Source: Hamadaea tsunoensis DSM 44101 (GTDB taxonomy: Bacteria > Actinomycetota > Actinomycetes > Mycobacteriales > Micromonosporaceae). From it: 64,000 nucleotides of DNA. The DNA lies in NCBI RefSeq assembly GCF_000428945.1, contig NZ_AUAX01000001.1, positions 248,001 through 312,000 on the forward strand. The letters run 5' to 3'. The notes under the pieces were generated by a model. That model was not told the origin of the DNA, did no database searches, and saw only the letters and a program-made list of their open reading frames with translations. The position numbers were made by a program, and so were the translations under genes. Positions 1 through 64,000 of this stretch are shown in pieces (the first letter of the stretch is position 1; every line of letters begins with the position of its first letter).

Positions 1-511
1 TCACCGCCGGGTCCCTCAACGCGGCAAGGTTGATCTCCACGTTCACCCGCGCCGAGGTCAGCGCGGCCCGAGCCGCGTCGGCGGCCACCGCGACATCGGA
101 GATCACGTTCGGGTTCGCATCGTCCACAATCGACTCCGCGAGCGCGATCACCCGGGCCGCCGATCCCGCCAGTTCCAGGGGTACGCGAGCCGCGCCGCTC
201 AGGGCCGTCTGGATGGCCGCCGTCCGCTCGTCCCCCTTGGGCAGCTTGTACGCGGCGATCACCGCGCCGAACGCCGTTTCGTCGGCGGCGGCCAGCCCGA
301 GGGCGCGCGTACGCAGTTCGGCCGCTTCGTCGCGAACGCGGATCATGAGCGGCTCGGCCGACGCGTACCTCGGATTGCCGATCGTGAGGTTGGTGACCAT
401 CCCGACGAGGGCCGCCCCGGTCGCCGCCAGCAGCGCCGCGGCCGCGCCGCCGCCCGGTGTCGGGGACGAGGAGGCCAGGTCGTCGAGCCATGCTTCGAGC
501 GTCTGTGGCAC
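1..511 (-). CDS. Cyclodeaminase/cyclohydrolase family protein (FTCD_C-like), 3' end cut by window
   Basis: The visible 170 residues read VPQTLEAWLDDLASSSPTPG and continue into a GGGAAAA stretch and an alanine-rich helical protein that runs off the left edge. SPTPGGGAAAA near residue 16 is the hallmark of the formiminotransferase-cyclodeaminase C-terminal family, which acts on one-carbon folates (formimino-THF cyclodeaminase or methenyl-THF cyclohydrolase). I chose GTG at 511 because the family usually starts a few residues before this motif; no strong ribosome site is visible. It is divergent from the asparaginase gene 75 bp away. The exact folate substrate cannot be told from this fragment. 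Confidence 0.72.
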   Translation of the reverse strand, partial: MPQTLEAWLDDLASSSPTPGGGAAAALLAATGAALVGMVTNLTIGNPRYASAEPLMIRVRDEAAELRTRALGLAAADETAFGAVIAAYKLPKGDERTAAIQTALSGAARVPLELAGSAARVIALAESIVDDANPNVISDVAVAADAARAALTSARVNVEINLAALRDPAV

Positions 512-586
512 GGGGATCAGCGTAGTCCCCGGCCGGACCCGCCCGTTCGGGGTGGCGAGTCGATCATTCTTCCGTACGATCGGCCC

Positions 587-1570
587 ATGCAGCCCCGCAC
601 ACCGGTCGCGGTCTTCTCGCTCGGCGGCACGATCTCGATGAGCTCCCTGGCAGGCGGGGAGGTGGTGCCCTCGCTCGGCCCGGCGGAGCTGGTCTCCGCG
701 ATTCCGGGCCTCGACCGGCTGCCCGTCGCCCTGACCCTGGACGCGTTCCGCCTGCTGCCGGCGGGAACCCTCGCCTTCGCCAACGTGCTCGACCTGGCGG
801 CCGCGATCGAGGCGGCCTTCCACGCGGGCAAGCAGGGCGTCGTGGTCACCCAGGGCACCAACACGATCGAGGAGACGGCCTTCCTGCTCGACCTGCTGCA
901 CGACCGGCCGGAACCGGTCGTCGTCACCGGCGCGATGCGCAATCCGACCATGGCCGGCCACGACGGCCCGGCCAACCTCCTCGCGGCGATCCAGACGGCG
1001 GCCTCGCCGGACAGCCGCGACCGGGGCGTCCTGGTGGCCTTCAACGACGAGGTCCACGCCGCCCGCTGGGTACGCAAGACGCACACCACCAATCCGGCCG
1101 CGTTCTCGTCACCGGAGACGGGACCCGTGGGCGTCGTCGTCGAGAGCCGCGTCCGGTTCACGGGCGGCCCGTCGGCGCGACTGCGGGCACCGCGGCCGAC
1201 GCGTACCGATGTGAAGGTCGGGCTGGCCACCGCCACCCTCGGCGACGAGGGCGACTGGCTTCCGGCGTACGCCGACCGGCTCGACGGGCTCGTCGTGGCC
1301 GGCTTCGGCTGCGGGCACGTGCACGGCGCCTGGCCGCCCATCCTCGAACGGATCGGCGAGCGCATCCCCGTCGTCTTCACCTCCCGCATCGGCGTCGGCC
1401 CGGTCCTCGCCAACACCTACGGATTCGACGGCTCGGAGGCGGACCTGATCCGCCGCAGACTCGTCGGGGCGGGCCGCCTCGACCCCTTCAAGGCCAGGAT
1501 TCTGCTGTGGACACTCCTCGCCGCGGGCGCGGACCACGACGCGATCCGGGCCGCGTACGCGGAGGCATGA
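587..1570 (+). CDS. L-asparaginase-type amidohydrolase with an Asp-to-Asn change at an active-site position
   Basis: A 327-residue protein with the two signature blocks of type I/II asparaginases. SLGGTIS has the nucleophile Thr15, and TQGTNTIEET (88-97) is the second threonine motif. A later VRKTHTTN block supplies the expected active-site lysine. The family hydrolyses L-asparagine to aspartate and ammonia. In E. coli AnsB the second block reads GTDT, with the Asp in the Thr-Asp-Lys triad; here it is Asn92, so activity or substrate may differ. It lacks a signal peptide, so it should be cytoplasmic. Its stop overlaps the threonine synthase start, so the two are probably co-transcribed. Confidence 0.88.
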   Translation: MQPRTPVAVFSLGGTISMSSLAGGEVVPSLGPAELVSAIPGLDRLPVALTLDAFRLLPAGTLAFANVLDLAAAIEAAFHAGKQGVVVTQGTNTIEETAFLLDLLHDRPEPVVVTGAMRNPTMAGHDGPANLLAAIQTAASPDSRDRGVLVAFNDEVHAARWVRKTHTTNPAAFSSPETGPVGVVVESRVRFTGGPSARLRAPRPTRTDVKVGLATATLGDEGDWLPAYADRLDGLVVAGFGCGHVHGAWPPILERIGERIPVVFTSRIGVGPVLANTYGFDGSEADLIRRRLVGAGRLDPFKARILLWTLLAAGADHDAIRAAYAEA

Positions 1571-2730
1571 TGTTCCTGACCCACCTGGAGTGCCCGCGCT
1601 GCCGCGCGACGCACCCCGCCGACCGCCAGCAGAACCTGTGCCCGTGCGGTTCTCCCCTGCTCGCCCGCTACGACCTCGCGGCCGTCGCCGCCGCCGTCAC
1701 CCCCGACACCATCCGTACGCGACCGGCCAACCTCTGGCGCTACGGCGAACTGCTGCCCGTCGAGGACCCCGCCAACGCGCCCACCCTCGGCGAAGGCTGG
1801 ACGCCGCTCACTGCCGCGACGCGCTACGGGCGCAGGATCGGCGTACGCCGGCTGATGGTGAAGGACGAGGGCCTGCTGCCGACGGGATCGTTCAAGGCGC
1901 GCGGCGCGGCCGTGGGCGTGGCGCGGGCCCGGGAGCTCGGCGTGACCCACGTGGCGATGCCGACGAACGGCAACGCCGGTGCTGCCTGGGCCACGTACGC
2001 CGCCCGCGCCGGCCTGCGCTCGACGATCGCGATGCCGCTCGGCGCACCCCTGATCACGCGCCAGGAGTGTCTCGCGGCAGGGGCCGACCTGCGCCTGGTC
2101 GACGGGCTGATCAGTGACGCCGGCAAGCAGATCGCGGCCCTGCTGGCCGAGGACGCCACGATCTTCGACGCCTCCACCCTCAAGGAGCCCTACCGCGTCG
2201 AGGGCAAGAAGACGATGGGCCTGGAGATCGTCGAGCAGCTCGGCTGGCGCGTACCGGATGTGATCATCTATCCGACGGGCGGCGGCGTGGGGCTGATCGG
2301 CATCGCCAAGGCCATCGCGGAACTGCGCGCGCTCGGCTGGATCGGCGAGAAGCACCCGCGCCTCGTGGCCGTGCAGTCGTCGGGCTGCGCCCCGATCGTG
2401 CGGGCGTTCGCGGCCGGCGAGAGCCGCGCCCAGCCCTGGATCGACGCGCACACGGTCGCCTTCGGCATCACCGTGCCCTCCCCGATCGGCGACGAGCTCA
2501 TCCTCGACGCCGTACGCGCCAGCGGCGGCACGGCGCTCGCGGTCGACGACGACGAGCTGCTGCGGGATCTCCGGGACTTCGCGCACGACGAGGGTCTCCT
2601 GCTCTGCCCGGAGGGGGCCGCGGGCCTGACCGCCGCGCGCAAGCTCCACACCACGGGCTGGCTGTCCGCCGAGGACGAAGTGGTCGTCCTCAACACCGGC
2701 GCCGGCCTCAAATACCCCGACCTCCTCTAG
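1570..2730 (+). CDS. thrC: Threonine synthase
   Basis: PLP-dependent enzyme of fold type II that converts O-phospho-homoserine to threonine. The 386-residue product opens with a small Cys cluster (C8xxC11, C24xC26) typical of this threonine synthase branch. It then has GSFKARG, where Lys109 should hold PLP, MPTNGNAGAAW, and the YPTGGGVGL phosphate-binding loop. Two in-frame ATGs exist at 1567 and 1570; GGAGG at 1561-1565 gives usable spacing only to 1570. Start and asparaginase stop overlap (TGATG), implying translational coupling. A threonine dehydratase-like activity is less likely given the N-terminal Cys cluster. Confidence 0.87.
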   Translation: MFLTHLECPRCRATHPADRQQNLCPCGSPLLARYDLAAVAAAVTPDTIRTRPANLWRYGELLPVEDPANAPTLGEGWTPLTAATRYGRRIGVRRLMVKDEGLLPTGSFKARGAAVGVARARELGVTHVAMPTNGNAGAAWATYAARAGLRSTIAMPLGAPLITRQECLAAGADLRLVDGLISDAGKQIAALLAEDATIFDASTLKEPYRVEGKKTMGLEIVEQLGWRVPDVIIYPTGGGVGLIGIAKAIAELRALGWIGEKHPRLVAVQSSGCAPIVRAFAAGESRAQPWIDAHTVAFGITVPSPIGDELILDAVRASGGTALAVDDDELLRDLRDFAHDEGLLLCPEGAAGLTAARKLHTTGWLSAEDEVVVLNTGAGLKYPDLL

Positions 2731-2812
2731 CCGCTTCCCTCTACACGGCCCCACCTTTGTCCCGACTGTCCACCTCCACCCGCAGCCACCCGTTCCACCC
2801 GCGGGCCGCCCG

Positions 2813-2882
2813 GCGATCTTGCGCGAATGTCCGGAATTTCGTCCGGAGTGCCCGAAATGCCCGGACATTCGCGCAAGATCGT
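2813..2882. repeat. Repeat kind 2, copy 1: inverted repeat GCGATCTTGCGCGAATGTCC
   Basis: Left arm GCGATCTTGCGCGAATGTCC pairs with a right arm ending CGCGCAAGATCG; the loop is about 26 nt and itself partly self-complementary (CCGGA/TCCGG). A second copy with the same arms and a different loop is at 48804-48875, so the arms rather than the loop are conserved. Confidence 0.85.
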
Positions 2883-2931
2883 CGCTAGCCTGGCGGGTCA
2901 GGCGCCGGTTCGGATGGGCCCTCCGATGCCT

Positions 2932-3077
2932 TGATCGTTTACGGCTGAGGTGTAAATCCGGCCCGATCTGCATGATCAATTACGCGTCAGATGCAGCAGA
3001 ACCCGGTCGGCGCGCCCCAGAACCGTAAACGATCATGCATCCGGCGGCCGTATCCACACCTCAGCCGTAAACGATCA
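2932..3077. repeat. Repeat kind 3: compound inverted repeat with 22-bp outer arms (TGATCGTTTACGGCTGAGG)
   Basis: Outer arms at 2932-2953 and 3056-3077 are exact reverse complements. Inside, GATCTGCATGATCA and CGTAAACGATCATGCATC form a second imperfect pair. The unit TGATCRTTTACGG therefore occurs several times in alternating orientation, as in a doublet of small palindromic repeats. It is the only copy in the window. Confidence 0.8.
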
Positions 3078-3163
3078 CCCCGCCGGCCATCCACTGAGCG
3101 CGCATTTCGGACAGTCGCGACAAAGGCCGAACGGGGTGAGACCGTGACCGGGCGACGGTGGAC

Positions 3164-3292
3164 GATGCTTCGCCCCACTCACCTGGCAGTGGAGTCCCCG
3201 GAGCGCAGCGATAGGGGCGCAACGGTCTCCCGCGGGAGGAGCGGAGGCGAGATCGACGGACCCGGGACGAATCTTTAAAAAAGGATCTTGGT
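3164..3292 (+). repeat. Repeat kind 6, copy 1 (about 130-bp element ending in GATCTTGG)
   Basis: Begins GATGCTTCGCCCCACTCACC, contains CCACT/AGTGG and CTCCCGCGGGAG palindromes, then GGAGGTGAGATCGACG and ends AAAAAGGATCTTGG. It matches 26147-26277 (reverse strand) almost throughout, 37944-38064 with an internal deletion, and 8431-8482 only at the right end. It lies just before the pirin gene, so it could form part of its leader. Confidence 0.8.
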
Positions 3293-3325
3293 TTTTCATC
3301 ACAGAAGGCCCTCTAGAGTGGGGCC

Positions 3326-4294
3326 ATGAGCAATCTCGACCGGACTCCGGACATGACGGCTTGCGGCGGCCGGGCGGGTGTCGCCGGTGAACCCGTACGC
3401 GAGCTCATCCCCGGCCGCGTCGTCCAGCTCGGCGAGAGCACGAAGGTCCGCCGCCTCCTGCCCACGCTGGGCCGCAGGATGGTCGGCGCCTGGTGCTTCA
3501 TCGACCACTACGGACCGGACGACATCGCGAGCGAACCCGGTATGCAGGTTCCGCCGCATCCGCACATGGGCCTGCAGACGGTGAGCTGGCTGCACGACGG
3601 CGAGGTGCTGCACCGCGACAGCCTCGGCAGCCTGCAGCTGCTGCAGCCGGGACAGCTCGGGATCATGACGTCGGGGCGGGCGATCGCGCATTCGGAGGAG
3701 TCGCCCCGCGAGCACCGCGACATCCTGCACGGCGCGCAGCTGTGGGTCGCCCTGCCGGATCACGCGCGGCACACCGCCCCCGCCTTCGAGTTCCACGGCG
3801 AGCTGCCCGTCGTCACCGGCGGCGGCCTGCGGGCCACGGTCATGCTCGGCGAGGTCGACGGCGCGCGCTCGCCGGGAACGGCGTACACGCCGATCGTGGG
3901 GGCGGACCTCGCCGTCGGCAAGGGGGCGTCCGCGCGTCTTCCGCTCGAACCCGATTTCGAGTACGCGATGCTGACCATGACCGGCGGCGCCACTGTGGAC
4001 GGTGTGCTGCTGGAACCGGGGTCGCTGCTGTATCTGGGCACCAACCGGTCGGACGTGCACATCGAGTCCGATGTGGACACCCGGGTGCTCCTGCTCGGCG
4101 GGGAGCCGTTCGACGAGCAGATCGTGATGTGGTGGAACTTCGTGGCGCGTACCGGCGAGGAGGTCGCGGCGGCCCGCGCGGAGTGGAACGCCGGCGCGGG
4201 CTCGTTCGGCGAGGTGCACGGCTACGACGGGGAGCGGCTGCTCGCACCCCCGATGCCGGCCGGCCCGCTCAAGCCGCGCGGCCGGGTCAGGTAG
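3326..4294 (+). CDS. Pirin family protein
   Basis: A 322-residue bicupin. The metal ligands of pirins are visible: His78 and His80 in PPHPHMG, and His122 with Glu124 in IAHSEES, matching the His-His-His-Glu set of human pirin and E. coli YhhW. Members bind iron; some are quercetin 2,3-dioxygenases and others are redox-sensing regulators, so the substrate stays open. ATG at 3326 follows a repeat element and a weak GAGTGGGG ribosome site. Its 3' end overlaps the convergent DUF2809 gene by 73 bp, which is unusual here. Confidence 0.86.
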   Translation: MSNLDRTPDMTACGGRAGVAGEPVRELIPGRVVQLGESTKVRRLLPTLGRRMVGAWCFIDHYGPDDIASEPGMQVPPHPHMGLQTVSWLHDGEVLHRDSLGSLQLLQPGQLGIMTSGRAIAHSEESPREHRDILHGAQLWVALPDHARHTAPAFEFHGELPVVTGGGLRATVMLGEVDGARSPGTAYTPIVGADLAVGKGASARLPLEPDFEYAMLTMTGGATVDGVLLEPGSLLYLGTNRSDVHIESDVDTRVLLLGGEPFDEQIVMWWNFVARTGEEVAAARAEWNAGAGSFGEVHGYDGERLLAPPMPAGPLKPRGRVR

Positions 4295-4650
4295 TCCAGC
4301 GCTCCCAGGAGCGCTATGCCGACGGCGTACCAGAAGAGGTCGGGCGGGTTGAACGTGCTGCCCAGCACCAGTCGGGCCAGGAGGCTGTGCTCCGACAGCT
4401 CGGCCGGATAGACGGTGAGCTGGAAGAACTCCACGACCCAGCAGAACGCCAGCGCGATCGCGCCGGACCGCACCGGCCGCCAGTGGGGTCCGGAGAAGAC
4501 GACGAGCGCGTAGATGTCGGCGGCGTACAGGGCGTCGCCGGCGTACTTGGCGAAGGCGCCCGAGAACACCGCCCGGACCGCCAGCCCGGCCACCGTGACG
4601 ACCACCATCGCCACCACGGCCCGCGTACGCATCCGGCGAGCATACGGCAC
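4222..4650 (-). CDS. DUF2809 family small membrane protein
   Basis: A 142-residue hydrophobic protein with about four membrane segments. The blocks KYAGDALYA, FCWVVEFFQLTVYPAE and FNPPDLFWYAVG are those of DUF2809 proteins, which have no assigned function. GTG at 4650 is taken as the start; ATG at 4632 is an in-frame alternative, and neither has a clear ribosome site. The last 24 codons lie antisense to the pirin gene. The long frame in the same place on the other strand is a shadow, because the membrane profile and family blocks are only on this strand. Confidence 0.72.
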   Translation of the reverse strand: MPYARRMRTRAVVAMVVVTVAGLAVRAVFSGAFAKYAGDALYAADIYALVVFSGPHWRPVRSGAIALAFCWVVEFFQLTVYPAELSEHSLLARLVLGSTFNPPDLFWYAVGIALLGALDYLTRPRGLSGPAGIGGASSRSPS

Positions 4651-4752
4651 CGCCGAGACAGTGGATTCCGCCTATGCATTCACAGTGATCTGAGACGCGT
4701 ATTGGCGGGATTCCGCTTTCGCGCAAGGCGTTCGCCCTGTCAAGGTAGATCC

Positions 4753-5739
4753 GTGACGGACTTGTTCACCTGGGTTCACCAAGACTTCGGCATCGAACTG
4801 GCCGGGGCGGAGGAACTCGACGAAGGGGCCGACCCCCGGGCCACGCTCTGGCGGGCGACGGCCGTCGGCGGTGAACGGTACGCGATCAAGCTCACCAGCG
4901 GTGGTACGCCGGCCGCGCTCGTGCTCGCCGCCCATCTCCGCGCGCGGGGTGTGGCCGGCGTACCGGCGCCGGTGGCGGCGCGCGACGGGAAGCTGTTCAC
5001 GATGCGCGAGGGGCGGCGGCTGTCCGTCGTCCCCTGGGTGGGCACGGGACGTGCCGTCACCACCGGTCTCGACGCCGGGCAGTGGCGGGCGCTGGGCGTC
5101 CTGTTCCGGCGGGTGCACGCCGCGCCGCCGCTGGACGGCCTGCCCTGCGAGCGGCACGATCCCGCCCCGCTGCTGGAGACCTTCCAGCGGATGGACGAGC
5201 ACATCCGCGGCTGCACGTCGGCCGATCCGCTGGCCCGGTCCCTGCGCCACCTCTGGTACGCGTACGCGGCGGATCTCGAAACGCTCGTCACGCGGACCGC
5301 GCGCCTGGGCGCGGCGCTCGGCCGGCGGGAGGCGCCCGCGGTCGTCTGCCACAACGACGCGCACCTGGGCAACATCCTGACGGCACCCGGCCGGGTGTGG
5401 CTGATCGACTGGGACGACGCCGTGCTCGCGCCGCCGGAGCGGGACCTGCTGTTCGTCGTCGACGGCATCTTCTCCTCCGCCCCGGTGACCGCCGCGCAGC
5501 AGGCCGCCTTCTTCGCCGGCTACGGCGAGATCTCCGTGGATCCCGAGCGGCTCACCTACTACCGCTGTACGCGTGCCCTGGAGGATCTCGACTGGGCGCT
5601 GAACGTGCTGGACGTGGAGGGCCGCCGGCCGGACGACCGCACCGAGGCGCTGGAGATCATCGAGGGGCTGCTGTCCCCCACCGGTCTCGTCGCGCTCGCC
5701 CTGCGGCCGCCCGTCCTTACGGCGACCCGTCACGGATAG
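4753..5739 (+). CDS. Aminoglycoside phosphotransferase (APH)-fold kinase
   Basis: A 328-residue protein of the APH/choline kinase fold. The catalytic loop is VVCHNDAHLGNIL (Asp after HN acts as base) and the metal-binding motif is WLIDWDD. An N-lobe with the ATP lysine (YAIKLTS) precedes them. This family phosphorylates small molecules, from antibiotics to sugars and amines, with ATP. GTG at 4753 fits the N-terminus of relatives; the frame is open for a further 1.2 kb upstream, but that part is antisense or out of frame to the neighbours. The gene stands alone, so resistance cannot be claimed. Length and layout recall APH(9)-like proteins. Confidence 0.8.
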   Translation: MTDLFTWVHQDFGIELAGAEELDEGADPRATLWRATAVGGERYAIKLTSGGTPAALVLAAHLRARGVAGVPAPVAARDGKLFTMREGRRLSVVPWVGTGRAVTTGLDAGQWRALGVLFRRVHAAPPLDGLPCERHDPAPLLETFQRMDEHIRGCTSADPLARSLRHLWYAYAADLETLVTRTARLGAALGRREAPAVVCHNDAHLGNILTAPGRVWLIDWDDAVLAPPERDLLFVVDGIFSSAPVTAAQQAAFFAGYGEISVDPERLTYYRCTRALEDLDWALNVLDVEGRRPDDRTEALEIIEGLLSPTGLVALALRPPVLTATRHG

Positions 5740-5765
5740 GGCGCCGCGTCACGGATGGCGCCCCG

Positions 5766-6581
5766 TCACGGATAGAGGGTCAGTGCCGGGTCGAGGGCGA
5801 TCGCCTTCACCTGCTCGACCGTCAGCGGCGGCAGCCCACCGGTGTACGCCGACGTCTCGATGCCGAAGGACGTCTCGCTGCTCGGCGAGTCGATCCGCGT
5901 CGCGTTGTCCGCCGTCACCGTCACGAACGACTTGTCCAGCCGCTGTACGCGTACCACGGTGGCACGGTCGTGCCGGCCGTGATCCGAGCCGTCGCCGGTG
6001 GCGGCCAGCACGACGACCTTCTCGCCGTGCGGCCCGACCTCGTCGCGGCAGCCGGCCCCGGGAGCGGCCTGCTCCGCGCACGTGTTCGGCTGGGGACCCG
6101 TCGGCGTCTCGATGGTGATCCAGACGGTTCCCTGCCGCCCGGCGGCCCTGACGAGCCGGACCATCGCGTAGCCGGCGTCTCCGCCTGTGTCGGTGTGCTG
6201 GAACACGAGTTCCCCGCGGAACTGGACCGACGGAGCGGCCGCCCGGATCGCCGCCGCGTACGCCGCCCGCAACCGGGGGGTGGCGTCGATCTCCGGTTCG
6301 CTGGGGTGCCCCGTCGTCGCCCGGCTGGCCGACGGCACCACCACGCGGGGCGCGGCCGACGAGGCGAGCGGCGGCTGCACCGGCGCCATCCGTCCACCAT
6401 CGACGGTCAGGAAGACCCCGGCGAGCACCGCGATCGCCGCTACCCCGGCGGTGGTCGTCCCCGCCGCGGTGCGTACGCGCCGACGGCGTACGCGGCGCCC
6501 GACGGCGGCCAGCCGGTCGGCCGGTGCCGGCAGCTCCGGAACCACGTCCACCAGCACCCGGCGGATCTCGTGTTCGGTCAT
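5766..6581 (-). CDS. Membrane-anchored protein paired with SigE-type sigma (CU044_5270-like, putative anti-sigma)
   Basis: A 271-residue protein with a short Arg-rich cytoplasmic start, one membrane segment at about residues 38-60, and an extracellular domain of about 210 residues. I chose ATG 6581 because GAGGGGG lies 7 nt upstream and it makes a 4-bp ATGA overlap with the sigma stop; ATG 6587 would sit directly on the ribosome site. The arrangement of sigma followed by single-pass protein is typical for actinomycete SigE-family sigmas and suggests an anti-sigma or signal-sensing role. No zinc-binding anti-sigma motif (HxxxCxxC) is seen, so that role is inferred from position only. Confidence 0.72.
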   Translation of the reverse strand: MTEHEIRRVLVDVVPELPAPADRLAAVGRRVRRRRVRTAAGTTTAGVAAIAVLAGVFLTVDGGRMAPVQPPLASSAAPRVVVPSASRATTGHPSEPEIDATPRLRAAYAAAIRAAAPSVQFRGELVFQHTDTGGDAGYAMVRLVRAAGRQGTVWITIETPTGPQPNTCAEQAAPGAGCRDEVGPHGEKVVVLAATGDGSDHGRHDRATVVRVQRLDKSFVTVTADNATRIDSPSSETSFGIETSAYTGGLPPLTVEQVKAIALDPALTLYP

Positions 6582-7099
6582 GACCATGCCCCCTCAACCA
6601 TCGTCAGCCCCAGCCGCGGGTCCTCGCGCAACTTGGCGAGTGCGCGCGACGCCTGCACCTTCACCGTCCCCTCGGAGATCCCGAGCAGGTCGGCCACCTC
6701 GGCGACCGGGCGGTCCTCGACATAGCGCAGCACCACGATCGCCCGCGACTGCCGGGACAGCAGCGACAGCGCCTGCAGGACCACCGCCCTGGTCGCCGCG
6801 ATGTCGGCCGGATCGACGCCGCCGGCCGTCACCGGGAGGCTCTCCGTCGGGATCTCGGCCCGCCAGGCGCGCCGCCACCAGCTCGCGTACGTGGTGAAGA
6901 TGATCCGGCGCACGTACGCCTCCGGGCTGTCCGCGCGCTCGATCGTCGACCACCGGCTCCACGCCTTCGCCAGGGCCGTCTGCAGCAGGTCCTCGGCCCG
7001 CCGGGCGTCACCGGTCAGCAGCCACGCCGAGCGCAGCAGCCGGTCGGAGCGGGCGCGGACGAACTCGGCGAAGCCGGCGTCCTCCTCGGGGCGTCTCAT
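6578..7099 (-). CDS. SigE-family ECF RNA polymerase sigma factor
   Basis: A 173-residue two-domain sigma. Region 2 includes AEDLLQTALAKAWSRW (about 36-51) and region 4 includes VLRYVEDRPVAEVADLLGIS followed by the recognition helix EGTVKVQASRALAKLR (about 140-155). The length and the 'SRWSTIE...PEAYVRRIIF' context match the actinobacterial SigE-type ECF group. GAGAGG lies just before ATG 7099. It forms an overlapping pair with the downstream membrane protein, so the sigma is probably controlled by an envelope signal. No promoter matching an ECF consensus is obvious in the 122 bp upstream. Confidence 0.88.
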   Translation of the reverse strand: MRRPEEDAGFAEFVRARSDRLLRSAWLLTGDARRAEDLLQTALAKAWSRWSTIERADSPEAYVRRIIFTTYASWWRRAWRAEIPTESLPVTAGGVDPADIAATRAVVLQALSLLSRQSRAIVVLRYVEDRPVAEVADLLGISEGTVKVQASRALAKLREDPRLGLTMVEGAWS

Positions 7100-7222
7100 G
7101 CCCTCTCAGACGCCCTGGCCGTCGCGGAGGTAACACCCGCACGGGGAAATCCGCTCACCCGGCGGCGGTAGCGCGCTGGACGTCCACCTGGGACCGACGA
7201 TCGCGCTGCCCCGCCGACCCGC

Positions 7223-8206
7223 TCAGGACCGCCGGACCGCCCACAGCGCCGCCTCGGTACGCGACGACGACCCCGTCTTGCGCAGCAGGCTGGAGACGTG
7301 GACGGCGACCGTGCGGATGGAGATCTCCAGCGACTTCGCCACCTGCTTGTTGGACATCCCCGCCGCGAGGCATTCGAGCACTTCCAGCTCCCGGGCCGTG
7401 AGGTCGACCTCGGGCAGGGCCGACAACGGCAGGTACCCCGGCAGCGGCTCGCTGACGAGGGCGTCGAGGCTCTGCCCGGCCGTGGTGGCGAGCAGTTCCG
7501 ACAGCCAGTAGGGATTGCCCTGCGTACGCTCCCAGATCGAGGCGCTGACCGGGCCCGGGTCGGGATAGAGCTCGGCGAGGATCTGGCCGACGTCCTCCTG
7601 GCTCAGCGGGCCGAGGTGCTGGCGGATCGCCCCGGGCGCCCCCGACAGCCGGGCGAGCGTACGCGCCACCAGCTGCGGTGACACGGCCGCGTCCGGCGGA
7701 CGGCTCGTGATCATGATGAGGGCCGGCAGGCGGGGGGCGCCGGCCAGTTCACCGATCAGGTTCAGGCTGGCCGGATCCAGGGCGTGCAGGTCCTCCACCA
7801 CGAGCACGGCCGGCCCGTCCCCGATCAGTCCCCGCACCGTACGCACGGCCAGCCGCAGCAGGGCGTCCGGCGCGTACCGCTCGGAGGGGGCGTGCGGATC
7901 CTGGGCGAGCCAGGCCAGGCCGTCGGCGGGCACCGTGAGACGGGTCGTGTCGTGGTCGCTGAGGACCGCGGCCAGCCAGTCGTAGGGCGCCGGGCTGTGC
8001 AGCCGGGCCGCGCCCGCGAGCACCGTCCGCGCCTGCGGATGCAGTCCGGCGAGGGCGGCACCGACCAGCCGGCTCTTGCCCATGCCGGCGTTCCCCGTGA
8101 TCACCACCGTGCTCGGGCCGGACCTCGGCCGCTTCGCGACGTGCGCCCAGCGCCGGACGATCTCGCCCAGTTCCCGGGCTCGCCCCACCATCGGCACCGC
8201 GTTCAC
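7223..8206 (-). CDS. ATPase-domain LuxR-type transcription regulator (short LAL-like)
   Basis: Starts with VGRARELGEI, has a Walker A GNAGMGKSRL and Walker B VLVVEDLHALD, and ends in a LuxR HTH (LTARELEVLECLAAGMSNKQ, then a recognition helix near RTVAVHVSSLLRK). That is an AAA/STAND ATPase joined to a NarL/LuxR-type DNA-binding domain. At about 327 residues it is much shorter than classical 900-residue LAL regulators because the TPR-like middle is missing. GTG at 8206 is a compromise; ATG 8191 and an upstream start at 8320 are possible. It stands alone, so its targets are not evident. Confidence 0.78.
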   Translation of the reverse strand: MNAVPMVGRARELGEIVRRWAHVAKRPRSGPSTVVITGNAGMGKSRLVGAALAGLHPQARTVLAGAARLHSPAPYDWLAAVLSDHDTTRLTVPADGLAWLAQDPHAPSERYAPDALLRLAVRTVRGLIGDGPAVLVVEDLHALDPASLNLIGELAGAPRLPALIMITSRPPDAAVSPQLVARTLARLSGAPGAIRQHLGPLSQEDVGQILAELYPDPGPVSASIWERTQGNPYWLSELLATTAGQSLDALVSEPLPGYLPLSALPEVDLTARELEVLECLAAGMSNKQVAKSLEISIRTVAVHVSSLLRKTGSSSRTEAALWAVRRS

Positions 8207-8614
8207 GGCCCAAAGGATACGTTTCCCCGGCCTTGTCCGCGTGTCCGCCCGCCGGTCACAATCTGCCCCGCTGACCACGCCGCCGCACAAGATCAGAACA
8301 TGGGGAAGTCGCACGGTCACATTCGTGCCCAGACGTGCAGATCCTACCTACGCGCCTCGCCCAGCCACCGTTCCGGCGGAGCCAGATCGCTCTATATAGG
8401 ACGGTCAGTACGACACCGGAGGATTGAGGGGCGAGACCGCGGAGGTGAGATCGGCGAACCCGGGAAATAGTGATCTTAATCTTGAAGATCTTCCCGGAGA
8501 GGGCTCAAAATCCAGGACTTCTATGCCCTTCTGCGTAGTTTGACCCTGGCGGGGCGCCAAGTACGTACTATTGCCTAGAGACATCTGCCCGGTGTTGGCG
8601 GCAGTCTTGACGGT
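8207..8614. other. Gene-free interval upstream of the PP2C gene
   Basis: About 400 bp. The part near 8320-8400 has no gene I can support. 8431-8482 is a degraded copy of repeat kind 6. After it the DNA is unusually AT-rich (GATCTTAATCTTGAAGATC), then TTGACC near 8539 and TACTAT near 8566 may be promoter elements for the phosphatase gene, although their 20-bp spacing is long. Confidence 0.5.
8431..8482 (+). repeat. Repeat kind 6, degraded copy (right end only)
   Basis: GCGAGACCGCGGAGGTGAGA followed by TCGGCGAACCCGGG and TGATCTT matches the right third of the element at 3164-3292 and 26147-26277. The left two thirds are not recognisable. Confidence 0.6.
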
Positions 8615-9334
8615 ATGAGCCTCACCCTGCACCCCGCGCTCGTCACGGATCTCGGCCTGATTCGGACGAACAACGAGGACTCGGCGCACGCCGGGGCCCG
8701 TCTCGTCGTCGTCGCCGACGGGATCGGTGGCGCGCCCGCGGGTGAGGACGCGAGCGACATCGTCATCCGCGCTCTGAACGATCTTGACACGGCCGATCTC
8801 GGCGGCGACCCGACGGGCGCCGTCCTCGACCGGCTGCGCATCGCCAACCGCGAGATCCGCCAGTCGTCCATCGACGACCCGAGCAAGGAGGGCATGGGCA
8901 CGACGGTCACCGCCCTCCTGCTCTCCGGCCCGGCCATCACCGTGGTGCACGTGGGCGACTCGCGGGCCTACCTGATGCGGGGCAACGAGTTCCGCCGGCT
9001 CACCCGGGACGACACCTACGTGCAGTCGCTGGTCGACCAGGGCCTGCTCTCCGAGGAGGACGCCCGGCACCACCCGCAGAAGTCGATCATCACGCAGTCG
9101 GTGCAGGGCCTCGACTTCACGGCGGCCTGCTCCACCGTGCCGGTCCAGGCCGGCGACCGGCTGCTGGTGTGCAGCGACGGGCTGTCCGACATCGTGACCG
9201 ACCACAGCCTCGCGCGCTGCCTGATCGCCAACCCCGACCCCCAGCAGGCGGCGGAGCAGCTGGTCAAGCTTGCCCTCCAGGCCGGTGCCCCCGACAACGT
9301 GACCGTGATCATCGCGACCGTCGTCGACGAGTGA
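8615..9334 (+). CDS. PP2C-family Ser/Thr protein phosphatase
   Basis: A 239-residue single-domain PPM phosphatase. Metal-binding motifs are in order: TDLGLIRTNNEDS with Asp22, VVVADGIGGAPAG with Asp35, GTTVTALL, VVHVGDSRAYL, CSDGLSD and PDNVTVII with the last Asp. It removes phosphate from Ser/Thr using two Mg/Mn ions. There is no membrane segment or FHA partner, so it is a soluble cytoplasmic enzyme like the short PstP relatives. No kinase gene is adjacent (one is at 36.7 kb). It is convergent with the next gene, with 66 bp between them that contain a CGCCCGAGTC direct repeat. Confidence 0.9.
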   Translation: MSLTLHPALVTDLGLIRTNNEDSAHAGARLVVVADGIGGAPAGEDASDIVIRALNDLDTADLGGDPTGAVLDRLRIANREIRQSSIDDPSKEGMGTTVTALLLSGPAITVVHVGDSRAYLMRGNEFRRLTRDDTYVQSLVDQGLLSEEDARHHPQKSIITQSVQGLDFTAACSTVPVQAGDRLLVCSDGLSDIVTDHSLARCLIANPDPQQAAEQLVKLALQAGAPDNVTVIIATVVDE

Positions 9335-9400
9335 GCCGCCGGCGCCGGCTTGCCGCCGCCGACCGTTGATCGCCCGAGTCGGATCGCGTGACCGCCCGAG

Positions 9401-10030
9401 TCAGATCGCGGCGATGGAGACCGGGGCGCGTTCCGCCCTGGCCAGCCCGCGCAGCACCGGAACGGCTCCGTGCCGCTGCACCGACAGCCGGGCCAGCAGC
9501 GTGACGACCACGTCGACCGCGTCCGCCCCGAACTCCGGCGTCGGCAGGCCCACGCTCGCCGCCAGGTCGTCGGTGTGCACGACGATCTCCAGCGTGCGGG
9601 TCGCCAGGAAGTCCGCGGTACGCAGCGACCACCCCGTCCACGGCAGGTAGACGATCCCGCGGTCATCGGCGTCGAGCACGTCCGGGATGGCCGTCAGCGC
9701 GAGGTTGGCGTCGATGGCGATCGCGGCCGGGCCCGGGGCGGCCAGGTCCTCGGCGCTGCCGCGGATCTGCTGGTTGGTCTCGTTGTCCAGCGGCTGCCCC
9801 CGCCAGCGCACCCGGGTGTAGTGGCCGAGCAGCGACACGATCGGGGCGTCCGGCTCGACCGGGCCCTCGACCAGCTCCGGGACCATGGTGATCTGGCGGG
9901 ACAGGTGCGCGGCGAGGCCGCCGACGCTCATCATCTCCAGCGCGCTCGGCTTCGCCCAGGCACCGGCGACGGCCGGCGCGCTCAGGAAGTCGGCGGCGAC
10001 GGCGGCGGCTCGCAGGTAGGTCTCCTTCAC
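9401..10030 (-). CDS. Maleylpyruvate isomerase N-terminal (DinB-like, mycothiol-dependent) family protein
   Basis: A 209-residue protein with the helical DinB/MDMPI layout: an N-terminal helix with GLAAHLSRQ (metal-binding His of the WxxxDxxxHL type), a middle with RTADFLATRTLEIVVHTDDL carrying EIVVHTDD (second and third ligands), and a C-terminal helix. Members are metal-dependent, often mycothiol-linked transferases or isomerases in actinobacteria. GTG at 10030 was chosen since GGAGG lies 8 nt upstream; the frame runs on to 10099 without a ribosome site. The substrate is unknown. Confidence 0.75.
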   Translation of the reverse strand: MKETYLRAAAVAADFLSAPAVAGAWAKPSALEMMSVGGLAAHLSRQITMVPELVEGPVEPDAPIVSLLGHYTRVRWRGQPLDNETNQQIRGSAEDLAAPGPAAIAIDANLALTAIPDVLDADDRGIVYLPWTGWSLRTADFLATRTLEIVVHTDDLAASVGLPTPEFGADAVDVVVTLLARLSVQRHGAVPVLRGLARAERAPVSIAAI

Positions 10031-10195
10031 CCCGCGATCCTCCCACCTCCGTCCGACAAGAACCGGTCCGGCGCGAAGCGGCCCGGTGCCGATCTCCACT
10101 ATGGAAGATCGCGGCGGAAGATCGTGGCGCGGACGTGACGATCATCTCAGTCACTTAGCCCCACGCTAAACATTCTCGTACGGTGTTCGGTGGGA

Positions 10196-10210
10196 ACGAA
10201 ACGGTTTCGT
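10196..10210. promoter_or_regulatory. TetR-type palindrome ACGAAACGGTTTCGT upstream of DHA2 exporter
   Basis: Six-base arms (ACGAAA/TTTCGT) around CGG, extended imperfectly by GG and CC outside, 48 bp before the start codon. Palindromes of this size in front of DHA2 drug exporters are usually bound by a TetR repressor, but no such regulator gene is adjacent. Confidence 0.55.
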
Positions 10211-10257
10211 ACCGACGCTTCCCTCGCCGTGCCGACACCGATGAAAGAGGAACCGCT

Positions 10258-11760
10258 GTGACAACCGCAGTCGCGGAGCGGGCGACGGGCAACCCGTCGG
10301 CCGAAGCCCCCTATCCGAAGCGGTGGCTGGCCCTCATGGTGCTGGCGATCGCCCAGCTCATGGTCGTGCTGGACGCCACCATCGTCAACATCGCGCTGCC
10401 CAAGGCGCAGGTCGACCTCGGCATCACCGACGCCAACCGGCAGTGGGTCATGACGGCGTACACGCTGGCGTTCGGCGGTCTGCTGCTGCTCGGCGGGCGC
10501 ATCGCCGACTACTGGGGGCGCAAGCGTACGTTCCTGGTGGGCGCGGTCGGTTTCGCCCTCGCCTCGGCCCTCGGCGGTCTGGCCACCAACGGCGGCCTGC
10601 TGTTCGCCGCCCGGGCCCTGCAGGGCGGCTTCGGCGCGCTGCTCGCCCCGGCCGGCCTGGCCCTGCTGACGGTGCTGTTCACCGACGCCAAGGAGCGCGC
10701 CAAGGCGTTCGGCGTCTACGGCGGCATCTCGGCCGGCGGCGCGGCGGTCGGCCTGGTGCTCGGCGGCGTGCTGACCGAGTACACCAACTGGCGCTGGTGC
10801 CTGCTCGTGAACATCCCGGTGGCGCTCATCGCGCTGATCCTGGCGCTGCGGATCGTGCCGGAGAGCCGGGCCCACGGCAACACCAAGTACGACATCCCGG
10901 GCGCGATCACCGCGACCCTCGGCCTGGTCTCCCTGGTGTACGGCTTCACCAAGGCCGCCGAGGACGGCTGGGACGCGGCCGCGACGCTGGCCTTCATCGG
11001 CGCCGGGCTCGTGCTGCTCTTCGCCTTCGTGGTCATCGAGCTGCGGTCGAAGAACCCGCTGCTGCCGATGCGCATCGTGCTCGACCGCAACCGGGGCGGC
11101 TCGTACCTCGCCTCGATGCTGGTGGGCGCGGGCATGATGGGCGCCTTCTTCTTCCTGACGTTCTACTTCCAGATCGTGCTCGGCTACACGCCGATCAAGG
11201 CCGGCCTCGCCTCGCTGCCCGTCAGCCTCGGCGTCTTCATCTCGGCCGGTCTGGCCAGCCGGTTCGTGCCGAAGATCGGCCCGAAGCCGCTCATGGTCCT
11301 CGGCTCGCTCCTGGCCGCCGCCGGCATGGCGTACCTGACGCAGATCTCGGTCACCAGCGCGTACGCGAGCCACGTCCTGCCGGCCCAGCTGATCCTGGGT
11401 CTCGGCATGGGCTTCGTCTTCGTGCCGCTGTCCAGCCTGGCGCTGCTCGGCGTGCCGAACCACGACGCCGGTGCCGCGAGCGCCACGCTCAACGCGACCC
11501 AGCAGGTCGGCGGCTCGCTCGGCGCGGCCCTGCTGAACACGTTCGCGACGACGGCGCTGACCGCGTACCTGACCAGCCACCAGGCCACCTCGCCGGAGCA
11601 GGGCAAGCTGATCGCCCTGGAGGCGATGGTGCACAGCTACAAGATCGCCTTCGCGTGGGGCGCCGGGCTGCTGCTGCTCTCCGGCATCGTCACCCTGATC
11701 GTGGTCAAGGCGAGCAAGAAGGACCTCCCGGCGGAATCGTCCGTCGTCCACATGGGATAA
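10258..11760 (+). CDS. DHA2-family (EmrB/QacA-like) MFS drug exporter
   Basis: A 500-residue hydrophobic protein with about 14 predicted membrane helices, the length of the DHA2 family. Motif signs include LDATIVNIALPKAQVDLGI (motif D1 in helix 1), GGRIADYWGRKRTFL (motif A, loop 2-3) and GGAAVGLVLGGVLTE (motif C, helix 5, typical of antiporters). Such proteins expel hydrophobic drugs by proton antiport. GTG at 10258 follows AAAGAGG; the frame extends 75 nt upstream, but that part crosses the palindrome at 10196. The substrate is not predictable. A good hairpin terminator follows. Confidence 0.88.
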   Translation: MTTAVAERATGNPSAEAPYPKRWLALMVLAIAQLMVVLDATIVNIALPKAQVDLGITDANRQWVMTAYTLAFGGLLLLGGRIADYWGRKRTFLVGAVGFALASALGGLATNGGLLFAARALQGGFGALLAPAGLALLTVLFTDAKERAKAFGVYGGISAGGAAVGLVLGGVLTEYTNWRWCLLVNIPVALIALILALRIVPESRAHGNTKYDIPGAITATLGLVSLVYGFTKAAEDGWDAAATLAFIGAGLVLLFAFVVIELRSKNPLLPMRIVLDRNRGGSYLASMLVGAGMMGAFFFLTFYFQIVLGYTPIKAGLASLPVSLGVFISAGLASRFVPKIGPKPLMVLGSLLAAAGMAYLTQISVTSAYASHVLPAQLILGLGMGFVFVPLSSLALLGVPNHDAGAASATLNATQQVGGSLGAALLNTFATTALTAYLTSHQATSPEQGKLIALEAMVHSYKIAFAWGAGLLLLSGIVTLIVVKASKKDLPAESSVVHMG

Positions 11761-11775
11761 TCGAAGTCCGGCCAG

Positions 11776-11811
11776 AGAGGGGGCGCCGCGGCCAGCGGCG
11801 TCCCCTCTTTT
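11776..11811 (+). terminator. Intrinsic terminator of the DHA2 exporter gene
   Basis: AGAGGGGGCGCCGC pairs with GCGGCGTCCCCTCT over 14 bp (one G-U), loop GGCCA-like, followed by TTTT. It lies 16 bp after the stop codon. Confidence 0.8.
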
Positions 11812-11880
11812 CGTCCCCATCTTTTCGTCCATGCCGTCCGTCCATGTTGGCCGTCCATGGTGGTCGTCCATGATGGATGG

Positions 11881-13020
11881 TCAGCGCAGCAGCAGGTTCA
11901 GATCGCCGAACTCGTGCCACAGGTAGCCGGCCTCGATCGCCTCGGTGTAGCAGGCCGCCAGCAGTTCCTCCCCGGCGATCGCGGCCAGCATCAGCAGGTG
12001 CGACGCCCGCGGCTCGTGGAAGCCCGTGAGCAGGCCGTCCACGACGCGTACGCCGGTCTCCGGGGTGATGACGAGTTCCGTCCAGCCGGCGGCGGCGCGT
12101 ACGCCGTCCGGGCCGGTCGCGCTCTCCAGCGCGCGTACGGCGGTGGTGCCGACGGCGATGATCCGGCCACCCGCCGCGCGCGCCTCGTTGACCAGCCGAG
12201 CGGTGGTCGCGCCGACCGTGAAGTGCTCGGCGTAGGGCTTCTCGTCGGCCTCGTGCGAGGCGACGCCGGTGTGCAGGGTGATCGGCGCGACGACCACGCC
12301 GCGGCTGGCGAGGCGGGTGACGAGCGCCTCGGTGAAGGGCCGGCTGGCGCTCGGCATCTCCGCGCTGCCTTCGCGATCCCCTGTCTCCGCGAAGACGCTG
12401 TGGTACGCCGACAGCGGCCACTCCTTCTCCACATAGGAGTACCGGATCGGCCGCCCGTTCCGCCGCAGGTACGCCGGAACGTCGGCGAACGAGGGCTCGG
12501 CGATCCAGAGCCGCTCGGTGTAGGGGGCCAGGAGGGTGATGTTCGCGCCGCCGCGCAGCGTGACGTTCTGGCCCACGTAGCCGGAACGGAACCGCTGCGT
12601 CGTGCGGCCGACCGGCTCCCGCAGTTCCACGACCCACGTGGCTGACTGCACTTCTGGCGGCTCGCGCAAGCGCTCCCCGGCTGGCTGCACTTCTGGCGGC
12701 TCGCGCAAGCGCTCCCCGGCTGGCTGCACTTCTGGCGGCTCGCGCAAGCGCTCCCCGGCTGGCTGCCGGGTGGAGAAGTGCACGACGAGCGTCCCGTCCC
12801 AGGACGGGACCGCGGCGGCCATGGTCGCCGACGTGTTGACCACGAGGACGTCGCCCGGGCGCAGCAGGTCCGGCAGGTCCGTGAACCGATGGTGGGCCAC
12901 CTGGTTCGGGCGCTTGCCGACGAGCAGGCGTACCTCGTCGCGGGACAGGCCCCGGGCCTCGGGCGGCTCGTGCGCCTCGAGTTCGGGGGCGAGGGTGAAG
13001 TCGAGGGTGGCGGTCGTCAT
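11881..13020 (-). CDS. queA: QueA-like S-adenosylmethionine:tRNA ribosyltransferase-isomerase with an internal 13-residue tandem repeat
   Basis: A 379-residue relative of QueA, which moves the ribose of SAM onto 7-aminomethyl-deazaguanine in tRNA to make epoxyqueuosine. Visible blocks include RPGDVLVVNTSATM, PITLHTGVAS, IIAVGTTAVRALES and TGFHEPRASHLLMLAAIAG. Between VVHFSTR and ATWVVELREP the protein has three exact copies of PAGERLREPPEVQ, which should form a surface insertion. The gene overlaps the VOC gene by 4 bp (ATGA). No other queuosine genes are nearby, so the true modification or substrate is inferred only from family. Confidence 0.8.
   Translation of the reverse strand: MTTATLDFTLAPELEAHEPPEARGLSRDEVRLLVGKRPNQVAHHRFTDLPDLLRPGDVLVVNTSATMAAAVPSWDGTLVVHFSTRQPAGERLREPPEVQPAGERLREPPEVQPAGERLREPPEVQSATWVVELREPVGRTTQRFRSGYVGQNVTLRGGANITLLAPYTERLWIAEPSFADVPAYLRRNGRPIRYSYVEKEWPLSAYHSVFAETGDREGSAEMPSASRPFTEALVTRLASRGVVVAPITLHTGVASHEADEKPYAEHFTVGATTARLVNEARAAGGRIIAVGTTAVRALESATGPDGVRAAAGWTELVITPETGVRVVDGLLTGFHEPRASHLLMLAAIAGEELLAACYTEAIEAGYLWHEFGDLNLLLR
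12646..12762. repeat. Three exact 39-bp tandem repeats inside queA
   Basis: Units at 12646-12684, 12685-12723 and 12724-12762 are identical and begin CTGCACTTCTGGCGGCTCGC. Since 39 is a multiple of three the frame is kept, giving three copies of a 13-residue unit. Identity between units points to a recent expansion. Confidence 0.95.
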
Positions 13021-13364
13021 GGCTTCTCACTCCAGATCAGCATTCGGTGTCCTTCGGGGTCCACGGCCACGAATCCGTAGTGGCCGCGGGGGAAGATCTC
13101 GGGCGCGCCCTCGGCCTTCGGTACGCGGGCGTACGCGGCATCGACGTCGGCCCACGTCGCGAACTGCAGGGCGCGGGGCGGGGGGAAGCTGCGCCGGGCG
13201 GGCCGGACGATCTCGACCAGTCCCCCGTCGCCGCCGGAGTAGACGGCGCCCCGCTCGCCGTCGCGCTCCCAGGTGTCCACTGTGGTGAGACCGAGCACGC
13301 CCCCGTAGAACGCGTCGGCCGCGCCGAAGTCGACCACCTCCAGCGGCGCCCAGAGCGTGCTCAC
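13017..13364 (-). CDS. VOC-family (glyoxalase/bleomycin-resistance fold) protein
   Basis: A 115-residue single VOC module with the two beta-alpha-beta-beta-beta repeats: LEVVDFGAADAFYGGVLGL at the start and YGFVAVDPEGHRMLIWSE at the end. Members include glyoxalase I, extradiol dioxygenases and drug-binding proteins, so the reaction is unknown. GTG at 13364 overlaps the stop of the SDR gene by 4 bp, and its own stop overlaps queA by 4 bp, so all three are probably one translationally coupled operon. Confidence 0.78.
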   Translation of the reverse strand: MSTLWAPLEVVDFGAADAFYGGVLGLTTVDTWERDGERGAVYSGGDGGLVEIVRPARRSFPPPRALQFATWADVDAAYARVPKAEGAPEIFPRGHYGFVAVDPEGHRMLIWSEKP

Positions 13365-14059
13365 CGCTCCGCCACGGCATCAGCGGGGATCCAGTCCGCC
13401 AGCCGGTGGCGGCCCGAGGGCGGCCGGTGGGCCAGCAGTCCGAGGACGCCCGGCGCGACCGTCTCCGGCAGCGGCCGGTCGCTGATGTCCTCGCCGGGGA
13501 AGGCGTCCTGGTGCATCCGCGTACGCAGGTCGCCCGGGTCGATCCGCCAGGCGCGGATGGCCGGCTCCTCCTGCGCCAGCACCCGGTTCAGCTGTTCGAG
13601 GGCCGCTTTGGTGCTGCCGTAGCCACCCCAGCCCGCGTACGCCTCGGCGGCCGCGTCGGAGGTGATGTCGGCGACCGCGCCCCGGGCGTCCCGCAGCAGC
13701 GGCAGGGCCAGCTGGGTCAGCGCGAGCGGGGCGAACACGTTGGTCTCGAACAGGTCCCGCAGGGCGTCGACCGGTATCGCGGCGACCGACGGCAGCGGCG
13801 ACGGTCCGAGCGCCCCCGCGTTGTTGACGAGCAGGTCCAGCCCGCCCGTACGCTCCGCGGCGTCGACGAGGGCGGCCCGGTGCCGGGGATCGGTGACGTC
13901 GCCCGCCACCGCCCGTACGCCGGCCAGCCCTTCGGTCGCCGCGGACAGGGATGCGGCGTCGCGGCCGTCGACGACGACGGTCCAGCCGGCCGTGCTGAGG
14001 GTGCGGGTCAGGGCGAGGCCGAGGCCCCGGGAGGCGCCGGTGATGATCGCGGTAGGCAT
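13361..14059 (-). CDS. Short-chain dehydrogenase/reductase
   Basis: A classical SDR of 232 residues: NAD(P)-binding TGASRGLG (7-14), NNAG at about 84-87, and an active-site YGSTKAA with Tyr and Lys four apart. The residue after the first strand (DGRDAASL) suggests no strong NADP preference. It is the first gene of the SDR-VOC-queA operon, divergent from the DosS-like kinase with 122 bp between. The substrate is unknown; SDRs of this length oxidise or reduce small alcohols and ketones. Confidence 0.85.
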   Translation of the reverse strand: MPTAIITGASRGLGLALTRTLSTAGWTVVVDGRDAASLSAATEGLAGVRAVAGDVTDPRHRAALVDAAERTGGLDLLVNNAGALGPSPLPSVAAIPVDALRDLFETNVFAPLALTQLALPLLRDARGAVADITSDAAAEAYAGWGGYGSTKAALEQLNRVLAQEEPAIRAWRIDPGDLRTRMHQDAFPGEDISDRPLPETVAPGVLGLLAHRPPSGRHRLADWIPADAVAER

Positions 14060-14110
14060 GCCTCGACGCTATGCAGCCCGGCGCGCGCCCGAATCGGTCC
14101 ACGGCCGCCC

Positions 14111-14137
14111 AGGTCCTGGGACCTTGGTCCTAGGACT
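14111..14137. promoter_or_regulatory. DosR/DevR-like box upstream of the two-component pair
   Basis: AGGTCCTGGGACCTTGGTCC overlaps itself as repeated GGTCC/GGACC half-sites; the core GGGACCTTGGTCCT (14118-14131) closely matches the GGGACT-type DosR box of mycobacteria. It is about 50 bp before the kinase start and could also reach the divergent SDR operon, suggesting autoregulation by the NarL-type regulator encoded next. Confidence 0.65.
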
Positions 14138-14181
14138 CCCGTCCGACGACGCACCCGCCCCGTCCGGGATAGCGTTCAGGC

Positions 14182-15285
14182 GTGGACGATCGCAGCACGC
14201 TGGACGAACTGAGCGCGGCCGTGCTCGCGGTCAACCGGCACCTGTCCGTCCGGGAGGTGCTCCAGACGATCGTGTCGGCCGCGCAGACCCTCCTCGGCGC
14301 CCGGTACGCGGCTCTCGGCGTACCGGACGACCAAGGTGGTTTCGCGGAGTTCGTCGTCGCGGGAGTCAGCGACGAGCAGCGGGAGAAGATCGGGCCGCTG
14401 CCGCGCCAGCACGGCATCCTCGCGGCGATGCTGACCGAGGCGGGCCCGCAGCGGCTCGCGGACATCCGGCGCGACCCGCGGTTCGGCTGGTGGCCGGCCG
14501 CGCACCCGGTGCTCAAGGGGTTCCTGGGGCGGCAGATCACCGACGGCCGCTCGGTGCTGGGCGCGCTGTTCCTGGCGAACAAGATCGGCGGCGAGTTCAC
14601 CGACGCGGATGAGCGGCTGCTGGGCGTGCTCGCCGCGCACGCGGCGATCGCCCTGACCAACGCGCGCCTCTACGAGCAGAGCCGCGAGCTGACCCTGCTG
14701 GAGGAGCGCCAGCGGGTGGCCCGCGAGCTGCACGACGCGGTGGCGCAGAAGCTGTTCAGCCTGCGCCTGACCACGGAGGCCGCGACCGCCTGGGTACGCC
14801 GTGATCCGGCCCGCGCCGAGACCGAACTGCAGGAGATCCGCTGGCTCGCCGCGCAGGCGACCGAGGAGCTGGGCCAGATCGTCGCCGAGCTGCGCCCGCG
14901 CGAGCTGGTGGACACGGGCCTCGCCGAGACCCTCCGCCGCCGGGTGGCGCTCCTCGACCGCGTCCACGACGCCGCCGTGAGCTTCTCGACCACGCTCGCG
15001 GGCCGCCCGGCACCCGCCGTCGAGGAGGCCGTGCTGCGCATCGTCGAGGAGGCCCTGCACAACGCGCTGCGCCACGCGAACGCCGGCAAGGTCGCGGTCA
15101 CCCTCGCCGGGCCCCCGCTGACCTGCGTCGTCGCCGACGACGGCACCGGCTTCGACACCGCCGCGGCCGATTCCGCCTCGCTCGGCCTCGCCTCCATGCG
15201 CGAGCGCGCCCGCCGGCTCGGCGGCACCCTCGCCGTCGACTCCGGCCAAGGTGGCACCGTGGTCACCCTGACGGTGCCGTCATGA
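14182..15285 (+). CDS. GAF-domain sensor histidine kinase (DosS/DevS-like)
   Basis: A 367-residue soluble kinase. One GAF domain at about 20-165 carries the DosS-type sequence LLGARYAALGVPDD and later GEFTDADERLL. Then come a HisKA_3 dimerisation helix with the phospho-His in ERQRVARELHDAVAQ and a C-terminal ATPase with EEALHNALRHA and DDGTGFD. DosS proteins of mycobacteria have two GAF domains, the first binding haem; here only one is present. The kinase should phosphorylate the NarL-type regulator that overlaps it by 4 bp. GTG 14182 is the only sensible start. Confidence 0.87.
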   Translation: MDDRSTLDELSAAVLAVNRHLSVREVLQTIVSAAQTLLGARYAALGVPDDQGGFAEFVVAGVSDEQREKIGPLPRQHGILAAMLTEAGPQRLADIRRDPRFGWWPAAHPVLKGFLGRQITDGRSVLGALFLANKIGGEFTDADERLLGVLAAHAAIALTNARLYEQSRELTLLEERQRVARELHDAVAQKLFSLRLTTEAATAWVRRDPARAETELQEIRWLAAQATEELGQIVAELRPRELVDTGLAETLRRRVALLDRVHDAAVSFSTTLAGRPAPAVEEAVLRIVEEALHNALRHANAGKVAVTLAGPPLTCVVADDGTGFDTAAADSASLGLASMRERARRLGGTLAVDSGQGGTVVTLTVPS

Positions 15286-15899
15286 TCCGCGTGCTGCTCG
15301 CCGACGACCACGCCGTCGTACGCCGGGGCCTGCGCGTCTTTCTCGAACTGCACGACGACATCACGGTGGTCGGCGAGGCGGCCGACGGGGACTCGTGTGT
15401 CGCGGAGGCGCTCGTCTCCTCGCCGGACGTCATCCTCATGGATCTGCGCATGCCGGGCTCCGACGGGCTGACCGCTCTACGCCGGCTGAAGGCGGCGGGG
15501 TCCGCGGCGCGCGTACTGATCGTCACGAGTTTCACGGACGCGACGCAGATCGTCCCCGCGATCCAGGCCGGCGCGGCGGGCTGCGTCTACAAGGACGTGG
15601 ACCCGGCGGCACTGGCCAACGCCATCCGCACCGTCCACGCTGGACACATCGTCCTGCCGCCCGCGGTCGCGACCGCCCTCGCGGCCGGCCCGTCCGGCGG
15701 CGACCGCATCGACCACCTCACCGCCCGCGAACGGGAAGTCCTGGCGGAGATCGCGCTCGGCCGCTCCAACCGCGAGATCGCCCGCGCCCTGCACCTGGCG
15801 GAGAAGACGGTCAAGACGCACGTCTCCAGCATCCTCATGAAGCTCGGGGTGGACGACCGCACCCAAGCAGCCCTGTACGCGGTCCGCCACACCCCATGA
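15282..15899 (+). CDS. NarL/DosR-type response regulator
   Basis: A 205-residue regulator with a receiver domain (DD at 9-10, phospho-Asp in VILMDLRMPG near residue 54, Thr and Lys further on) and a LuxR-type HTH (LTAREREVLAEIALGRSNRE, then EKTVKTHVSSILMKL). ATG overlaps the kinase stop. It is expected to bind GGGACC-type sites such as the one at 14111-14137 and to mediate the response to whatever the GAF kinase senses. No hypoxia or nitrate reductase genes are next to it. Confidence 0.9.
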   Translation: MIRVLLADDHAVVRRGLRVFLELHDDITVVGEAADGDSCVAEALVSSPDVILMDLRMPGSDGLTALRRLKAAGSAARVLIVTSFTDATQIVPAIQAGAAGCVYKDVDPAALANAIRTVHAGHIVLPPAVATALAAGPSGGDRIDHLTAREREVLAEIALGRSNREIARALHLAEKTVKTHVSSILMKLGVDDRTQAALYAVRHTP

Positions 15900-16024
15900 C
15901 CCGCCGCACTTGGGCTCTCCAGTCGTTGGTGTGGGCGGCTGTCGCCTGCGCCGTCGAGATTCCTCTCCTTCCGGGCGTACGCGTCGCAGGGCTCGCCGGG
16001 AGGCGACGGTGGGTTCGAGATTGG

Positions 16025-16172
16025 CGTGATCAAATACCGCCATTACGGCACCGGGACACCGATTCCCTTGATCAAATACCGCTATTACGGCACGGGAGCC
16101 CCTTTTTGCCGTATAGGCGGTATTTGATCAAGGGAATCGGGCACGGTCTGCCGTTATGGCGGTACTTGATCA
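16025..16172. repeat. Repeat kind 4: long inverted repeat built from GATCAAATACCGCC units
   Basis: Left arm 16025-16096 and right arm about 16100-16172 are near-perfect reverse complements of about 70 bp with a very short loop. Each arm carries two copies of TGATCAAATACCGCNNTACGG, so the whole element has four units, two in each orientation. It would form a large hairpin in RNA or a cruciform in DNA. Confidence 0.85.
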
Positions 16173-16228
16173 CTGGTCGCCGGGGCGAGCCGGGAAGGAC
16201 GCAGCCCATCAAGATCCTGAAGACCAAG

Positions 16229-16342
16229 AGCCTTGGTCATGTCACTCGTATATGTCGAAATCCGGCCGCCGCAACATATACGAGTGACACGATCACGGCC
16301 AGGCGATCCACTTCGACATATATGCGCGACATGATCAAGGCC
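16229..16342. repeat. Repeat kind 5: nested inverted repeat with TGTCACTCGTATATGT arms
   Basis: TGTCACTCGTATATGT at about 16240 pairs exactly with ACATATACGAGTGACA at about 16279. A wider imperfect pairing joins CCTTGGTCATGTCACTCG with the right end TGCGCGACATGATCAAGG. It lies 57 bp after repeat kind 4 and shares no sequence with it apart from GATC-type ends. Confidence 0.8.
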
Positions 16343-16421
16343 GGCACGGCGATCGGCCGACCTACCCAGGGAACTGCGCGGACCGCCAGGCCGACGCGAC
16401 CCACACAGGCGGCCGGAGAGC

Positions 16422-16462
16422 CCAAGATCAGGGTGATTTCCCTGATCCAAACCGGATCTCCG
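16422..16462. repeat. Repeat kind 1, truncated copy
   Basis: CCAAGATCAGGGTGATTTCC followed by CTGATCCAAACCGGATCT is one end and one inner half-module of the 84-bp element (compare 22873-22956), with the other half lost. Confidence 0.7.
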
Positions 16463-16522
16463 GGCCACGCCCTACGGCGGCGCCGATGCGGTGGCCGGCG
16501 GGACCCGCGGCGGGGTCGACGG

Positions 16523-17548
16523 TCAGGCGGAGACCAGGCCGGGAATCGGGCGCGGTGCCGGGGACTCGGCGTGGTTGAGCAGGGCGTCCGCCCGGGCGAG
16601 CGGGATGCCGGTCGCGATGAGCAGGTTGAGGACGGCCGCGTCCGCGTCGGCCGCGACCGCCGCGCTGGCCAGCCCGAGCCGCTCTCCGCGCATCACGTCG
16701 ATCCAGCGGGCCGCCGAGATGAGCTGCGGCTGGGCCGCCTTGGGCCGGTCGCCCTGGCCGATCTCGTCGCGCATCAGGCTGATCCCGTCGGCGAGCGCTT
16801 CCAGCATCGGCGGTAGCGCCCTCGGCACCTGCTCGCCGCCGTGCAGGACGCCCCACCAGGCGTGGCGGGCCAGCACCCGGGTGTTGCGGACGGCGTACCC
16901 GATCTCGCGGGCGGTCGTGCTGTACGCCTCCAGGTCCTGCCCGGTCGTCCACAGGGTGATGACGGCCGAACGGCGTACGGAGAGCAGGACCTCGCGCAGG
17001 CGGCGCAGGTCGTCGTCGGTGTCGGCGAGCGCGTAGACGGCGGCCTTGGCGGCTTCGGCGTCACCGGTACGCAGCGCGCCCGCGATCGAGCGGATGTTGA
17101 TCGTCATGCTGTTGAGCAGCGGTACCAGCGTCTCGTTGACCTTGGCGGCCCCGTTGCGGGAGTTGGCGGCGAAGGCGACCAGCATGGCCACGGCGACGCC
17201 CACCAGCAGGTCGATGAAGATCCGGTCGAGCGTGCGGTAGCCGGACGCGACGGCCGCGATGGCGAGCCCGGCGCCGAGGCCGAAGAAGAAGGTGGCGATC
17301 GAGCGGCGGTGGCGGGCGCAGACGAACTCGATGGTCGTCACCGCGAACAGCGGCGCGCCGATCGGTTTGTCGAGGCCGAGCAGGAGGGCGACGAGGATCG
17401 CCAGCGCGGCGGCGGCCACGATCTGTACGGCGGTCGGCAGGCTTCGGCGAACGGCGGCGGTCGTGCTGCGCCACCAGTTCCGTCCGGCGTCGATCCGGTC
17501 CGGTACGGGCGGGCCGCCCGGAGCGGGAAAAGTGCTGTCCGTTCGCAT
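16523..17548 (-). CDS. FUSC-like membrane protein (aromatic acid exporter type)
   Basis: A 341-residue protein with an N-terminal membrane block of four or so hydrophobic segments (IVAAAALAILVALLLGLDKP, then FFFGLGAGLAIAAVASG and FIDLLVGVAVAMLVAFAA) and a long helical cytoplasmic C-terminus. That layout is typical for half-size FUSC/ArAE proteins, some of which export aromatic acids. The position of a conserved 'GAPLFAVTTIEF' block after the second helix supports this. ATG 17548 lacks a strong ribosome site. It has no partner genes, so the substrate is unknown. Confidence 0.68.
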   Translation of the reverse strand: MRTDSTFPAPGGPPVPDRIDAGRNWWRSTTAAVRRSLPTAVQIVAAAALAILVALLLGLDKPIGAPLFAVTTIEFVCARHRRSIATFFFGLGAGLAIAAVASGYRTLDRIFIDLLVGVAVAMLVAFAANSRNGAAKVNETLVPLLNSMTINIRSIAGALRTGDAEAAKAAVYALADTDDDLRRLREVLLSVRRSAVITLWTTGQDLEAYSTTAREIGYAVRNTRVLARHAWWGVLHGGEQVPRALPPMLEALADGISLMRDEIGQGDRPKAAQPQLISAARWIDVMRGERLGLASAAVAADADAAVLNLLIATGIPLARADALLNHAESPAPRPIPGLVSA

Positions 17549-17636
17549 GCGCCCAGTGTTCTGGAGTGACTACTCGCTGTACAGGCGTCATCACTAAATG
17601 TGGCGCAGTCCGCATCCGATGATCCGGACACCCCGC

Positions 17637-18089
17637 TCAGGTACGCCGTACCGCCTCGTCCAGTGACGCGTTGAGCCTGGTCAAGAGCTCGGCGAGGGTC
17701 GCGCGGTCGGCCTGCGGCCAGTCGGCGAGGATGCGCTCATAGAGCTCGACCCGGGCCGCCCGCACGGCGCGTACGCGTTCCCGCCCGGCCGGGGTCGGCG
17801 TCACCAGGATGGCCCGGCCGTCGCTGTCGCTGCGTCCCCGGGTGACCAGGCCGTCCCGTTCGAGGGCGGTGACCTGCCGGGTGACCGTCGAGCCGTCGAG
17901 CCCGAGCGCCTCGGCCAGCCCGTTGATCTGAGCCGGCCCGTGCTCGTCGAGCCGCCGCAGCAGCAGGTACGCCGCCCGGTCGAGGGCCCGGTGCGGCGCC
18001 TCGCCCCCGGCCCGGCGGGTGGCCTCGGAGCGCCGCATGAGCAACGCCACTTCCGTCTCGACTACTTCGACTACCTGCTCGTCCCGCAT
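17637..18089 (-). CDS. MarR-family transcription regulator
   Basis: A 150-residue winged-helix protein: helices with AAYLLLRRLDEHGPAQINGL, recognition region LGLDGSTVTRQVTALERDGL, and the wing TRGRSDSDGRAILVTPT with the Asp-x-Arg typical for MarR. It most likely represses the divergent MFS gene and itself through two palindromic sites in the 64-bp gap (18092-18104 and 18115-18127). Ligands are probably small aromatic or drug molecules, as usual for the family. Confidence 0.9.
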   Translation of the reverse strand: MRDEQVVEVVETEVALLMRRSEATRRAGGEAPHRALDRAAYLLLRRLDEHGPAQINGLAEALGLDGSTVTRQVTALERDGLVTRGRSDSDGRAILVTPTPAGRERVRAVRAARVELYERILADWPQADRATLAELLTRLNASLDEAVRRT

Positions 18090-18091
18090 AG

Positions 18092-18127
18092 CTGTACGAT
18101 ACAGGGAGAGTTAGCTGCATGATACAG
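18092..18127. promoter_or_regulatory. Two direct-repeat MarR operators in the marR/MFS gap
   Basis: CTGTACGATACAG (18092-18104) is a perfect 5-bp-arm palindrome, and CTGCATGATACAG (18115-18127) is a one-base variant, 23 bp (about two turns) apart. Both fall between the divergent start codons, the first only 2 bp from the marR start. Confidence 0.8.
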
Positions 18128-18153
18128 GTAAGTTCTGATCCGGAGGACCCCTC

Positions 18154-19392
18154 GTGAGCGCCACGCGCAACGAACCCAACAAGAGCGCGATCTACGCGAC
18201 CGCCCTCGCCGCGTACCTGGCCATCGCCGGGATCGCGGTCGTCGACCCGATCCTGCCGGCCATCGGCTCGGCCATCGGCGTCTCGCCCTGGCAGGTCGAG
18301 CTGCTGTTCACGGCGTACATCGCGGTGATGGGGCTGGGCATGATCCCGGCGGTCCTGTCGACCAGCCGGTTCGGGTTCAAGAAGGTGCTCATCGCGGGCG
18401 TGGCGACGGTCGGCGTCGCGGCCATCCTCGCCTCGTTCAGCAAGAACATCGAGCAACTGGCCGTGCTGCGCGGCGTGTGGGGCTTCGGCAACGCGATGTT
18501 CTTCGCGACCGCCCTGGTCATCATGATCGCCCTGGCGAGGAGCCGGGAGTGGGTCGTCGGCCTCTTCGAGACGGCGATGGGCCTCGGCTTCGCGACCGGC
18601 CCGCTGATCGGCGGCCTGCTCGGCCGGTCCTCCTGGCGGCTGCCGTTCTTCGCCTGCGGCGTGTTCATGCTGATCGCCCTGGCCGTGGCCGGCACCAAGC
18701 TCCGCGAACCCACCACCAAGCAGCCCCCGGTACGCCTCGCCGAGATCGGGCGCACGTTCCAGCGGCCGGCGTTCCTGGCCCTGTGCGCGGTGACCGGCAC
18801 CTACAACTTCGCGTTCTTCATCGTGCTCGGCTTCACGCCGCTGTTCCTGCACCTCGCCGTCGTCCCGCTGGGCCTGGCCTTCACCGGCTGGGGCCTCGGC
18901 CTGGCCGCCGGCATCCTCGGCGTCGGGCACCGGCTGGCGCACCGGATCGGCGCGGTGCAGACGGTCGGCGTCGCGATCACCGGCATCCTGGTCTGCCTGG
19001 TGCTGTTCGCGGTCTCGCCCGGCACCGCCTTCTCGATCACCGTCCTGGTGGTCTGCGGCCTGTTCATGGGCCTGGCCAACGCCAACCTGACGGACCTCGC
19101 CCTCGGCCTCGGCTCGGCCGACCGCCGGGTCGCCACCGGCGCGTTCAACCTGGTCCGCTGGGGCTGCGCCGCGCCCGCGCCGGTCGTGGCCGGCCTGCTG
19201 GTCGAGCACTCGACGCTGGAGTCGCCGTTCTGGGTCGGCGCGGCCGTCCTCGCCGTCGGCGTCGTCTCGTTCGTCCTCTTCGGACACGTCATGGCCCGCG
19301 GCGTCGGCGAGAAGGTCTTCTGGGCCCGCCTCGACAAGGGCGCCCGGTCGGCCGAGCGTACGCCCGAGGAAGCGCTCGGCGAGGCCTACTGA
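18154..19392 (+). CDS. MFS transporter under MarR control
   Basis: A 412-residue protein with about 12 membrane helices, VVDPILPAIGSAIGVSPWQV in helix 1-2 and GFATGPLIGGLLG (antiporter motif C) in helix 5. This is the DHA1-like drug efflux type. GTG 18154 follows GGAGG with 7-nt spacing. Location next to a MarR gene with paired operators points to inducible export of a toxic compound. The motif A loop is unusual (STSRFGFKKVL rather than GxLaDrxGrk), so transport mechanism details may differ. Confidence 0.85.
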   Translation: MSATRNEPNKSAIYATALAAYLAIAGIAVVDPILPAIGSAIGVSPWQVELLFTAYIAVMGLGMIPAVLSTSRFGFKKVLIAGVATVGVAAILASFSKNIEQLAVLRGVWGFGNAMFFATALVIMIALARSREWVVGLFETAMGLGFATGPLIGGLLGRSSWRLPFFACGVFMLIALAVAGTKLREPTTKQPPVRLAEIGRTFQRPAFLALCAVTGTYNFAFFIVLGFTPLFLHLAVVPLGLAFTGWGLGLAAGILGVGHRLAHRIGAVQTVGVAITGILVCLVLFAVSPGTAFSITVLVVCGLFMGLANANLTDLALGLGSADRRVATGAFNLVRWGCAAPAPVVAGLLVEHSTLESPFWVGAAVLAVGVVSFVLFGHVMARGVGEKVFWARLDKGARSAERTPEEALGEAY

Positions 19393-19404
19393 GGGATCTC
19401 ATCG

Positions 19405-19433
19405 TGAGGGCACGGGCGACCGTGCCCTCATTT
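19405..19433. terminator. Bidirectional hairpin terminator
   Basis: TGAGGGCACGG (19405-19415) pairs exactly with CCGTGCCCTCA (19420-19430), loop GCGA, then TTTG. It lies between the convergent MFS and lipoprotein genes and includes the stop codon of the latter. Confidence 0.8.
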
Positions 19434-20045
19434 GCGTCCGGAGGTGCCCGCGACGAACGGGTGCACCTGGAGGCCGGCGCAGCCGTCGCTGTTCCAGCCG
19501 AGGCCGACCTGGGCACCGCCCACCCTGAACAGCAGCTTCGCGTAGCGGTGGGCCGAACACGACGCCCCGGTGTCCGTCGCGGCGGTGGCCTCGACGACCA
19601 CCGAGACCGAGTCCCCGTTGCGGACGAGCAGCCGGGCGACCGGCGCCCCGCCCATGAAACCGGTGGGCGTCTGCCGGGCCGACGCGATCGCCTGGCCGCC
19701 CGCGCCCGCCGCCGTGACGGCCGGGTAGCCGGAGACCGTGCACGCCGGGCCCTGATTGAGGAAGACGACCACGACACTCCGATGGCCGGCCGCCGCGTCC
19801 TGCGCCCCGGCCGTGACCCGCATCCGGTCGATCGTGCACGCGGCCCCGGCGACGGCCGCGGTCGGCGAGGCCGGGGGCGACCCGGCCGCGGACGAGGGCG
19901 CGGGCCCCGACGCCGATGCGGATGCGGCGGCGGAAGCCGAAGCGACCGGCGGCGGAGCAGAGGTGCCACCGGCGTCCACCCCCGTGCTCCCGCACGCGGC
20001 CAGCCCGGACAGCAGGACCGGCAACAGACCCAGACGAAGCCTCAT
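19428..20045 (-). CDS. DUF4232-type secreted lipoprotein
   Basis: A 205-residue protein with a lipoprotein signal (LLPVLLSGLAAC, lipidated Cys18) followed by an Ala/Ser/Pro-rich linker to about residue 65. A beta-rich domain follows with CTVSGYPAV, LLVRNGDSVSVVV and the final SDGCAGLQVHPF. These are DUF4232 features, common and uncharacterised in actinomycetes. The protein should be tethered outside the membrane. The two Cys pairs in the domain (around C70/C103 and C160/C189) may form disulfides. Confidence 0.82.
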   Translation of the reverse strand: MRLRLGLLPVLLSGLAACGSTGVDAGGTSAPPPVASASAAASASASGPAPSSAAGSPPASPTAAVAGAACTIDRMRVTAGAQDAAAGHRSVVVVFLNQGPACTVSGYPAVTAAGAGGQAIASARQTPTGFMGGAPVARLLVRNGDSVSVVVEATAATDTGASCSAHRYAKLLFRVGGAQVGLGWNSDGCAGLQVHPFVAGTSGRK

Positions 20046-20093
20046 CCACCCATCACAGCACGCCGGAAGCCGGACGGCACCGGTTCGGACGTG

Positions 20094-22061
20094 TCACGCG
20101 GGCAGGCGTACGAGGGCGACGTCCCGGGCGGCCAGCTCGACCCCGTCCACGGGGCCACCGCCGAGAACGTCCACACCGGACACTGCGATCCGGGCGGTCG
20201 CCGAACCGTGGTTCAGCAGGAACAGGTAGTCCGATCCGTGACCGTGCCGCACGATCGCCTGGACATCGGCCGGCAGGTCCGGCAGCACCGGCGCCACCCC
20301 CGCGTCGGCCCGCGCGAGGTCGAGGACCGCCCGCATCGCCGCCGGCTCCGGCCGCGTACCGAGATACCAGGCCACGCCCTCGCCGTACTCGTGCCGGGTC
20401 ACGGCCGGGCGGCCGGCCAGCTCGCCGTCGGCGTACGTGGCGATCGGGCGGGCGCCCTCGGTCTCGATCCACTCCGACCACACCGTGCCGGTCCGCCGCA
20501 CCCCCGCGAGGTCGAGGCCCACCGGCTCCGCCAGCGGCCAGAACTCGTCCACCCGCAGGCCCAGCACCGCGCGCAGCGGCGCCGGATAGCCCCCGAGATG
20601 CACCCGCTCGTGCTCGTCGACGATCCCCGTGAAGAACGACACCACGAGCACACCGCCCCCGGCCACGTAGTCGGTCAGGCGCCGCGCCACGTCCAGGTCC
20701 ATCAGATAGAGGTTCGGGACCACCACCATCCTGTACGCGGAGAGCTCGGCGGTCGCCGGCACCACGTCACACGTCACGTGCGCGTCGAACAGGGCGTCGT
20801 AGTGCGCCTGCTGGGTTTCGAGCACGTTCAGGTCCGCCGGGTGGGCCGGCATCTCGACCGCCCGCCAGCTGTCCCAGTCGAACAGGAGCGCCACGTCCGC
20901 GCGTACACGGGAGTCCGCCACCTCGGCCGCGGCGGCGAGTTCGCGGCCCAGGGCCTGGATGTCGCGGTGCTGGCGGGTTTCGGGGCCGCCGTGCGGGACC
21001 ATCGCGGAGTGGAACTTCTCGGCGCCGCCGCGGGCCTGGCGCCACTGGAAGAACAGCACGGCGTCGGCGCCCTGGGCGACGGCCTGCCAGCTCCACAGCC
21101 GCAGGACGCCGGGGGCCTTGGGGGCGTTGTGCTCGCGCCAGTTCACGGCGCCGGGAGCGGCCTCCATCAGCAGCCAGGGCTGACCGCCCCGGGCCGACCG
21201 GATGAGGTCGTAGCCGAACGCGGCCTCGGCGTGCGCCCGCGGGTCGGCCGGATCGGGGTAGCTGTCGAGGCTGACGACGTCCTGCTCGGCGGCCCACTTG
21301 TAGGAGTCGATCGGCTTGTGCACGAGCCCGGTGAAGTTGGTCGTCACCGGCTTGTCCGAGTACGCCTTCACGATGTCGCGTTCGAGCTTGTAGCACTCGA
21401 GGATCGCGTCGTCGGAGAACCGGGCGAAATCGAGATGGTGGGCGGGATTGCCGAACGTGGGCGCCTGCCGGGGCGGCAGGATCTCGGCGAAGTCCGCGTA
21501 CCGCTGGGACCAGAAGGTCGTCGACCAGGCCTCGTTCAGCGCCTCGATCGTCCCGTGCCGCGTACGCAGCCACCGGCGGAAGTCCTCGGCCGACACGTCG
21601 CAGAAGCACTGCCGGGTGTGGCAGCCGTACTCGTTGCCGACATGCCAGATCCGCAGGGCGGGGTGGTCCGCGTACCGCTGGGCCAGCCGGTCGACGAGGC
21701 GGGCGGCGTGTTCGCGGTAGACCGGGCTCGACGGGCAGTAGTGCTGGCGGGCGCCGGGCCAGACGCGGCTGCCGTCGGCGCGTACCGGGAGGATCTCCGG
21801 GTGCCGGTGCGACAGCCACGGCGGCGGTGAGGCCGTCATCGTGGCCAGGCTCGCGCCCACGCCCGCCCCGGCCAGGTTGTCCATGACCTGGTCGAACCAG
21901 CCGAAGTCGTACGCGCCCGGCCGCGGCTCGACGCTCGCCCACGAGAAGATGCCGACGGAGACCAGCGAGACCCCGGCCGCCGGCATGAGCCTCATGTCCT
22001 CGGCCCAGACCTCGGGGGACCACTGCTCCGGGTTGTAGTCGCCGCCGAAGTCGATAGGCAT
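20094..22061 (-). CDS. GH42 beta-galactosidase
   Basis: A 655-residue intracellular (no signal peptide) glycosidase. FGGDYNPEQW opens the TIM barrel, the acid/base is Glu144 in WHVGNEYGC, and the nucleophile is Glu300 in LLMEAAPG. Cysteines around CHTRQCFCD at 148-154 match the zinc cluster of GH42. The C-terminal part holds the trimerisation and beta domains. It hydrolyses beta-galactosides, here probably those left after sialic acid removal. AAGGAG lies 5 nt before ATG 22061. Its promoter carries the GGACAT-N3-ACGTCC operator shared with the sialidases and importer. Confidence 0.9.
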   Translation of the reverse strand: MPIDFGGDYNPEQWSPEVWAEDMRLMPAAGVSLVSVGIFSWASVEPRPGAYDFGWFDQVMDNLAGAGVGASLATMTASPPPWLSHRHPEILPVRADGSRVWPGARQHYCPSSPVYREHAARLVDRLAQRYADHPALRIWHVGNEYGCHTRQCFCDVSAEDFRRWLRTRHGTIEALNEAWSTTFWSQRYADFAEILPPRQAPTFGNPAHHLDFARFSDDAILECYKLERDIVKAYSDKPVTTNFTGLVHKPIDSYKWAAEQDVVSLDSYPDPADPRAHAEAAFGYDLIRSARGGQPWLLMEAAPGAVNWREHNAPKAPGVLRLWSWQAVAQGADAVLFFQWRQARGGAEKFHSAMVPHGGPETRQHRDIQALGRELAAAAEVADSRVRADVALLFDWDSWRAVEMPAHPADLNVLETQQAHYDALFDAHVTCDVVPATAELSAYRMVVVPNLYLMDLDVARRLTDYVAGGGVLVVSFFTGIVDEHERVHLGGYPAPLRAVLGLRVDEFWPLAEPVGLDLAGVRRTGTVWSEWIETEGARPIATYADGELAGRPAVTRHEYGEGVAWYLGTRPEPAAMRAVLDLARADAGVAPVLPDLPADVQAIVRHGHGSDYLFLLNHGSATARIAVSGVDVLGGGPVDGVELAARDVALVRLPA

Positions 22062-22075
22062 TTCAACTCCTTTTC

Positions 22076-22134
22076 GGACATGGGACGTCCCTCGTCCGCC
22101 AGGTACCCTACGGACCCGGCCGGACGGCGGTCAA
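22076..22134 (-). promoter_or_regulatory. GH42 promoter with sialoside-regulon operator
   Basis: Reading leftwards: TTGACC (22134-22129), 18-bp spacer, TAGGGT (22110-22105), then GGACATGGGACGTCC (22076-22090) with a second overlapping site GGACGTCCCTCGTCC reaching 22097. The operator lies just downstream of the predicted start point, where a bound repressor would block transcription. Confidence 0.75.
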
Positions 22135-22197
22135 GGGTAGATTCAGTGGTGGGATGTCATGATCCAGTAATCGCGTGATCGCATGGAGGAGCCGTCG

Positions 22198-22866
22198 ATG
22201 GCGAAGCGCAACGGGGACACGGTCCAGGACCGGATCGTCGCCCTGATCCACGAGCGCAAGCTGGCCACGGGCGCCCCGATGCCCACCGAGCCGCAGCTCA
22301 TGGACCTGCTGGGCGCGAGCCGCAACAGCGTACGCGAGGCGGTCCGCGCGTTGCAGGCGCTCGGGATCGTCGAGATCCGCCACGGCTTCGGCACCTTCGT
22401 CGGCAGGGCGTCGCTCGACGTGCTCTCGCCGTCCCTGGAGTTCCGGGTGCGCTCGAATCCGCTGAGCGCCCTGCACGACCTCGTCGAGGTACGCGAACTG
22501 CTGGAGACCGGGCTCATCGGCCGGGTCGCCGCCGACGCCACCTCGACCAAGCTCGCGGCGCTCGACGCGCTGGTCACGGCGATGGCCAACGACCTGCAGG
22601 CGGACCGGGCCTTCCACACGCTGCTCTACGAGTCGCTCGGCAACGAGCTCGTGCTGCAGCTCATCGACCTGTTCTGGCAGGTCTACCACCAGGTCGAACC
22701 GATCCTCGGCGACTGGCCCCAGGTGCACAAGTCGGAGATCGTCGCCAACCACCGACGGATAGTGGAGGCGTTGCGGTCCAAGGACGCCCACGCCGCCCGC
22801 GAGGCCATGAGCCGCCACTTCACCGAGGTCAAGACCCGCATAGCCAAAGCGGAGTCGGCGTCCTGA
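22198..22866 (+). CDS. FadR-type GntR regulator (sialoside locus, copy 1)
   Basis: A 222-residue GntR protein: winged helix at residues 1-75 (MPTEPQLMDLLGASRNSVRE, then GIVEIRHGFGTFVG) and an all-helical FCD effector domain. ATG 22198 is preferred because GGAGGAG lies 6 nt upstream; ATG 22183 precedes that site. Its DNA-recognition helix is almost identical to that of the second GntR at 26438-27181, so both could bind the same GGACAT-N3-AYGTCC sites. FCD domains bind small acids; NanR of E. coli, a FadR-type GntR that senses sialic acid, is a reasonable comparison. Confidence 0.87.
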   Translation: MAKRNGDTVQDRIVALIHERKLATGAPMPTEPQLMDLLGASRNSVREAVRALQALGIVEIRHGFGTFVGRASLDVLSPSLEFRVRSNPLSALHDLVEVRELLETGLIGRVAADATSTKLAALDALVTAMANDLQADRAFHTLLYESLGNELVLQLIDLFWQVYHQVEPILGDWPQVHKSEIVANHRRIVEALRSKDAHAAREAMSRHFTEVKTRIAKAESAS

Positions 22867-22872
22867 CCACCC

Positions 22873-22956
22873 CCAAGATCCCGTTTGGATCAGGGAAATC
22901 ACCCGAATCTTGGGCCAAGATTACGTGCGAAAACCTGATCCAAACGGGATCTTGGC
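22873..22956. repeat. Repeat kind 1, complete copy a (A-B type)
   Basis: 84 bp, arms CCAAGATCCCGTTTGGATCA (left) and TGATCCAAACGGGATCTTGG (right) are exact reverse complements. The centre AATCTTGGGCCAAGATT is a palindrome, with left inner module CACCCGAAT (A) and right inner module TTACGTGCG (B). It lies between convergent GntR and sialidase genes. Confidence 0.92.
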
Positions 22957-22959
22957 CCC

Positions 22960-24813
22960 TCAGGACGTGACGTTGTCCATGGGGAGGCGGAGGCCGAGTT
23001 GGCCGCCGATGGGCAGGTTGCGGTCGCGGATCAGGCCGAGCTCCGTGTCGTTGAGCGCGCGGCGGTAGACGCGTACCTCGTCGAGGTCGCCGTGGAAGCG
23101 GTCCCCGCCGTCGAGCTTCTGTCCGATGTGGATGCCATCGACGCCGAACTCCTTGCCGGCCGTCACCGAACCGGGCGGCACCGCGGCCGAGGCGACCACC
23201 GCGCCGTCGACCCGCAGCGAGAACTGCCCGTTCGCCCGCTGCAGCACGATGTGGTGCCAGGCCCCGTCGTTGTACGCCTGCGCGGACTGCACGCTGACGT
23301 TGAACCGGTCGACCATGATCAGCGCCCGGATCCGGTGGGACGCCGGTTCGGCCCGCAACCAGATCTGCGGCGTCGTCCCGCTGCCCACCCGGTACGCCCA
23401 CAGCAGTGTGTGCGCGCCGGCGGTGTCGGCGTACCGGAACCAGGTCATCATCGTGAAGTCGCCGCCGCCGACGTCGATCGAGCAGTCGTACGGCACCTCG
23501 ACCCGGTCGTCGACGCCGTCCAGGTGCAGCCCGCCGCCGAACACGCCGTCACCGGTCGTGGCGCCGCCGCGTACGAAGGCTTGGTTGTGCCGGGTGGCGT
23601 CGGGAGTGACCGGGCCGGGTGCCGGCGGCGCGGGAATGCCGGGTGGTGTGCCGTTGGGCGTGGCCAGGTACGCGTCGTCGAAGCGCGCCCACCGGATGCT
23701 CTCGTAGGGTGACGCGACCCCGGCCTCGTACGCGAGCCCGATGAGCCCGTCGCCGAGCAGCGACATGTCGGAGTATCCCGACTGCCCCCACCAGAAGACC
23801 TTGCCGTCCTCCCAGTCCTGCCAGGTACGCCCTTCGGTGTAGGAGGAGCGGACGGTCATCGCCTCGCGGGCGACGGGGTGCGCCGGAGACGAGAGCAGGA
23901 TGCGGCCGGGCCGTTCCCGCAGCGTGGACGCCTGGACGTCGGCGATGTCGAGATCGATGATCTGGAACGGCTTGTCGAAGGACTCGCCCCCGTCGCTGCT
24001 GACCGCGTACGCGCGGTGGCCCGGATCGGTGCCGCGCTCACGGGCCAGGGCGTAGACGCCGCCGTTGTCGAGCTCGACGACGGTCACCTCCTGCGCGATG
24101 ATCGACCCGTCGTCGACGGCGCTGGTCGCGCCGATGTGCCAGGTCACGCCGCTGTCGTCGCTGTAGAGCAGGTGCGTGCCGTAGACGTGCGGGCCCACGC
24201 CGTCATAGGTCTCGTAGCTCGCGCCGAGAACCAGCCGTCCCGCGTGGACGCCGTGGGTCAGCTGGATGCCGTGCATGGGGCCGGTGGCGTACCAGAAGTT
24301 CCACTCGGGGCGCTTCCCCTCGGTCATCTCCCGCTCCGGCGACCAGGTCGCCCCGTCGTCGTCGCTGTAGGTGACGTAGGGATCGCGGTCGCAGCCGTTG
24401 GGGCAGGGTGCGGCGCCGTTGTGCGTACTGACCAGGACGATCCGGCCCGTCCGGCGGTCGACGATCGGCACCGGGTTGCCGTGGGTCTCGCCGTTGCCCT
24501 TGGACACGACCTGAATCGGGCCCCAGGTGGCGCCGTTGTCGAAGGATCGGCGTACGACGAGGTCGATGTCGCCGTCGTCGCCGCAGTCGGCCACCCGTCC
24601 TTCGGCGAAGGCGAGCAGGGTCCCGTCGGCCGCCTGCACGACCGCGGGGATGCGGAAGCACGCGTACCCCTCGGTCTTCTGCTGGTAGACGACCTGTTCG
24701 TCGAAGCGCGGGCTCGCGGTCGCGGCGCCGCCGGATGCGTGGGCCGCGGGTGTCCCGGCGGCCGTGAGGACGAGCGCCGCGAGGACGGCGAGCGCTCGGG
24801 GGTGTAGACGCAT
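22960..24813 (-). CDS. Secreted GH33 sialidase with C-terminal LamG-type lectin domain
   Basis: A 617-residue protein with a signal peptide (LAVLAALVLTAAGTPAAHAS). The catalytic six-blade propeller starts with the FRIP motif (53-56) and carries Asp-boxes SFDNGATWG, SDDDGATWS and SDDSGVTWH. From about residue 410 a jelly-roll (LHLDGVDDRVEVPYDC, then YNDGAWHHIVLQR) is the concanavalin/LamG fold, likely for binding glycans. It should release terminal sialic acids outside the cell. ATG 24813 has AGGA 8 nt upstream; the operator overlaps this leader. Convergent with gntR, divergent from the second sialidase. Confidence 0.92.
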   Translation of the reverse strand: MRLHPRALAVLAALVLTAAGTPAAHASGGAATASPRFDEQVVYQQKTEGYACFRIPAVVQAADGTLLAFAEGRVADCGDDGDIDLVVRRSFDNGATWGPIQVVSKGNGETHGNPVPIVDRRTGRIVLVSTHNGAAPCPNGCDRDPYVTYSDDDGATWSPEREMTEGKRPEWNFWYATGPMHGIQLTHGVHAGRLVLGASYETYDGVGPHVYGTHLLYSDDSGVTWHIGATSAVDDGSIIAQEVTVVELDNGGVYALARERGTDPGHRAYAVSSDGGESFDKPFQIIDLDIADVQASTLRERPGRILLSSPAHPVAREAMTVRSSYTEGRTWQDWEDGKVFWWGQSGYSDMSLLGDGLIGLAYEAGVASPYESIRWARFDDAYLATPNGTPPGIPAPPAPGPVTPDATRHNQAFVRGGATTGDGVFGGGLHLDGVDDRVEVPYDCSIDVGGGDFTMMTWFRYADTAGAHTLLWAYRVGSGTTPQIWLRAEPASHRIRALIMVDRFNVSVQSAQAYNDGAWHHIVLQRANGQFSLRVDGAVVASAAVPPGSVTAGKEFGVDGIHIGQKLDGGDRFHGDLDEVRVYRRALNDTELGLIRDRNLPIGGQLGLRLPMDNVTS

Positions 24814-24816
24814 GCC

Positions 24817-24845
24817 GGACATCCTATGTCCGACGTGGGACGTCC
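24817..24845. promoter_or_regulatory. Double sialoside operator at start of sialidase 1
   Basis: GGACATCCTATGTCC (24817-24831) is a perfect palindrome with a 3-bp spacer; CGACGTGGGACGTCC follows with a 14-bp shift. Same paired layout as at 27245-27273. The sites overlap the leader of the leftward sialidase gene. Confidence 0.78.
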
Positions 24846-24861
24846 GCCAGATGTTGCGCTC

Positions 24862-24919
24862 TTGACGCCGTCCGGCGAGCAGGAATACCTTCCCAGCTGA
24901 CATAGGACATCCCATGTCC
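24862..24919 (+). promoter_or_regulatory. Sialidase 2 promoter and operator
   Basis: TTGACG (24862-24867), about 18 bp, TACCTT, then the perfect operator GGACATCCCATGTCC (24905-24919), 6 bp before the GGAGG ribosome site. A weaker overlapping copy (TGACATAGGACATCC) precedes it. Confidence 0.75.
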
Positions 24920-24934
24920 AATTCTGGAGGCAGA

Positions 24935-26143
24935 ATGAAATCCCCGTTCCCCCGCTCCCACCTGGCCGCCGGCGGTGCCGCCGTGGTCCTTGCCGCCGGC
25001 CTCGCGGGCTCCGCCGCCCTGTCCGCGCCCGAGGCCTGGGCGGGCCACTCCCCCTGCACCTCCGCCATCGCGTACGCCGCGGGCACCGACGGATACAGCG
25101 CGTTCCGCATCCCGGCGGTGATCACGACGAAGGGCGGCGACCTGCTCGCCTTCGCCGAGGGCCGGCACGACGGACTCGGCGACGCCGGCAACATCGACAC
25201 GGTCGTCAAGCGCAGCACCGACGGCGGCTGCACCTGGGGACCGCTCACCGTCGTGCAGGACTCGGGCGACAACACCTCGGGCAACCCGGCGCCGGTGGTG
25301 ACCGCCGACGGCCGGATCGTCCTGCTGACGACCTACAACGCGGGTACGGCCACCGAGGCGATGATCCTGCGCGGCCAGGTCACGCCCGACCAGAGCCGTC
25401 GCGTCTTCGCCCAGTACAGCGACGACGACGGCACGACCTGGACGGCCCCGACGGAGATCACCGCCGACGCCAAGCTCCCGAACTGGCGCTGGTACGCCAC
25501 GGGCCCCGGGCACGCCACCCGGCTGACCGTCGGCGAGCACAAGGGCCGGCTCGTCGTACCGGCGAACCACTCGATCGCCCCGCCGGACGGTTCGGCGGAC
25601 ACCGGCGCCGAGGCAAAGTACTACGGCGGGCACTCGCTGTACAGCGACGACGACGGGCAGACCTGGCACATCGGGTACGTCGACGACAACCCGGACAACT
25701 ACGTCAATGTCAACGAGACGGCCGCAACGCAGCTGCCGGACGGCCGCGTCTACTTCAACACCCGCGACCACAACGGGACGGCGCCGGGCAACCGGGCGGA
25801 CGCGTACTCGGCCGACGGCGGGGCCACGCTGGTCAAACCGTTCCGGCCGCAGGACACGATCGCGGGTCCCGTCGTGGAGGGCAGCGTCCTGCAGCTCGAC
25901 AACGGCCCCCTCGTGTACGCCGGCCCCGCCGACCCGGCCGCGCGGGCGACCATGACGTTGCGGGTCAGCCACGACTCCGGCGCGACCTGGATCGCCGGGC
26001 CGGCCCTGTCGGGGCTGCCGGCGGCGTACTCGGACCTCGTCCAGCTCGACAAGAAGACGGTCGGCGTCCTCTACGAGACGGGTGACTTCGGCGCCAACGA
26101 AACGATCACCTTCCGCCGGGTGGCCGTCTCCGACCTCCCCTAA
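24935..26143 (+). CDS. Secreted GH33 sialidase, single-domain
   Basis: A 402-residue protein with a signal peptide (residues 1-36, ending EAWAG). It has FRIP at 57-60 in AFRIPAV and Asp-boxes STDGGCTWG, SDDDGTTWT, SDDDGQTWH and SHDSGATW, with FAEGRHDG for the early active-site Asp. It lacks the lectin domain of the neighbouring enzyme, so it probably acts on soluble or less complex sialosides. ATG 24935 has GGAGG 4 nt upstream. It is divergently transcribed from sialidase 1, and both gap operators could repress both genes together. Confidence 0.92.
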   Translation: MKSPFPRSHLAAGGAAVVLAAGLAGSAALSAPEAWAGHSPCTSAIAYAAGTDGYSAFRIPAVITTKGGDLLAFAEGRHDGLGDAGNIDTVVKRSTDGGCTWGPLTVVQDSGDNTSGNPAPVVTADGRIVLLTTYNAGTATEAMILRGQVTPDQSRRVFAQYSDDDGTTWTAPTEITADAKLPNWRWYATGPGHATRLTVGEHKGRLVVPANHSIAPPDGSADTGAEAKYYGGHSLYSDDDGQTWHIGYVDDNPDNYVNVNETAATQLPDGRVYFNTRDHNGTAPGNRADAYSADGGATLVKPFRPQDTIAGPVVEGSVLQLDNGPLVYAGPADPAARATMTLRVSHDSGATWIAGPALSGLPAAYSDLVQLDKKTVGVLYETGDFGANETITFRRVAVSDLP

Positions 26144-26146
26144 ATT

Positions 26147-26277
26147 CAAGATCCTTTAGAAGATATTGTCCCGGGTTCGTCGATCTCACCTCCGCTCCTC
26201 CCGCGGGAGACCGTTCCGCCCCTGTCGCTGCGCTCCGGGGACTCCACTGCCAGGTGAGTGGGGCGACGCATCATCCG
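26147..26277 (-). repeat. Repeat kind 6, copy 2 (reverse strand)
   Basis: Starts three bases after the sialidase stop codon with CAAGATCC and, read on the reverse strand, matches 3164-3292 over its whole length (CGCCCCACTCACCTGGCAGT, CTCCCGCGGGAG, GGAGGTGAGATCGACGAACC). Confidence 0.82.
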
Positions 26278-26317
26278 CCGTCGCCCCCTCCCGCAGCCCC
26301 GGCGGCGAGCCCTGCCC

Positions 26318-26421
26318 CCAAGATCTGGTTTGGATCAGGGAATCGCACGTAATCATGGCCCAAGATTCGGGTGATTTCCCTGATCCAAGCGGGATCTTGG
26401 CGATCCAAGCGGGATCTTGGC
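26318..26421. repeat. Repeat kind 1, copy b (B-A type) with a duplicated right end
   Basis: Same arms as 22873-22956, but the inner half-modules are swapped (CGCACGTAAT on the left, ATTCGGGTG on the right), so the element is inverted. The last 20 bp (GATCCAAGCGGGATCTTGGC) occur twice in tandem. Located between convergent sialidase and gntR genes. Confidence 0.88.
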
Positions 26422-26437
26422 GCGAGCCTGCGACGGG

Positions 26438-27181
26438 TTACGAGAGGCGGGCCAGGCGGGCTCGGACGCCGGCGAAGTGGGCGATCATGGCCGCCTCGAT
26501 GCCCATCGCGTCCCCGGTCACGACCGCCGTGTAGATGTCCCGGTGCGTACGCGCCACGTCGGCCGGGGTCTCGTCCGGCGTACCGATCTCGTCGCGCAGC
26601 TGGTGGTAGACCTGCCAGAAGGCGCCGAGCAGCTGGCCGAGCAGCGGGTTGCCGAGCGGGACGTAGAGCAGGTCGTGGAAGCGCCGGTCGGTCTCCGGGG
26701 AGATCGCCCCGATCAGCGCCTCCGCCTCCATCTGTTCGAGCATCGCGTGGACGCCCGCATGGTCCGCCCCCGCGTGCCGCTCGATGAGCCGCCGGGCGAG
26801 ACCGGTCTCCAGCACCTCCCGGATCTCGATCAGGTGGCCGAGCTGGTTGCGTTCCTCCTGCAACGTGATCCGGCTGTGGAAGGCCAGCTCGTCGACCAGG
26901 CCGGCCAGCGACATCCGGCCGACGAACATCCCGAACCCGTGCCGGATGTCGACGATGCCGACGGCCTGCAGGACCTTGAGGGCCTCCCGGACGGAGTTGC
27001 GGCCGATGCCGAGCTCCGCCATGAGTTCGGACTCCGTCGGCAGCGGATCGCCGGCCGTCAGTCCCCGCTGCACGATGATCTCCTTGACCGCCTCCTGGAC
27101 CTCAACGGCCCTGCTCAGCCGCCGAGTACGCGTCGGCTGGCCGGGTACCTTGGGGCGCTGACCTGGATCACGAAACACCAC
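26438..27181 (-). CDS. FadR-type GntR regulator (sialoside locus, copy 2)
   Basis: About 247 residues: winged helix with LPTESELMAELGIGRNSVRE and GIVDIRHGFGMFVG, then a helical FCD ligand domain (IREVLETGLARRLIERHAG, later FWQVYHQL). The start is uncertain; AGGAG lies 6 nt before GTG 27181, while ATG 27187 and ATG 27250 are further choices. It is divergent from the importer operon across an operator pair, which makes it the more direct candidate repressor of transport. Its similarity to the first GntR extends through both domains, so they are probably duplicates. Confidence 0.85.
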   Translation of the reverse strand: MVFRDPGQRPKVPGQPTRTRRLSRAVEVQEAVKEIIVQRGLTAGDPLPTESELMAELGIGRNSVREALKVLQAVGIVDIRHGFGMFVGRMSLAGLVDELAFHSRITLQEERNQLGHLIEIREVLETGLARRLIERHAGADHAGVHAMLEQMEAEALIGAISPETDRRFHDLLYVPLGNPLLGQLLGAFWQVYHQLRDEIGTPDETPADVARTHRDIYTAVVTGDAMGIEAAMIAHFAGVRARLARLS

Positions 27182-27204
27182 GGACATCTCCTGGCCATCA
27201 GCTC

Positions 27205-27273
27205 TTGACCGGGGACGGGCTCGGCCCCTAGCCTGCACCTTACCGGACATGGGATGTGGGACGTCCAATGTCC
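27205..27273 (+). promoter_or_regulatory. Importer promoter with paired sialoside operators
   Basis: TTGACC (27205-27210), 18-bp spacer, TAGCCT (27229-27234), then two operators shifted by 14 bp: GGACATGGGATGTGG (27245-27259) and GGACGTCCAATGTCC (27259-27273). The leader to the GTG start is about 100 nt. Confidence 0.78.
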
Positions 27274-27340
27274 GACCCCGAATATTTCCGACGATCAAGT
27301 TCGAGCCCCGACACAGACACCCCTACCTAGGAGGCTTCTC

Positions 27341-28957
27341 GTGCGCAGAGCTGATGGCATAGGCGTCGACTTCAACCGCCGCGACTTCCTGCGGCTCGGC
27401 GGGACGGTGAGCGCCGCGGCGGCGATCTCCGCCGCCCTCTCCGCCTGTGGCGGCCCCGCCTCGACCGGCTCGGCCGGTGCGGGTGGCGACAAGGACCTCG
27501 TCACGGCCGTGATCGGCTACGGCAACAACCAGAGCTGGGACCCGTCGATGAGCGCGTCGGCGTTCACGATGGCCGCCAACAGCCACATCTACGAAGGCCT
27601 GGTCGACACCGACCCGGTCACCCGCGACCCGTTCCCGGCGCTCGCGACCGCGCTGCCGGCTGACGTGAACGCCACTTCGTGGAAGTTCACCCTCCGGTCG
27701 GGCGCCAAGTTCCACGACGGCCAGCCGGTGACGGTCGACGACGTGCTCTTCTCGTTCGAGCGCGCGCTCGACAAGAGCACCCTGATCTCGTCCTTCTTCG
27801 CCTCCTGGCTGCAGGAGGTCAAGAAGGTCGACGACACCGGCGTCGAGCTCGTCTTCAAGTTCCCGTTCCCGGACGCACTGCGGCGGCTCACGATCGCCAA
27901 GATCATGCCCAAGCACATCTTCGGCGCGCCCGGCGGCTGGGACCAGGCCAAGGCGGGCAAGGCGGTCGGGTCGGGCCCGTACAAGCTCACCGCGCACAAC
28001 CCCTCGTCGAACTCGACGATGGAGGCGTTCGCGGACTACAACGGCCCGCGCAAGGCCAACGTCAAGAAGATGAACTGGCTGTCCATCGTGGACGCTTCGG
28101 CCCGGGTCGCGAAGATCTCCGGCGGCAGCGCCGAGGCCCAGATCGCCGACAACATCCCGTACGCGAACATCGACCAGCTCACCAAGGCCGGCCTGACGGT
28201 CCAGGGCGGCAAGGGCATGAACCACATGTTCCTGATGTTCAACACCGCCCTGAAGCCGTTCGACGACGTACGCGTACGCCAGGCGCTGTTCTACGCGATC
28301 GACACGCAGAAGATGATCGAGGTGGCGCTCAAGGGCCACGGCACCCCGGCGAGCAGCTTCCTGAACAAGGAGAACCCGTCGTTCACGGCCGCCCGCACGG
28401 TCTACTCCTACGACCCGGACAAGGCGAAATCGCTGCTGGCCGCGGCGGGTGTCGCCGGCCTGACGATCAACCTGATGGCCGTCAACGTCTCGTGGATCGC
28501 CGACTGCCTGCCGACGATCGCCAACTCGTGGGAGGCGATCGGGGTCAAGACGACGCTGGCGCCGCAGGACACCGCCGCGCTGTTCACGAAGATGGACCAG
28601 TCGCAGGACTACCAGGTGGTCGCGGCCGCCTCCAACCCCAACCAGTTCGGCCTCGACGCCGACCTGATCCTGCGCTACAACTACACGTCCGGCGGCACGT
28701 GGATGAAGTACACCAAATGGGACAAGTCCACCGAGGCCAAGGCGCTCTTCGCCGCCATGGACGCGGCGACCGCCGAGCCGGACGCGACCAAGAAGCTCGA
28801 CCTCACGCACAAGTACCTCGACACCATCGCCGAGCAGGCCGTCCTCTACCCGGTGCTGCACACCGAGCTGATGACCGCGTGGGACGCCAAGAAGCTCTCC
28901 GGCGTCCGCGCCCAGCCGTACCCGGGCATCAACCTGCTCCAGGCCCAGCGAGCCTGA
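27341..28957 (+). CDS. Family-5 (DppA/OppA-type) solute-binding lipoprotein of the sialoside importer
   Basis: A 538-residue substrate-binding protein with a twin-arginine signal (NRRDFLRLGG) and a lipobox LSAC (Cys36). It should therefore be exported folded and lipid-anchored. Family-5 marks are FTLRSGAKFHDGQPVTVDDV and SGPYKLTAHN, and YDPDKAKSLLAAAG near the hinge. Such proteins normally bind peptides, opines or nickel; in this locus sialic acid or a sialyl-oligosaccharide is the likely ligand, as for the SatA protein of Haemophilus ducreyi, also a family-5 member. AGGAGG lies before GTG 27341. Confidence 0.85.
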   Translation: MRRADGIGVDFNRRDFLRLGGTVSAAAAISAALSACGGPASTGSAGAGGDKDLVTAVIGYGNNQSWDPSMSASAFTMAANSHIYEGLVDTDPVTRDPFPALATALPADVNATSWKFTLRSGAKFHDGQPVTVDDVLFSFERALDKSTLISSFFASWLQEVKKVDDTGVELVFKFPFPDALRRLTIAKIMPKHIFGAPGGWDQAKAGKAVGSGPYKLTAHNPSSNSTMEAFADYNGPRKANVKKMNWLSIVDASARVAKISGGSAEAQIADNIPYANIDQLTKAGLTVQGGKGMNHMFLMFNTALKPFDDVRVRQALFYAIDTQKMIEVALKGHGTPASSFLNKENPSFTAARTVYSYDPDKAKSLLAAAGVAGLTINLMAVNVSWIADCLPTIANSWEAIGVKTTLAPQDTAALFTKMDQSQDYQVVAAASNPNQFGLDADLILRYNYTSGGTWMKYTKWDKSTEAKALFAAMDAATAEPDATKKLDLTHKYLDTIAEQAVLYPVLHTELMTAWDAKKLSGVRAQPYPGINLLQAQRA

Positions 28958-29000
28958 CGCAGCCCCGCCGACACCGCCCCTTCGAGAGGAGACACCCCCG

Positions 29001-29960
29001 GTGGCAGTGATCGCCCGCATGCTCGTGCGCCGCGTCTTGATCCTCGTCCCCCTGCTGCTGGGGGTCATCCTGTTCGTCTTCACCGTGATGCGCTTCTCCG
29101 ACAGCAAGCCGGAGTACGCGTACTTCCAGGGGGCGAACCCGACGCCGGAGCAGATCCATCAGTTCCAAGTGGACAACGGTCTGCTGGACCCGTTGCCGGT
29201 ACGCTATTTCCACTTCGTCGGCCAGCTGCTGCACGGCGACATGGGTACGAGCGTGCTCACCAAGGCGCCCGTGCTCCACTCGGTGACGACGGCCCTGCCG
29301 CTGACGCTCCAGCTCACCTTCCTCGGGCTGGCGATCGCGGTCGTGCTGTCCCTGATCTTCGGCGTGACCGGCGCGATCTTCCGCGACCGCTGGCCGGATC
29401 AGGCGATCCGGTTCGTGTCGCTGGTCGGCGTGGCCGCGCCCGGGTTCTGGCTGGCCCTGCTGATGATCCAGTACCTCGCGGTCGACCAGGGCTGGTTCCC
29501 GACCAGCGGCTACATCAACCCGGCCGACTCGCTCTCGGGCTGGCTGCGCTGCATGGCCTTGCCCGCACTCTCGTTGTCCTTGCCGGTGGCCGCCCAGCTG
29601 ACCCGGATCATCCGTACCTCGATGGTCGAGGAGTTGGACAAGGACTATGTGCGTACGGCGATCGGGAGCGGGCTGCCGATGATCGTCGTGGTCGGCCGCA
29701 ACGTGCTGCGCAACGCGCTCATCAATCCGCTGACCGTGCTCGGCCTGCGGGTCGGCTACCTGCTCGGCGGCGCGGTGGTGATCGAGACGATCTACTCCCT
29801 GCCCGGCATGGGCCAGCTGATGATCAACGCGGTACGCGACGGCGACCCCGCGGTGGTCCAGGGCGTCGTCCTCACCATCGCGGTCGGCTTCGTCGTCGTG
29901 AACCTCGTCGTCGACGTCCTCTACCTGCTGGTCAACCCCCGACTGAGGAGCGCCGCATGA
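29001..29960 (+). CDS. ABC importer permease, DppB type
   Basis: A 319-residue permease with about six membrane helices, the N-terminal RRVLILVPLLLGVILFVFTV of DppB/OppB proteins and the EAA-loop region around YVRTAIGSGLPMIVVVGRNV. It should form the membrane channel with the partner domain encoded next. GTG 29001 has AGGAG 10 nt upstream. It follows the binding protein by 43 bp and overlaps the fusion protein by 4 bp. The EAA loop lacks the usual exact Glu-Ala-Ala-x3-Gly pattern, with TAIGSG in its place. Confidence 0.86.
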   Translation: MAVIARMLVRRVLILVPLLLGVILFVFTVMRFSDSKPEYAYFQGANPTPEQIHQFQVDNGLLDPLPVRYFHFVGQLLHGDMGTSVLTKAPVLHSVTTALPLTLQLTFLGLAIAVVLSLIFGVTGAIFRDRWPDQAIRFVSLVGVAAPGFWLALLMIQYLAVDQGWFPTSGYINPADSLSGWLRCMALPALSLSLPVAAQLTRIIRTSMVEELDKDYVRTAIGSGLPMIVVVGRNVLRNALINPLTVLGLRVGYLLGGAVVIETIYSLPGMGQLMINAVRDGDPAVVQGVVLTIAVGFVVVNLVVDVLYLLVNPRLRSAA

Positions 29961-31894
29961 TGCGCAGTGGTCTCGCGAAGCGGCTGTCCCGCCCCGGAAT
30001 CACCTTTCGCCGGTTGAACTGGGCCTCCTGGGCCTCGCTCGCCCTGATCCTGATCATCGTGATCGCGGCGGTCCTGGCCCCGGTGATCGCCCCGCACTCG
30101 CCCTACGTGCAGGAGGCCACCGGCGGCGGTCCCCGGCCCGGCTTCTGGATGGGCCTGGACAGCGGCAACCGCGACATCTTCAGCCGCGTGCTCTACGGCG
30201 CCCGCTGGTCGCTCATCATCGGCCTCGGCGCCACCGCGATCGCGCTCGTCACCGGTGCCCTGATCGGCGCGGTCGCCGCCACCTCGCGCAAGGCCGCCGA
30301 CGAGACCCTGATGCGTACGCTGGACGTGATCATGGCGTTCCCGGGCATCGCGCTCGCGGCGGTGCTCGTGGCCGTCTTCGGCGGCGGCATCCCGGTTCTC
30401 GTGCTGGCGATCGCCTTCCTCTACATGCCGAGCGTCGCCCGGGTGGTACGCGCGAACGTGCTCGCCCAGTACGGCGAGGACTACGTGGCCGCGGAGCGGG
30501 TGATCGGGGCGCGTACCTGGCACATCCTGATCAAGCACGTGGCGATCAACTGTGCCGCGCCGGTCCTCGTCTTCTGCACGGTCATGGTCGCCGACGCCAT
30601 CGTCTTCGAGGCCTCGCTGTCGTTCATCGGGGCCGGCGTACGCCCGCCGAACCCGTCGTGGGGCAGCGTCATCGCCGACGGCCGGACGATGGTGCTGCTC
30701 GGCGGCTGGTGGGCGACCGTGTTCCCGGGTGCGCTGATCCTGCTGACCGTGCTGGCCCTCAACATCCTGGCCGAGGGGGTCTCCGACGCCTGGGCGGCCC
30801 CCGCCGCGCGGCCGGTGCTTCCGGGTCAGCGCAAGGATTCCGCCGAGGCGCCGGCGAGCAGCGGCGGCGAGGTCGTCGAGCTGCCGGGCCTCGCGCAGGC
30901 CGCGCGGCGCCTGGCCGAACGCGCCCGGCCCCGGCCGACCGGCGATCCCGTGCTCGTCGTGGAGGACCTCCGCATCGGCTTCGAAGGCCGGCACAACGGC
31001 GTGGACATCGTCGACGGCGTCTCGTTCGGCGTACGCCCGGGCGAGGTGCTCGGGCTGGTCGGCGAGTCCGGTTGCGGCAAGTCCCTGACCGCGTTGACCG
31101 TGATGGGACTGCAGCCCCGGGGCGCCCGGATCGGCGGCCGGATCATGTTCGCCGGGCGGGACCTGCTGCGACTGTCCACGAAGGAGCGGCGCAAGCTGCT
31201 CGGCCACGAGATGGCCATGATCTACCAGGACGCGCTGTCCTCGCTGAACCCGGCGATGACCATCAAGGCCCAGCTCAAGCAGGTCGTACGCCGCGGCGGC
31301 AAACGCTCGCCGGCCGAGCTGCTGACGCTCGTGGGGCTCGACCCGGCCCGGACGCTCTCGGCGTACCCCCATGAACTGTCCGGGGGACAACGGCAGCGGG
31401 TGCTGATCGCGCTGGCGCTGTCGCGCGATCCGCGGTTGATCGTCGCGGACGAGCCGACGACGGCGCTGGACGTGACCGTGCAGGCGCAGGTGATCCAGTT
31501 GCTGCTGCGGCTGCGCGCGGAGCTGGGCTTCGCGCTGATCCTGGTCTCGCACGACCTGGCGCTGGTCGCGGACGTGACCGACCGGGTGGCCGTGATGTAC
31601 GGCGGGCAGATCGTGGAGACCGGCGTGACCGCCGAGCTGGTCGGCGCGCCCGCCCATCACTACGCGCGGGGCCTGCTCGGATCGGTGCTCTCGCTGGAGG
31701 CCGGCGCCGAGCGGCTCACGCAGATCCGCGGCGTGGTCCCCGCCCCCGCCGACTTCCCGGCCGGCTGCCGGTTCGCCGACCGCTGCCCGCGGGCGACGGC
31801 CGTCTGCACCACCGAGCGCCCGGTCCTCGAAGGCGCCGAGAGCCATGAGATCGCCTGCTTCCACCCCGCGAAGATCCTGGAGGAGGCCCGATGA
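29957..31894 (+). CDS. DppC-DppD fusion: ABC permease joined to ATP-binding domain
   Basis: A 645-residue fusion. Residues 1-280 are a DppC-type permease (EDYVAAERVIGARTWHILIK is the EAA loop). A roughly 50-residue linker follows. Residues about 330-645 are an ABC ATPase with Walker A GESGCGKS, Q-loop YQDALSSLNPAM, signature LSGGQRQR, Walker B LIVADEPTTALD and the C-terminal oligopeptide-transporter extension CRFADRCPRATAVC. It supplies the second permease and one ATPase of the importer in a single chain. ATGA overlaps link it to both neighbours. Confidence 0.88.
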   Translation: MMRSGLAKRLSRPGITFRRLNWASWASLALILIIVIAAVLAPVIAPHSPYVQEATGGGPRPGFWMGLDSGNRDIFSRVLYGARWSLIIGLGATAIALVTGALIGAVAATSRKAADETLMRTLDVIMAFPGIALAAVLVAVFGGGIPVLVLAIAFLYMPSVARVVRANVLAQYGEDYVAAERVIGARTWHILIKHVAINCAAPVLVFCTVMVADAIVFEASLSFIGAGVRPPNPSWGSVIADGRTMVLLGGWWATVFPGALILLTVLALNILAEGVSDAWAAPAARPVLPGQRKDSAEAPASSGGEVVELPGLAQAARRLAERARPRPTGDPVLVVEDLRIGFEGRHNGVDIVDGVSFGVRPGEVLGLVGESGCGKSLTALTVMGLQPRGARIGGRIMFAGRDLLRLSTKERRKLLGHEMAMIYQDALSSLNPAMTIKAQLKQVVRRGGKRSPAELLTLVGLDPARTLSAYPHELSGGQRQRVLIALALSRDPRLIVADEPTTALDVTVQAQVIQLLLRLRAELGFALILVSHDLALVADVTDRVAVMYGGQIVETGVTAELVGAPAHHYARGLLGSVLSLEAGAERLTQIRGVVPAPADFPAGCRFADRCPRATAVCTTERPVLEGAESHEIACFHPAKILEEAR

Positions 31895-32916
31895 GCGCGG
31901 TTGCCCGGCCAAGCCTCGTGACGCTCGGCGACGTCCACGTCGTGCACAAGGCCCGCTCCGGCGGCTTCTTTCAGCGCGACAAGGTGTACGCGCTCACCGG
32001 CGCCGACCTGTCCGTCGCGCCCGGCGAGACCGTGGGCGTCGTCGGCGAGTCCGGCTGCGGCAAGTCCACCCTCGCCCGGGTCCTCGTCGGCCTGCAGAAG
32101 CCGACGGCCGGATCGGTCACGGTGGACGGTGAAGACCTGTGGCGGATGGCGGCCGGGCGTCGGCGTACGGCGATCGGGCGGCATGTCGGCATGGTCTTCC
32201 AGGACCCGTCGACCGCCCTCAACCGGCGGCTGCCCGTCCGGCAGATCCTCCGCGACCCCCTCGACGTCCACCGCATCGGCACCGTACGCGAACGCGACGA
32301 GCGCGTACGCGAACTGCTGGACCTGGTCGGCCTGCCCGCGAGCGTGGCGGACGTGCTACCGGGCCAGGTCTCGGGCGGTCAGCGGCAACGGATCGCCATC
32401 GCCCGGGCGCTCGCGTTGCGGCCCCGGCTGCTGGTCGCGGACGAGCCGACGTCGGCCCTCGACGTGTCGGTCCGGGCGCAGATCCTGAACCTGCTGCTGG
32501 ATCTGCGTACGCAGCTGGGACTGGCCATGGTCTTCGTCTCGCACGACATCCAGACCGTACGCCGGATGAGCGACCGCGTCGTGACGATGTACCTCGGCCG
32601 GATCGTGGAGACGGCACCGGCGGCCGACGTGCCGGCCGGTGCCCGTCATCCCTACACGCGGGCGCTGTTCTCGGCCACACCCGGCCTGCTCTCGCCGATC
32701 GACCCGATCCCGCTGGCGGGTCCGGTGCCCTCGGCGACCCGCCCGCCGACCGGCTGCCCCTTCCGTACGCGCTGCTGGAAGGCGTCCGACGAGTGCGCCG
32801 CCGAGCTGCCGCCCGTGACCGAGGCCGGCCCCGGCCACCTCTTCCGCTGCCACCATCCGGTTCCCAACGACGCGACCGACCGCGAACTGATCAGTCAAGC
32901 CCAGGAGCGTTCATGA
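31891..32916 (+). CDS. ABC importer ATPase, DppF type
   Basis: A 341-residue ATPase: Walker A GESGCGKST, Q-loop VFQDPSTALNRRLP, signature VSGGQRQR, Walker B LLVADEPTSALD, switch His in VSHD, and the C-terminal CPFRTRCWKASDEC block. That block is the Cys-rich extension of peptide/nickel importers, which may bind an iron-sulfur cluster. It should pair with the ATPase half of the preceding fusion. It overlaps both neighbours by 4 bp, so importer and lyase are one operon. Confidence 0.9.
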   Translation: MSAVARPSLVTLGDVHVVHKARSGGFFQRDKVYALTGADLSVAPGETVGVVGESGCGKSTLARVLVGLQKPTAGSVTVDGEDLWRMAAGRRRTAIGRHVGMVFQDPSTALNRRLPVRQILRDPLDVHRIGTVRERDERVRELLDLVGLPASVADVLPGQVSGGQRQRIAIARALALRPRLLVADEPTSALDVSVRAQILNLLLDLRTQLGLAMVFVSHDIQTVRRMSDRVVTMYLGRIVETAPAADVPAGARHPYTRALFSATPGLLSPIDPIPLAGPVPSATRPPTGCPFRTRCWKASDECAAELPPVTEAGPGHLFRCHHPVPNDATDRELISQAQERS

Positions 32917-33839
32917 CCACCGCAACAGCCCTGTCCGGCGTCATCCCTCCGGTGTGTACGCCGCTCACCCCCGACTTCGAGGTCGACACCGCCTCGCTGA
33001 CCCGCCTGGTCGACCATCTGCTCGACGGCGGCGTCGACGGGCTGTTCGTGCTCGGCTCGACGTCCGAGGTGGCGTTCCTGCCGGACGGGCACCGCCGGAC
33101 CGTGCTGGAGACCGTCGTCGGCCACGTCGGCGGCGCGGTGCCGGTCCTCGCCGGGGTCATCGACATGACCTCGCTGCGCGTCCTCGACCACGTCCGCACG
33201 GCGGTCGAGGCCGGCGTCTCCGGGATCGTCGTGACCGCACCGTTCTACACGCGTACGCATCCGGCGGAGATCGCCCGGCACTTCCGGGCCGTGCACGCCC
33301 GCTCGACCGTCCCCGTGTACGCGTACGACCTGCCGGTCTCGGTGCACTCGAAGCTCGGCGCGGAGCTGCTGCTGGAGCTGGCGGCGGAAGGCGTACTGGC
33401 CGGGGTCAAGGACTCGTCCGGCGACGAGGGCGGCTTCCGCGAGGTGCTGCTCGGCCGGCGCGACCGCGACCTGACCGGGTTCTCGGTGCTCACCGGCTCG
33501 GAGCTGACCGTCGACGCCGCGCTGTGGATGGGCGCCGACGGCGTGGTCCCCGGCCTCGGCAATGTGGACCCCCACGGCTACGTACGCCTCTTCGCGGCCG
33601 CGCGGAACGGGGACTGGGCCGCGGCGCGTACCGAGCAGGAGCGGCTGTTCAAGCTCTTCGGGCTGGTCCACGTGGGCGGCCCGCACATGGGGCGCAGCTC
33701 GTCGGCGCTCGGCGCGTTCAAGGCAGCCCTGCACCTGCGCGGGATCATCGACTCGCCGACGACGGCGCTCCCCCAGATCCCGCTCAGCCCCGAGGAGATC
33801 TCCCGCGTCGCCAAGTTCCTCACCGACGCCGGCCTCTAG
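32913..33839 (+). CDS. DapA/NanA-family aldolase (probable N-acetylneuraminate lyase)
   Basis: A 308-residue class-I aldolase of the dihydrodipicolinate synthase/N-acetylneuraminate lyase family. The carboxylate-binding loop is GSTSE, the catalytic Tyr138 lies in YAYDLP, and the Schiff-base Lys166 in AGVKDSSGD, with the 28-residue Tyr-Lys gap seen in E. coli NanA. Its place at the end of a regulon with two sialidases supports cleavage of sialic acid to N-acetylmannosamine and pyruvate. Keto-sugar-acid aldolase activity cannot be excluded because the third Gly/Thr of GSTGE is altered. ATG overlaps the ATPase stop. Confidence 0.8.
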   Translation: MTTATALSGVIPPVCTPLTPDFEVDTASLTRLVDHLLDGGVDGLFVLGSTSEVAFLPDGHRRTVLETVVGHVGGAVPVLAGVIDMTSLRVLDHVRTAVEAGVSGIVVTAPFYTRTHPAEIARHFRAVHARSTVPVYAYDLPVSVHSKLGAELLLELAAEGVLAGVKDSSGDEGGFREVLLGRRDRDLTGFSVLTGSELTVDAALWMGADGVVPGLGNVDPHGYVRLFAAARNGDWAAARTEQERLFKLFGLVHVGGPHMGRSSSALGAFKAALHLRGIIDSPTTALPQIPLSPEEISRVAKFLTDAGL

Positions 33840-33871
33840 CCCCACCCTCACCCGCCCCGCCCCGCTCCGCC

Positions 33872-34020
33872 CCAAGATCCCGTTTGGATCAGGGAAATCA
33901 CCCGAATCATGGCCCATGATTACGTGCGAAAACCTGATCCAAGCGGGATCTTGGCGCGACCGCGCGGGATCTTGGGGCGGCCGCGCGGGATCTTGGCGCG
34001 GCCGCGCGAGGGCTTGGCGG
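33872..34020. repeat. Repeat kind 1, copy c (A-B type) plus three tandem end fragments
   Basis: A full element at 33872-33955 is followed by repeats of GCGCGGGATCTTGGNGCGGCC to 34020, each resembling the right end. The stretch lies between the convergent lyase and TetR genes and runs up to the TetR stop codon. Confidence 0.88.
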
Positions 34021-34632
34021 CTACTCCAGGTAGGTGGCGATGCCGCGGAGGACCAGGTCGAGGCCGGTCGCGAACTCGCGCTCGGCCGGCACGGTCCGCG
34101 CCACCCGCGCCGTCTCCGCCAGCCGCGGATAGTCGTCCTGCTCCGCCAGCGCCGCGGTGCCCGCGCCCGCCAGCGACCCCAGCCCCTCGGTGGCCAGCGC
34201 CCCGGTCAGCCAGCTCAGCAGCGCCCGGAACGCCAGCACCCGGCGCTCACCGTCGAGGCCCGCCCCCGCCAGGATCTCCAGCAGGGCCTCACCACTCGCG
34301 CGTACGCCTCGCGAGGCCTGCCGGTGCACGAGCAGCAGCGGGATCACGTGCGGATGCGCGGCGACCCCGAGCCGGATGCGTTCGCAGATCACGGCGATCC
34401 GCTCCCGCCACGCCCCGTCCGGCGACGTGAAGTCGATCCCGCCCATGACGTGGTCGACGACGAGCAGTTCGAGCTGTCCCCGGTCGGGCACGTACCGGTA
34501 GATCGACATGGTCCCCATGCCCAGCTCGTCGGCGACGGTACGCATCGTCAGCCCGCCGAGCCCGTCCCGGTCGATGACGGCCAGGGCGGCGACGGCGAGT
34601 TGGCCGGGTGTGAGCGAACGAGGCCGGGGCAC
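34021..34632 (-). CDS. TetR-family regulator
   Basis: A 203-residue regulator: N-terminal HTH (AALAVIDRDGLGGLTMRTVA, LGMGTMSIYRYVPDRGQL) and a C-terminal helical domain of the TetR_C_1 type (tetracycline-repressor-like). It is divergent from the peroxiredoxin-like gene; a perfect 8-bp-arm palindrome TACGCCTA-N8-TAGGCGTA sits between them over the neighbour's -10 region, which would be its operator. GTG 34632 is assumed as start. The ligand is unknown. Confidence 0.87.
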   Translation of the reverse strand: MPRPRSLTPGQLAVAALAVIDRDGLGGLTMRTVADELGMGTMSIYRYVPDRGQLELLVVDHVMGGIDFTSPDGAWRERIAVICERIRLGVAAHPHVIPLLLVHRQASRGVRASGEALLEILAGAGLDGERRVLAFRALLSWLTGALATEGLGSLAGAGTAALAEQDDYPRLAETARVARTVPAEREFATGLDLVLRGIATYLE

Positions 34633-34635
34633 GGG

Positions 34636-34675
34636 TTGACAGCGTACAAGATACGCCTATAGCTTCGTAGGCGTA
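34636..34675 (+). promoter_or_regulatory. Promoter and TetR operator before the peroxiredoxin-like gene
   Basis: TTGACA (34636-34641), 16-bp spacer, TATAGC (34658-34663). The palindrome TACGCCTA (34652-34659)/TAGGCGTA (34668-34675) with 8-bp centre covers the -10 hexamer. Repression by the divergent TetR protein is the simple reading. Confidence 0.8.
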
Positions 34676-34702
34676 CACCGTACTCTTACGAAGGATGTCG
34701 CG

Positions 34703-35323
34703 ATGACCCGCCTGCTCCCCGGCGATCGGGCGCCGGAGCTCGACCTGCGTACCATCACCGGCGCGCCCGCGCCGCTGCCCGATCCGGCCGGGCGGCTCGT
34801 GCACGTGCAGTTCCGGCGGTTCGCGGGCTGTCCCGTGTGCAACCTGCACCTGCGCTCGTTCGTGCTGGGCGCCGACCGGCTGGCGGCGATCGGCGTACAG
34901 GAGATGGTGTTCTTCCATTCCAGTGTGGACGAGCTGCTGGAGCATGCCGCGGACCTGCCGCTGCCGATCGTCGCGGACCCGGAGAAGCGCTGGTACCGGC
35001 GGTTCGGCGTGGAGCAGGGCAAACGCGCGATGCTCGACCCACGGTCGTGGCCGGCGATCCTCGCGGGCAGCGCGCGCAGCCTCGCCCGCCTGGTGACCGG
35101 CCGGGGCCGGGCGCCGAAGCTGTTCCCCGACGGCGGCCGCTGGGGCCTGCCCGCGGACTTCCTCGTCGGGCCGGACGGGACGGTCCTGGCCGCCCACTAC
35201 GGCGAGCACGCCGACGACCAGTGGAGCCTCGCCGAGGTCGTCACCCTGGCCACCGCCGCCGCCCCCGCCACCCCCACCCCCGAGACCTCCAAGATCGGGT
35301 TTGGATCAGGGATCCGCACGTAA
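34703..35323 (+). CDS. AhpC/TSA (peroxiredoxin-like) protein with a C-terminus encoded by a repeat
   Basis: About 206 residues in the thioredoxin fold. RFAGCPVCNLHLRSF near residue 38 contains the CxxC where peroxiredoxin-like proteins hold the redox cysteine. LPLPIVADPEKRWYRRFGV and GLPADFLVGPDGTVLAAHYG follow. It is likely a peroxide- or thiol-handling enzyme in the cytoplasm. The last 11 residues (SKIGFGSGIRT) and the stop codon are read from the left arm of a repeat-kind-1 element, so the original stop was probably replaced by the element. ATG 34703 is preceded by GAAGGATG. Confidence 0.82.
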   Translation: MTRLLPGDRAPELDLRTITGAPAPLPDPAGRLVHVQFRRFAGCPVCNLHLRSFVLGADRLAAIGVQEMVFFHSSVDELLEHAADLPLPIVADPEKRWYRRFGVEQGKRAMLDPRSWPAILAGSARSLARLVTGRGRAPKLFPDGGRWGLPADFLVGPDGTVLAAHYGEHADDQWSLAEVVTLATAAAPATPTPETSKIGFGSGIRT

Positions 35324-35372
35324 TCTTGGCCCAAGATTCGGGTGATTTCCCTGATCCAAACGGGATCTTGGC
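35289..35372. repeat. Repeat kind 1, copy d (B-A type), overlapping the end of a gene
   Basis: 84 bp, arms as elsewhere (left arm with G for C at base 9), inner modules CGCACGTAAT and ATTCGGGTG. It supplies the last codons and TAA stop of the peroxiredoxin-like gene and ends 45 bp before the oxidase gene. Confidence 0.9.
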
Positions 35373-35417
35373 GGCAAACCCGATCATGCCGGCGGGCGGG
35401 GCGGGTAACCTTCGGAC

Positions 35418-36659
35418 GTGCTGAACTGGGCCGGAAACGTCACCTTCGCCGCCGCGCGCGTCCACCGACCGTCCACTCTCGACGAGCTGCGGCACACCCT
35501 CGCCGGAGCCGCCAAAGTACGCGTCCTCGGCAGCGCCCACTCCTTCAACCGCCTCGCCGACACCACGGGTGACCTGGTGAGCCTGGCCGGCCTGCCGCCC
35601 GCGGTGGACATCGACACCGCGGCGTCGACGGTCCGGGTGTCGGGCGGCCTGCGCTACGGCGAGGTCGCCGAGGCCCTGCACGCCGCCGGGTACGCGCTGC
35701 CCAACCTGGCCTCCCTGCCGCACATCTCGATCGCGGGCGCGGTCGCGACCGGGACGCACGGGTCGGGCGTCCGCAACGGCAACCTGGCGACGTCGGTACG
35801 CGCGATCGAACTGGTCACGGCGGCCGGGGACGTGATCGGGCTGGACCGGTCGGACCCGCGTTTCCCGGGCTCGGTGGTGGCGCTCGGCGCCCTCGGCGCG
35901 GTCACCGCCCTCACCCTCGACCTCGTGCCCACCTTCCAGGTACGCCAGGACGTCTACACGGGACTGCCGTTCGACGCGCCGATCACCGAGGTGCTCGCCG
36001 ACGGGTACAGCGTCAGCCTGTTCACCGATTTCGCCTTCTCCGGTCCCGCAGCCCCGCGTTTCACGCAGGTGTGGCGCAAGGCGCTGCCGGACGACCCCGG
36101 CCCCGCCGAGTTCTTCGGCGCCCGGCCGGCCACCGGCAGGAAGCACCCCATCGAGGGCGTCGACCCGGCCGCCTGCACCGAGCAGGGCGGCGTACCGGGG
36201 GCGTGGCACGAGCGGCTCCCGCATTTCCGGCTCGCCTTCACCCCCAGCAGCGGCGACGAGCTGCAGACGGAGTACTTCGTGCCGCTCGCGGACGGCCCGG
36301 CGGCCCTCGCCGCGCTCGCCCCGCTCGCCGCGCGGATCGCGCCGCTCCTGCTGGTCTCCGAGATCCGCACGGTCGCCGCCGACGACCTCTGGCTCAGCCC
36401 CGCCTCCGGTCGCGCCACGATGGCCTTCCACTTCACCTGGCGTCCGCTCACCGAACAGGTCACCGCGCTGCTGCCGGCGATCGAGGCCGCGCTGTCCCCG
36501 TTCGGCGTACGCGCACACTGGGGAAAGCTCTTCACTCTCGCAACCGACGTCGTCCGCTCGGGTTATCCGCACATGTCAGAGTTCGTGGCGTTGGCACATC
36601 ATCTCGACCCAGCCGGTAAGTTTCGTAACGATTTCATGGAGACCTACCTGACGGACTGA
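35418..36659 (+). CDS. FAD-linked alditol (xylitol/sorbitol) oxidase
   Basis: A 413-residue VAO-family flavoprotein. GSAHSFNRLADTTGDLV near 44-60 has the His that binds FAD covalently in AldO of Streptomyces. LPHISIAGAVATGTHGSG is the second FAD block, and the substrate domain ends HLDPAGKFRNDFMETYL. AldO oxidises sugar alcohols at C1 to the aldose with release of H2O2. No signal peptide is present. The gene follows a peroxiredoxin-like gene by 94 bp, which may be functionally apt for peroxide, but the repeat between them suggests separate transcripts. GTG is used as start. Confidence 0.86.
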   Translation: MLNWAGNVTFAAARVHRPSTLDELRHTLAGAAKVRVLGSAHSFNRLADTTGDLVSLAGLPPAVDIDTAASTVRVSGGLRYGEVAEALHAAGYALPNLASLPHISIAGAVATGTHGSGVRNGNLATSVRAIELVTAAGDVIGLDRSDPRFPGSVVALGALGAVTALTLDLVPTFQVRQDVYTGLPFDAPITEVLADGYSVSLFTDFAFSGPAAPRFTQVWRKALPDDPGPAEFFGARPATGRKHPIEGVDPAACTEQGGVPGAWHERLPHFRLAFTPSSGDELQTEYFVPLADGPAALAALAPLAARIAPLLLVSEIRTVAADDLWLSPASGRATMAFHFTWRPLTEQVTALLPAIEAALSPFGVRAHWGKLFTLATDVVRSGYPHMSEFVALAHHLDPAGKFRNDFMETYLTD

Positions 36660-36701
36660 CGGCGTGTGTGAACGCCGGGCCCGCCGGGGTAAGGAGGTCG
36701 G

Positions 36702-37928
36702 ATGCTCACCCCCGGACAGCGCATCTCCGGCCGCTACCGCCTGGGTACGCCCCTGGGCAGCGGCGGCATGTCCGACGTCTGGGCGGCCACCGACGAGGTG
36801 CTCGCCCGGCCCGTGGCGGTCAAGGTGATCAGGCCGGTGCTCCTCGCCCAGGGCGGCTTCGCCCAGCGCTTCGCGACCGAGGCCCGCATCCTCGCCGGAC
36901 TGCGCCACCCCGGCATCGTGGCCGTCTACGACTACGGCGAGGACGGCGAACTCGCGTACCTGGTGATGGAGCTGGTCGCGGGGCAGTCGCTGGCGAACAT
37001 CCTGGCCGACCGCGGCACCCTCGGACCGCAGTCGACCATGCGGGTGGTCGCCGAGGCGGCCGCCGCCCTCGCCGCGGCGCACGCGGTCGGCGTCGTGCAC
37101 CGCGACGTGAAGCCCGGCAACCTGCTGCTGCGTGCGGACGACGGCTCGGCCGTCCTCGTCGACTTCGGCATCGCGACCTCGGCCGGCTCGGCCGGGCTCA
37201 CCGAACCCGGCACCGTCCTCGGCACCGCGTTGTACATGGCGCCCGAGCAGGCGACCCGGGGCACGATCACGTCCGCCGTCGACGTGTACGCGCTGGGCGC
37301 ACTCGCGTACCACTGCCTGGCCGGGGCGCCTCCGTTCACCGGGGACAACCCCGTGGCCCTGGCGTACCGGCACGCGTACGAGGATCCGCCGGCGCTGCCC
37401 GCTTCCGTCCCGCCCGGCGTACGCGAGGTCGTCGAACGGGCGCTCGCCAAGGACCCCGACGACCGCTACCCCGACGCCATGGCACTGGCCGAGGCCGCCC
37501 GCAACGCGACCACCGCGGCGGTCAGCGGGACGACAGCGGTGCTCCCCGCCGTGCCCCGCCGCCCCCGCAAGAAGCACGTCGTCGCGGCGGGCAGCGCCGT
37601 CGCGGCCGTGGCCGTCGGCGCGATCCTCCTGGCAGCGAGCCCCATGGGCACGTCGAGTCCGGGCGGCACGACGCCGTCGGCCCCGACGACGCACACACCC
37701 GGCACCGGCAAACCTGTCCTGGTCCGGACGACCGAACGCCCGACCGGCCACGCCACCACGAGCGCCACACCGTCCGCGGGCGCCTCGACCTCCGCTCAGG
37801 CGTCGCAGGCGCCCTCGCAGGCTCCCGCCAGCCCGTCGGCCGCACCCGCGCCGAGCCTCAGCACCCAGCCGGCCGAGCCGCCCAGCAGCGACCCGTCCCC
37901 CGCGGCAGCCGGATCCACGGCGCCCTGA
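36702..37928 (+). CDS. Membrane-bound Ser/Thr protein kinase (PknB type, no PASTA domains)
   Basis: A 408-residue kinase. Glycine loop LGSGGMSDVW, ATP lysine Lys41 (VAVKVI), catalytic HRDVKPGN (His133-Asp135) and DFG at 154. All Hanks subdomains appear to be intact. After residue 265 a linker leads to one membrane helix (about 291-313) and an extracellular tail of about 90 residues rich in Ser, Thr and Pro, with no folded sensor domain. AAGGAGG lies 7 nt before ATG 36702. It is preceded by the oxidase and followed by a repeat, so it is likely a single-gene unit. Confidence 0.92.
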   Translation: MLTPGQRISGRYRLGTPLGSGGMSDVWAATDEVLARPVAVKVIRPVLLAQGGFAQRFATEARILAGLRHPGIVAVYDYGEDGELAYLVMELVAGQSLANILADRGTLGPQSTMRVVAEAAAALAAAHAVGVVHRDVKPGNLLLRADDGSAVLVDFGIATSAGSAGLTEPGTVLGTALYMAPEQATRGTITSAVDVYALGALAYHCLAGAPPFTGDNPVALAYRHAYEDPPALPASVPPGVREVVERALAKDPDDRYPDAMALAEAARNATTAAVSGTTAVLPAVPRRPRKKHVVAAGSAVAAVAVGAILLAASPMGTSSPGGTTPSAPTTHTPGTGKPVLVRTTERPTGHATTSATPSAGASTSAQASQAPSQAPASPSAAPAPSLSTQPAEPPSSDPSPAAAGSTAP

Positions 37929-37943
37929 CCGAACCGCGGCGAA

Positions 37944-38064
37944 GGATGCCTCGCCCCACTGTGCTGGCAGTGGAGGCGCCCCGCGCCGGAACGGTCTCCC
38001 GCGCGAGGAGCGGAGGTGAGATCGACGAGTCCGGGACATGCATGTGCCCTTGAATTTGATCTTG
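37944..38064 (+). repeat. Repeat kind 6, copy 3 (internal deletion)
   Basis: Shares GATGCCTCGCCCCACT, CTGGCAGTGGAG, CGGAACGGTCTCCCGCG and GGAGGTGAGATCGACGA with 3164-3292, but lacks about 15 bp in the middle and ends TTTGATCTTG. It lies between the kinase and the ABC exporter genes. Confidence 0.8.
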
Positions 38065-38078
38065 ACATCACGGTGTCA
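38063..38078. promoter_or_regulatory. Palindrome TGACATCACGGTGTCA overlapping a TTGACA
   Basis: Arms TGACA/TGTCA around CACGG-like centre; the first T of the flanking TTGACA makes a good -35. No good -10 follows at 16-18 bp. May be an operator for the exporter genes that begin 68 bp downstream. Confidence 0.45.
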
Positions 38079-38145
38079 GCGGCGTGTGCGGGGTTTGTCA
38101 GCGCCATCCCGCAGACTTCATCGCGAAACCTGAAGGGGGAACGCG

Positions 38146-39117
38146 ATGACCTACGCTTTCCAGGCCGAGGGCCTGGTCAAGCGATTCGGCGCGACCACGG
38201 CCCTGGCCGGCATCGATCTCGCCGCTCGGGCGGGCACGGTGCTCGGCGTCCTCGGGCCGAACGGCGCCGGCAAGACGACCGCGGTACGCATCCTCGCCAC
38301 GCTCCTGCGCGCGGACGAGGGCCGGGCGACCGTGGGCGGTTACGACGTGGTCCGGGACGCGGCCAAGGTACGCCGTCTCATCGGACTCACCGGCCAGTAC
38401 GCGTCGGTGGACGAGGACCTGACCGGCCAGCAGAATCTCGAGCTCATCGGCAGCCTGCTCGACCTGCGCCGCAAGGACTCGCGGAGCCGGGCGAAGGAGC
38501 TGCTGGAGCAGTTCGGGCTGGCGGAGGCGGGTGGCCGGGCCGCCAAGACCTACTCCGGCGGCATGCGGCGGCGGCTGGACCTGGCCGCGAGCCTGGTCGG
38601 CCGGCCGAGCGTGATCTACCTGGACGAGCCGACGACCGGGCTGGACCCGGTCAAGCGCGAGGACGTGTGGAACATGGTCCGGTCGCTGCTCGACTCCGGC
38701 GTGACCGTGCTGCTCACCACCCAGTACCTGGACGAGGCCGACGCGCTGGCCGACGAGATCTCGGTGATCGACCACGGCTCGGTGATCGCCCACGGCACCC
38801 CGGCCGAGCTGAAGCACAAGGTCGGCGGCCAGACCATCGTCGTACGCCCGTCGGACCCGGGTCGCTTGGACGAGGTCGACCGGCTGCTGCGCGAGACCAC
38901 CGGGCACGAGACCGAGTCGTCCGGCCGCGGCGTGCTGACGGCGCCGGCCGACGACGACCGCGTCTTCACCACCCTGGTACGCCGGCTCGACGAGGCGGGG
39001 ATCGGCGTCATCGAGCTGTCGCTGCGCCTGCCCAGCCTGGACGAGGTCTTCTTCACCCTGACCGGAGCGCCCGTACCGCACCAGAACGCGCACGACTCCC
39101 TGGAGATGGCCGTATGA
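38146..39117 (+). CDS. ABC exporter ATPase, DrrA type
   Basis: A 323-residue ATPase with Walker A GPNGAGKTT (about 38-46), Q-loop TGQYASVDEDLTG, signature YSGGMRRRLD, Walker B VIYLDEPTTGLDP and a C-terminal regulatory domain (RLPSLDEVFFTLTG) typical of the daunorubicin-resistance DrrA group. Together with the next gene it should pump a drug or lipid outwards. AAGGGGG lies before ATG. There are no biosynthesis genes beside it, so the substrate may be foreign. Confidence 0.9.
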   Translation: MTYAFQAEGLVKRFGATTALAGIDLAARAGTVLGVLGPNGAGKTTAVRILATLLRADEGRATVGGYDVVRDAAKVRRLIGLTGQYASVDEDLTGQQNLELIGSLLDLRRKDSRSRAKELLEQFGLAEAGGRAAKTYSGGMRRRLDLAASLVGRPSVIYLDEPTTGLDPVKREDVWNMVRSLLDSGVTVLLTTQYLDEADALADEISVIDHGSVIAHGTPAELKHKVGGQTIVVRPSDPGRLDEVDRLLRETTGHETESSGRGVLTAPADDDRVFTTLVRRLDEAGIGVIELSLRLPSLDEVFFTLTGAPVPHQNAHDSLEMAV

Positions 39118-39911
39118 CCACGATCACCCTCGACGTACCGGCCGGGCGGCCGTTCGGGCTGCTGCGGCACAGTCTCGCCCTCGGCAAGCGGAGCCTGATC
39201 AAGACCCTGCGTACGCCGGAACAGCTGCTCGACGTCACCCTCCAACCGGTGATCTTCATCCTCGTCTTCGTCTACCTGCTGGGCGGGGCGATCGCCGGGT
39301 CGACGCACGCGTACCTGCAGTTCCTGCTGCCGGCGATCACCGTGCAGACGTTGATGTTCGCGTCGATGGCGACCGGCACCAATCTCAACAGCGACGTCAA
39401 GAAGGGCGTCTTCGACAGGTTCCGCAGCCTGCCGATCAGCCGGGCGGCACCGCTGGTGGGCGCGGTCTTCGGCGACCTCATCCGGTTCGTCGTCTCGATC
39501 ACGGTGTCGTTCGGCTTCGGTCTGATCATGGGCTTCCGGTTCCAGACCAACCCGGTCGAGGTGATCGGCGCGATCCTGCTGATGCTGTTCTTCGCGTTCT
39601 CGCTGTCATGGATCTTCGTGCTGGTCGGCGTACTGGTGCGGGAGCCGGGGGCGGTGCAGGGCATCGGATTCGTCACGCTGTTCCCGCTGACCTTCGGCAC
39701 CAACATGATGGTCAAGACCGACACCCTGCCGAGCTGGCTGCAGGCCTGGGTGAAGATCAACCCGGTCACCGACGTGATGGCCTCCGTACGCGCCCTCACG
39801 CTCGGCGACGGCCCGATCGCCGGCCCGGTCACGCACACGCTGCTCGTGTCGGCCGGCATCCTCGTGGTGTTCGCGCCGCTGGCCGTGCGGGCGTACCGCC
39901 GCCGGGCCTAG
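39114..39911 (+). CDS. ABC-2 type exporter permease, DrrB type
   Basis: A 265-residue protein with six predicted membrane helices and the ABC2_membrane signature FRSLPISRAAPLVGAVFGDL near residue 100. The segment GFVTLFPLTFGTNMMVKTDT further on is typical of DrrB-like proteins. It overlaps the ATPase gene by 4 bp (ATGA), so the two are co-expressed. The final residues of this gene come within 11 bp of the stop of the convergent AfsR-type regulator. Confidence 0.9.
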   Translation: MTTITLDVPAGRPFGLLRHSLALGKRSLIKTLRTPEQLLDVTLQPVIFILVFVYLLGGAIAGSTHAYLQFLLPAITVQTLMFASMATGTNLNSDVKKGVFDRFRSLPISRAAPLVGAVFGDLIRFVVSITVSFGFGLIMGFRFQTNPVEVIGAILLMLFFAFSLSWIFVLVGVLVREPGAVQGIGFVTLFPLTFGTNMMVKTDTLPSWLQAWVKINPVTDVMASVRALTLGDGPIAGPVTHTLLVSAGILVVFAPLAVRAYRRRA

Positions 39912-39921
39912 GAGTAGGAGT

Positions 39922-42900
39922 TCAGACGGGGTCGGCCAGGGCGAGCGCGTCCTGCCGGCCCCGTCGGCGTCCCCGCGCGTACGCGGCCGCGTAGGCGTCC
40001 GGGCCGAGGGCGACGGTGGCACCCGCGATGACCTCCCGCGCGTCGGCGTTGGACTGGTCGGCCGTGCCGCGCAACGCCTCGGACGCGCCGATGAGCTCGG
40101 CCGCCGCCGCCGGATCGCCCTGGGCCAGCCGCAGGGCCGCCGTCGCGACCGCCACGTGCGCGGCGACCGGCATGTCCTTGCCGTCCAGCGCGAACTTCAT
40201 CGCCTCGCGGATCTCGTCGCGCGCCTCGTCCAGCCGGCCCTGGTGGATGGCCACGTACGCGCGCCCGCTCTGCATCAGGGCGTGCAGCTGCGGGCCGACC
40301 ATGATCGCGTCCTGCAACCGTGCCTGCGCCTGGTCGTAGTACTCGAGCGCGGACGCGTGCTCGCCCGCCTGCCGGTCGATCTCGGCCAGGGTGAGCAGCG
40401 CGAACGCGGCCTCCCGTCCGTTGCGCGAGGTCGGGGTGTTGCGGGCGAGGTCGAGCAGCACGGCCCGGGCCTCGGCCACCTCACCGCGCTTGGCCCGCAG
40501 CGCGGTGAGCCAGACGAGCTGGTGGTCGGTGCTCTCGTCCGAGTTGAGCTCCGCGGCGAGCCGGACGGACTCCTCCAGCGCCTCGATCGCCTCGTCGACA
40601 CGCCCCCGCTTGCCGTACGCGTCGGCCAGCGCGGTCAGCGACATCGACAGTCCCCACCGCTCGCCCTGCTCCCGGAGGAGTTCGACGGCGTGGGTCATGT
40701 CGCGCAGCATCCCGTCTGCGTCGCCCTCGTTCTCCTCGATGCTGCCGCGCATCGAGATCAGGACGGCGCGTACCCACGGGTCGGGATGGCCGAGGCCGAG
40801 CTCGATCGCGGCCAGTCCGGCCTCGGTGGCGTCGGTGAACAGCGAGATGATCGGCTGGATCAGGGCCGCGAGCGGGTGCGAGGTCGTGACGTCCACCCCG
40901 GACATGATCACCGCGAGTTCGCGGGCCCGACCCATCTGGGAGAAGTCGCCGCCGAAGGCCAGGTGCACGATGTGCATCGCGAAGCAGACCGCCCGGACGT
41001 CGGCGGGCGCCTCGCCGGGCGTGTCCAGGGCGCGTTCGAGCCACTCCGTCGCGTCGGCCCGCCGGCCCATCACGTTCCAGTAGAACGACAGGTTGGCCGC
41101 GATCGTCAGCGCCGTCGCGGCGTCGCCGGTCTCGCAGGCGTACTGCAGGGCGGCCAGGATGTTCGGCTCCTCGGCGGCCGTCAGGTCGATCGCCCGCAGC
41201 TGGCCGGCCTGGCGCAGCAAGGGTTCCAGCTCGCCGGTCAGCGCGAGGTAGTACGCCGTGAACCGGGCGCGTACCGGTTCGGCCGTGCCCTCGTCGGCCA
41301 GCCGCTCCGACGCGTACTCGCGGATGGTTTCGAGCATGCGGTAGCGCGCGGCCGTGAGCGGGCCGGTCTCCTCGATGGGCTGCAGCAGCGACTTGTCGAC
41401 GAGCGCGGCGAGGAGGTCGTCGAGGTCCTCGGGGCGGCGGCCGGCGATGCCGGCGGCGCTGTCGTGGGTGATCGTGCCGGGGAAGACGGCGAGCCGGTCG
41501 GCGAGGTGGCGCTCGTCCTCGGTGAGCAGCTCCCAGCTCCACGCGACCACCGCGCGCAGCGTGCGGTGACGCGGCATGGCGGTGCGGCTGCCCCCGGTGA
41601 GCAGCCGGAACCGATCGTCCAGCCGCGACGCGACGGCCTCCGGCGGCAGCGAGCGGAGCCGGGCCGCGGCGAGTTCGATGGCCAGCGGCAGGCCGTCGAG
41701 CCGCCGGACGATCTCGATGATCGCGGCGATGTTCTCGTCGGTGACCGCGAAGCCGGGGCGCACGGCGGCCGCCCGGTCGCGCAGCAGCTGCACGGACGGG
41801 TACGCGAGCGCCTGCGCGGCCGTCAACCCGGGGGCCGGCGGCCGCAGCGGCGCGATCGGGCAGAGCGTCTCGCCGAGGATGCCGAGCGGCTCCCGGCTGG
41901 TCGCGAGGATGCGCAGATCCGGGCAGCGGGCGAGGAGTTCGTCGGCGAGCCGGGCCGCCGCGTCGACGATGTGCTCGCAGTTGTCGAGGATCAGCAGGGC
42001 GGGGCCCTCGTCGAGGAAATCCGCCAGCCGGGTCACCGGATCGCGGGGCGCCTCGACCTGCGCCACCCGCGAACCCTGGACGCGTTCGCGCAGGTCCAGA
42101 CCGCGCAGGACGGCCAGGGCCAGCTCGTCGGCCTCGCCGACCGGGGCCAGCTCGACCAGCCAGATGCTCGCCGGCCGCCAGTCGGGCCCGTGCGCCGCGC
42201 CGGCGGCGACCGTCGCCGCGAGCCGCGTCTTGCCCGCGCCACCCGGTCCCACCAGGGTCACAAGCCGCCCATCGCGCAGCATCCGGCCGATGCGCTCCAG
42301 ATCGTCGGCCCGCCCGACGAAGCTCGTCAGCGCGGCCCGCAGGTTGCCGCGGGCGCGTACCTCCGGGCGGGCGGCGAGATCTCCGCGCAGCAGGGCCAGG
42401 TGGGTCGCCCGCAACTCCGGGCCCGGGTCCGCGCCCAGGTCGTCCGCGAGCCGCCGGCGGGTCCGCTCGTACGCGGCCAGCGCCTCGGCCGCCCGCCCGG
42501 ACGCGGCCAGCGCCCGCATCAGCAGGTCGGCGAGACGCTCGCGCAGCGGCTGCGCGGCGATCAGCTCCTCCAGCTCGGCGACATCGGCGGTACGCCCGCA
42601 CGCGAGCTCCGCCTCGATCCGGTCCTCGGTCGCGGCGAGCCGGAGTTCGTCGAGGCGTACGACGGCGGATTCGGCGAACGGCGTGTCGGCCAGCGCGGGC
42701 CCCCGCCACAGCGCCAGGGCCTGGGTCAGCAGCCCGGCCGCCCGTTGTGGATCGCCGCCCCGCAACGATGCGCGGCCCTCCCGCGCGAGCCGTTCGAAGA
42801 CCTCGGCGTCGACCGCCTCCGGCGGCAGGTCCAGCCGGTAACCGCCGGGCACGAGCTTGACCGCGTCGGCGGGCAGGATCCGGCGCAGCCGCGAGACGAC

Positions 42901-43092
42901 GGACTGCAGCGCGTTGAGCTGGTCGGCCGGAGGCGCCCCGGACCAGAGCGCGTCGGCGAGGGCCTCGGTCGACACCATCCGCCCGGGCGTGAGCGCCAGC
43001 CGGGCCAGCAGTACGCGCAGCCGGGCGCCGCCCAGTTCGGCCGGCCGCCCGTCGACGACCACCTCCAGCGGCCCCAGGATGTTCACGCGCAC
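39922..43092 (-). CDS. AfsR/SARP-type regulator with NB-ARC ATPase and TPR tail
   Basis: A 1056-residue protein. Residues 1-90 form an OmpR-type DNA-binding domain (ILGPLEVVVDGRPAELGG, SVVSRLRRILP). A BTAD bacterial activator domain follows to about 245, then a P-loop ATPase (VGPGGAGKTRLA, LLILDNCEHIVD) to about 600, and TPR-like repeats to the end. Such proteins activate secondary metabolism or respond to metabolites through the ATPase/TPR part. GTG 43092 or 43086 could be the start. It ends 11 bp from the exporter pair, convergent, so it is not obviously its regulator. Confidence 0.9.
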   Translation of the reverse strand: MRVNILGPLEVVVDGRPAELGGARLRVLLARLALTPGRMVSTEALADALWSGAPPADQLNALQSVVSRLRRILPADAVKLVPGGYRLDLPPEAVDAEVFERLAREGRASLRGGDPQRAAGLLTQALALWRGPALADTPFAESAVVRLDELRLAATEDRIEAELACGRTADVAELEELIAAQPLRERLADLLMRALAASGRAAEALAAYERTRRRLADDLGADPGPELRATHLALLRGDLAARPEVRARGNLRAALTSFVGRADDLERIGRMLRDGRLVTLVGPGGAGKTRLAATVAAGAAHGPDWRPASIWLVELAPVGEADELALAVLRGLDLRERVQGSRVAQVEAPRDPVTRLADFLDEGPALLILDNCEHIVDAAARLADELLARCPDLRILATSREPLGILGETLCPIAPLRPPAPGLTAAQALAYPSVQLLRDRAAAVRPGFAVTDENIAAIIEIVRRLDGLPLAIELAAARLRSLPPEAVASRLDDRFRLLTGGSRTAMPRHRTLRAVVAWSWELLTEDERHLADRLAVFPGTITHDSAAGIAGRRPEDLDDLLAALVDKSLLQPIEETGPLTAARYRMLETIREYASERLADEGTAEPVRARFTAYYLALTGELEPLLRQAGQLRAIDLTAAEEPNILAALQYACETGDAATALTIAANLSFYWNVMGRRADATEWLERALDTPGEAPADVRAVCFAMHIVHLAFGGDFSQMGRARELAVIMSGVDVTTSHPLAALIQPIISLFTDATEAGLAAIELGLGHPDPWVRAVLISMRGSIEENEGDADGMLRDMTHAVELLREQGERWGLSMSLTALADAYGKRGRVDEAIEALEESVRLAAELNSDESTDHQLVWLTALRAKRGEVAEARAVLLDLARNTPTSRNGREAAFALLTLAEIDRQAGEHASALEYYDQAQARLQDAIMVGPQLHALMQSGRAYVAIHQGRLDEARDEIREAMKFALDGKDMPVAAHVAVATAALRLAQGDPAAAAELIGASEALRGTADQSNADAREVIAGATVALGPDAYAAAYARGRRRGRQDALALADPV

Positions 43093-43200
43093 CCTGCCAC
43101 TCTCCCATGCGCGTACCAGGGCGGGTGCTCCTCGGGTACGCGCGGCGCGGGGTGACCCGGCCCGTGATCGGGGATCACGACCACGGACCGGGATTCTCCG

Positions 43201-43219
43201 ACACCCCGCGGGGGTGTTA
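43201..43219 (-). terminator. Hairpin after the GH3 gene
   Basis: ACACCCC (43201-43207) pairs with GGGGTGT (43211-43217) around GCG, directly at the TAA stop of the leftward GH3 gene. There is no T-run, so termination strength is uncertain. Confidence 0.45.
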
Positions 43220-45379
43220 CACCTGTGCGAGGAGCAGGATCGCGCGGAACGGGTCCCCGCTGAGCTGGGCGTGGTCCGCGTCGGCGATCAGGCTGCGCCA
43301 GTTCGCGGCGCCGTGCCCGGCGACCACCTTGGCCTGCGCCCGGTCGCGGACGGTGGCGACCAGCTCGTCGACCGGCGAACCGCCGCCCCCGTGCCCGGTA
43401 CGCAGACCCCAGCCGAACGGGAACAGCGGCTGGTAGTTCGCATCGCCGACGTTGATCGGGAGCTGGCCGGCACCGGCCGGCCAGGAGACGGACAGCCGTC
43501 CGGTGAACGGCCGCCGGCCGAACAGGACGTCGGCCACGCCGCCGCCCTCGCTGCCGGGCAGCCAGGAGGCGACCAGTCCGTCGATCTCTCCGAGCCGGTC
43601 GGTGACCAGCTGCGGCCGGCCGGAGACGACCAGCACGACGCACTTGGGCAGCTCGGTGCAGACCTTGTCGATCGCCGCCTTGTCCGCGGCGGACAGTTCG
43701 AGCGACTTGGAGACCTGCTGCGACGGGGAGCACCAGCCGCACTCGGGACCGCCGACGTCGCCGTAGCCCTCCGCGTACGCGGATTCGCCGACGACCACCA
43801 CGCCGACGTCGTTGCCCGTCGTCGGGGCGGACGCGTCCGCGCTGTAGGTGATCTGCGCGTTCGGGGCGTCCTCACGCAGCCCGGCCAGGATGCTGGTGCC
43901 GGGGATGGCCGGGCCGGACTCGCCCTGCCAGCTGATCGTCCAGCCGCCCGCCTGGTGGCCGAGGTCGTCGGCGTTGCTGCCGGCGACGTAGATCTTCGCC
44001 TTCGGCGAGAGCGGGAGCGCGTGGTCGTTCTTCAGCAGCACCTGCGACTCGGCGGCCGCCTGGCGGGCCACCGCCCGGTGTGCCGCGCTGCCGACCTCGT
44101 CGCCGCGGTCGGTGGCCGCGTACGGGTGCTCGAACAGGCCGAGCTTGAACTTCTGGGTGAGGATGCGGCCCACCGCGTCGTCGATGCGCGCCTGGCTGAC
44201 GTGCCCGGCGTTCACCTCGCCGAGGAGTAGCTCCTCGAACTGCGGCGCGGAGTTCGGCTCCATGGCCATGTCGATGCCGGCGTTGACCGCGGTCGCCACC
44301 TTGTACGCGGTCAGCCCCCCGTTGCCGGGCGCGGACGGGTCGGGGATCTGGTGGATGCCCTCCCAGTCGGAGACGACGAACCCGTCGAAGCCGAAGTCGT
44401 GCTTGAGGGTGCCGTTGATCAGATCGCCGTTCGCGTGCATCTTGACCGGGTTGCCGACGCCGTCGTCGGTGAAGTCGACGCTGGAGAACGACGGCATGAC
44501 GCTGCCGACGTCGCGCTTCTGCACCGCGACCTTGAACTGCGGCAGGTCGATCCGGTCGAAGTCGGCGCGGCTCGTGACGGTCACGCCCTGATCGATCGTG
44601 TACGCCTTCTCCCACCAGTTCTTGCCGACGTTGGCGGCCGCCTTGGCGTAGTCGTAGCCGGTGTCCCCGTCGCCCGCGAAGTGCTTGGCGGTGGCGAGCA
44701 CGTGATCGCCGTCGGCCAGCTGGGCCGGCCGCGTACCCTGCAGGCCGTCGATGACCGTGGTCATCTGCACGGCCAGGGCCGGGTCCTCGCCGAAGGACTC
44801 GTAGGACCGGCCCCACCGCTCGTCGCGCGAGACGCAGATGCAGGGCGCGAAGTCCCACGGGATGCCGGTCGCCCGGACCTCGTCGGCGGTCACCGCGCCG
44901 ATCCGCTGCACCAGGCCGGGGTCGCGGGTCGAGCCGAGGCCGACGTTGTGCGGGAAGATCGTCGCGCCGTAGACGTTGTTGTGCCCGTGCACGGCGTCGA
45001 CGCCGTAGATCATGGGGATGTGCAGGCGGGTGGACAGGGCCTGCGCCTGGTACGAGTTGACCATCGTCGCCCAGGCCTCGGCCGTGTTCGGGGTCGGCAC
45101 CGAGCCGCCGCCGGACAGCACCGAGCCCAGGTTCCAGGTGGCGACCCGGGTCGGATCGTCGACCACGGCGAGCCGCTCGGCCTGCGTCATCTGGCCGATC
45201 TTCTCTTCGAGCGTCATGCGGCCGAGCAGGTCGGCGACGCGTACGGGGATGGGCAGTCTCGCGTCGAGGTACTTGGGCTGGGCGCCAGAGGTGCGGTCGG
45301 CCTGGGCGGCCTGCGCCGGGAGCATCGCCAGGGCCAGGGCGGCGGCCGCGACGACGGTCAGCTTCCTTCGGATCTCCAT
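43217..45379 (-). CDS. Secreted GH3 beta-glycosidase
   Basis: A 720-residue secreted enzyme. ATG 45379 gives a signal peptide (KLTVVAAAALALAMLPAQAAQ), with GAGGAGG upstream. The frame upstream of this is unlikely to be coding. Two-domain GH3: MTLEEKIGQMTQAE early, KHFAGDGDTGYDYA for substrate binding, nucleophile Asp in GFVVSDWEG, and the C-terminal domain ending QPLFPFGWGL with the acid/base near GYGDVGG. It should cut beta-glucosides or beta-xylosides outside the cell; its closest known type is exo-beta-glucanase (ExoP-like). Confidence 0.9.
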   Translation of the reverse strand: MEIRRKLTVVAAAALALAMLPAQAAQADRTSGAQPKYLDARLPIPVRVADLLGRMTLEEKIGQMTQAERLAVVDDPTRVATWNLGSVLSGGGSVPTPNTAEAWATMVNSYQAQALSTRLHIPMIYGVDAVHGHNNVYGATIFPHNVGLGSTRDPGLVQRIGAVTADEVRATGIPWDFAPCICVSRDERWGRSYESFGEDPALAVQMTTVIDGLQGTRPAQLADGDHVLATAKHFAGDGDTGYDYAKAAANVGKNWWEKAYTIDQGVTVTSRADFDRIDLPQFKVAVQKRDVGSVMPSFSSVDFTDDGVGNPVKMHANGDLINGTLKHDFGFDGFVVSDWEGIHQIPDPSAPGNGGLTAYKVATAVNAGIDMAMEPNSAPQFEELLLGEVNAGHVSQARIDDAVGRILTQKFKLGLFEHPYAATDRGDEVGSAAHRAVARQAAAESQVLLKNDHALPLSPKAKIYVAGSNADDLGHQAGGWTISWQGESGPAIPGTSILAGLREDAPNAQITYSADASAPTTGNDVGVVVVGESAYAEGYGDVGGPECGWCSPSQQVSKSLELSAADKAAIDKVCTELPKCVVLVVSGRPQLVTDRLGEIDGLVASWLPGSEGGGVADVLFGRRPFTGRLSVSWPAGAGQLPINVGDANYQPLFPFGWGLRTGHGGGGSPVDELVATVRDRAQAKVVAGHGAANWRSLIADADHAQLSGDPFRAILLLAQV

Positions 45380-45482
45380 CAGGGAGTGGGCCTCCTCGGT
45401 AGCGGCGCGGGCGGGCCGCGCCCCGGGACGACACAGGATGGGAGGGGAGCGACCGGGCGGTGCCCACGCAGGAATCGACTGA

Positions 45483-45511
45483 AGGCTATTGCGACTTCCT
45501 GCGTTAGTCAA
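45483..45511 (-). promoter_or_regulatory. GH3 promoter with flanking inverted repeat
   Basis: On the minus strand TTGACT (45511-45506), 17-bp spacer, TAGCCT (45488-45483). A wide inverted repeat GCAGGAA (45468-45474)/TTCCTGC (45496-45502) encloses the -10 region and could be an operator. The leader would be about 100 nt. Confidence 0.65.
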
Positions 45512-45525
45512 TCTAAGTATTGAAA

Positions 45526-45555
45526 AAAGCCCCTCGCCTCAGCTGGGGAGCTTGC
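45526..45555 (-). terminator. Intrinsic terminator of the ECF42 sigma operon
   Basis: On the minus strand AAGCTCCCC and GGGGCTT pair across AGCTGAGGCGA (one bulge) followed by TTTTTT. It includes the sigma stop codon. Confidence 0.7.
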
Positions 45556-46774
45556 GCGCCTTGCGTTCCAGGTAACGCTGCTCCGGAAGACTCGTCGTAC
45601 GCTTCGCCGCCAGCAGGTACTGCTCGCGCGCACCGGCCGCGTCCCCGGCCAGCTCCAGCAAGTGGGCCCGGACGGCGGCCAGCCGGTGATGACGGGCGAC
45701 CCGGTCGTCAGCATCCAGTGTGGACAGAAGCTCCAGACCCCGTTCCGGCCCGGCGACCATCGCCAGCGCGACCGCCCGGTTGAGGGTCACCATCGGGCCG
45801 GGCGCCAGCCGGTCCAGGACGGCGTACAGGCCGAGGATCTGGGGCCAGTCGATGTCGCCGGGCTGGGCGTACACGGCCGCGATGGCAGCCTGGAGCTGAT
45901 AGGGGCCGGGGGTCGCGTACGGGAGGGTCTGTTCGAGCAGGCGCTCCCCTTCCGCGATCGGCGCCGGGTCCCACCGGGTGCGGTCCTGCTCGGCCAGCGG
46001 GATCAGCTCCCCCTCGGCCGTCGCCCGCGCACCCCGCCGGGCATCGGTCAGCAGCATCAGCGCGAGCAGCCCGGCGGCTTCGCCGTCGGCGGGCAGCAGC
46101 CGGTGCACCGCACGCGCCAGCCGGATCGCCTCCGTGGTCAGCTCCACCCGCAGCAGATCCGCCCCGCTGGTCGCGGTGTAGCCCTCATTGAAGATCAGGT
46201 AGAGCACGTGCAGCACCACCGCGATCCGGCTCGGCAGCTCGGCCTCGGGCGGCAGGGTGAACACCGTGCCGGTGGCCTTGATCCGCTGCTTGGCCCGGCT
46301 GATCCGCTGCGCCATCGTCGCCTCGGGCACGAAGAACGCCGCCGCGATCTCCGCCGTGGACAGACCGCCGACCGCGCGCAGGGTCAGCGCGGCCTGCGAC
46401 GCGGGCGTCAGCGCCGGATGGCAGCACAGGAACAGCAGTTTCAGCGTGTCGTCCCGGCCCGCGCCGTCGTCGGCGTCCGCGGGCGGGCTCACGAGCCGGT
46501 CCGCGGGGTCCATCAGCGCCACCGACTCCTCGCGCCGGCGCCGCGCGCTGTCACTGCGCCACTGGTCGGTCAGGCGCCGGCCCGCGACGGTCACGAGCCA
46601 GCCCCGGGGATTGTCCGGTACGCCGTCCGCCGGCCACTGCAACGCGGCGGCGAGCAGCGCTTCCTGGGTGGCGTCCTCGCACTCGTCGAACGAGCCGTAC
46701 CGGCGTACGAGGGTGCCGAGGACCTGCGGCGCCAGCTCGCGCAGCAGACCCTCGACGGCGTGCCCTGCGGTCAC
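45539..46774 (-). CDS. ECF42-type RNA polymerase sigma factor with helical C-terminal extension
   Basis: A 411-residue sigma: region 2 (YGSFDECEDATQEALLAALQ-like block, WLVTVAGRRLTDQWR), region 4 (LRAVGGLSTAEIAAAFFVPE, MAQRISRAKQRI) and a long C-terminal alpha-helical domain (DUF6596, TPR-like) from about 185. This length and the overlapping DGPF partner gene define group ECF42, in which the extension is needed for activity. GTG 46774 overlaps the partner's stop by 4 bp (GTGA). No anti-sigma factor is present, as usual for the group. Confidence 0.9.
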   Translation of the reverse strand: MTAGHAVEGLLRELAPQVLGTLVRRYGSFDECEDATQEALLAAALQWPADGVPDNPRGWLVTVAGRRLTDQWRSDSARRRREESVALMDPADRLVSPPADADDGAGRDDTLKLLFLCCHPALTPASQAALTLRAVGGLSTAEIAAAFFVPEATMAQRISRAKQRIKATGTVFTLPPEAELPSRIAVVLHVLYLIFNEGYTATSGADLLRVELTTEAIRLARAVHRLLPADGEAAGLLALMLLTDARRGARATAEGELIPLAEQDRTRWDPAPIAEGERLLEQTLPYATPGPYQLQAAIAAVYAQPGDIDWPQILGLYAVLDRLAPGPMVTLNRAVALAMVAGPERGLELLSTLDADDRVARHHRLAAVRAHLLELAGDAAGAREQYLLAAKRTTSLPEQRYLERKARKLPS

Positions 46775-47133
46775 ATCTCCAGCCCGGAGGCTTCCATCAG
46801 CGGCCGGACCTCGATCGCGGTGAGCTTCGCGTCGGGCAGCTGCCCGGCCAGCTCGACCGCCCGTTCCAGGGTGTCGGTCTCGATCGCGTAGTAGCCGGCG
46901 AGGAACTCCTTCGCCTCGGCGTACGGGCCGTCGGTCGCGGACAGGACGTCGTCGCGTACGCGGACGGTCGTGCTGTTGGAGGGGTCGGCCAGCGCGGCGA
47001 ACCCGATCAGCTCGCCGGACTCCTTGAGCGGCTGCTGGAAGGCGTCGTGGGCGGCGAAGACGCCGTCACGCTCCTCGTCGGTCAGGTTGGCGAAGATCTC
47101 CGGGTTCATGTAGATCATCAGCAGGTACTTCAT
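46771..47133 (-). CDS. DGPF (YCII-related) protein paired with ECF42
   Basis: A 120-residue ferredoxin-like-fold protein starting MKYLLMIYMNPEIF, with ATDGPYAEAKEFLAGYY containing the DGPF-type motif (here DGPY) and ending AIEVRPLMEA. DGPF proteins are the standing partners of ECF42 sigmas; the link is genomic and functional details are unclear. Translation coupling to the sigma gene follows from the 4-bp overlap. Confidence 0.88.
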   Translation of the reverse strand: MKYLLMIYMNPEIFANLTDEERDGVFAAHDAFQQPLKESGELIGFAALADPSNSTTVRVRDDVLSATDGPYAEAKEFLAGYYAIETDTLERAVELAGQLPDAKLTAIEVRPLMEASGLEM

Positions 47134-47225
47134 CGTGCACCCCTCGGCCGCGGCCCCCGGTACGGGCGCCTCTCACACACTGGTCGGAGCGGACGCGGCG
47201 GTCTCGACACGTCCGACGGACCAAC

Positions 47226-47765
47226 CTAACCGCGCCGGCGCCGGTACGCCGCGGACGCCATCCGGTCGTTGCAGAGTTCGCAGCAGTATCGCTGGCGGTT
47301 GGCCCTGGTCCGGTCGACGTAGACGCAGCGGCAGGGATCCGCCACGCAGGTGCGTACGCGGTCCGCGCCGCCGTCGGCCACGACCCGGGCCAGCGCGCCG
47401 GCACACGCCACCGCCAGCCGGCCGACCGGCCCTTCGCCGCCCGTCGCGCCGAGCCGGGGCGCCCCGCCGTCGTACGCCGGGATCAGCCGGAGTTCCGCCT
47501 TGTACTCGGCCAGCAACCCGTTCAACGCCTCGATCTTGGCGGCCGGGTCGGGATCGGCGAACACCGCGTACAGGGCCGTCCGGACGCGCCGGACCTCGGA
47601 CAGGCGACCGGCGAGGCCGGCCAGCTCGGGCCAGTCCAGCCGGTCGGCGAGCCGGGGCAGGCTCTCCGGGCGCAGCCGGTCCGGCGGGTCGTCGAGCAGG
47701 TCGTACGTGTTGCACAGGGCGACCGCGAGATCCAGCCCGGCATCAGGGGACGGCACCCCGCTCAC
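47226..47765 (-). CDS. CGNR-like zinc-finger (ABATE domain) protein with variant motif
   Basis: A 179-residue protein with an N-terminal helical ABATE-type domain and a C-terminal zinc finger: CVADPCRCVYVDRTRANRQR then CCELCNDRMASAAYRRR. The family name comes from Cys-Gly-Asn-Arg after the second Cys pair; here that position reads CNDR, with Cys-Glu-Leu before. CGNR proteins are thought to be DNA-binding stress regulators. It is divergent from the hydrolase gene, with an inverted repeat in the gap, so it may be its regulator. Confidence 0.75.
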   Translation of the reverse strand: MSGVPSPDAGLDLAVALCNTYDLLDDPPDRLRPESLPRLADRLDWPELAGLAGRLSEVRRVRTALYAVFADPDPAAKIEALNGLLAEYKAELRLIPAYDGGAPRLGATGGEGPVGRLAVACAGALARVVADGGADRVRTCVADPCRCVYVDRTRANRQRYCCELCNDRMASAAYRRRRG

Positions 47766-47869
47766 CCGCGACCTCCTTCGGTCGTCCGCGCCGGCACCGC
47801 GCTCGTCCGCAGGTCAGCGAACCGACATCTTCTCCTGCTTGACCAGGTGGCGTACAGCCGCCTACCGTC

Positions 47870-47900
47870 ATCAGTTGTCAACCTCAGTTTAGCAACTGAT
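47870..47900. promoter_or_regulatory. Inverted repeat ATCAGTTG-N15-CAACTGAT in the CGNR/hydrolase gap
   Basis: Exact 8-bp arms at 47870-47877 and 47893-47900, with GTTGTCAAC inside the left part. It lies 25 bp before the hydrolase start and is more AT-rich than its surroundings, so it may include the promoter and an operator. Confidence 0.6.
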
Positions 47901-47924
47901 TACTCTGTTCGTTGGAGGTGGAAT

Positions 47925-48764
47925 GTGCTCACTCGTACCGTCGCCTTCCTCGGCGTGGCGACCGTGCTGCTCGGCGGTGGGGCCGTCGCCGCGGCCGGCG
48001 GGAACCCCGGCCGCACCCGGCCCGGCGGCGCCGTCGTCACCGAGATCGAGATCCCCGTTCCGGGACAGGCCGCCGTGGTGGCGTACCTGGTCCGGCCCGT
48101 GACCCCCGCGCCGCACCGCAGCCGCGCCGGCGCGCTGTTCCTGCACTGGTTCGAACCCCCGGGCAGTACGCAGAACCGCACGGAATTCCTCGCCGAGGCG
48201 GTCGACCTGGCGAACCGGGGAGCCGTGGCGGTCCTGCCCCAGCTCACGTTCCCCTGGGACGGCGACCCGGCCGGCGACGCGACCGACCGCACCAAGATCA
48301 CCGCACAGCTCGCGGCGGTCGAATCCGCGTACGCGTCGCTGGTGAACCAACCGGACGTGGACCCGCACCGGACCGCGGTGATCGGCCACGACTACGGCTC
48401 GATGTTCGGCGCCCTGCTGGCCGAGCGGCAGCCCTTGGTACGCGCGGCGGTGTTCATGGCCGGCGACGCGACCTGGGCGAACTGGTTCGACACGTACTGG
48501 CTGGACCTGCCCGACGAGCGGAAGGCGGCCTACCGGGCGGTGTTCGCGGGGCTGGACCCGGTGGACAACGTGAGCCGGCTCGGGGACCACCTGTACTTCC
48601 AGTGGGCGGGCCGCGACCAGTTCGTCACCCCGGCGGTACGCGCGGCGTTCAGCGCGGCGAACCCGCGGGCGAAGGTGAGCCTCTACGACCGCGCGGACCA
48701 CTTCCTGACGCAACCCGCCAAGGACGACCGCGAGGCCTGGCTCACCACCCAACTCTCCCTCTGA
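47925..48764 (+). CDS. Dienelactone hydrolase-like alpha/beta hydrolase, exported
   Basis: A 279-residue protein with an N-terminal hydrophobic segment (VAFLGVATVLLGGGAVAAAG) that may be a signal peptide or anchor. The alpha/beta hydrolase core has GHDYGSMFGALL, where the nucleophile position of G-x-Nu-x-G holds Asp (H-D-Y) instead of Ser or Cys. The likely catalytic acid is in YFQWAGRDQFV and the His in LYDRADHFL. An Asp nucleophile is unusual for dienelactone hydrolases. GGAGG lies 7 nt before GTG 47925. The substrate is unknown. Confidence 0.7.
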   Translation: MLTRTVAFLGVATVLLGGGAVAAAGGNPGRTRPGGAVVTEIEIPVPGQAAVVAYLVRPVTPAPHRSRAGALFLHWFEPPGSTQNRTEFLAEAVDLANRGAVAVLPQLTFPWDGDPAGDATDRTKITAQLAAVESAYASLVNQPDVDPHRTAVIGHDYGSMFGALLAERQPLVRAAVFMAGDATWANWFDTYWLDLPDERKAAYRAVFAGLDPVDNVSRLGDHLYFQWAGRDQFVTPAVRAAFSAANPRAKVSLYDRADHFLTQPAKDDREAWLTTQLSL

Positions 48765-48803
48765 CCCCCCTCCCCTCTCCCGACGCGCCCTCTCCCCTCC
48801 TTC

Positions 48804-48875
48804 GGCGATCTTGCGCGAATGTCCGGGCGTATCAGGCAATCCGGACGGAAATCGAGACATTCGCGCAAGATCGCC
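48804..48875. repeat. Repeat kind 2, copy 2
   Basis: GGCGATCTTGCGCGAATGTC pairs exactly with GACATTCGCGCAAGATCGCC around a 32-bp loop. Arms match 2813-2882. It lies between the convergent hydrolase and aminotransferase genes. Confidence 0.9.
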
Positions 48876-48926
48876 GGGAGGGGAGGGCGGGGCGCCGGGG
48901 GGAGGGCGGCGGGAGGGGCGGGCGGG

Positions 48927-50279
48927 TCAGTGGAAGAGGGTGGCGACCAGGTCGCGGAAGGCGGCGTGGTGCGCGTCCACATCGGATGGACGGGTCGCCG
49001 GGCACATCAGCGCCATGTTGTGGAACGGCGTCAGCAGGACACCGCGGTTCGCGAGCCCGACGTGCAGGTAGTCCTCCAGTTCGGGATCTCCCGCCGCCGC
49101 GGCCGATCCGCCGTCGCGCGGGGCCGGCGACGCGAACCGGTACTCGGTACGCGCGCCCAGCTGCACGACCGACCACGGCAGCGCGTACTCGTCGATGACG
49201 GCCTGTACGCCGGCCGTGAACGTGGTCGCCAGCGCGATCATGTGCTCGAACGCCGACGGGGTCAGGACGTGTTCGAGCGTCGCCCGGGTCGCCGCCATCG
49301 ACAGCGGGTTGCCGGCCAGGGTCCCGCCGACGCCGCCCATGTCCACGAGGTCGAGGCCGGGCAGTTCCTCGATGCGCCGGGCGACCTCCGCCGTCAGCCC
49401 GTACGCGCCCACGGGCAGGCCGCCGCCGATCGCCTTGCCGAGCGTGACGATGTCGGGGCGCAGTCCCCAGGCGGCCGTCGCCCCGCCGGGACCGGCCGAG
49501 AACGTGTGGGTCTCGTCGTTGATCAGGAGCACCCCGTGCTCGCGCGTCAGCTCGCGTACGCCGTCCAGGTAGCCGGGTTCGGGCAGGACGATCCCGATGT
49601 TGGTGAGCGCGGGCTCCATGAGGACGGCGGCGACGTCGCCGCCGGCCAGCTCGGCGGCCAGCCCGGCGAGGTCGTTGTACTCGGCGACCCGCGAGGTGAT
49701 CGTCGGGTCGACCGGCGCGCCGACGTTGCCGGCCCGGCTCTGCGGCTTGCCGTCGGGGCCGACCACGATCAGCGATTCGTCGACCGATCCGTGGTAGCAG
49801 TACGAGTTCACCAGGATCTTCGGCCGGCCGGTGATCGCGCGGGCCAGCCGGATCGCCCAGCGGTTGGCGTCCGTGGCGGTCAGCGCGAAGCTCCACAGTG
49901 GAAGTCCGAAGCGCCGCGCCAGGTGCGCGCCGACCTTCGCCGCGTCCTCCGTGGGCAGCATCGCGGTCGCGCCGCCGCGCGCCTCCAGCTGCTCGCGTAC
50001 CGCCCTGACCGTCGGTTCCGGCGAGTGGCCGGCCATCGCGCCCGTGTCACCCAGGCAGAAATCGGCGTACTCGCGGCCGTCGAGGTCGGTCACGCGGGCT
50101 CCGTGCGCCCCGGCCAGGTACAGCGGGAAACCCGCCGCGTTCTTGTTCATCCAGGTCATGGGTACGCCGCCGAAAAGCCGCGACCGGGCCTGCCCGTAGG
50201 CGGCCCGGGAACGCGGATGGTTCTCGGCGAACACGGCGCGCTCGCGCGCGAGGAGGTCCCGCAACCGGTCCCGGTTCAT
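48927..50279 (-). CDS. Class-III PLP aminotransferase (glutamate-1-semialdehyde aminomutase-like)
   Basis: A 450-residue fold-type-I enzyme. DLDGREYADFCLGDTGAMAG opens the PLP domain, MEPALTNIG and INDETHTFSAGPGG follow, and the PLP lysine is in VTLGKAIGGGLPVGAYG. It resembles the GSA aminomutase/omega-transaminase branch. The cofactor-stacking motif 'SYCYHGSVDES' is present. Start taken at ATG 50279; no clear ribosome site is visible, and the frame continues another 450 bp upstream as antisense to the next gene. Haem synthesis is unlikely as no hem genes are near; the amino donor is unknown. Confidence 0.85.
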   Translation of the reverse strand: MNRDRLRDLLARERAVFAENHPRSRAAYGQARSRLFGGVPMTWMNKNAAGFPLYLAGAHGARVTDLDGREYADFCLGDTGAMAGHSPEPTVRAVREQLEARGGATAMLPTEDAAKVGAHLARRFGLPLWSFALTATDANRWAIRLARAITGRPKILVNSYCYHGSVDESLIVVGPDGKPQSRAGNVGAPVDPTITSRVAEYNDLAGLAAELAGGDVAAVLMEPALTNIGIVLPEPGYLDGVRELTREHGVLLINDETHTFSAGPGGATAAWGLRPDIVTLGKAIGGGLPVGAYGLTAEVARRIEELPGLDLVDMGGVGGTLAGNPLSMAATRATLEHVLTPSAFEHMIALATTFTAGVQAVIDEYALPWSVVQLGARTEYRFASPAPRDGGSAAAAGDPELEDYLHVGLANRGVLLTPFHNMALMCPATRPSDVDAHHAAFRDLVATLFH

Positions 50280-50292
50280 CGGGACAGCATAT

Positions 50293-50847
50293 TCACGCTT
50301 CCTGCTGGAGCTTGCGTACGCGGAAGGCCATGATGATGTCGGTGATGCCGCGGGCGAGGCAGATCGCGGCGACCAGCACGACGAGGGTGTAGAGCGAGCG
50401 GCCGAACCGGCCGGCGGCCCAGAAGCCCAGCAGCACCTCGAAGATGCCGATGACGAGGCCGAGCCACCACGCGTCGTTCTCCGACTTGGTGAGGAACGCG
50501 AGGATGATGTCGGCGACGCCCTTGAACAGCAGGTACCAGCCGATGAAGGCGGCCAGCCAGAACACGGTCCGGCCCGGGTTGACCCAGGCGAAGATGCCGG
50601 TGAACAGGAACAGCACGCCGAGGATGGCGTGCAGCCACTTCCAGCCCGGCGCGATGAACGCCTGGACCAGTTCGGCGACGGCCGCGACGAGGATGACCGC
50701 CCCGGCGAGGACCGCGATCGAGACGACACTGCGGGAGTCGAAACCGAGGACGAACCAGCTGGCGATGATCCAGCACGGCCCCGTGATCAGGAAGAGCCAC
50801 CACGGTACGCCGAGCTTGTGCGAGTTCTGTGCGCTCACTGCGGTCAT
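50293..50847 (-). CDS. HdeD/DUF308-family membrane protein
   Basis: A 184-residue protein with about six short membrane helices and repeated motifs such as GVLFLFTGIFAWVNPGRTVF and WYLLFKGVADIILAFLT typical of HdeD-like (DUF308) proteins; E. coli HdeD protects against acid at high density. ATG 50847 has no ribosome site, but a TATTTG lies 5-10 nt upstream, so a leaderless transcript is conceivable. It is followed at 13 bp by the aminotransferase gene. Confidence 0.78.
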   Translation of the reverse strand: MTAVSAQNSHKLGVPWWLFLITGPCWIIASWFVLGFDSRSVVSIAVLAGAVILVAAVAELVQAFIAPGWKWLHAILGVLFLFTGIFAWVNPGRTVFWLAAFIGWYLLFKGVADIILAFLTKSENDAWWLGLVIGIFEVLLGFWAAGRFGRSLYTLVVLVAAICLARGITDIIMAFRVRKLQQEA

Positions 50848-50943
50848 GGGACAAATATGACCGGCTTTCACTGGTTACGGGGCGAAATTCACGGTTTTGT
50901 GTCGACGGTCCGTTCCGGCGGTGGGCGTACCGCGGGTTCGGCC

Positions 50944-50957
50944 AGAGAGCGCTCCCT
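50944..50957. promoter_or_regulatory. LacI-type palindrome AGAGAGCGCTCCCT
   Basis: Centred on GCGC, 12 of 14 positions palindromic, 97 bp upstream of the HdeD start. Similar sites follow at 51129-51142, 51281-51293 and 51358-51373. Confidence 0.6.
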
Positions 50958-51093
50958 GACAGGGCTCCGCCGACCGGCTCCGAAGGTCGGCGCGCCCGGC
51001 TGCCGGACAGCCGCGTACAGCCGAGTTCATCGATGTTCCCCCAGGTCATCGGCCCAGCGGGCGAGCCCGCCGAAGGTGGCCTCGGCGCACCCA

Positions 51094-51142
51094 TTGACAT
51101 CCGACCGCGTCGGTAGAATGCTCTCTCCAGAGAGCGCTCCCT
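51094..51142 (+). promoter_or_regulatory. Promoter-like pair with LacI-type operator
   Basis: TTGACA (51094-51099) and TAGAAT (51114-51119) are near-consensus but only 14 bp apart, followed by AGAGAGCGCTCCCT (51129-51142). This is the layout of an operator-controlled promoter facing right. Confidence 0.5.
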
Positions 51143-51246
51143 CACGGAGATCGGCAGGCCGGGCGTGTCGCCTCCTGCCGAAATCTAAGCGCTGAGTGAG
51201 GAATGTCGCCGTGCGGGAAGGGACGCCCGCACGGCGACGCCTTTCC
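51120..51246 (+). ncRNA. Candidate small transcript ending in a strong hairpin
   Basis: Between the promoter-like pair at 51094-51119 and the hairpin at 51205-51238 lie about 120 bp with no protein-like frame. The unit thus resembles a regulated small RNA or the leader of a lost gene. Expression is not known. Confidence 0.35.
51205..51246 (+). terminator. Strong hairpin GTCGCCGTGCGGG/CCCGCACGGCGAC with T-rich tail
   Basis: 13-bp perfect stem, 8-nt loop (AAGGGACG), then CTTTCCCTTT. Looks like an intrinsic terminator without an obvious upstream gene. Confidence 0.6.
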
Positions 51247-51280
51247 CTTTCCTGCCCGGCCGATCGGCCGCCCTGTTTCC

Positions 51281-51293
51281 GGGAAGCGCTCCC
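51281..51293. promoter_or_regulatory. LacI-type site GGGAAGCGCTCCC
   Basis: Third GCGCT-centred site in the interval, with one extra base compared with a perfect GGGAGCGCTCCC. Confidence 0.5.
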
Positions 51294-51357
51294 ACATCCG
51301 AACGACTCCCCGCCTGCCCCACGGCCGAACCGTAGCGACCTCCGTTCGGCATGATTC

Positions 51358-51373
51358 GAGAGAGCGCTCTCTC
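51358..51373. promoter_or_regulatory. Perfect 16-bp palindrome GAGAGAGCGCTCTCTC
   Basis: The best of the four sites. It lies 43 bp past the stop of the leftward unknown gene, not in a position to regulate that gene's start. Confidence 0.6.
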
Positions 51374-51415
51374 AGATCGGTCAGCGATCAGCATCCATCG
51401 CTGAATGTTGATATG

Positions 51416-51850
51416 TCAGCGACCGAGGACGCGGCGGCAGTCCTGGATCAGGCCGTGCCGCTGCACCGCCAGGTAGCGCAGTTCGTCGACCGCCCGCCGG
51501 ACGGACTCCGCGGCCGCCGACCGGTCGGTCCAGACCTGCCCGAGCACCGGCCACACCGCCTCGATGACCCGCTCCCCCGGCGCGCCCACCGGGACGGCCG
51601 CGAGTCCGCGTACGAGGGCGTCTATCGAGCCGGACAATCGTTCGTGCTGCTCGGCGGCGGGATCCTCGACGCCCGGAAAGCTCGCATCGTGCTGGTACGC
51701 GTACCAGGTGGTCACTACCGCGGTGGCGGCGGCGTGCACGTCGGCGGCTTCCTCGTCATCGGAGATGGCCGCCAGTTGCTCCACGTTCTCCCGGGGCAAC
51801 TGCGGACCGTGATCTGAGGGGAGTATCACCGTCACATTCTCGCCCATCAC
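51416..51850 (-). CDS. Hypothetical protein, 144 residues
   Basis: I do not recognise this family. The protein is acidic and mostly helical in character: DDEEAADVHAAATAVVTTWY and a C-terminus with SVRRAVDELRYLAVQRHGLI. There is no signal peptide or membrane segment. ATG 51850 (or 51847) is the start. The 310-bp upstream gap contains strong hairpins and an AT-rich segment. Coding potential is supported by the GC-rich third codon positions on this strand. Confidence 0.5.
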   Translation of the reverse strand: MMGENVTVILPSDHGPQLPRENVEQLAAISDDEEAADVHAAATAVVTTWYAYQHDASFPGVEDPAAEQHERLSGSIDALVRGLAAVPVGAPGERVIEAVWPVLGQVWTDRSAAAESVRRAVDELRYLAVQRHGLIQDCRRVLGR

Positions 51851-52161
51851 AACGTTCCGCGCCCGGCTCGCGACGGGTTCGCTCCGGAATCACCCAGAAT
51901 GAATCAGCCATGAGAGATCCTCACGATCTCCTGAGCGTCCCGCCGCCACAGATGATCTCCCCGGGCCTGCGAAGGGTTGCACCCGCCGGAGCCCCATCGG
52001 CGCTGGACCGGGTCTGATAGGAAGACGGAGTCCCCGGCCGGGTGATGGGGACACCCGGCCGGGGTCCGGCCCGGTGCGTTGGGCCGGCGGCCCACAGGGG
52101 CCTGACCCGACAATATTCACATCTCTAAGTATTGGCAACAGTAGGTCTACAGTAGATCCGC
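51851..52161. other. 310-bp gap with hairpins and an AT-rich segment
   Basis: Contains two consecutive GC-rich hairpins (52032-52087) and then an AT-rich stretch with AATATTCAC, CTAAGTATTGG and TAGGTCTACAGTAG at 52112-52153. The latter may hold the promoter for the leftward unknown gene; the hairpins would then be in its leader. Confidence 0.5.
52032..52087. other. Two strong consecutive hairpins
   Basis: CCCCGGCCGGGTG (52032-52044) pairs exactly with CACCCGGCCGGGG (52052-52064), loop ATGGGGA. CCGGCCC (52066-52072) pairs with GGGCCGG (52081-52087). Together they could end transcription from the right or fold in the leader of the gene at 51850. Confidence 0.65.
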
Positions 52162-53616
52162 TCAGCCCGCCCGTTCCGCCTTCCGGGCGATGTTGCGGGC
52201 CATGCCGCCGAAGATGACCGCGTGGAACGGCGAGATCGCGCGCCAGTACAGGTGGCCGGAGAGCCCGCGCGGCAGGAACACCGCCCGCTGCTGGTAGCGG
52301 CTGCCGTCCGGCCCGTCGGCGACCCGCATCTCCAGCCAGGCCCGGCCGGGCAGCAGCATCTCGGCCCGCAGCCGCAGCAGCCGGCCGGGCTCGATCTCCT
52401 CGACCCGCCAGAAGTCGAGCGCCTCGCCGACGAAGAGCTCCTGCGGATCGCGGCGGCCCCGGCTCAGGCCGACCCCGCCGGCCAGCTTGTCCAGCCAGCC
52501 GCGTACGGACCAGGCCAGCGGGAGGGAGTACCAGCCCGACTCGCCGCCGATGCCGATGATCACGCGCCAGAGGTCGGACCGGCCGGCGTGGACGTCGCGT
52601 ACGCGGTTGTCGAGGTAGACGGTGCCGCCGGACCAGTCCGGATCGGTCGGGAGTGGATCGGCGGGCGCGTTGACCCAGGCGGAACTCGCCCAGCGCGTCT
52701 CGACCTCGGCGTCGCGGATCTTCGTCAGGGCCAGCCGGACGGCTTCCCGGAAGCCCTTGAGGCCGCGCGGCGGATCCGGCACGTACGCGGCCACGTCGTG
52801 CTCGTGGCACACGGCCTCGTGGATCAAGCTGGCCACCAGCGGTTTCGCGAGCGCTCCCGGTACCGGGGTCACGAGGCCGACCCATTGCGAGGACAGCCAC
52901 GGGGACAGCGTGCGTACCGGCAGGATGATCCGCGGCGGCAGGCCGGCCACCCGCGCGTACTCCCGCATCATGTCCACGTAGGTGAGCACGTCTGGTCCGC
53001 CGATGTCGAAACCCCGGCTGACCTCGTCGGGGACCGTGGCCCAGGCGAGCAGGTAGTGCAGGACGTCGCGTACGGCGATGGGCTGGATCCTGTTGTCGAC
53101 CCACCGCGGCGTGACCATGACCGGCAGGCGCTCGGTGAGGTGGCGCAGCATCTCGAAGGACGCGGAGCCGGAGCCGATGATCACGGCCGCGCGCAGCGTC
53201 ACGACCGGTACGCCCGCGCTCGCGAGCAGGTCGCCGACCTCGGCCCGGGAGCGGAGGTGGGCCGACGCCTCGCCGGGGCCGGGCAGCGGGCCGCCGAGGT
53301 AGACGATCCGCCGGACCCCCGCCGTACGCGCGGCGGCGGCGAAGTTGCGCGCGGCGCGGCGGTCGGTCTCCTCGAAGTCCGGCGCCCCGAGCGAGTGCGC
53401 GAGATAGTAGGCGACCTCGATCCCGTCGAGGGCGCGCGCGAGATCGTCGGGCTTCAGCAGGTCGCCCTGGACGACCTCCGCTCCGGCGGCCCACGGCACG
53501 TCGCGCAGCCGGGCGGCGGAGCGGGACAGGCAGCGGACCTCGTGCCCGGCTTCGATCAGCCGGGGCGCCAGCCGCCCGCCGATGTAGCCCGTCGCGCCCG
53601 TGACCAGGCATCGCAT
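52162..53616 (-). CDS. NAD(P)-binding epimerase-like protein with DUF2867 domain
   Basis: A 484-residue two-domain protein. Residues 1-290 are an atypical SDR/NmrA-like epimerase (VTGATGYIGGRLAPRLIEAG), with YYLAHSLG instead of YxxxK. Residues about 330-484 are DUF2867 (RDPQELFVGEALDFWRVEEI, SGHLYWRAISPFHAVIFGGM). Such fusions are common in actinomycetes next to light- or carotenoid-related genes, function unknown. ATG 53616 has no ribosome site; the gene is divergent from the B12-binding MerR gene 72 bp away, so it is likely to be controlled by it. Confidence 0.82.
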   Translation of the reverse strand: MRCLVTGATGYIGGRLAPRLIEAGHEVRCLSRSAARLRDVPWAAGAEVVQGDLLKPDDLARALDGIEVAYYLAHSLGAPDFEETDRRAARNFAAAARTAGVRRIVYLGGPLPGPGEASAHLRSRAEVGDLLASAGVPVVTLRAAVIIGSGSASFEMLRHLTERLPVMVTPRWVDNRIQPIAVRDVLHYLLAWATVPDEVSRGFDIGGPDVLTYVDMMREYARVAGLPPRIILPVRTLSPWLSSQWVGLVTPVPGALAKPLVASLIHEAVCHEHDVAAYVPDPPRGLKGFREAVRLALTKIRDAEVETRWASSAWVNAPADPLPTDPDWSGGTVYLDNRVRDVHAGRSDLWRVIIGIGGESGWYSLPLAWSVRGWLDKLAGGVGLSRGRRDPQELFVGEALDFWRVEEIEPGRLLRLRAEMLLPGRAWLEMRVADGPDGSRYQQRAVFLPRGLSGHLYWRAISPFHAVIFGGMARNIARKAERAG

Positions 53617-53654
53617 AAGATCAGCGTAGACGTGGTTGCGTCGGTACGCGCGTC

Positions 53655-53682
53655 GAAACCCGGATGGTGAAACCCGGATGGT
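53655..53682. repeat. Perfect 14-bp tandem duplication before the MerR gene
   Basis: GAAACCCGGATGGT occurs twice without a gap, ending 6 bp before the start codon. It lies in the 72-bp gap between the divergent genes, where operators are expected. Confidence 0.8.
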
Positions 53683-53688
53683 GCGGCT

Positions 53689-54549
53689 ATGACGGAGACG
53701 GTGAGCGCGGGCGAGGCGGCGCACCGCCTGGGCATCGCCGTCACCACGCTGCGGACCTGGGACCGCCGCTACGGTCTCGGGCCGACCGGCCACGAGCCCG
53801 GCCGGCACCGCCGCTACGGCCCCACCGACCTCGACCGGCTCGCCGAGATGAACCGGCTCACCGGGCAGGGCGTACCGGCGGCGCAGGCGGCCGCCTGGGT
53901 TCTCGGGCAGGATCGGCGGGCCGCCAGCCGGGCCGGGGGCGGCCACGCGGTCGCGGTGGGTGCCGACGGCCCCGCCGTCCGCGGTCTCACCCGCGCCGCG
54001 CTGCGCCTCGACGCCGCCGAACTCCAGGCCGTGATCAGCGCCGCCGTCGCCGCCCGCGGGGTCGCCGCCGTCTGGCCGGCCCTGCTCGCCCCCGTCCTCA
54101 TCCACATAGGACGCAAGCAGGCGGAGACCGGCCGGCTCATCGAGGTCGAGCACCTGCTCTCCGGCGAGATCTCCGCGGTTCTGCGTACCGTGGGGCGGCC
54201 GGCGGGTCCGCCGCGCATCCTGCTCGCCTGCGCGGACGAGGAGCAGCACACCCTCGCCTTCGAGGCGCTCGCGGCCGCGCTGGGCGAGGCGGGCGTACCG
54301 GTCCGCGTCCTGGGCGCGCGGGTGCCCGCATCCGCTCTTCTCGACGCCGTACGCCGCACCGGGCCGGACGCCGTCGCCGTGTGGTCGCAGACATCCTCCA
54401 CAGGGGACGGTTCACGGCTGCGGGGGCTGCTGGATCGGCGGCCCGCGCCGAAACTCGTCCTCGCGGCCGGGCCCGGGTGGCACACGGTCCCGCCGGAGGT
54501 GGCCCGCCCCCAGAGCCTGGCCGAAGCCCTCACCCTCCTCACCCGGTGA
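53689..54549 (+). CDS. litR: B12-binding MerR-type light regulator (LitR/CarH-like)
   Basis: A 286-residue repressor-like protein. MerR winged helix at the N-terminus (GEAAHRLGIAVTTLRTWDRR, GPGRHRRYGPTDL-type wing), then a four-helix bundle with EVEHLLSGEI and a B12-binding domain. The lower-ligand His is in ACADEEQHTLAFEAL (E-x-H type motif of CarH/LitR), so adenosylcobalamin binding seems kept. In CarH/LitR light destroys the adenosylcobalamin and releases operator DNA. Its neighbours crtI, crtB and a photolyase fit this role exactly. It overlaps the end of convergent crtI by 11 bp. Confidence 0.88.
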   Translation: MTETVSAGEAAHRLGIAVTTLRTWDRRYGLGPTGHEPGRHRRYGPTDLDRLAEMNRLTGQGVPAAQAAAWVLGQDRRAASRAGGGHAVAVGADGPAVRGLTRAALRLDAAELQAVISAAVAARGVAAVWPALLAPVLIHIGRKQAETGRLIEVEHLLSGEISAVLRTVGRPAGPPRILLACADEEQHTLAFEALAAALGEAGVPVRVLGARVPASALLDAVRRTGPDAVAVWSQTSSTGDGSRLRGLLDRRPAPKLVLAAGPGWHTVPPEVARPQSLAEALTLLTR

Positions 54550-56020
54550 TGCGGTGGGCGGCCAGCTTGCCGGAGATCAGGACCATCGGTACGCCGACGC
54601 CGGGCTGCGTACCGGAACCGGCGAAGACGACGTTCTCGATGGCCGGATGCAGGTTCGGGGAGCGGAACGGGCCGGTCTGGCCGAACGTGTGCGCGGCGGC
54701 GAACGGCGTACCGGCGGCGAGACCGTCGGCCGCCCAGTCGTCCGGGGTCACCACGATCCGCTCCTCGACCGCCTCGCCGAATCCCGTGTAGCCGCGCTGT
54801 TCGAGCGTCGCCACCAGCTCGTCGGCGTAGCGGTCGGCCAGGCCGTCGCGCCACGCGTACGGTGCGGTGACGAGGTTGGGCACGGGGGCGAGGACGTAGT
54901 ACGTCTGCCGGCCGGCCGGGGCCGCCGCCGGATCGGCCCGGCTCGGGTTCGTGACGAGCAGCGACGGGTCGCTCATCAGCTCGCCCCGGCGGATGACCTG
55001 GTCGAACGTGCGCCGCCAGGCCCGGCCGAAGTGGATGTTGTGATGGGCGGTACGCGTGTACGCCTGCCGCGAGCCGACGTGCAGCACGACGCAGCTCGGC
55101 GAGTACCGCAGCCGCCGGCGCCGGCCGGTCGCGGGCAGCAGCGCGAGGGCGGCCGGGATGTCGGGGTTGAGCACGACCGCGTCGGCCGGGATGCGCTCGC
55201 CGGCGGTGGTGACGACGGCGGTGGCCCGGCCGTTGCGGACGTCGACGCGGGCGGCCTCGGTGCCGTACCGGATCTCGACGCCATGGCGTTCGGCCGCCCC
55301 GGCCAGCGCCCGCGGCACCGCGTGGATGCCGCCCTCCGGGTAGAAGACGCCGGCGACCGAGTCCAGGTACGCGATCACGGCGTAGATCGCGAGCGCCCGG
55401 TGCGGGGCGAGGCCGGCGTACATGGCCTGGAACGAGAAGACCCGGCGGGTACGCGGATCCGCGAAGTACCGGTCGACCCGGTTCTGCAGCCGGCCGAACG
55501 CGCCCATGCCGAGCAGCCGGACGAGGTTGAGGGTCAGGAGGTCCCGGGGCCCGTCCACGTTCCGGTCGATGAAATCGGTGCGTTCGAGCTCCCACAGCCG
55601 CCGCGCGTACGCGACGAACCGCCGGTAGCCCTCGGCCTCCCGGCGGCCGCAGACGTTCTCGATCTCGGCGGCCATCCGGTCGGGGTCGGCGATCACGTCC
55701 AGCGACGACCCGTCCGGGAACCACGCCCGGTACGCCGGATCGACCGGCCGGAGCCGCAGCCAGTCCTTCAGGTCCTCGCCGACGGCCGCGAGGGGCTCGG
55801 CGATCAGCTCGGGCATGGTCAGGACGGTGGGCCCGGTGTCGAAGGTGTAGCCGCCGACCGCCAGCCGGCCCGCCCGGCCGCCCGGGATCGGGGCGCGTTC
55901 GAGGACGGTCACCCGCCGGCCGGCCCCCGCGAGGTGCAGCGCGGCCGCCAACCCCCCGAGCCCGGCGCCGACCACGACGACATGACCGGTACGCCCGGGG
56001 ACGGTTCGAGGATGTGCCAC
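54539..56020 (-). CDS. crtI: Phytoene desaturase
   Basis: A 493-residue FAD enzyme of carotenoid synthesis that desaturates phytoene stepwise toward lycopene. The dinucleotide-binding VVVGAGLGGLAAALHLAGAG is near the N-terminus, followed by APIPGGRAGRL and FDTGPTVLTMPEL. The C-terminal FAD block is FAGSGTQPGVGVPMVLISGK, as in CrtI. GTG 56020 is taken as the start since relatives begin about 15 residues before the FAD site. It is divergent from crtB; the 139-bp gap should hold the light-regulated promoters. Confidence 0.92.
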   Translation of the reverse strand: MAHPRTVPGRTGHVVVVGAGLGGLAAALHLAGAGRRVTVLERAPIPGGRAGRLAVGGYTFDTGPTVLTMPELIAEPLAAVGEDLKDWLRLRPVDPAYRAWFPDGSSLDVIADPDRMAAEIENVCGRREAEGYRRFVAYARRLWELERTDFIDRNVDGPRDLLTLNLVRLLGMGAFGRLQNRVDRYFADPRTRRVFSFQAMYAGLAPHRALAIYAVIAYLDSVAGVFYPEGGIHAVPRALAGAAERHGVEIRYGTEAARVDVRNGRATAVVTTAGERIPADAVVLNPDIPAALALLPATGRRRRLRYSPSCVVLHVGSRQAYTRTAHHNIHFGRAWRRTFDQVIRRGELMSDPSLLVTNPSRADPAAAPAGRQTYYVLAPVPNLVTAPYAWRDGLADRYADELVATLEQRGYTGFGEAVEERIVVTPDDWAADGLAAGTPFAAAHTFGQTGPFRSPNLHPAIENVVFAGSGTQPGVGVPMVLISGKLAAHRITG

Positions 56021-56159
56021 GCAGCGAACATAGCGGGAGTGCCGCTCGTCTCTTACCGGCCCGTACCGCCACACCCGGAAAGCGGGGCTGAGAAGCTTCG
56101 CTGGCGATATGGCGTAGACTCAAGAATTGCGTCGTTTGGTGAAACGATTTGGGGGATGC

Positions 56160-57083
56160 ATGGAGTCGCGGCTGGTCGCCTCCTACGAGCGCTGCCGGGA
56201 GCTGCACAAGCAGCACGGGCGCAGCTACTACCTGGCGACCCGCCTGCTGCCGGCGGCCAAGCGCCCGCACGTGCACGCCCTCTACGGCTTCACCCGCTAC
56301 GCCGACGAGATCGTCGACCGGACCGACGCGGGCGCGCCCGCCGACCGGGCGGCCGCCCTGCGGGACTGGGCCGGGCGGTTCGAGGCGGGGCTCTCCGGCG
56401 AGCCGGTCGACGACCCGATCCTGCCCGCCGTCCTGCACACGATCGAGGCGTGCGACCTCGACCGGTCCGACTTCACGACGTTCCTGCGCAGCATGACCAT
56501 GGACCTCGACGTCCACGCGTACGCGACCTATCCCGACCTGCTGCGCTACATGGAGGGCTCGGCGGCCGTCATCGGGACGATGATGCTGCCGATCCTGGAG
56601 CCCGCCGATCCCGCCGCCGCCCGGGAGCCGGCCCGCCAGCTCGGGCTCGCGTTCCAGCTCACCAACTTCATCCGGGACGTCGCCGAGGATCTCGACCGCG
56701 GCCGGGTCTACCTGCCGCAGGAGGATCTCGCGTCGTTCGGCGTCGACTCCGGCGACCTGCGCCGGGCGGCCGCCGAGGGCCGGGCGACCCCGCGTATCCG
56801 CAGCCTCATCCGGTTCGAGGTCAGCCGGGCCCGGGAGCACTACGCGCTGGCCGCTCCCGGCGTACCGATGCTGGCACCGGGGTCGCAGGCGTGCATCCGG
56901 ACCGCCTTCCACGTGTACGCCGCGATCCTGGACGAGGTCGAACGGCTCGGCCACGACGTGTTCGCCCGGCGGGCGGTCGTGCCGACCGCGCGCCGCCTCC
57001 GGGTCGCCGCGCGGTGCCTGCTCACCCCCGCCGGCACCCAGGTCGTCCCGCCGGTCCCTCAACCGGTCGCCGTGGGGGTGTAG
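56160..57083 (+). CDS. crtB: Phytoene synthase
   Basis: A 307-residue prenyl synthase. Both Asp-rich motifs are present: YADEIVDRTD at about 46-55 and the second FIRDVAEDLDRGRVYLPQED. GRSYYLATRLLP precedes the first. It joins two geranylgeranyl diphosphates head to head to phytoene. ATG 56160 follows GGGGGA; a TTG at 56127 in the same frame is less likely. TAGACT at 56115-56120 may be the -10 element. crtB is followed without a gap by the photolyase gene, so both should be on one transcript. Confidence 0.92.
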   Translation: MESRLVASYERCRELHKQHGRSYYLATRLLPAAKRPHVHALYGFTRYADEIVDRTDAGAPADRAAALRDWAGRFEAGLSGEPVDDPILPAVLHTIEACDLDRSDFTTFLRSMTMDLDVHAYATYPDLLRYMEGSAAVIGTMMLPILEPADPAAAREPARQLGLAFQLTNFIRDVAEDLDRGRVYLPQEDLASFGVDSGDLRRAAAEGRATPRIRSLIRFEVSRAREHYALAAPGVPMLAPGSQACIRTAFHVYAAILDEVERLGHDVFARRAVVPTARRLRVAARCLLTPAGTQVVPPVPQPVAVGV

Positions 57084-58340
57084 ATGCGTACGGCGGTGGT
57101 GCTGTTCACGCGTGACCTGCGGGTGCACGACAATCCCGCGCTGCACGCCGCGTGCGCCGCCGCCGACCGCGTGGTCCCGCTGTTCGTCCGGGACCCGTCG
57201 GTGCCCTCGTCGCCCCACCGCGACGCCTTCCTCGCCGAGGCCCTGGCCGACCTGCGCGCATCGCTGCGCCAGCGCGGCGGCGACCTCGTCATCCGCACCG
57301 GCGATCCGGTCCGCGAGGCCGTCTCGCTGGCCACCGCCGTCGGCGCGTTCGGCATCGCGGCGGCGTCGGACGTCAGCGCGTACGCGGCCCGGCGGCAGCG
57401 GCGGCTGGCGGACGCCTGCGCGGCGGAACGCCTGTCCCTCAAGCTGTTCGACTCGCTCACCATCGTGCCGCCGGGGCAGCTGCGGCCCGGCTCCGGCGGC
57501 GACCACTACAAGGTCTTCACGCCCTACTGGCGCGCCTGGCTGGCCGCGAAGCACCGCGCCGAGCTCGCCGCGCCCGGCCGGGTGACGCTGCCCGACGGTG
57601 TCGCATGTGGACGACTGCCCGGCCCGACCAGGCCCGGCGGCGGCGAGACCGCGGGCCGCCGGCGGCTTCAGGCCTGGGCGCCCGATTCCCCCGCGTACGC
57701 CGACCACCACGACGATCTCGCCGGCGACCGGACGTCGCGGCTGAGCGCGTACCTCCACTTCGGCTGCGTGTCGCCGGTCTCGGTGGCGGCCGCCGTCGAC
57801 TCCGACGCGCTCGTCCGGCAGCTCTGCTGGCGCGACTTCTACCAGCAGGTGCTGCTGGGCTTCCCCGAGTTGCCCGCCAAGGCGTACAGGCCGGGTGTGC
57901 GGGAGGAGTGGAAGGCCGACCCGGAGGCGCTCGCGGCCTGGCAGGCCGGTCAGACCGGGGTTCCGATCGTGGACGCGGGCATGCGGCAGCTCGCGGCCGA
58001 GGGCTTCATGCACAACCGGGCGCGACTGATCACGGCGTCGTTCCTGACGAAGCACCTGTGGGTGGACTGGCGCGACGGCGCCGCCTGGTACGCGAGCCTG
58101 CTGCTGGACGCGGACATCGCCAACAACAACGGCAACTGGCAGTGGGTGGCCGGGACGGGCAACGACAGCAGGCCCTACCGCCGGTTCAACCCGCTACGGC
58201 AGGCCGACCGGTACGACCCCGCGGGCGACTACGTGCGCCGTTACGTCCCCGAGCTGGCGGGTCTCGCCGGCGCCGCGGCGCACCGGCCCTGGGAACATGG
58301 CGGCGCGAAGGGCTATCCGCGGCCGATCGTCGACATCTAG
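57084..58340 (+). CDS. phr: Deoxyribodipyrimidine photolyase (class I)
   Basis: A 418-residue flavoenzyme that uses blue light to split pyrimidine dimers. The N-terminal photolyase domain (LFTRDLRVHDNPAL) is followed by the FAD-binding helical domain with the RLSAYLHFGCVSP block, QLCWRDFYQQ, MHNRARLITASFLTKHL and the conserved DADIANNNGNWQWVAGTG. The electron-transfer tryptophans appear to be kept. Start codon directly follows the crtB stop, implying light-induced co-expression. Confidence 0.93.
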   Translation: MRTAVVLFTRDLRVHDNPALHAACAAADRVVPLFVRDPSVPSSPHRDAFLAEALADLRASLRQRGGDLVIRTGDPVREAVSLATAVGAFGIAAASDVSAYAARRQRRLADACAAERLSLKLFDSLTIVPPGQLRPGSGGDHYKVFTPYWRAWLAAKHRAELAAPGRVTLPDGVACGRLPGPTRPGGGETAGRRRLQAWAPDSPAYADHHDDLAGDRTSRLSAYLHFGCVSPVSVAAAVDSDALVRQLCWRDFYQQVLLGFPELPAKAYRPGVREEWKADPEALAAWQAGQTGVPIVDAGMRQLAAEGFMHNRARLITASFLTKHLWVDWRDGAAWYASLLLDADIANNNGNWQWVAGTGNDSRPYRRFNPLRQADRYDPAGDYVRRYVPELAGLAGAAAHRPWEHGGAKGYPRPIVDI

Positions 58341-58354
58341 GGCTTTCCCACGGT

Positions 58355-58379
58355 GTTTCGCTCGCACCCATCCGGGTAT
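58355..58379 (+). promoter_or_regulatory. SigB/SigF-type stress promoter
   Basis: GTTT (58355-58358), 15-bp spacer, GGGTAT (58374-58379) matches the GTTT-N15-GGGTAT consensus for mycobacterial SigF and related general-stress sigmas. It would start about 40 nt before the DUF4383 gene. Confidence 0.7.
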
Positions 58380-58427
58380 CGGGGCAGCATCGAAGTAAGG
58401 GCACAACCCTTATGGAGGTGAGCGCAC

Positions 58428-58955
58428 ATGGCCACCCATCTGCCGATGAACCACCGGCTGCGGCCGTACTACCGGGCTGTGGCCGGGGCGACCGGGGTGT
58501 TCCTGATCGGTTTCGGTATCGCCAGCCTGGTCGCGGCCTGGGGTGATCCGTTCTTCGCCCAGGGCGACACCAAGGCCTGGGGGCTGCACACCAACCTGGC
58601 GTTCGGGGTGCTGTCGGTCGTCGTGGGGGCGATCATCCTGGTCGGCGTGATCATCGGAAACAACGTCGACCGCACGATCGACCTGGTCGGCTCGCTGGTC
58701 TTCATCGTCGCGGGGCTGATCATGCTGCCGCTCTCGCGGAGCAGCCTGAACTTCCTCAACTATGACGTCACTGCCGCGGTGGTGTCGTTCTTCATCGGCA
58801 GCGTCCTCGGCATCGCCGGCCTCTACGGCCGCGTCGGTACGCGCGACCGCCAGGAGCACGAGGACGGCTTCCGGCACGGTTCGGACCGGGACCCGGTGCG
58901 GCACAACTGGAGCAAGCTGCCGCCGAAGCGGCCCAAGGAGTCGAAGTTCGCCTGA
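58428..58955 (+). CDS. DUF4383 family membrane protein
   Basis: A 175-residue protein with four membrane helices (VFLIGFGIASLVAAWG, NLAFGVLSVVVGAIILVGVI, LVGSLVFIVAGLIML, VVSFFIGSVLGIAGLYG) and a charged C-terminal tail (HEDGFRHGSDRDP). These features fit DUF4383, an actinobacterial family without assigned function, often stress-induced. GGAGG lies before ATG 58428, and TAAGGG/CCCTTA forms a small hairpin in the leader. A stress-sigma promoter (58355-58379) precedes it. Confidence 0.82.
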   Translation: MATHLPMNHRLRPYYRAVAGATGVFLIGFGIASLVAAWGDPFFAQGDTKAWGLHTNLAFGVLSVVVGAIILVGVIIGNNVDRTIDLVGSLVFIVAGLIMLPLSRSSLNFLNYDVTAAVVSFFIGSVLGIAGLYGRVGTRDRQEHEDGFRHGSDRDPVRHNWSKLPPKRPKESKFA

Positions 58956-58964
58956 CGCCCTTCC

Positions 58965-59624
58965 TCAGGCGCGGTGCTTCTCGATCGCCTCGGCGATGGG
59001 GTCGAGGCTGTCGAGGATGACGCGGCCCGGGACGGCGGGGATCTTCTGGACCTGCGGCACGGCAATGGTCCGGCACCCCGCCGCCTCGGCCGCGTGTACG
59101 CCGGCCAGCGAATCCTCGACCGCCAGGCAACGCTCCGGGGCCACCCCGAGCAGGCGGGCGGCGGTCGCGTACGGGAGCGGATCGGGCTTGTGCCGGACGA
59201 CGTCGTCGGCGGTGACCGTGACCCGGAAATACGATCGGCCGAGCACGTCCAGCGCGGGTTCGGTCTTCTCCCGGTCCGAGGACGTCACCAGCGCGCACGG
59301 CAGCCCGGTACGCGCGACCGCGTCGAGCAGCCGCCGCGCACCCGGCCGCAGCTGGATGCCCGCGACCGCGATCTCCTTCTCGACGGCCGCGCCGATCAGG
59401 TCCTTGACCTCGGCGTAGTCGGCACCGCCCGGAATCGCCGCCAGGACGACAGCCATGATCGTCTCGACCGATCCACCGGCCAGCAGGTCCTCGTCGATCG
59501 GCGGCGCGCCGAGGGCGGTCGCCACCTTCTGAATCGCGATCAGCCAGTAGCGCTCGGTGTCGACGAGAGTCCCGTCCATGTCCAGCAGGAAGGCGTCGAC
59601 GTCGGCCATGAGATCCGGTTCCAC
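58965..59624 (-). CDS. HAD-superfamily phosphatase (beta-phosphoglucomutase-like)
   Basis: A 219-residue HAD enzyme: motif I LLDMDGTLVDTE (nucleophile Asp, acid Asp two later), motif II Thr/Ser in ALVTSSDRE, motif III Lys in VRHKPDPLPY, and motif IV VEDSLAGV. The alpha-helical cap places it in the phosphoglycolate phosphatase/beta-phosphoglucomutase subfamily. GTG 59624 was chosen due to AAGGTGG 5 nt upstream; ATG 59609 is possible. It converges on the DUF4383 gene with 9 bp between. Confidence 0.87.
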   Translation of the reverse strand: MEPDLMADVDAFLLDMDGTLVDTERYWLIAIQKVATALGAPPIDEDLLAGGSVETIMAVVLAAIPGGADYAEVKDLIGAAVEKEIAVAGIQLRPGARRLLDAVARTGLPCALVTSSDREKTEPALDVLGRSYFRVTVTADDVVRHKPDPLPYATAARLLGVAPERCLAVEDSLAGVHAAEAAGCRTIAVPQVQKIPAVPGRVILDSLDPIAEAIEKHRA

Positions 59625-59680
59625 GGCCGCCACCTTAGCGCCTCGATCCCGCCGGGCCTCGCCTGCTGGGTTCCGCCGCC

Positions 59681-59785
59681 CCAAGATCCCGCTTGGATCA
59701 CGGTTGTCACCCGAATCTTGGGCCATGATTCGGGTGCTTTCCCTGATCCAAACGGGATCTTGGCGCGTGTGGGCTTGCGGGATCT
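59681..59785. repeat. Repeat kind 1, copy e (A-A type) plus end fragment
   Basis: Full element 59681-59764 with both inner modules of type A (CACCCGAAT...ATTCGGGTG), followed by an extra GCGGGATCTTGGGGCG. It lies between two co-directional genes (HAD start, esterase end). Confidence 0.88.
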
Positions 59786-59819
59786 TGGGGCGCGCGGGAA
59801 GCGGGCCGGGGAGGGCTGG

Positions 59820-61568
59820 TCAGGAGCCGTAGATCTCCAGGGCGTAGATGCGGGTGACGGCGGCGCCGCCCTGCTCCCCCGCCGAGACGTCGAGGCGTAC
59901 GTAGCGGGCTGAGCGGGCGGCGATCTGGTGCCAGGTCACGCCGTCGGCGTTCGCGGTCACGGTCACCGCGGTCGACCAGGTCACCCCGTCGACGCTGGTC
60001 GAGATCGCGTACGCGCGGGTGTCGTAGGCAGCGTCCTCACCCCCGGTCACCGCGTGCCGCACCACGATCCGCTGCACCGTCGCCGTCCGGCCGAGATCCA
60101 CCTGCGCGGTCACCGGCGCCGCGCCCGAGCACCACTTGCTGTTGCCCGCCGTCGTGCCGTCGACCAGGTTCGCCACGGCCTCCGCGGTCGCGCACGGCGC
60201 GCTGCCCGTGACGGGCCGCCGGAACGCGAGATCTTCTCCGGCGTACGCGCTGTGCCGCTCACCGAGGACGATGTCGTCGAAGTAGCCGCGGAACTGGCCG
60301 GTGGCGGCCGGCTGGTCGTAGCCGATCCGGATCTGGTCGATCGTCTTCCCGGCGGCCACCGCTCCGATCTGCGAGCGGACGTGGTTCCACTGGTTCACCG
60401 CGAGATGCCCGCCCTGCCCCTGGAACTGCGGGTGTACGCGTACACCGAACTGGTCGACCGCGCCCGAGTCGCGCAGCGCGCTGCCGTCGGTGAAGAAGAG
60501 GTCGACGGCCGCGTACGTGCCCATCGCCTGCTGCGGATAGATCCAGTAGGACAGCTCGGTCGCGGCCGACACGGGCAGGTGGACGTCGAAGATCCGGGCG
60601 TACGCGTACGACTGCGTCGCGCTCGTGTCGTTGCCCGAGTACATCAGCGCGCGTACGCCGCCGTGCGCGGTCTCCTGCCGGGGACCGGCCTCCATCGCGG
60701 TGAGGGCGCAGCAGTAGCCGCCGACGTTCACCGCGTTGGCGATCGAGTCCGACCACGTCGGGACGGCGTCGACGCCCGCGCCCTGCTCGAAGCCGCTGGT
60801 GAACATCGGGGCGTCCCGGCCGTCGTCGAGCACCGAGGCCACCGCCGGAGCGAAGATCGCGGCCATCTTCGCGTACCCGGCGTCGGAGGGGTGCAGGGTG
60901 TCGGCCAGATCCGCCGCGGTCAGCGTACGCATGTCCACGAAACGCACCTTCTTGCCGGCGGACGCGCGGGTGGAGACGAGACCTGGGACCGCGGCGTTGA
61001 AGGTGTCGATCCGCGACTGGATCGCGGCGTCGTTGGCCGGGATGAGCGAGGCGACGATCACGGTGGCCTGGGGCAGGTCGGCGGTGATCTGGTCGATGAG
61101 CGCGCCGAGCCGGGCCGGCGCGGTGCCCACCTGGTAGTTCTGGTTCATGTCGTTGGTGCCGATGTGCAGCGTCACGATCGAGGGCTGGTAGGTCGCGAGC
61201 CAGCCGTCCAGGCTCGCCGCGATCTGGTCGATCCGCCAGCCCGAATGTCCTTCGTTGTCGGGGTCGGGCAGGCTGCCGGACACCTGCGAGCCGACGAAGT
61301 CGATCGCGTGCCCGACCTGGCGTACGAGGGTGGTGTAGAGCGCGGCCCGATAGCTGGAGCTGGTCGGCGAGCCGACGCCGTAGGTGATGGAGTCGCCCAG
61401 CGGCATGATCTTCACCGCGCCGCCGGCCAGGGCGGCCTGCGCCGTCGACCTCGACGCGGGCGGGGCGCTCGGCGGGGCTGACGGGGCGGCGTGGGCCGGG
61501 GTCGCGATACCGGCCAGGGCGAGCGTGAGCAGGAGGATCGCCCCGGGCAGGCGGGAGAGACGAGGCAC
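59820..61568 (-). CDS. Secreted SGNH/GDSL esterase with C-terminal discoidin (F5/8 C) domain
   Basis: A 582-residue exported protein (signal peptide LPGAILLLTLALAGIATPAH). SGNH hydrolase blocks: GDSITYG with catalytic Ser, IGTNDMNQN, and DTLHPSDAGY with Asp/His. A beta-sandwich middle section, then from about 445 a discoidin-like domain (SKWCSGAAPVTAQVDLG, RYVRLDVSAGEQGG) of the F5/8 type C/CBM32 kind which binds carbohydrate. It probably deacetylates or deacylates polysaccharides outside the cell. GGAGG lies 5 nt before GTG 61568; a LacI palindrome at 61601 suggests sugar control. Confidence 0.87.
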   Translation of the reverse strand: MPRLSRLPGAILLLTLALAGIATPAHAAPSAPPSAPPASRSTAQAALAGGAVKIMPLGDSITYGVGSPTSSSYRAALYTTLVRQVGHAIDFVGSQVSGSLPDPDNEGHSGWRIDQIAASLDGWLATYQPSIVTLHIGTNDMNQNYQVGTAPARLGALIDQITADLPQATVIVASLIPANDAAIQSRIDTFNAAVPGLVSTRASAGKKVRFVDMRTLTAADLADTLHPSDAGYAKMAAIFAPAVASVLDDGRDAPMFTSGFEQGAGVDAVPTWSDSIANAVNVGGYCCALTAMEAGPRQETAHGGVRALMYSGNDTSATQSYAYARIFDVHLPVSAATELSYWIYPQQAMGTYAAVDLFFTDGSALRDSGAVDQFGVRVHPQFQGQGGHLAVNQWNHVRSQIGAVAAGKTIDQIRIGYDQPAATGQFRGYFDDIVLGERHSAYAGEDLAFRRPVTGSAPCATAEAVANLVDGTTAGNSKWCSGAAPVTAQVDLGRTATVQRIVVRHAVTGGEDAAYDTRAYAISTSVDGVTWSTAVTVTANADGVTWHQIAARSARYVRLDVSAGEQGGAAVTRIYALEIYGS

Positions 61569-61600
61569 GGCGGCCTCCTTCCGGAGTGGGAGCGGCGCCG

Positions 61601-61614
61601 TGACAACGTTGTCA
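61601..61614. promoter_or_regulatory. Perfect LacI-type operator TGACAACGTTGTCA
   Basis: 14-bp perfect palindrome of the AACGTT-centred LacI/CcpA type, 33 bp upstream of the esterase start and 81 bp upstream of the divergent polymerase gene. Confidence 0.8.
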
Positions 61615-61694
61615 TGGGCACGCAAAGTATCGACATTCTTCGACACATGTCCGGACGGGTCAAGAACGTCGGTGGTTCTGGGTACCGTGACTGC

Positions 61695-62651
61695 ATGGCC
61701 AAGGCCGACGAGGAGCGGGACGGCGTACCGCTCACCAATCTCGATCAGGAGCTGTTCGCGGGGGCCGGCGCGACCAAGCGCGACCTCGTGGACTACCTCG
61801 ACGCGATCCGCGACCGGATGCTGCCCTACCTGCGCGACCGGCCGCTATCGGTCATCCGGTCGCTGCGCGGCCAGGATCCGTTCATGCAGAAGAACCTGCC
61901 GAAGTACACGCCGGACTGGGTCGAGCGCGCCTCCCTGTGGGCCGACAGCTCCCACCGCCAGGTCGCGTACGCGTTGTGCAACGACCGCAGGACGCTGCTG
62001 TGGTTCGCCAACCAGCGGGCGATCGAGTACCACGTGACGCTCGGCCGGGCCGCCGCCCTCGATCACCCGACGCATCTCATCCTCGACCTCGACCCGCCCG
62101 AGGGCGCCCCGTTCGGCACGGCGGTCGCGGCGGCCCGGCTCGTCCGCGAGGTGCTCACCACCGCCGGGCTGACGAGCGCGGTGAAGACGAGCGGGTCGAA
62201 GGGCGTACACGTCTTCGTGCCGATCGACGAGCGGGCCGGCATCGAGGACGTGGCGGCGGCCACCCGCGCGGTCGCGGCCCGGGCCGAGCGGCTCGACCCC
62301 GGCCTGGCGACGACGGCGTTCATCCGGGAGGACCGGGAGGGCAAGGTGTTCCTCGACTCGACCCGGGCCGGCGGCGCGACCGTCGTCTGCGTCTACAGCC
62401 CCCGCCTGCGCCCCGGTACGCCGGTCTCGTTCCCGGTGCCGTGGGACGACCTCGACGACGTGACGCCGGGCGACTTCACCATCCACAATGCACCGTCACT
62501 GCTGGCGGACGGCGACCCGTGGGGAGCGGCGCTGCCCGAACCGCAGACGATCCCGGCGGACCTCATCGAGGAGGGGCACACGATCCCGATCGCCCGGGTC
62601 CAGGCCATGCACGAAGGGAAGCGGCGCGCCCGCGCGGCCCGCGAAAGCTGA
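61695..62651 (+). CDS. LigD-type DNA polymerase/primase domain protein
   Basis: A 318-residue single-domain protein of the archaeo-eukaryotic primase type found as the polymerase part of LigD. HLILDLDPP has the two metal-binding Asp residues; the third acidic position and SGSKGVHVFVPI with the nucleotide-binding His follow, and FVPIDERAGIEDV leads into the second half. In NHEJ it fills ends with ribonucleotides. Here it is a stand-alone protein, as in several actinobacteria (PolD/Prim-PolC type), with no ligase or Ku gene adjacent. ATG 61695 chosen; the longer frame upstream overlaps the esterase leader. Confidence 0.86.
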   Translation: MAKADEERDGVPLTNLDQELFAGAGATKRDLVDYLDAIRDRMLPYLRDRPLSVIRSLRGQDPFMQKNLPKYTPDWVERASLWADSSHRQVAYALCNDRRTLLWFANQRAIEYHVTLGRAAALDHPTHLILDLDPPEGAPFGTAVAAARLVREVLTTAGLTSAVKTSGSKGVHVFVPIDERAGIEDVAAATRAVAARAERLDPGLATTAFIREDREGKVFLDSTRAGGATVVCVYSPRLRPGTPVSFPVPWDDLDDVTPGDFTIHNAPSLLADGDPWGAALPEPQTIPADLIEEGHTIPIARVQAMHEGKRRARAARES

Positions 62652-62678
62652 ACCCGCCCGCCTGCCGCGACCGCGCCG

Positions 62679-62800
62679 CCAAGATCCCGTTTGGATCAGG
62701 GAAATCACCCGAATCTTGGGCCATGATTACGTGCGGAAACCTGATCCAAACGGGATCTTGGCGAGCCGCGAGCAGCGCGGGATCTTGGGGGCGCGAGCAG
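62679..62800. repeat. Repeat kind 1, copy f (A-B type) plus end fragment
   Basis: Full 84-bp element 62679-62762, then GCGCGGGATCTTGGGGGCGC. It lies between the convergent polymerase and glycosidase genes. Confidence 0.9.
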
Positions 62801-62810
62801 CCGGCTGGGG

Positions 62811-64000
62811 TCAGCCGCGGGACAGGTAGACGGGGGTGTCGGTCACGGTGAGGCGGGCCGTGCCGTCCGCCACGGCCACCGGGACGGCCGTGCCGAAGGC
62901 GTCGACCGCCGACGCCGGGCCCTCCCAGGGAAGGGCCACCGAGACGGCGGGCTCGTCCTCTCCGTCGAAGGTGTCGCGGCGGTCCCAGATGATCCAGACC
63001 TGGCCGCGCTCCCGCCGTTCCGCGACGAAGACCCACGCCGCATCATCCATCCGGCGCACGGACTCCACATCGGACAGCAGCTCGGCCAGCCGGGCGAAGG
63101 CGTCGGCGGCGGGGCTGCGTACGGAGAGGGTTCCGTCGAGCAAGGGCAGCCGGCCGAAGAGCAGGTCCATCATCTGGTAGGGATCGTGGAACCCGGCGAT
63201 CTCGGGGGCGAGGTTCCAGTACGCCGTACGCCGGATCCCGCTCGCCAGCGCCAGCACGGTACGCACGACCACCTGCCGGGCGTCGATCCGGTCCCGTTTC
63301 GCGGCCAGGTCCGCCGGGGCGTCCGCCATCAGCATGCGCAGCCGGGGCGGCAGCTTGTCCGCGCGGGCGTACAGGCTGCGCAGAGCGCGGCGTTCGGGGG
63401 TCTCGGTCGACGCCCGTTCGGCCAGCTCGGCGGTGCTCTGCGACGAGGGCGGCACGTCGGCGGTGAACGCTTCCGCGAACACCTGGGCGAGGATGTCGTC
63501 GAGCTCGGGGAACTCGAACAGCAGCGGGCCGCCGTGCTCCCCGGCGACGATCGGCTTCTCGTACCCGTGCCGGGCCATGATCTCCCGGGCGGTCGCCACG
63601 AACTCCGGTACGCGGTACGGGTCGGCGTACAGGTGGACGTCGAAGAGGTCGAAGGAGTCCCGGGAGAGGGCGGCGACCCGGTCGAAGAACTTCCGCGGCT
63701 CGCCACCGGACAGGGCGTCGTACCCGCAGCCGCCCAGAACGACCAGGGCCGCCGGGTCGGCCGAGCAAACCGCCTCGTGGAAGACCGCGAGCTGGGCCGC
63801 GTACTCGTCGGCGGTTCCGGCCCAGAGCAGGCCGGTGTTGCTGGGCTCGTTGTCGCACTGCCAGAACCTGATCCGGCCGGCACAGCGCTGCGCGAGGCGT
63901 CGGATGCTCTCGGCGTACACCGGGAGGGAAAGAGCGGGCGACGGGGGCAGGAAGTCGGTCGCGGACCTGGTGGCCCACGGCGAGCTGGAGCAGACGGTGA
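62811..64000 (-). CDS. Clan GH-A glycoside hydrolase-like protein, 5' end cut by window
   Basis: About 396 visible residues, open at the right edge. The acid/base is in FWQCDNEPSNTGLLW (NEP motif) and the probable nucleophile Glu in IVAGEHGGPLLFEF, both typical for TIM-barrel clan A families such as GH39, GH5 or GH30. FDLFDVHLYADPYRVPEF fits the barrel. The C-terminus (WIIWDRRDTFDGEDEPAVSV) is a beta-sandwich. The exact family and any signal peptide lie outside. It ends just after a repeat-kind-1 element. Confidence 0.75.
   Translation of the reverse strand, partial: TVCSSSPWATRSATDFLPPSPALSLPVYAESIRRLAQRCAGRIRFWQCDNEPSNTGLLWAGTADEYAAQLAVFHEAVCSADPAALVVLGGCGYDALSGGEPRKFFDRVAALSRDSFDLFDVHLYADPYRVPEFVATAREIMARHGYEKPIVAGEHGGPLLFEFPELDDILAQVFAEAFTADVPPSSQSTAELAERASTETPERRALRSLYARADKLPPRLRMLMADAPADLAAKRDRIDARQVVVRTVLALASGIRRTAYWNLAPEIAGFHDPYQMMDLLFGRLPLLDGTLSVRSPAADAFARLAELLSDVESVRRMDDAAWVFVAERRERGQVWIIWDRRDTFDGEDEPAVSVALPWEGPASAVDAFGTAVPVAVADGTARLTVTDTPVYLSRG

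Follow-up and report, generated by a model that had tools for sequence, protein, structure and literature searches.

The window, the whole 64,000-nucleotide stretch of DNA that was analysed, holds six complete copies of a repeat, here named E84, and one internally deleted fragment (Table 1). E84 is an imperfect palindrome measuring 83 bp arm to arm. It consists of a 22-bp arm CCAAGATCCCGTTTGGATCAGG, an 11-nt spacer, a 17-nt centre AATCWTGGSCCAWGATT, a second spacer and the reverse-complement arm. The original prediction located all seven copies correctly and gave the element a length of 84 bp; base 84 falls outside the right arm. The 22-bp arms, described there as exact reverse complements, are so in two of the six complete copies (22873 and 62679) and carry one to three differences in the others. 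The palindromic centre AATCTTGGSCCAAGATT is exact in two of the six (22873 and 35289), with A/T changes elsewhere.

The copy at 22873 nearly fills a 93-bp gap between predicted genes at 22198-22866 (+) and 22960-24822 (-). Independent gene prediction again placed five of the seven copies (16422, 22873, 26318, 33872 and 62679) between convergent genes and the remaining two, 35289 and 59681, between co-directional genes. The absence of a T-run also held: of 77 copies, one has at least four T residues within the 8 nt past the right arm, and one has the mirror arrangement at the left arm. Searching the whole window against Rfam gave no matches at the gathering threshold, and around the 22873 copy, with matches up to E=1 admitted, the sole match lay outside the element at 22984-23050.

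Table 1. Copies of E84, and extra copies of its end, in the window
Feature	Position	Strand	Context
E84 fragment, deleted internally	16422..16462	.	convergent gap 15900-16522
E84 complete, alpha half left	22873..22955	+	convergent gap
E84 complete, alpha half right	26318..26400	-	convergent gap; three mismatches between the arms
Extra end copy CGGGATCTTGG	26410..26420	+	just beyond right arm
E84 complete	33872..33954	+	convergent gap 33840-34020
Extra end copy CGGGATCTTGG	33965..33975	+	
Extra end copy CGGGATCTTGG	33986..33996	+	
E84 complete	35289..35371	-	co-directional gap; overlaps the end of predicted gene 34703-35323(+)
E84 complete	59681..59763	-	co-directional gap 59634-59819; both predicted neighbour genes on - strand
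Extra end copy CGGGATCTTGG	59778..59788	+	
E84 complete	62679..62761	+	convergent gap 62652-62810
Extra end copy CGGGATCTTGG	62778..62788	+	

The extra end copies, recognised by how far they stand from the element, accompany 11 of 48 elements at distances of up to 65 bp. Read on the + strand they stand to the right in eight cases and to the left in one in stretch C1 of the genome, once on each side in C5, and nowhere in C4. The right-side bias might reflect slippage tied to replication direction, which could produce such a pattern. A separate repeat with GTGAGATCGACGAACCCGGG and CCCCACTCACCTGGCAGTGGAG is present in the window at 3142-3270, 8439-8468, 37923-38039 and about 26170-26290.

E84 is dispersed over the whole genome. 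The 9.48 Mb assembly (68 contigs) contains 519 arms (270 + 249) at up to three mismatches, and the reversed arm pattern, used as a control, gave no matches at the same threshold. Thus the abundance is above chance, and the copy count proposed with the original prediction shows the repeat to be real. Exact core matches number 304. A contiguous sample of 992 kb yielded 48 complete copies along with 59 exact core matches and 97 arms; scaling from the core-match or arm counts gives about 250 complete copies genome-wide. The range is narrow. When the search was extended to related Micromonosporaceae, 4 of 300 family genomes contained the exact core, all four belonging to the genus Hamadaea, and a whole-element search of 61 family genomes returned the same four. 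A stricter two-sided pattern matched 22 stretches of a named genome collection, a scan that may leave the genome studied here out, and all 22 lie in two Hamadaea metagenome bins. Searches of phage, plasmid and viral-contig collections for E84 gave no matches. No described family with this sequence was found in the openly licensed literature, including that on repeats of Hamadaea and Micromonosporaceae, in keeping with what had been supposed. E84 is a newly recognised, genus-restricted, REPIN-like hairpin family at gene ends.

Placement was determined relative to genes predicted by a home-made codon-usage finder, in which starts are uncertain and stops less so. In the contiguous set, picked for the window's contig and for synteny, the 48 complete copies comprise 23 in convergent gaps, 23 in co-directional gaps, one in a divergent gap and one inside a predicted gene. 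Counted per gap of at least 84 bp, complete copies occupy 23 of the 73 gaps between convergent genes, 23 of the 206 between co-directional genes and 1 of the 124 between divergent genes (convergent versus divergent, p=1.6e-10). The mixed set of 77 complete copies, which includes stretches picked for good E84 copies, has 36 copies between convergent genes, 32 between co-directional and 3 between divergent ones, with 4 inside predicted genes and 2 at edges. An excess in convergent gaps, named beforehand as support for a termination role, therefore appears in every sample, together with near absence from divergent gaps and clustering after stops; copies are non-randomly placed relative to genes. 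The statement that E84 lies mostly between convergent genes stands as a strong excess per gap but not as a majority of copies, the two classes being equally numerous (23 versus 23).

The feature common to occupied gaps is a nearby stop codon. In the contiguous set the distance from E84 to the nearest stop has a median of 21.5 bp and is 70 bp or less in 45 of 46 copies. Of 32 copies in co-directional gaps, 25 are closer to the upstream stop. The eight copies with 218-1041 bp to the next start sit 19-117 bp from the stop. The mean relative position in 22 co-directional gaps is 0.24, below all of 20,000 uniform draws. Four of the 32 co-directional copies overlap the next predicted start or come within 5 bp of it, which leaves no space for a promoter between. 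The copy at C1:427612 sits between divergent genes that are conserved in the relative G003.

Harmless insertion that avoids genes and promoters would produce part of this pattern. E84 could then be selfish, a miniature mobile repeat that does nothing for its host and is found after stops because selection removed the other insertions; we regard this as possible, if rather unlikely. Many copies are near-identical (up to 99% identity), which implies copying of E84, and with the species-specific consensus they point to recent copying. In other bacteria, REPs are likewise found mainly between convergent and co-directional ORFs, as described in passages of PMC3733652. Tolerance alone, however, fails to predict the hugging of stop codons inside long co-directional gaps.

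As a single strand, E84 folds strongly. The six window copies have energies of -48.8 to -53.9 kcal/mol (z -6.1 to -9.5), and for each of them none of 200 shuffles folded as well as the real copy. With a pair shuffling that ignores kinship among copies, four outer stem pairs were examined: of 94 copies, 77 form pair 38, versus 59.5 in shuffles (none of 5000 reached 77), and 77 form pair 39, versus 70.4 (P 0.001), and pairing at 40 and 41 was not significantly above shuffles. This stem covariation is moderate evidence of selection on pairing.

The two halves of the element are not equivalent, an asymmetry absent from the original prediction. Their 11-nt spacers are unlike each other. The spacer of the alpha half, GAAATCACCCG, is exact in 45 of 56 copies, and the other half has 29 distinct 13-nt spacer forms among the 56, part of this contrast being built in because alpha was assigned to the half that is more alpha-like. 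The spacers seldom pair (stem pairs 15-17 are formed in 8, 5 and 6 of 56 copies) and so form an internal loop. Two exact alpha spacers occur together in 1 of 48 copies of the contiguous set. Self-correction of a palindrome would be expected to yield a symmetric element; E84 is asymmetric.

The near-invariant alpha half, with the caveat just given for its contrast with the variable half, would suit a DNA-level recognition site for a nucleoid, replication or repair protein, the hairpin being secondary. In co-directional gaps the alpha half has no strand preference (15 in the same sense as the genes, 17 opposite), which argues against its being read as RNA in one constant sense. A DNA-level signal leaves unexplained both the link to stop codons and the scarcity of other stems beside E84. 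Moreover, the alpha spacer is not the same in relatives, where the spacers are fully complementary to each other in several copies. We consider such a site very improbable.

Occupied gaps seldom contain a second hairpin. In 33 occupied convergent gaps the best perfect stem outside E84 has a median of 4 bp, like random genome segments, and 25 unoccupied short convergent gaps have longer stems than the remainder of the occupied gaps (p=1.1e-6), in a comparison that includes stretches picked for their E84 copies. In contiguous sequence a stem of at least 9 bp is present in 2 of 24 occupied-gap flanks versus 14 of 31 unoccupied gaps (p=0.003), the lengths compared being unequal (mean 50.5 versus 71.1 nt). 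That a second stem is missing from most occupied convergent gaps counts against a selfish repeat. Convergent gaps with and without E84 are alike in their best 84-nt folding energy (-47.7 versus -48.9). T-run terminators at convergent transcript ends are not significantly depleted where E84 sequence is present (1 of 52 versus 7 of 84 without), and at co-directional ends the difference runs in the opposite direction (2 of 26 versus 3 of 133). At C1:195591 a canonical hairpin with a T-run stands ahead of E84. The undepleted T-run terminators, this copy behind a canonical one, the similar folding energies, the starts within 5 bp and the copies in divergent gaps or inside genes all argue against a terminator role.

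Many of the longer convergent gaps that lack E84 hold other hairpin repeats: a family of about 74 bp (CGACGATCTTGCGCGAATG...), TTGATCAAATACCG..., TATCGGACAGTCGCGACAAAG... and others. In 852 kb, of which 400 kb were picked for good E84 copies, 50 of 68 convergent gaps of at least 84 bp match one or more of eight motifs, E84 included, as do 46 of 159 gaps between co-directional genes and 10 of 99 between divergent genes. An E84 arm match is missing from 42 of the convergent gaps, and 24 of these have another motif. The family of about 74 bp (CGACGATCTTGCGCGAATGTCCGGGC...) is also seen in the window at 48764-48926 and in gaps of C1, often at gene ends, with 75 arm matches in 852 kb of this genome and one in 340 kb of G003.

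The way in which E84 moves was approached through the marks that known systems leave. No convincing target-site duplication of 2-9 bp was found in 77 copies over 289 boundary choices (shifts of up to 8 on each side); at the top-scoring choice 3 of 77 copies had duplications (0.34 expected), and the 12 best-scoring choices reached at most 7 of 77 (2.3 expected, 3-mers). A search for Y1_Tnp (RAYT) gave no match in any of the four Hamadaea genomes, one of which is 87% complete, even at E<=1; among positive controls 10 of 14 genomes matched, E. coli included. Y2_Tnp (IS91-type) gave no matches, and the control genomes likewise gave none. REP tags are not enriched in 10-nt windows at the 154 ends of the 77 copies: GTAG occurs once and CTAC three times (about 2.7 expected each), CGTC four and GACG five times (about 7 each). 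Insertion into pre-existing palindromes was also considered and rejected, the flanks having no extra pairing.

Four long forms of E84, found in about 1.3 of the 9.48 Mb, contain no recognisable transposase. One long open frame from each was compared with Pfam, and none matched at E<=0.1 except one, at 0.078, under its cut-off. These forms had suggested a larger transposon with E84 ends, a candidate that was dropped; the interior of one is an independent repeat family. This interior family, of about 300 bp, is flanked by two E84 halves in 2 of 30 loci (L188 and L201). Locus L061, outside those 30, is a third case, and L192, L197 and L204 have E84 sequence nearby but not as two ends. The long forms look like E84 copies split by other repeats. 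The repeat with GTGAGATCGACGAACCCGGG and CCCCACTCACCTGGCAGTGGAG also lies within the interrupted copy at L061 (9520-9970). The repeat of about 300 bp (L188-L217) is non-coding, consists of several GATC-containing palindromes and appears intergenic, by predicted genes, in the 30 loci read; at least 58 matches were obtained from the best 40 of 235 candidates.

MITEs are short inverted-repeat elements with many near-identical copies. Unlike them, E84 has no detected target-site duplication and no matching transposase was found by the Y1 search, the duplication test or the long forms; a match to an IS-derived MITE was what the original prediction had named as evidence against it. The small size, inverted repeats, high copy number and non-coding nature of E84 would fit an ordinary MITE that a DDE transposase mobilises, or a classical REPIN dependent on a RAYT, and its two inverted halves in one hairpin resemble the REPINs described in parts of PMC3116915. 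The target duplication, the RAYT and the GTAG/CGTC tag were all negative as tested, and the independence of the interior of one long form argues against a larger transposon that ends in E84 arms. A MITE or classical REPIN is thus very improbable.

Related hairpins occur in other Hamadaea genomes and, in G003, stand at gene ends. G001-G003 have a related element (E-type), GCTGGATCAGGG-N10-AATCTTGGSCCAAGATT-N10-CCCTGATCCAGC. G003 has a second family, G59, of 59 bp (GCAGATCA[CG]GG[AT]TAYGC...), whose arm resembles, by eye, the variable half of some E84 copies. Among 28 G59 copies in G003, 11 are convergent, 15 co-directional, none divergent and 2 inside genes, with a median of 16 bp to the stop; in 1 Mb of G003:C1 they lie closer to stops than E84. 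The 17 E-type copies in G003 divide into 9 convergent, 6 co-directional, 1 divergent and 1 inside a gene, with a median of 30 bp. A 39-bp tandem repeat in the window (12640-12766) is similar, by eye, to an insert of about 40 nt that splits an E-type element of G003 (G003:C1 near 6751420).

Orthologous gaps of up to 400 bp were compared between C1 (592 kb) and G003 (600 kb). A G003 repeat hairpin is present in 6 of 10 orthologous gaps with E84 versus 5 of 184 without (p=1.3e-6), and with size limits and divergent gaps excluded in 6 of 7 versus 3 of 30 (p=2.3e-4); the sharing rule was written after part of the data had been seen, and these p-values are exploratory. In G003 the six shared gaps contain G59 in four cases, E-type in one and, in the last, an E-type element interrupted by an insert. 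Inspection by eye suggests that the hairpin is equally placed relative to the neighbouring genes at three co-directional sites. A later test of C4 and C5 (400 kb) against G003 with a paired-arm rule gave 0 of 4 gaps with E84 versus 1 of 147 without; a looser rule flagged 1 of 4, where the G003 gap holds a different hairpin array. Pooled over C1 and C4/C5, the counts are 6 of 14 versus 6 of 331.

E84 sites are thus part shared and part lineage-specific. The shared positions in C1 speak against a selfish repeat, and for it speak the 8 of 14 copies in orthologous gaps without a G003 repeat hairpin, including all four in C4/C5. Where a site is shared, an old site may have changed its sequence, or hairpins may have arrived more than once at a favoured place. 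Some orthologous G003 gaps, of 16, 26 and 14 bp, are too short for such a hairpin, so none is required there. Tentatively, and on balance doubtfully, fixed 3'-end sites might be kept in Hamadaea while the hairpin sequence is replaced in each lineage (E84 versus G59 or E-type) and homogenised genome by genome. If so, dispersed terminators would evolve in concert, by hairpins that copy themselves into existing 3'-end sites.

The placement at stop codons, the strong fold, the scarcity of second stems and the same placement of related families in G003 argue for E84 as a 3'-end hairpin. Somewhat probably, E84 is a genus-restricted dispersed palindrome that acts as a bidirectional terminator without a U-tract ("I-shaped"), as a protector of mRNA 3' ends, or as both, and that is mobilised without a recognisable Y1 transposase. 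Transcription from either side would produce RNA with the same outer stem of about 22 bp. The hairpin would then end transcription, or fix and protect the mRNA 3' end, or both, and convergent genes would be spared read-through into one another. We infer that copies spread within a lineage by a copying process that would leave no detectable target duplication.

Dispersed repeats that form hairpins between genes occur elsewhere too, as the DNA-uptake-sequence terminators of Neisseria and Haemophilus and the intergenic repeats of Caulobacter; E84 differs from these in sequence and length. REPs and REPINs, as described in passages of PMC3116915 and PMC3733652, share with E84 the high copy number, the two inverted halves making one hairpin and the non-coding, intergenic location in convergent and co-directional gaps. 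CGTC REPs are apparently without a dedicated transposase, according to the same passages. E84 differs in its lack of a GTAG/CGTC tag and of any Y1/RAYT gene found in the genus, in its 22-bp arm, in having one near-invariant and one variable half, and in sites partly shared with unlike hairpins in another species. In mycobacteria, I-shaped terminators lie within 50 bp of the stop codon, as stated in part of a review (PMC12288462). Like those of high-GC actinobacteria treated in passages of PMC12288462 and PMC8914203, E84 combines a strong hairpin, no T-run and a position tens of bases from the stop in a GC-rich host. E84 has I-shaped terminator anatomy, that is, a strong hairpin just past the stop and no U-tract, and would have the corresponding function. 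It is also a high-copy sequence family, and the passages on I-shaped terminators in those two papers are silent on repeats.

If these hairpins end transcripts, Hamadaea has adopted families of repeats to mark the ends of its genes, and E84 would be a REPIN-like population that lacks the usual transposase, which raises the question of how such repeats spread. Termination by hairpins that lack a U-tract is disputed in high-GC actinobacteria, and E84 would provide a natural library of hundreds of near-identical hairpins in varied contexts in which it can be tested.
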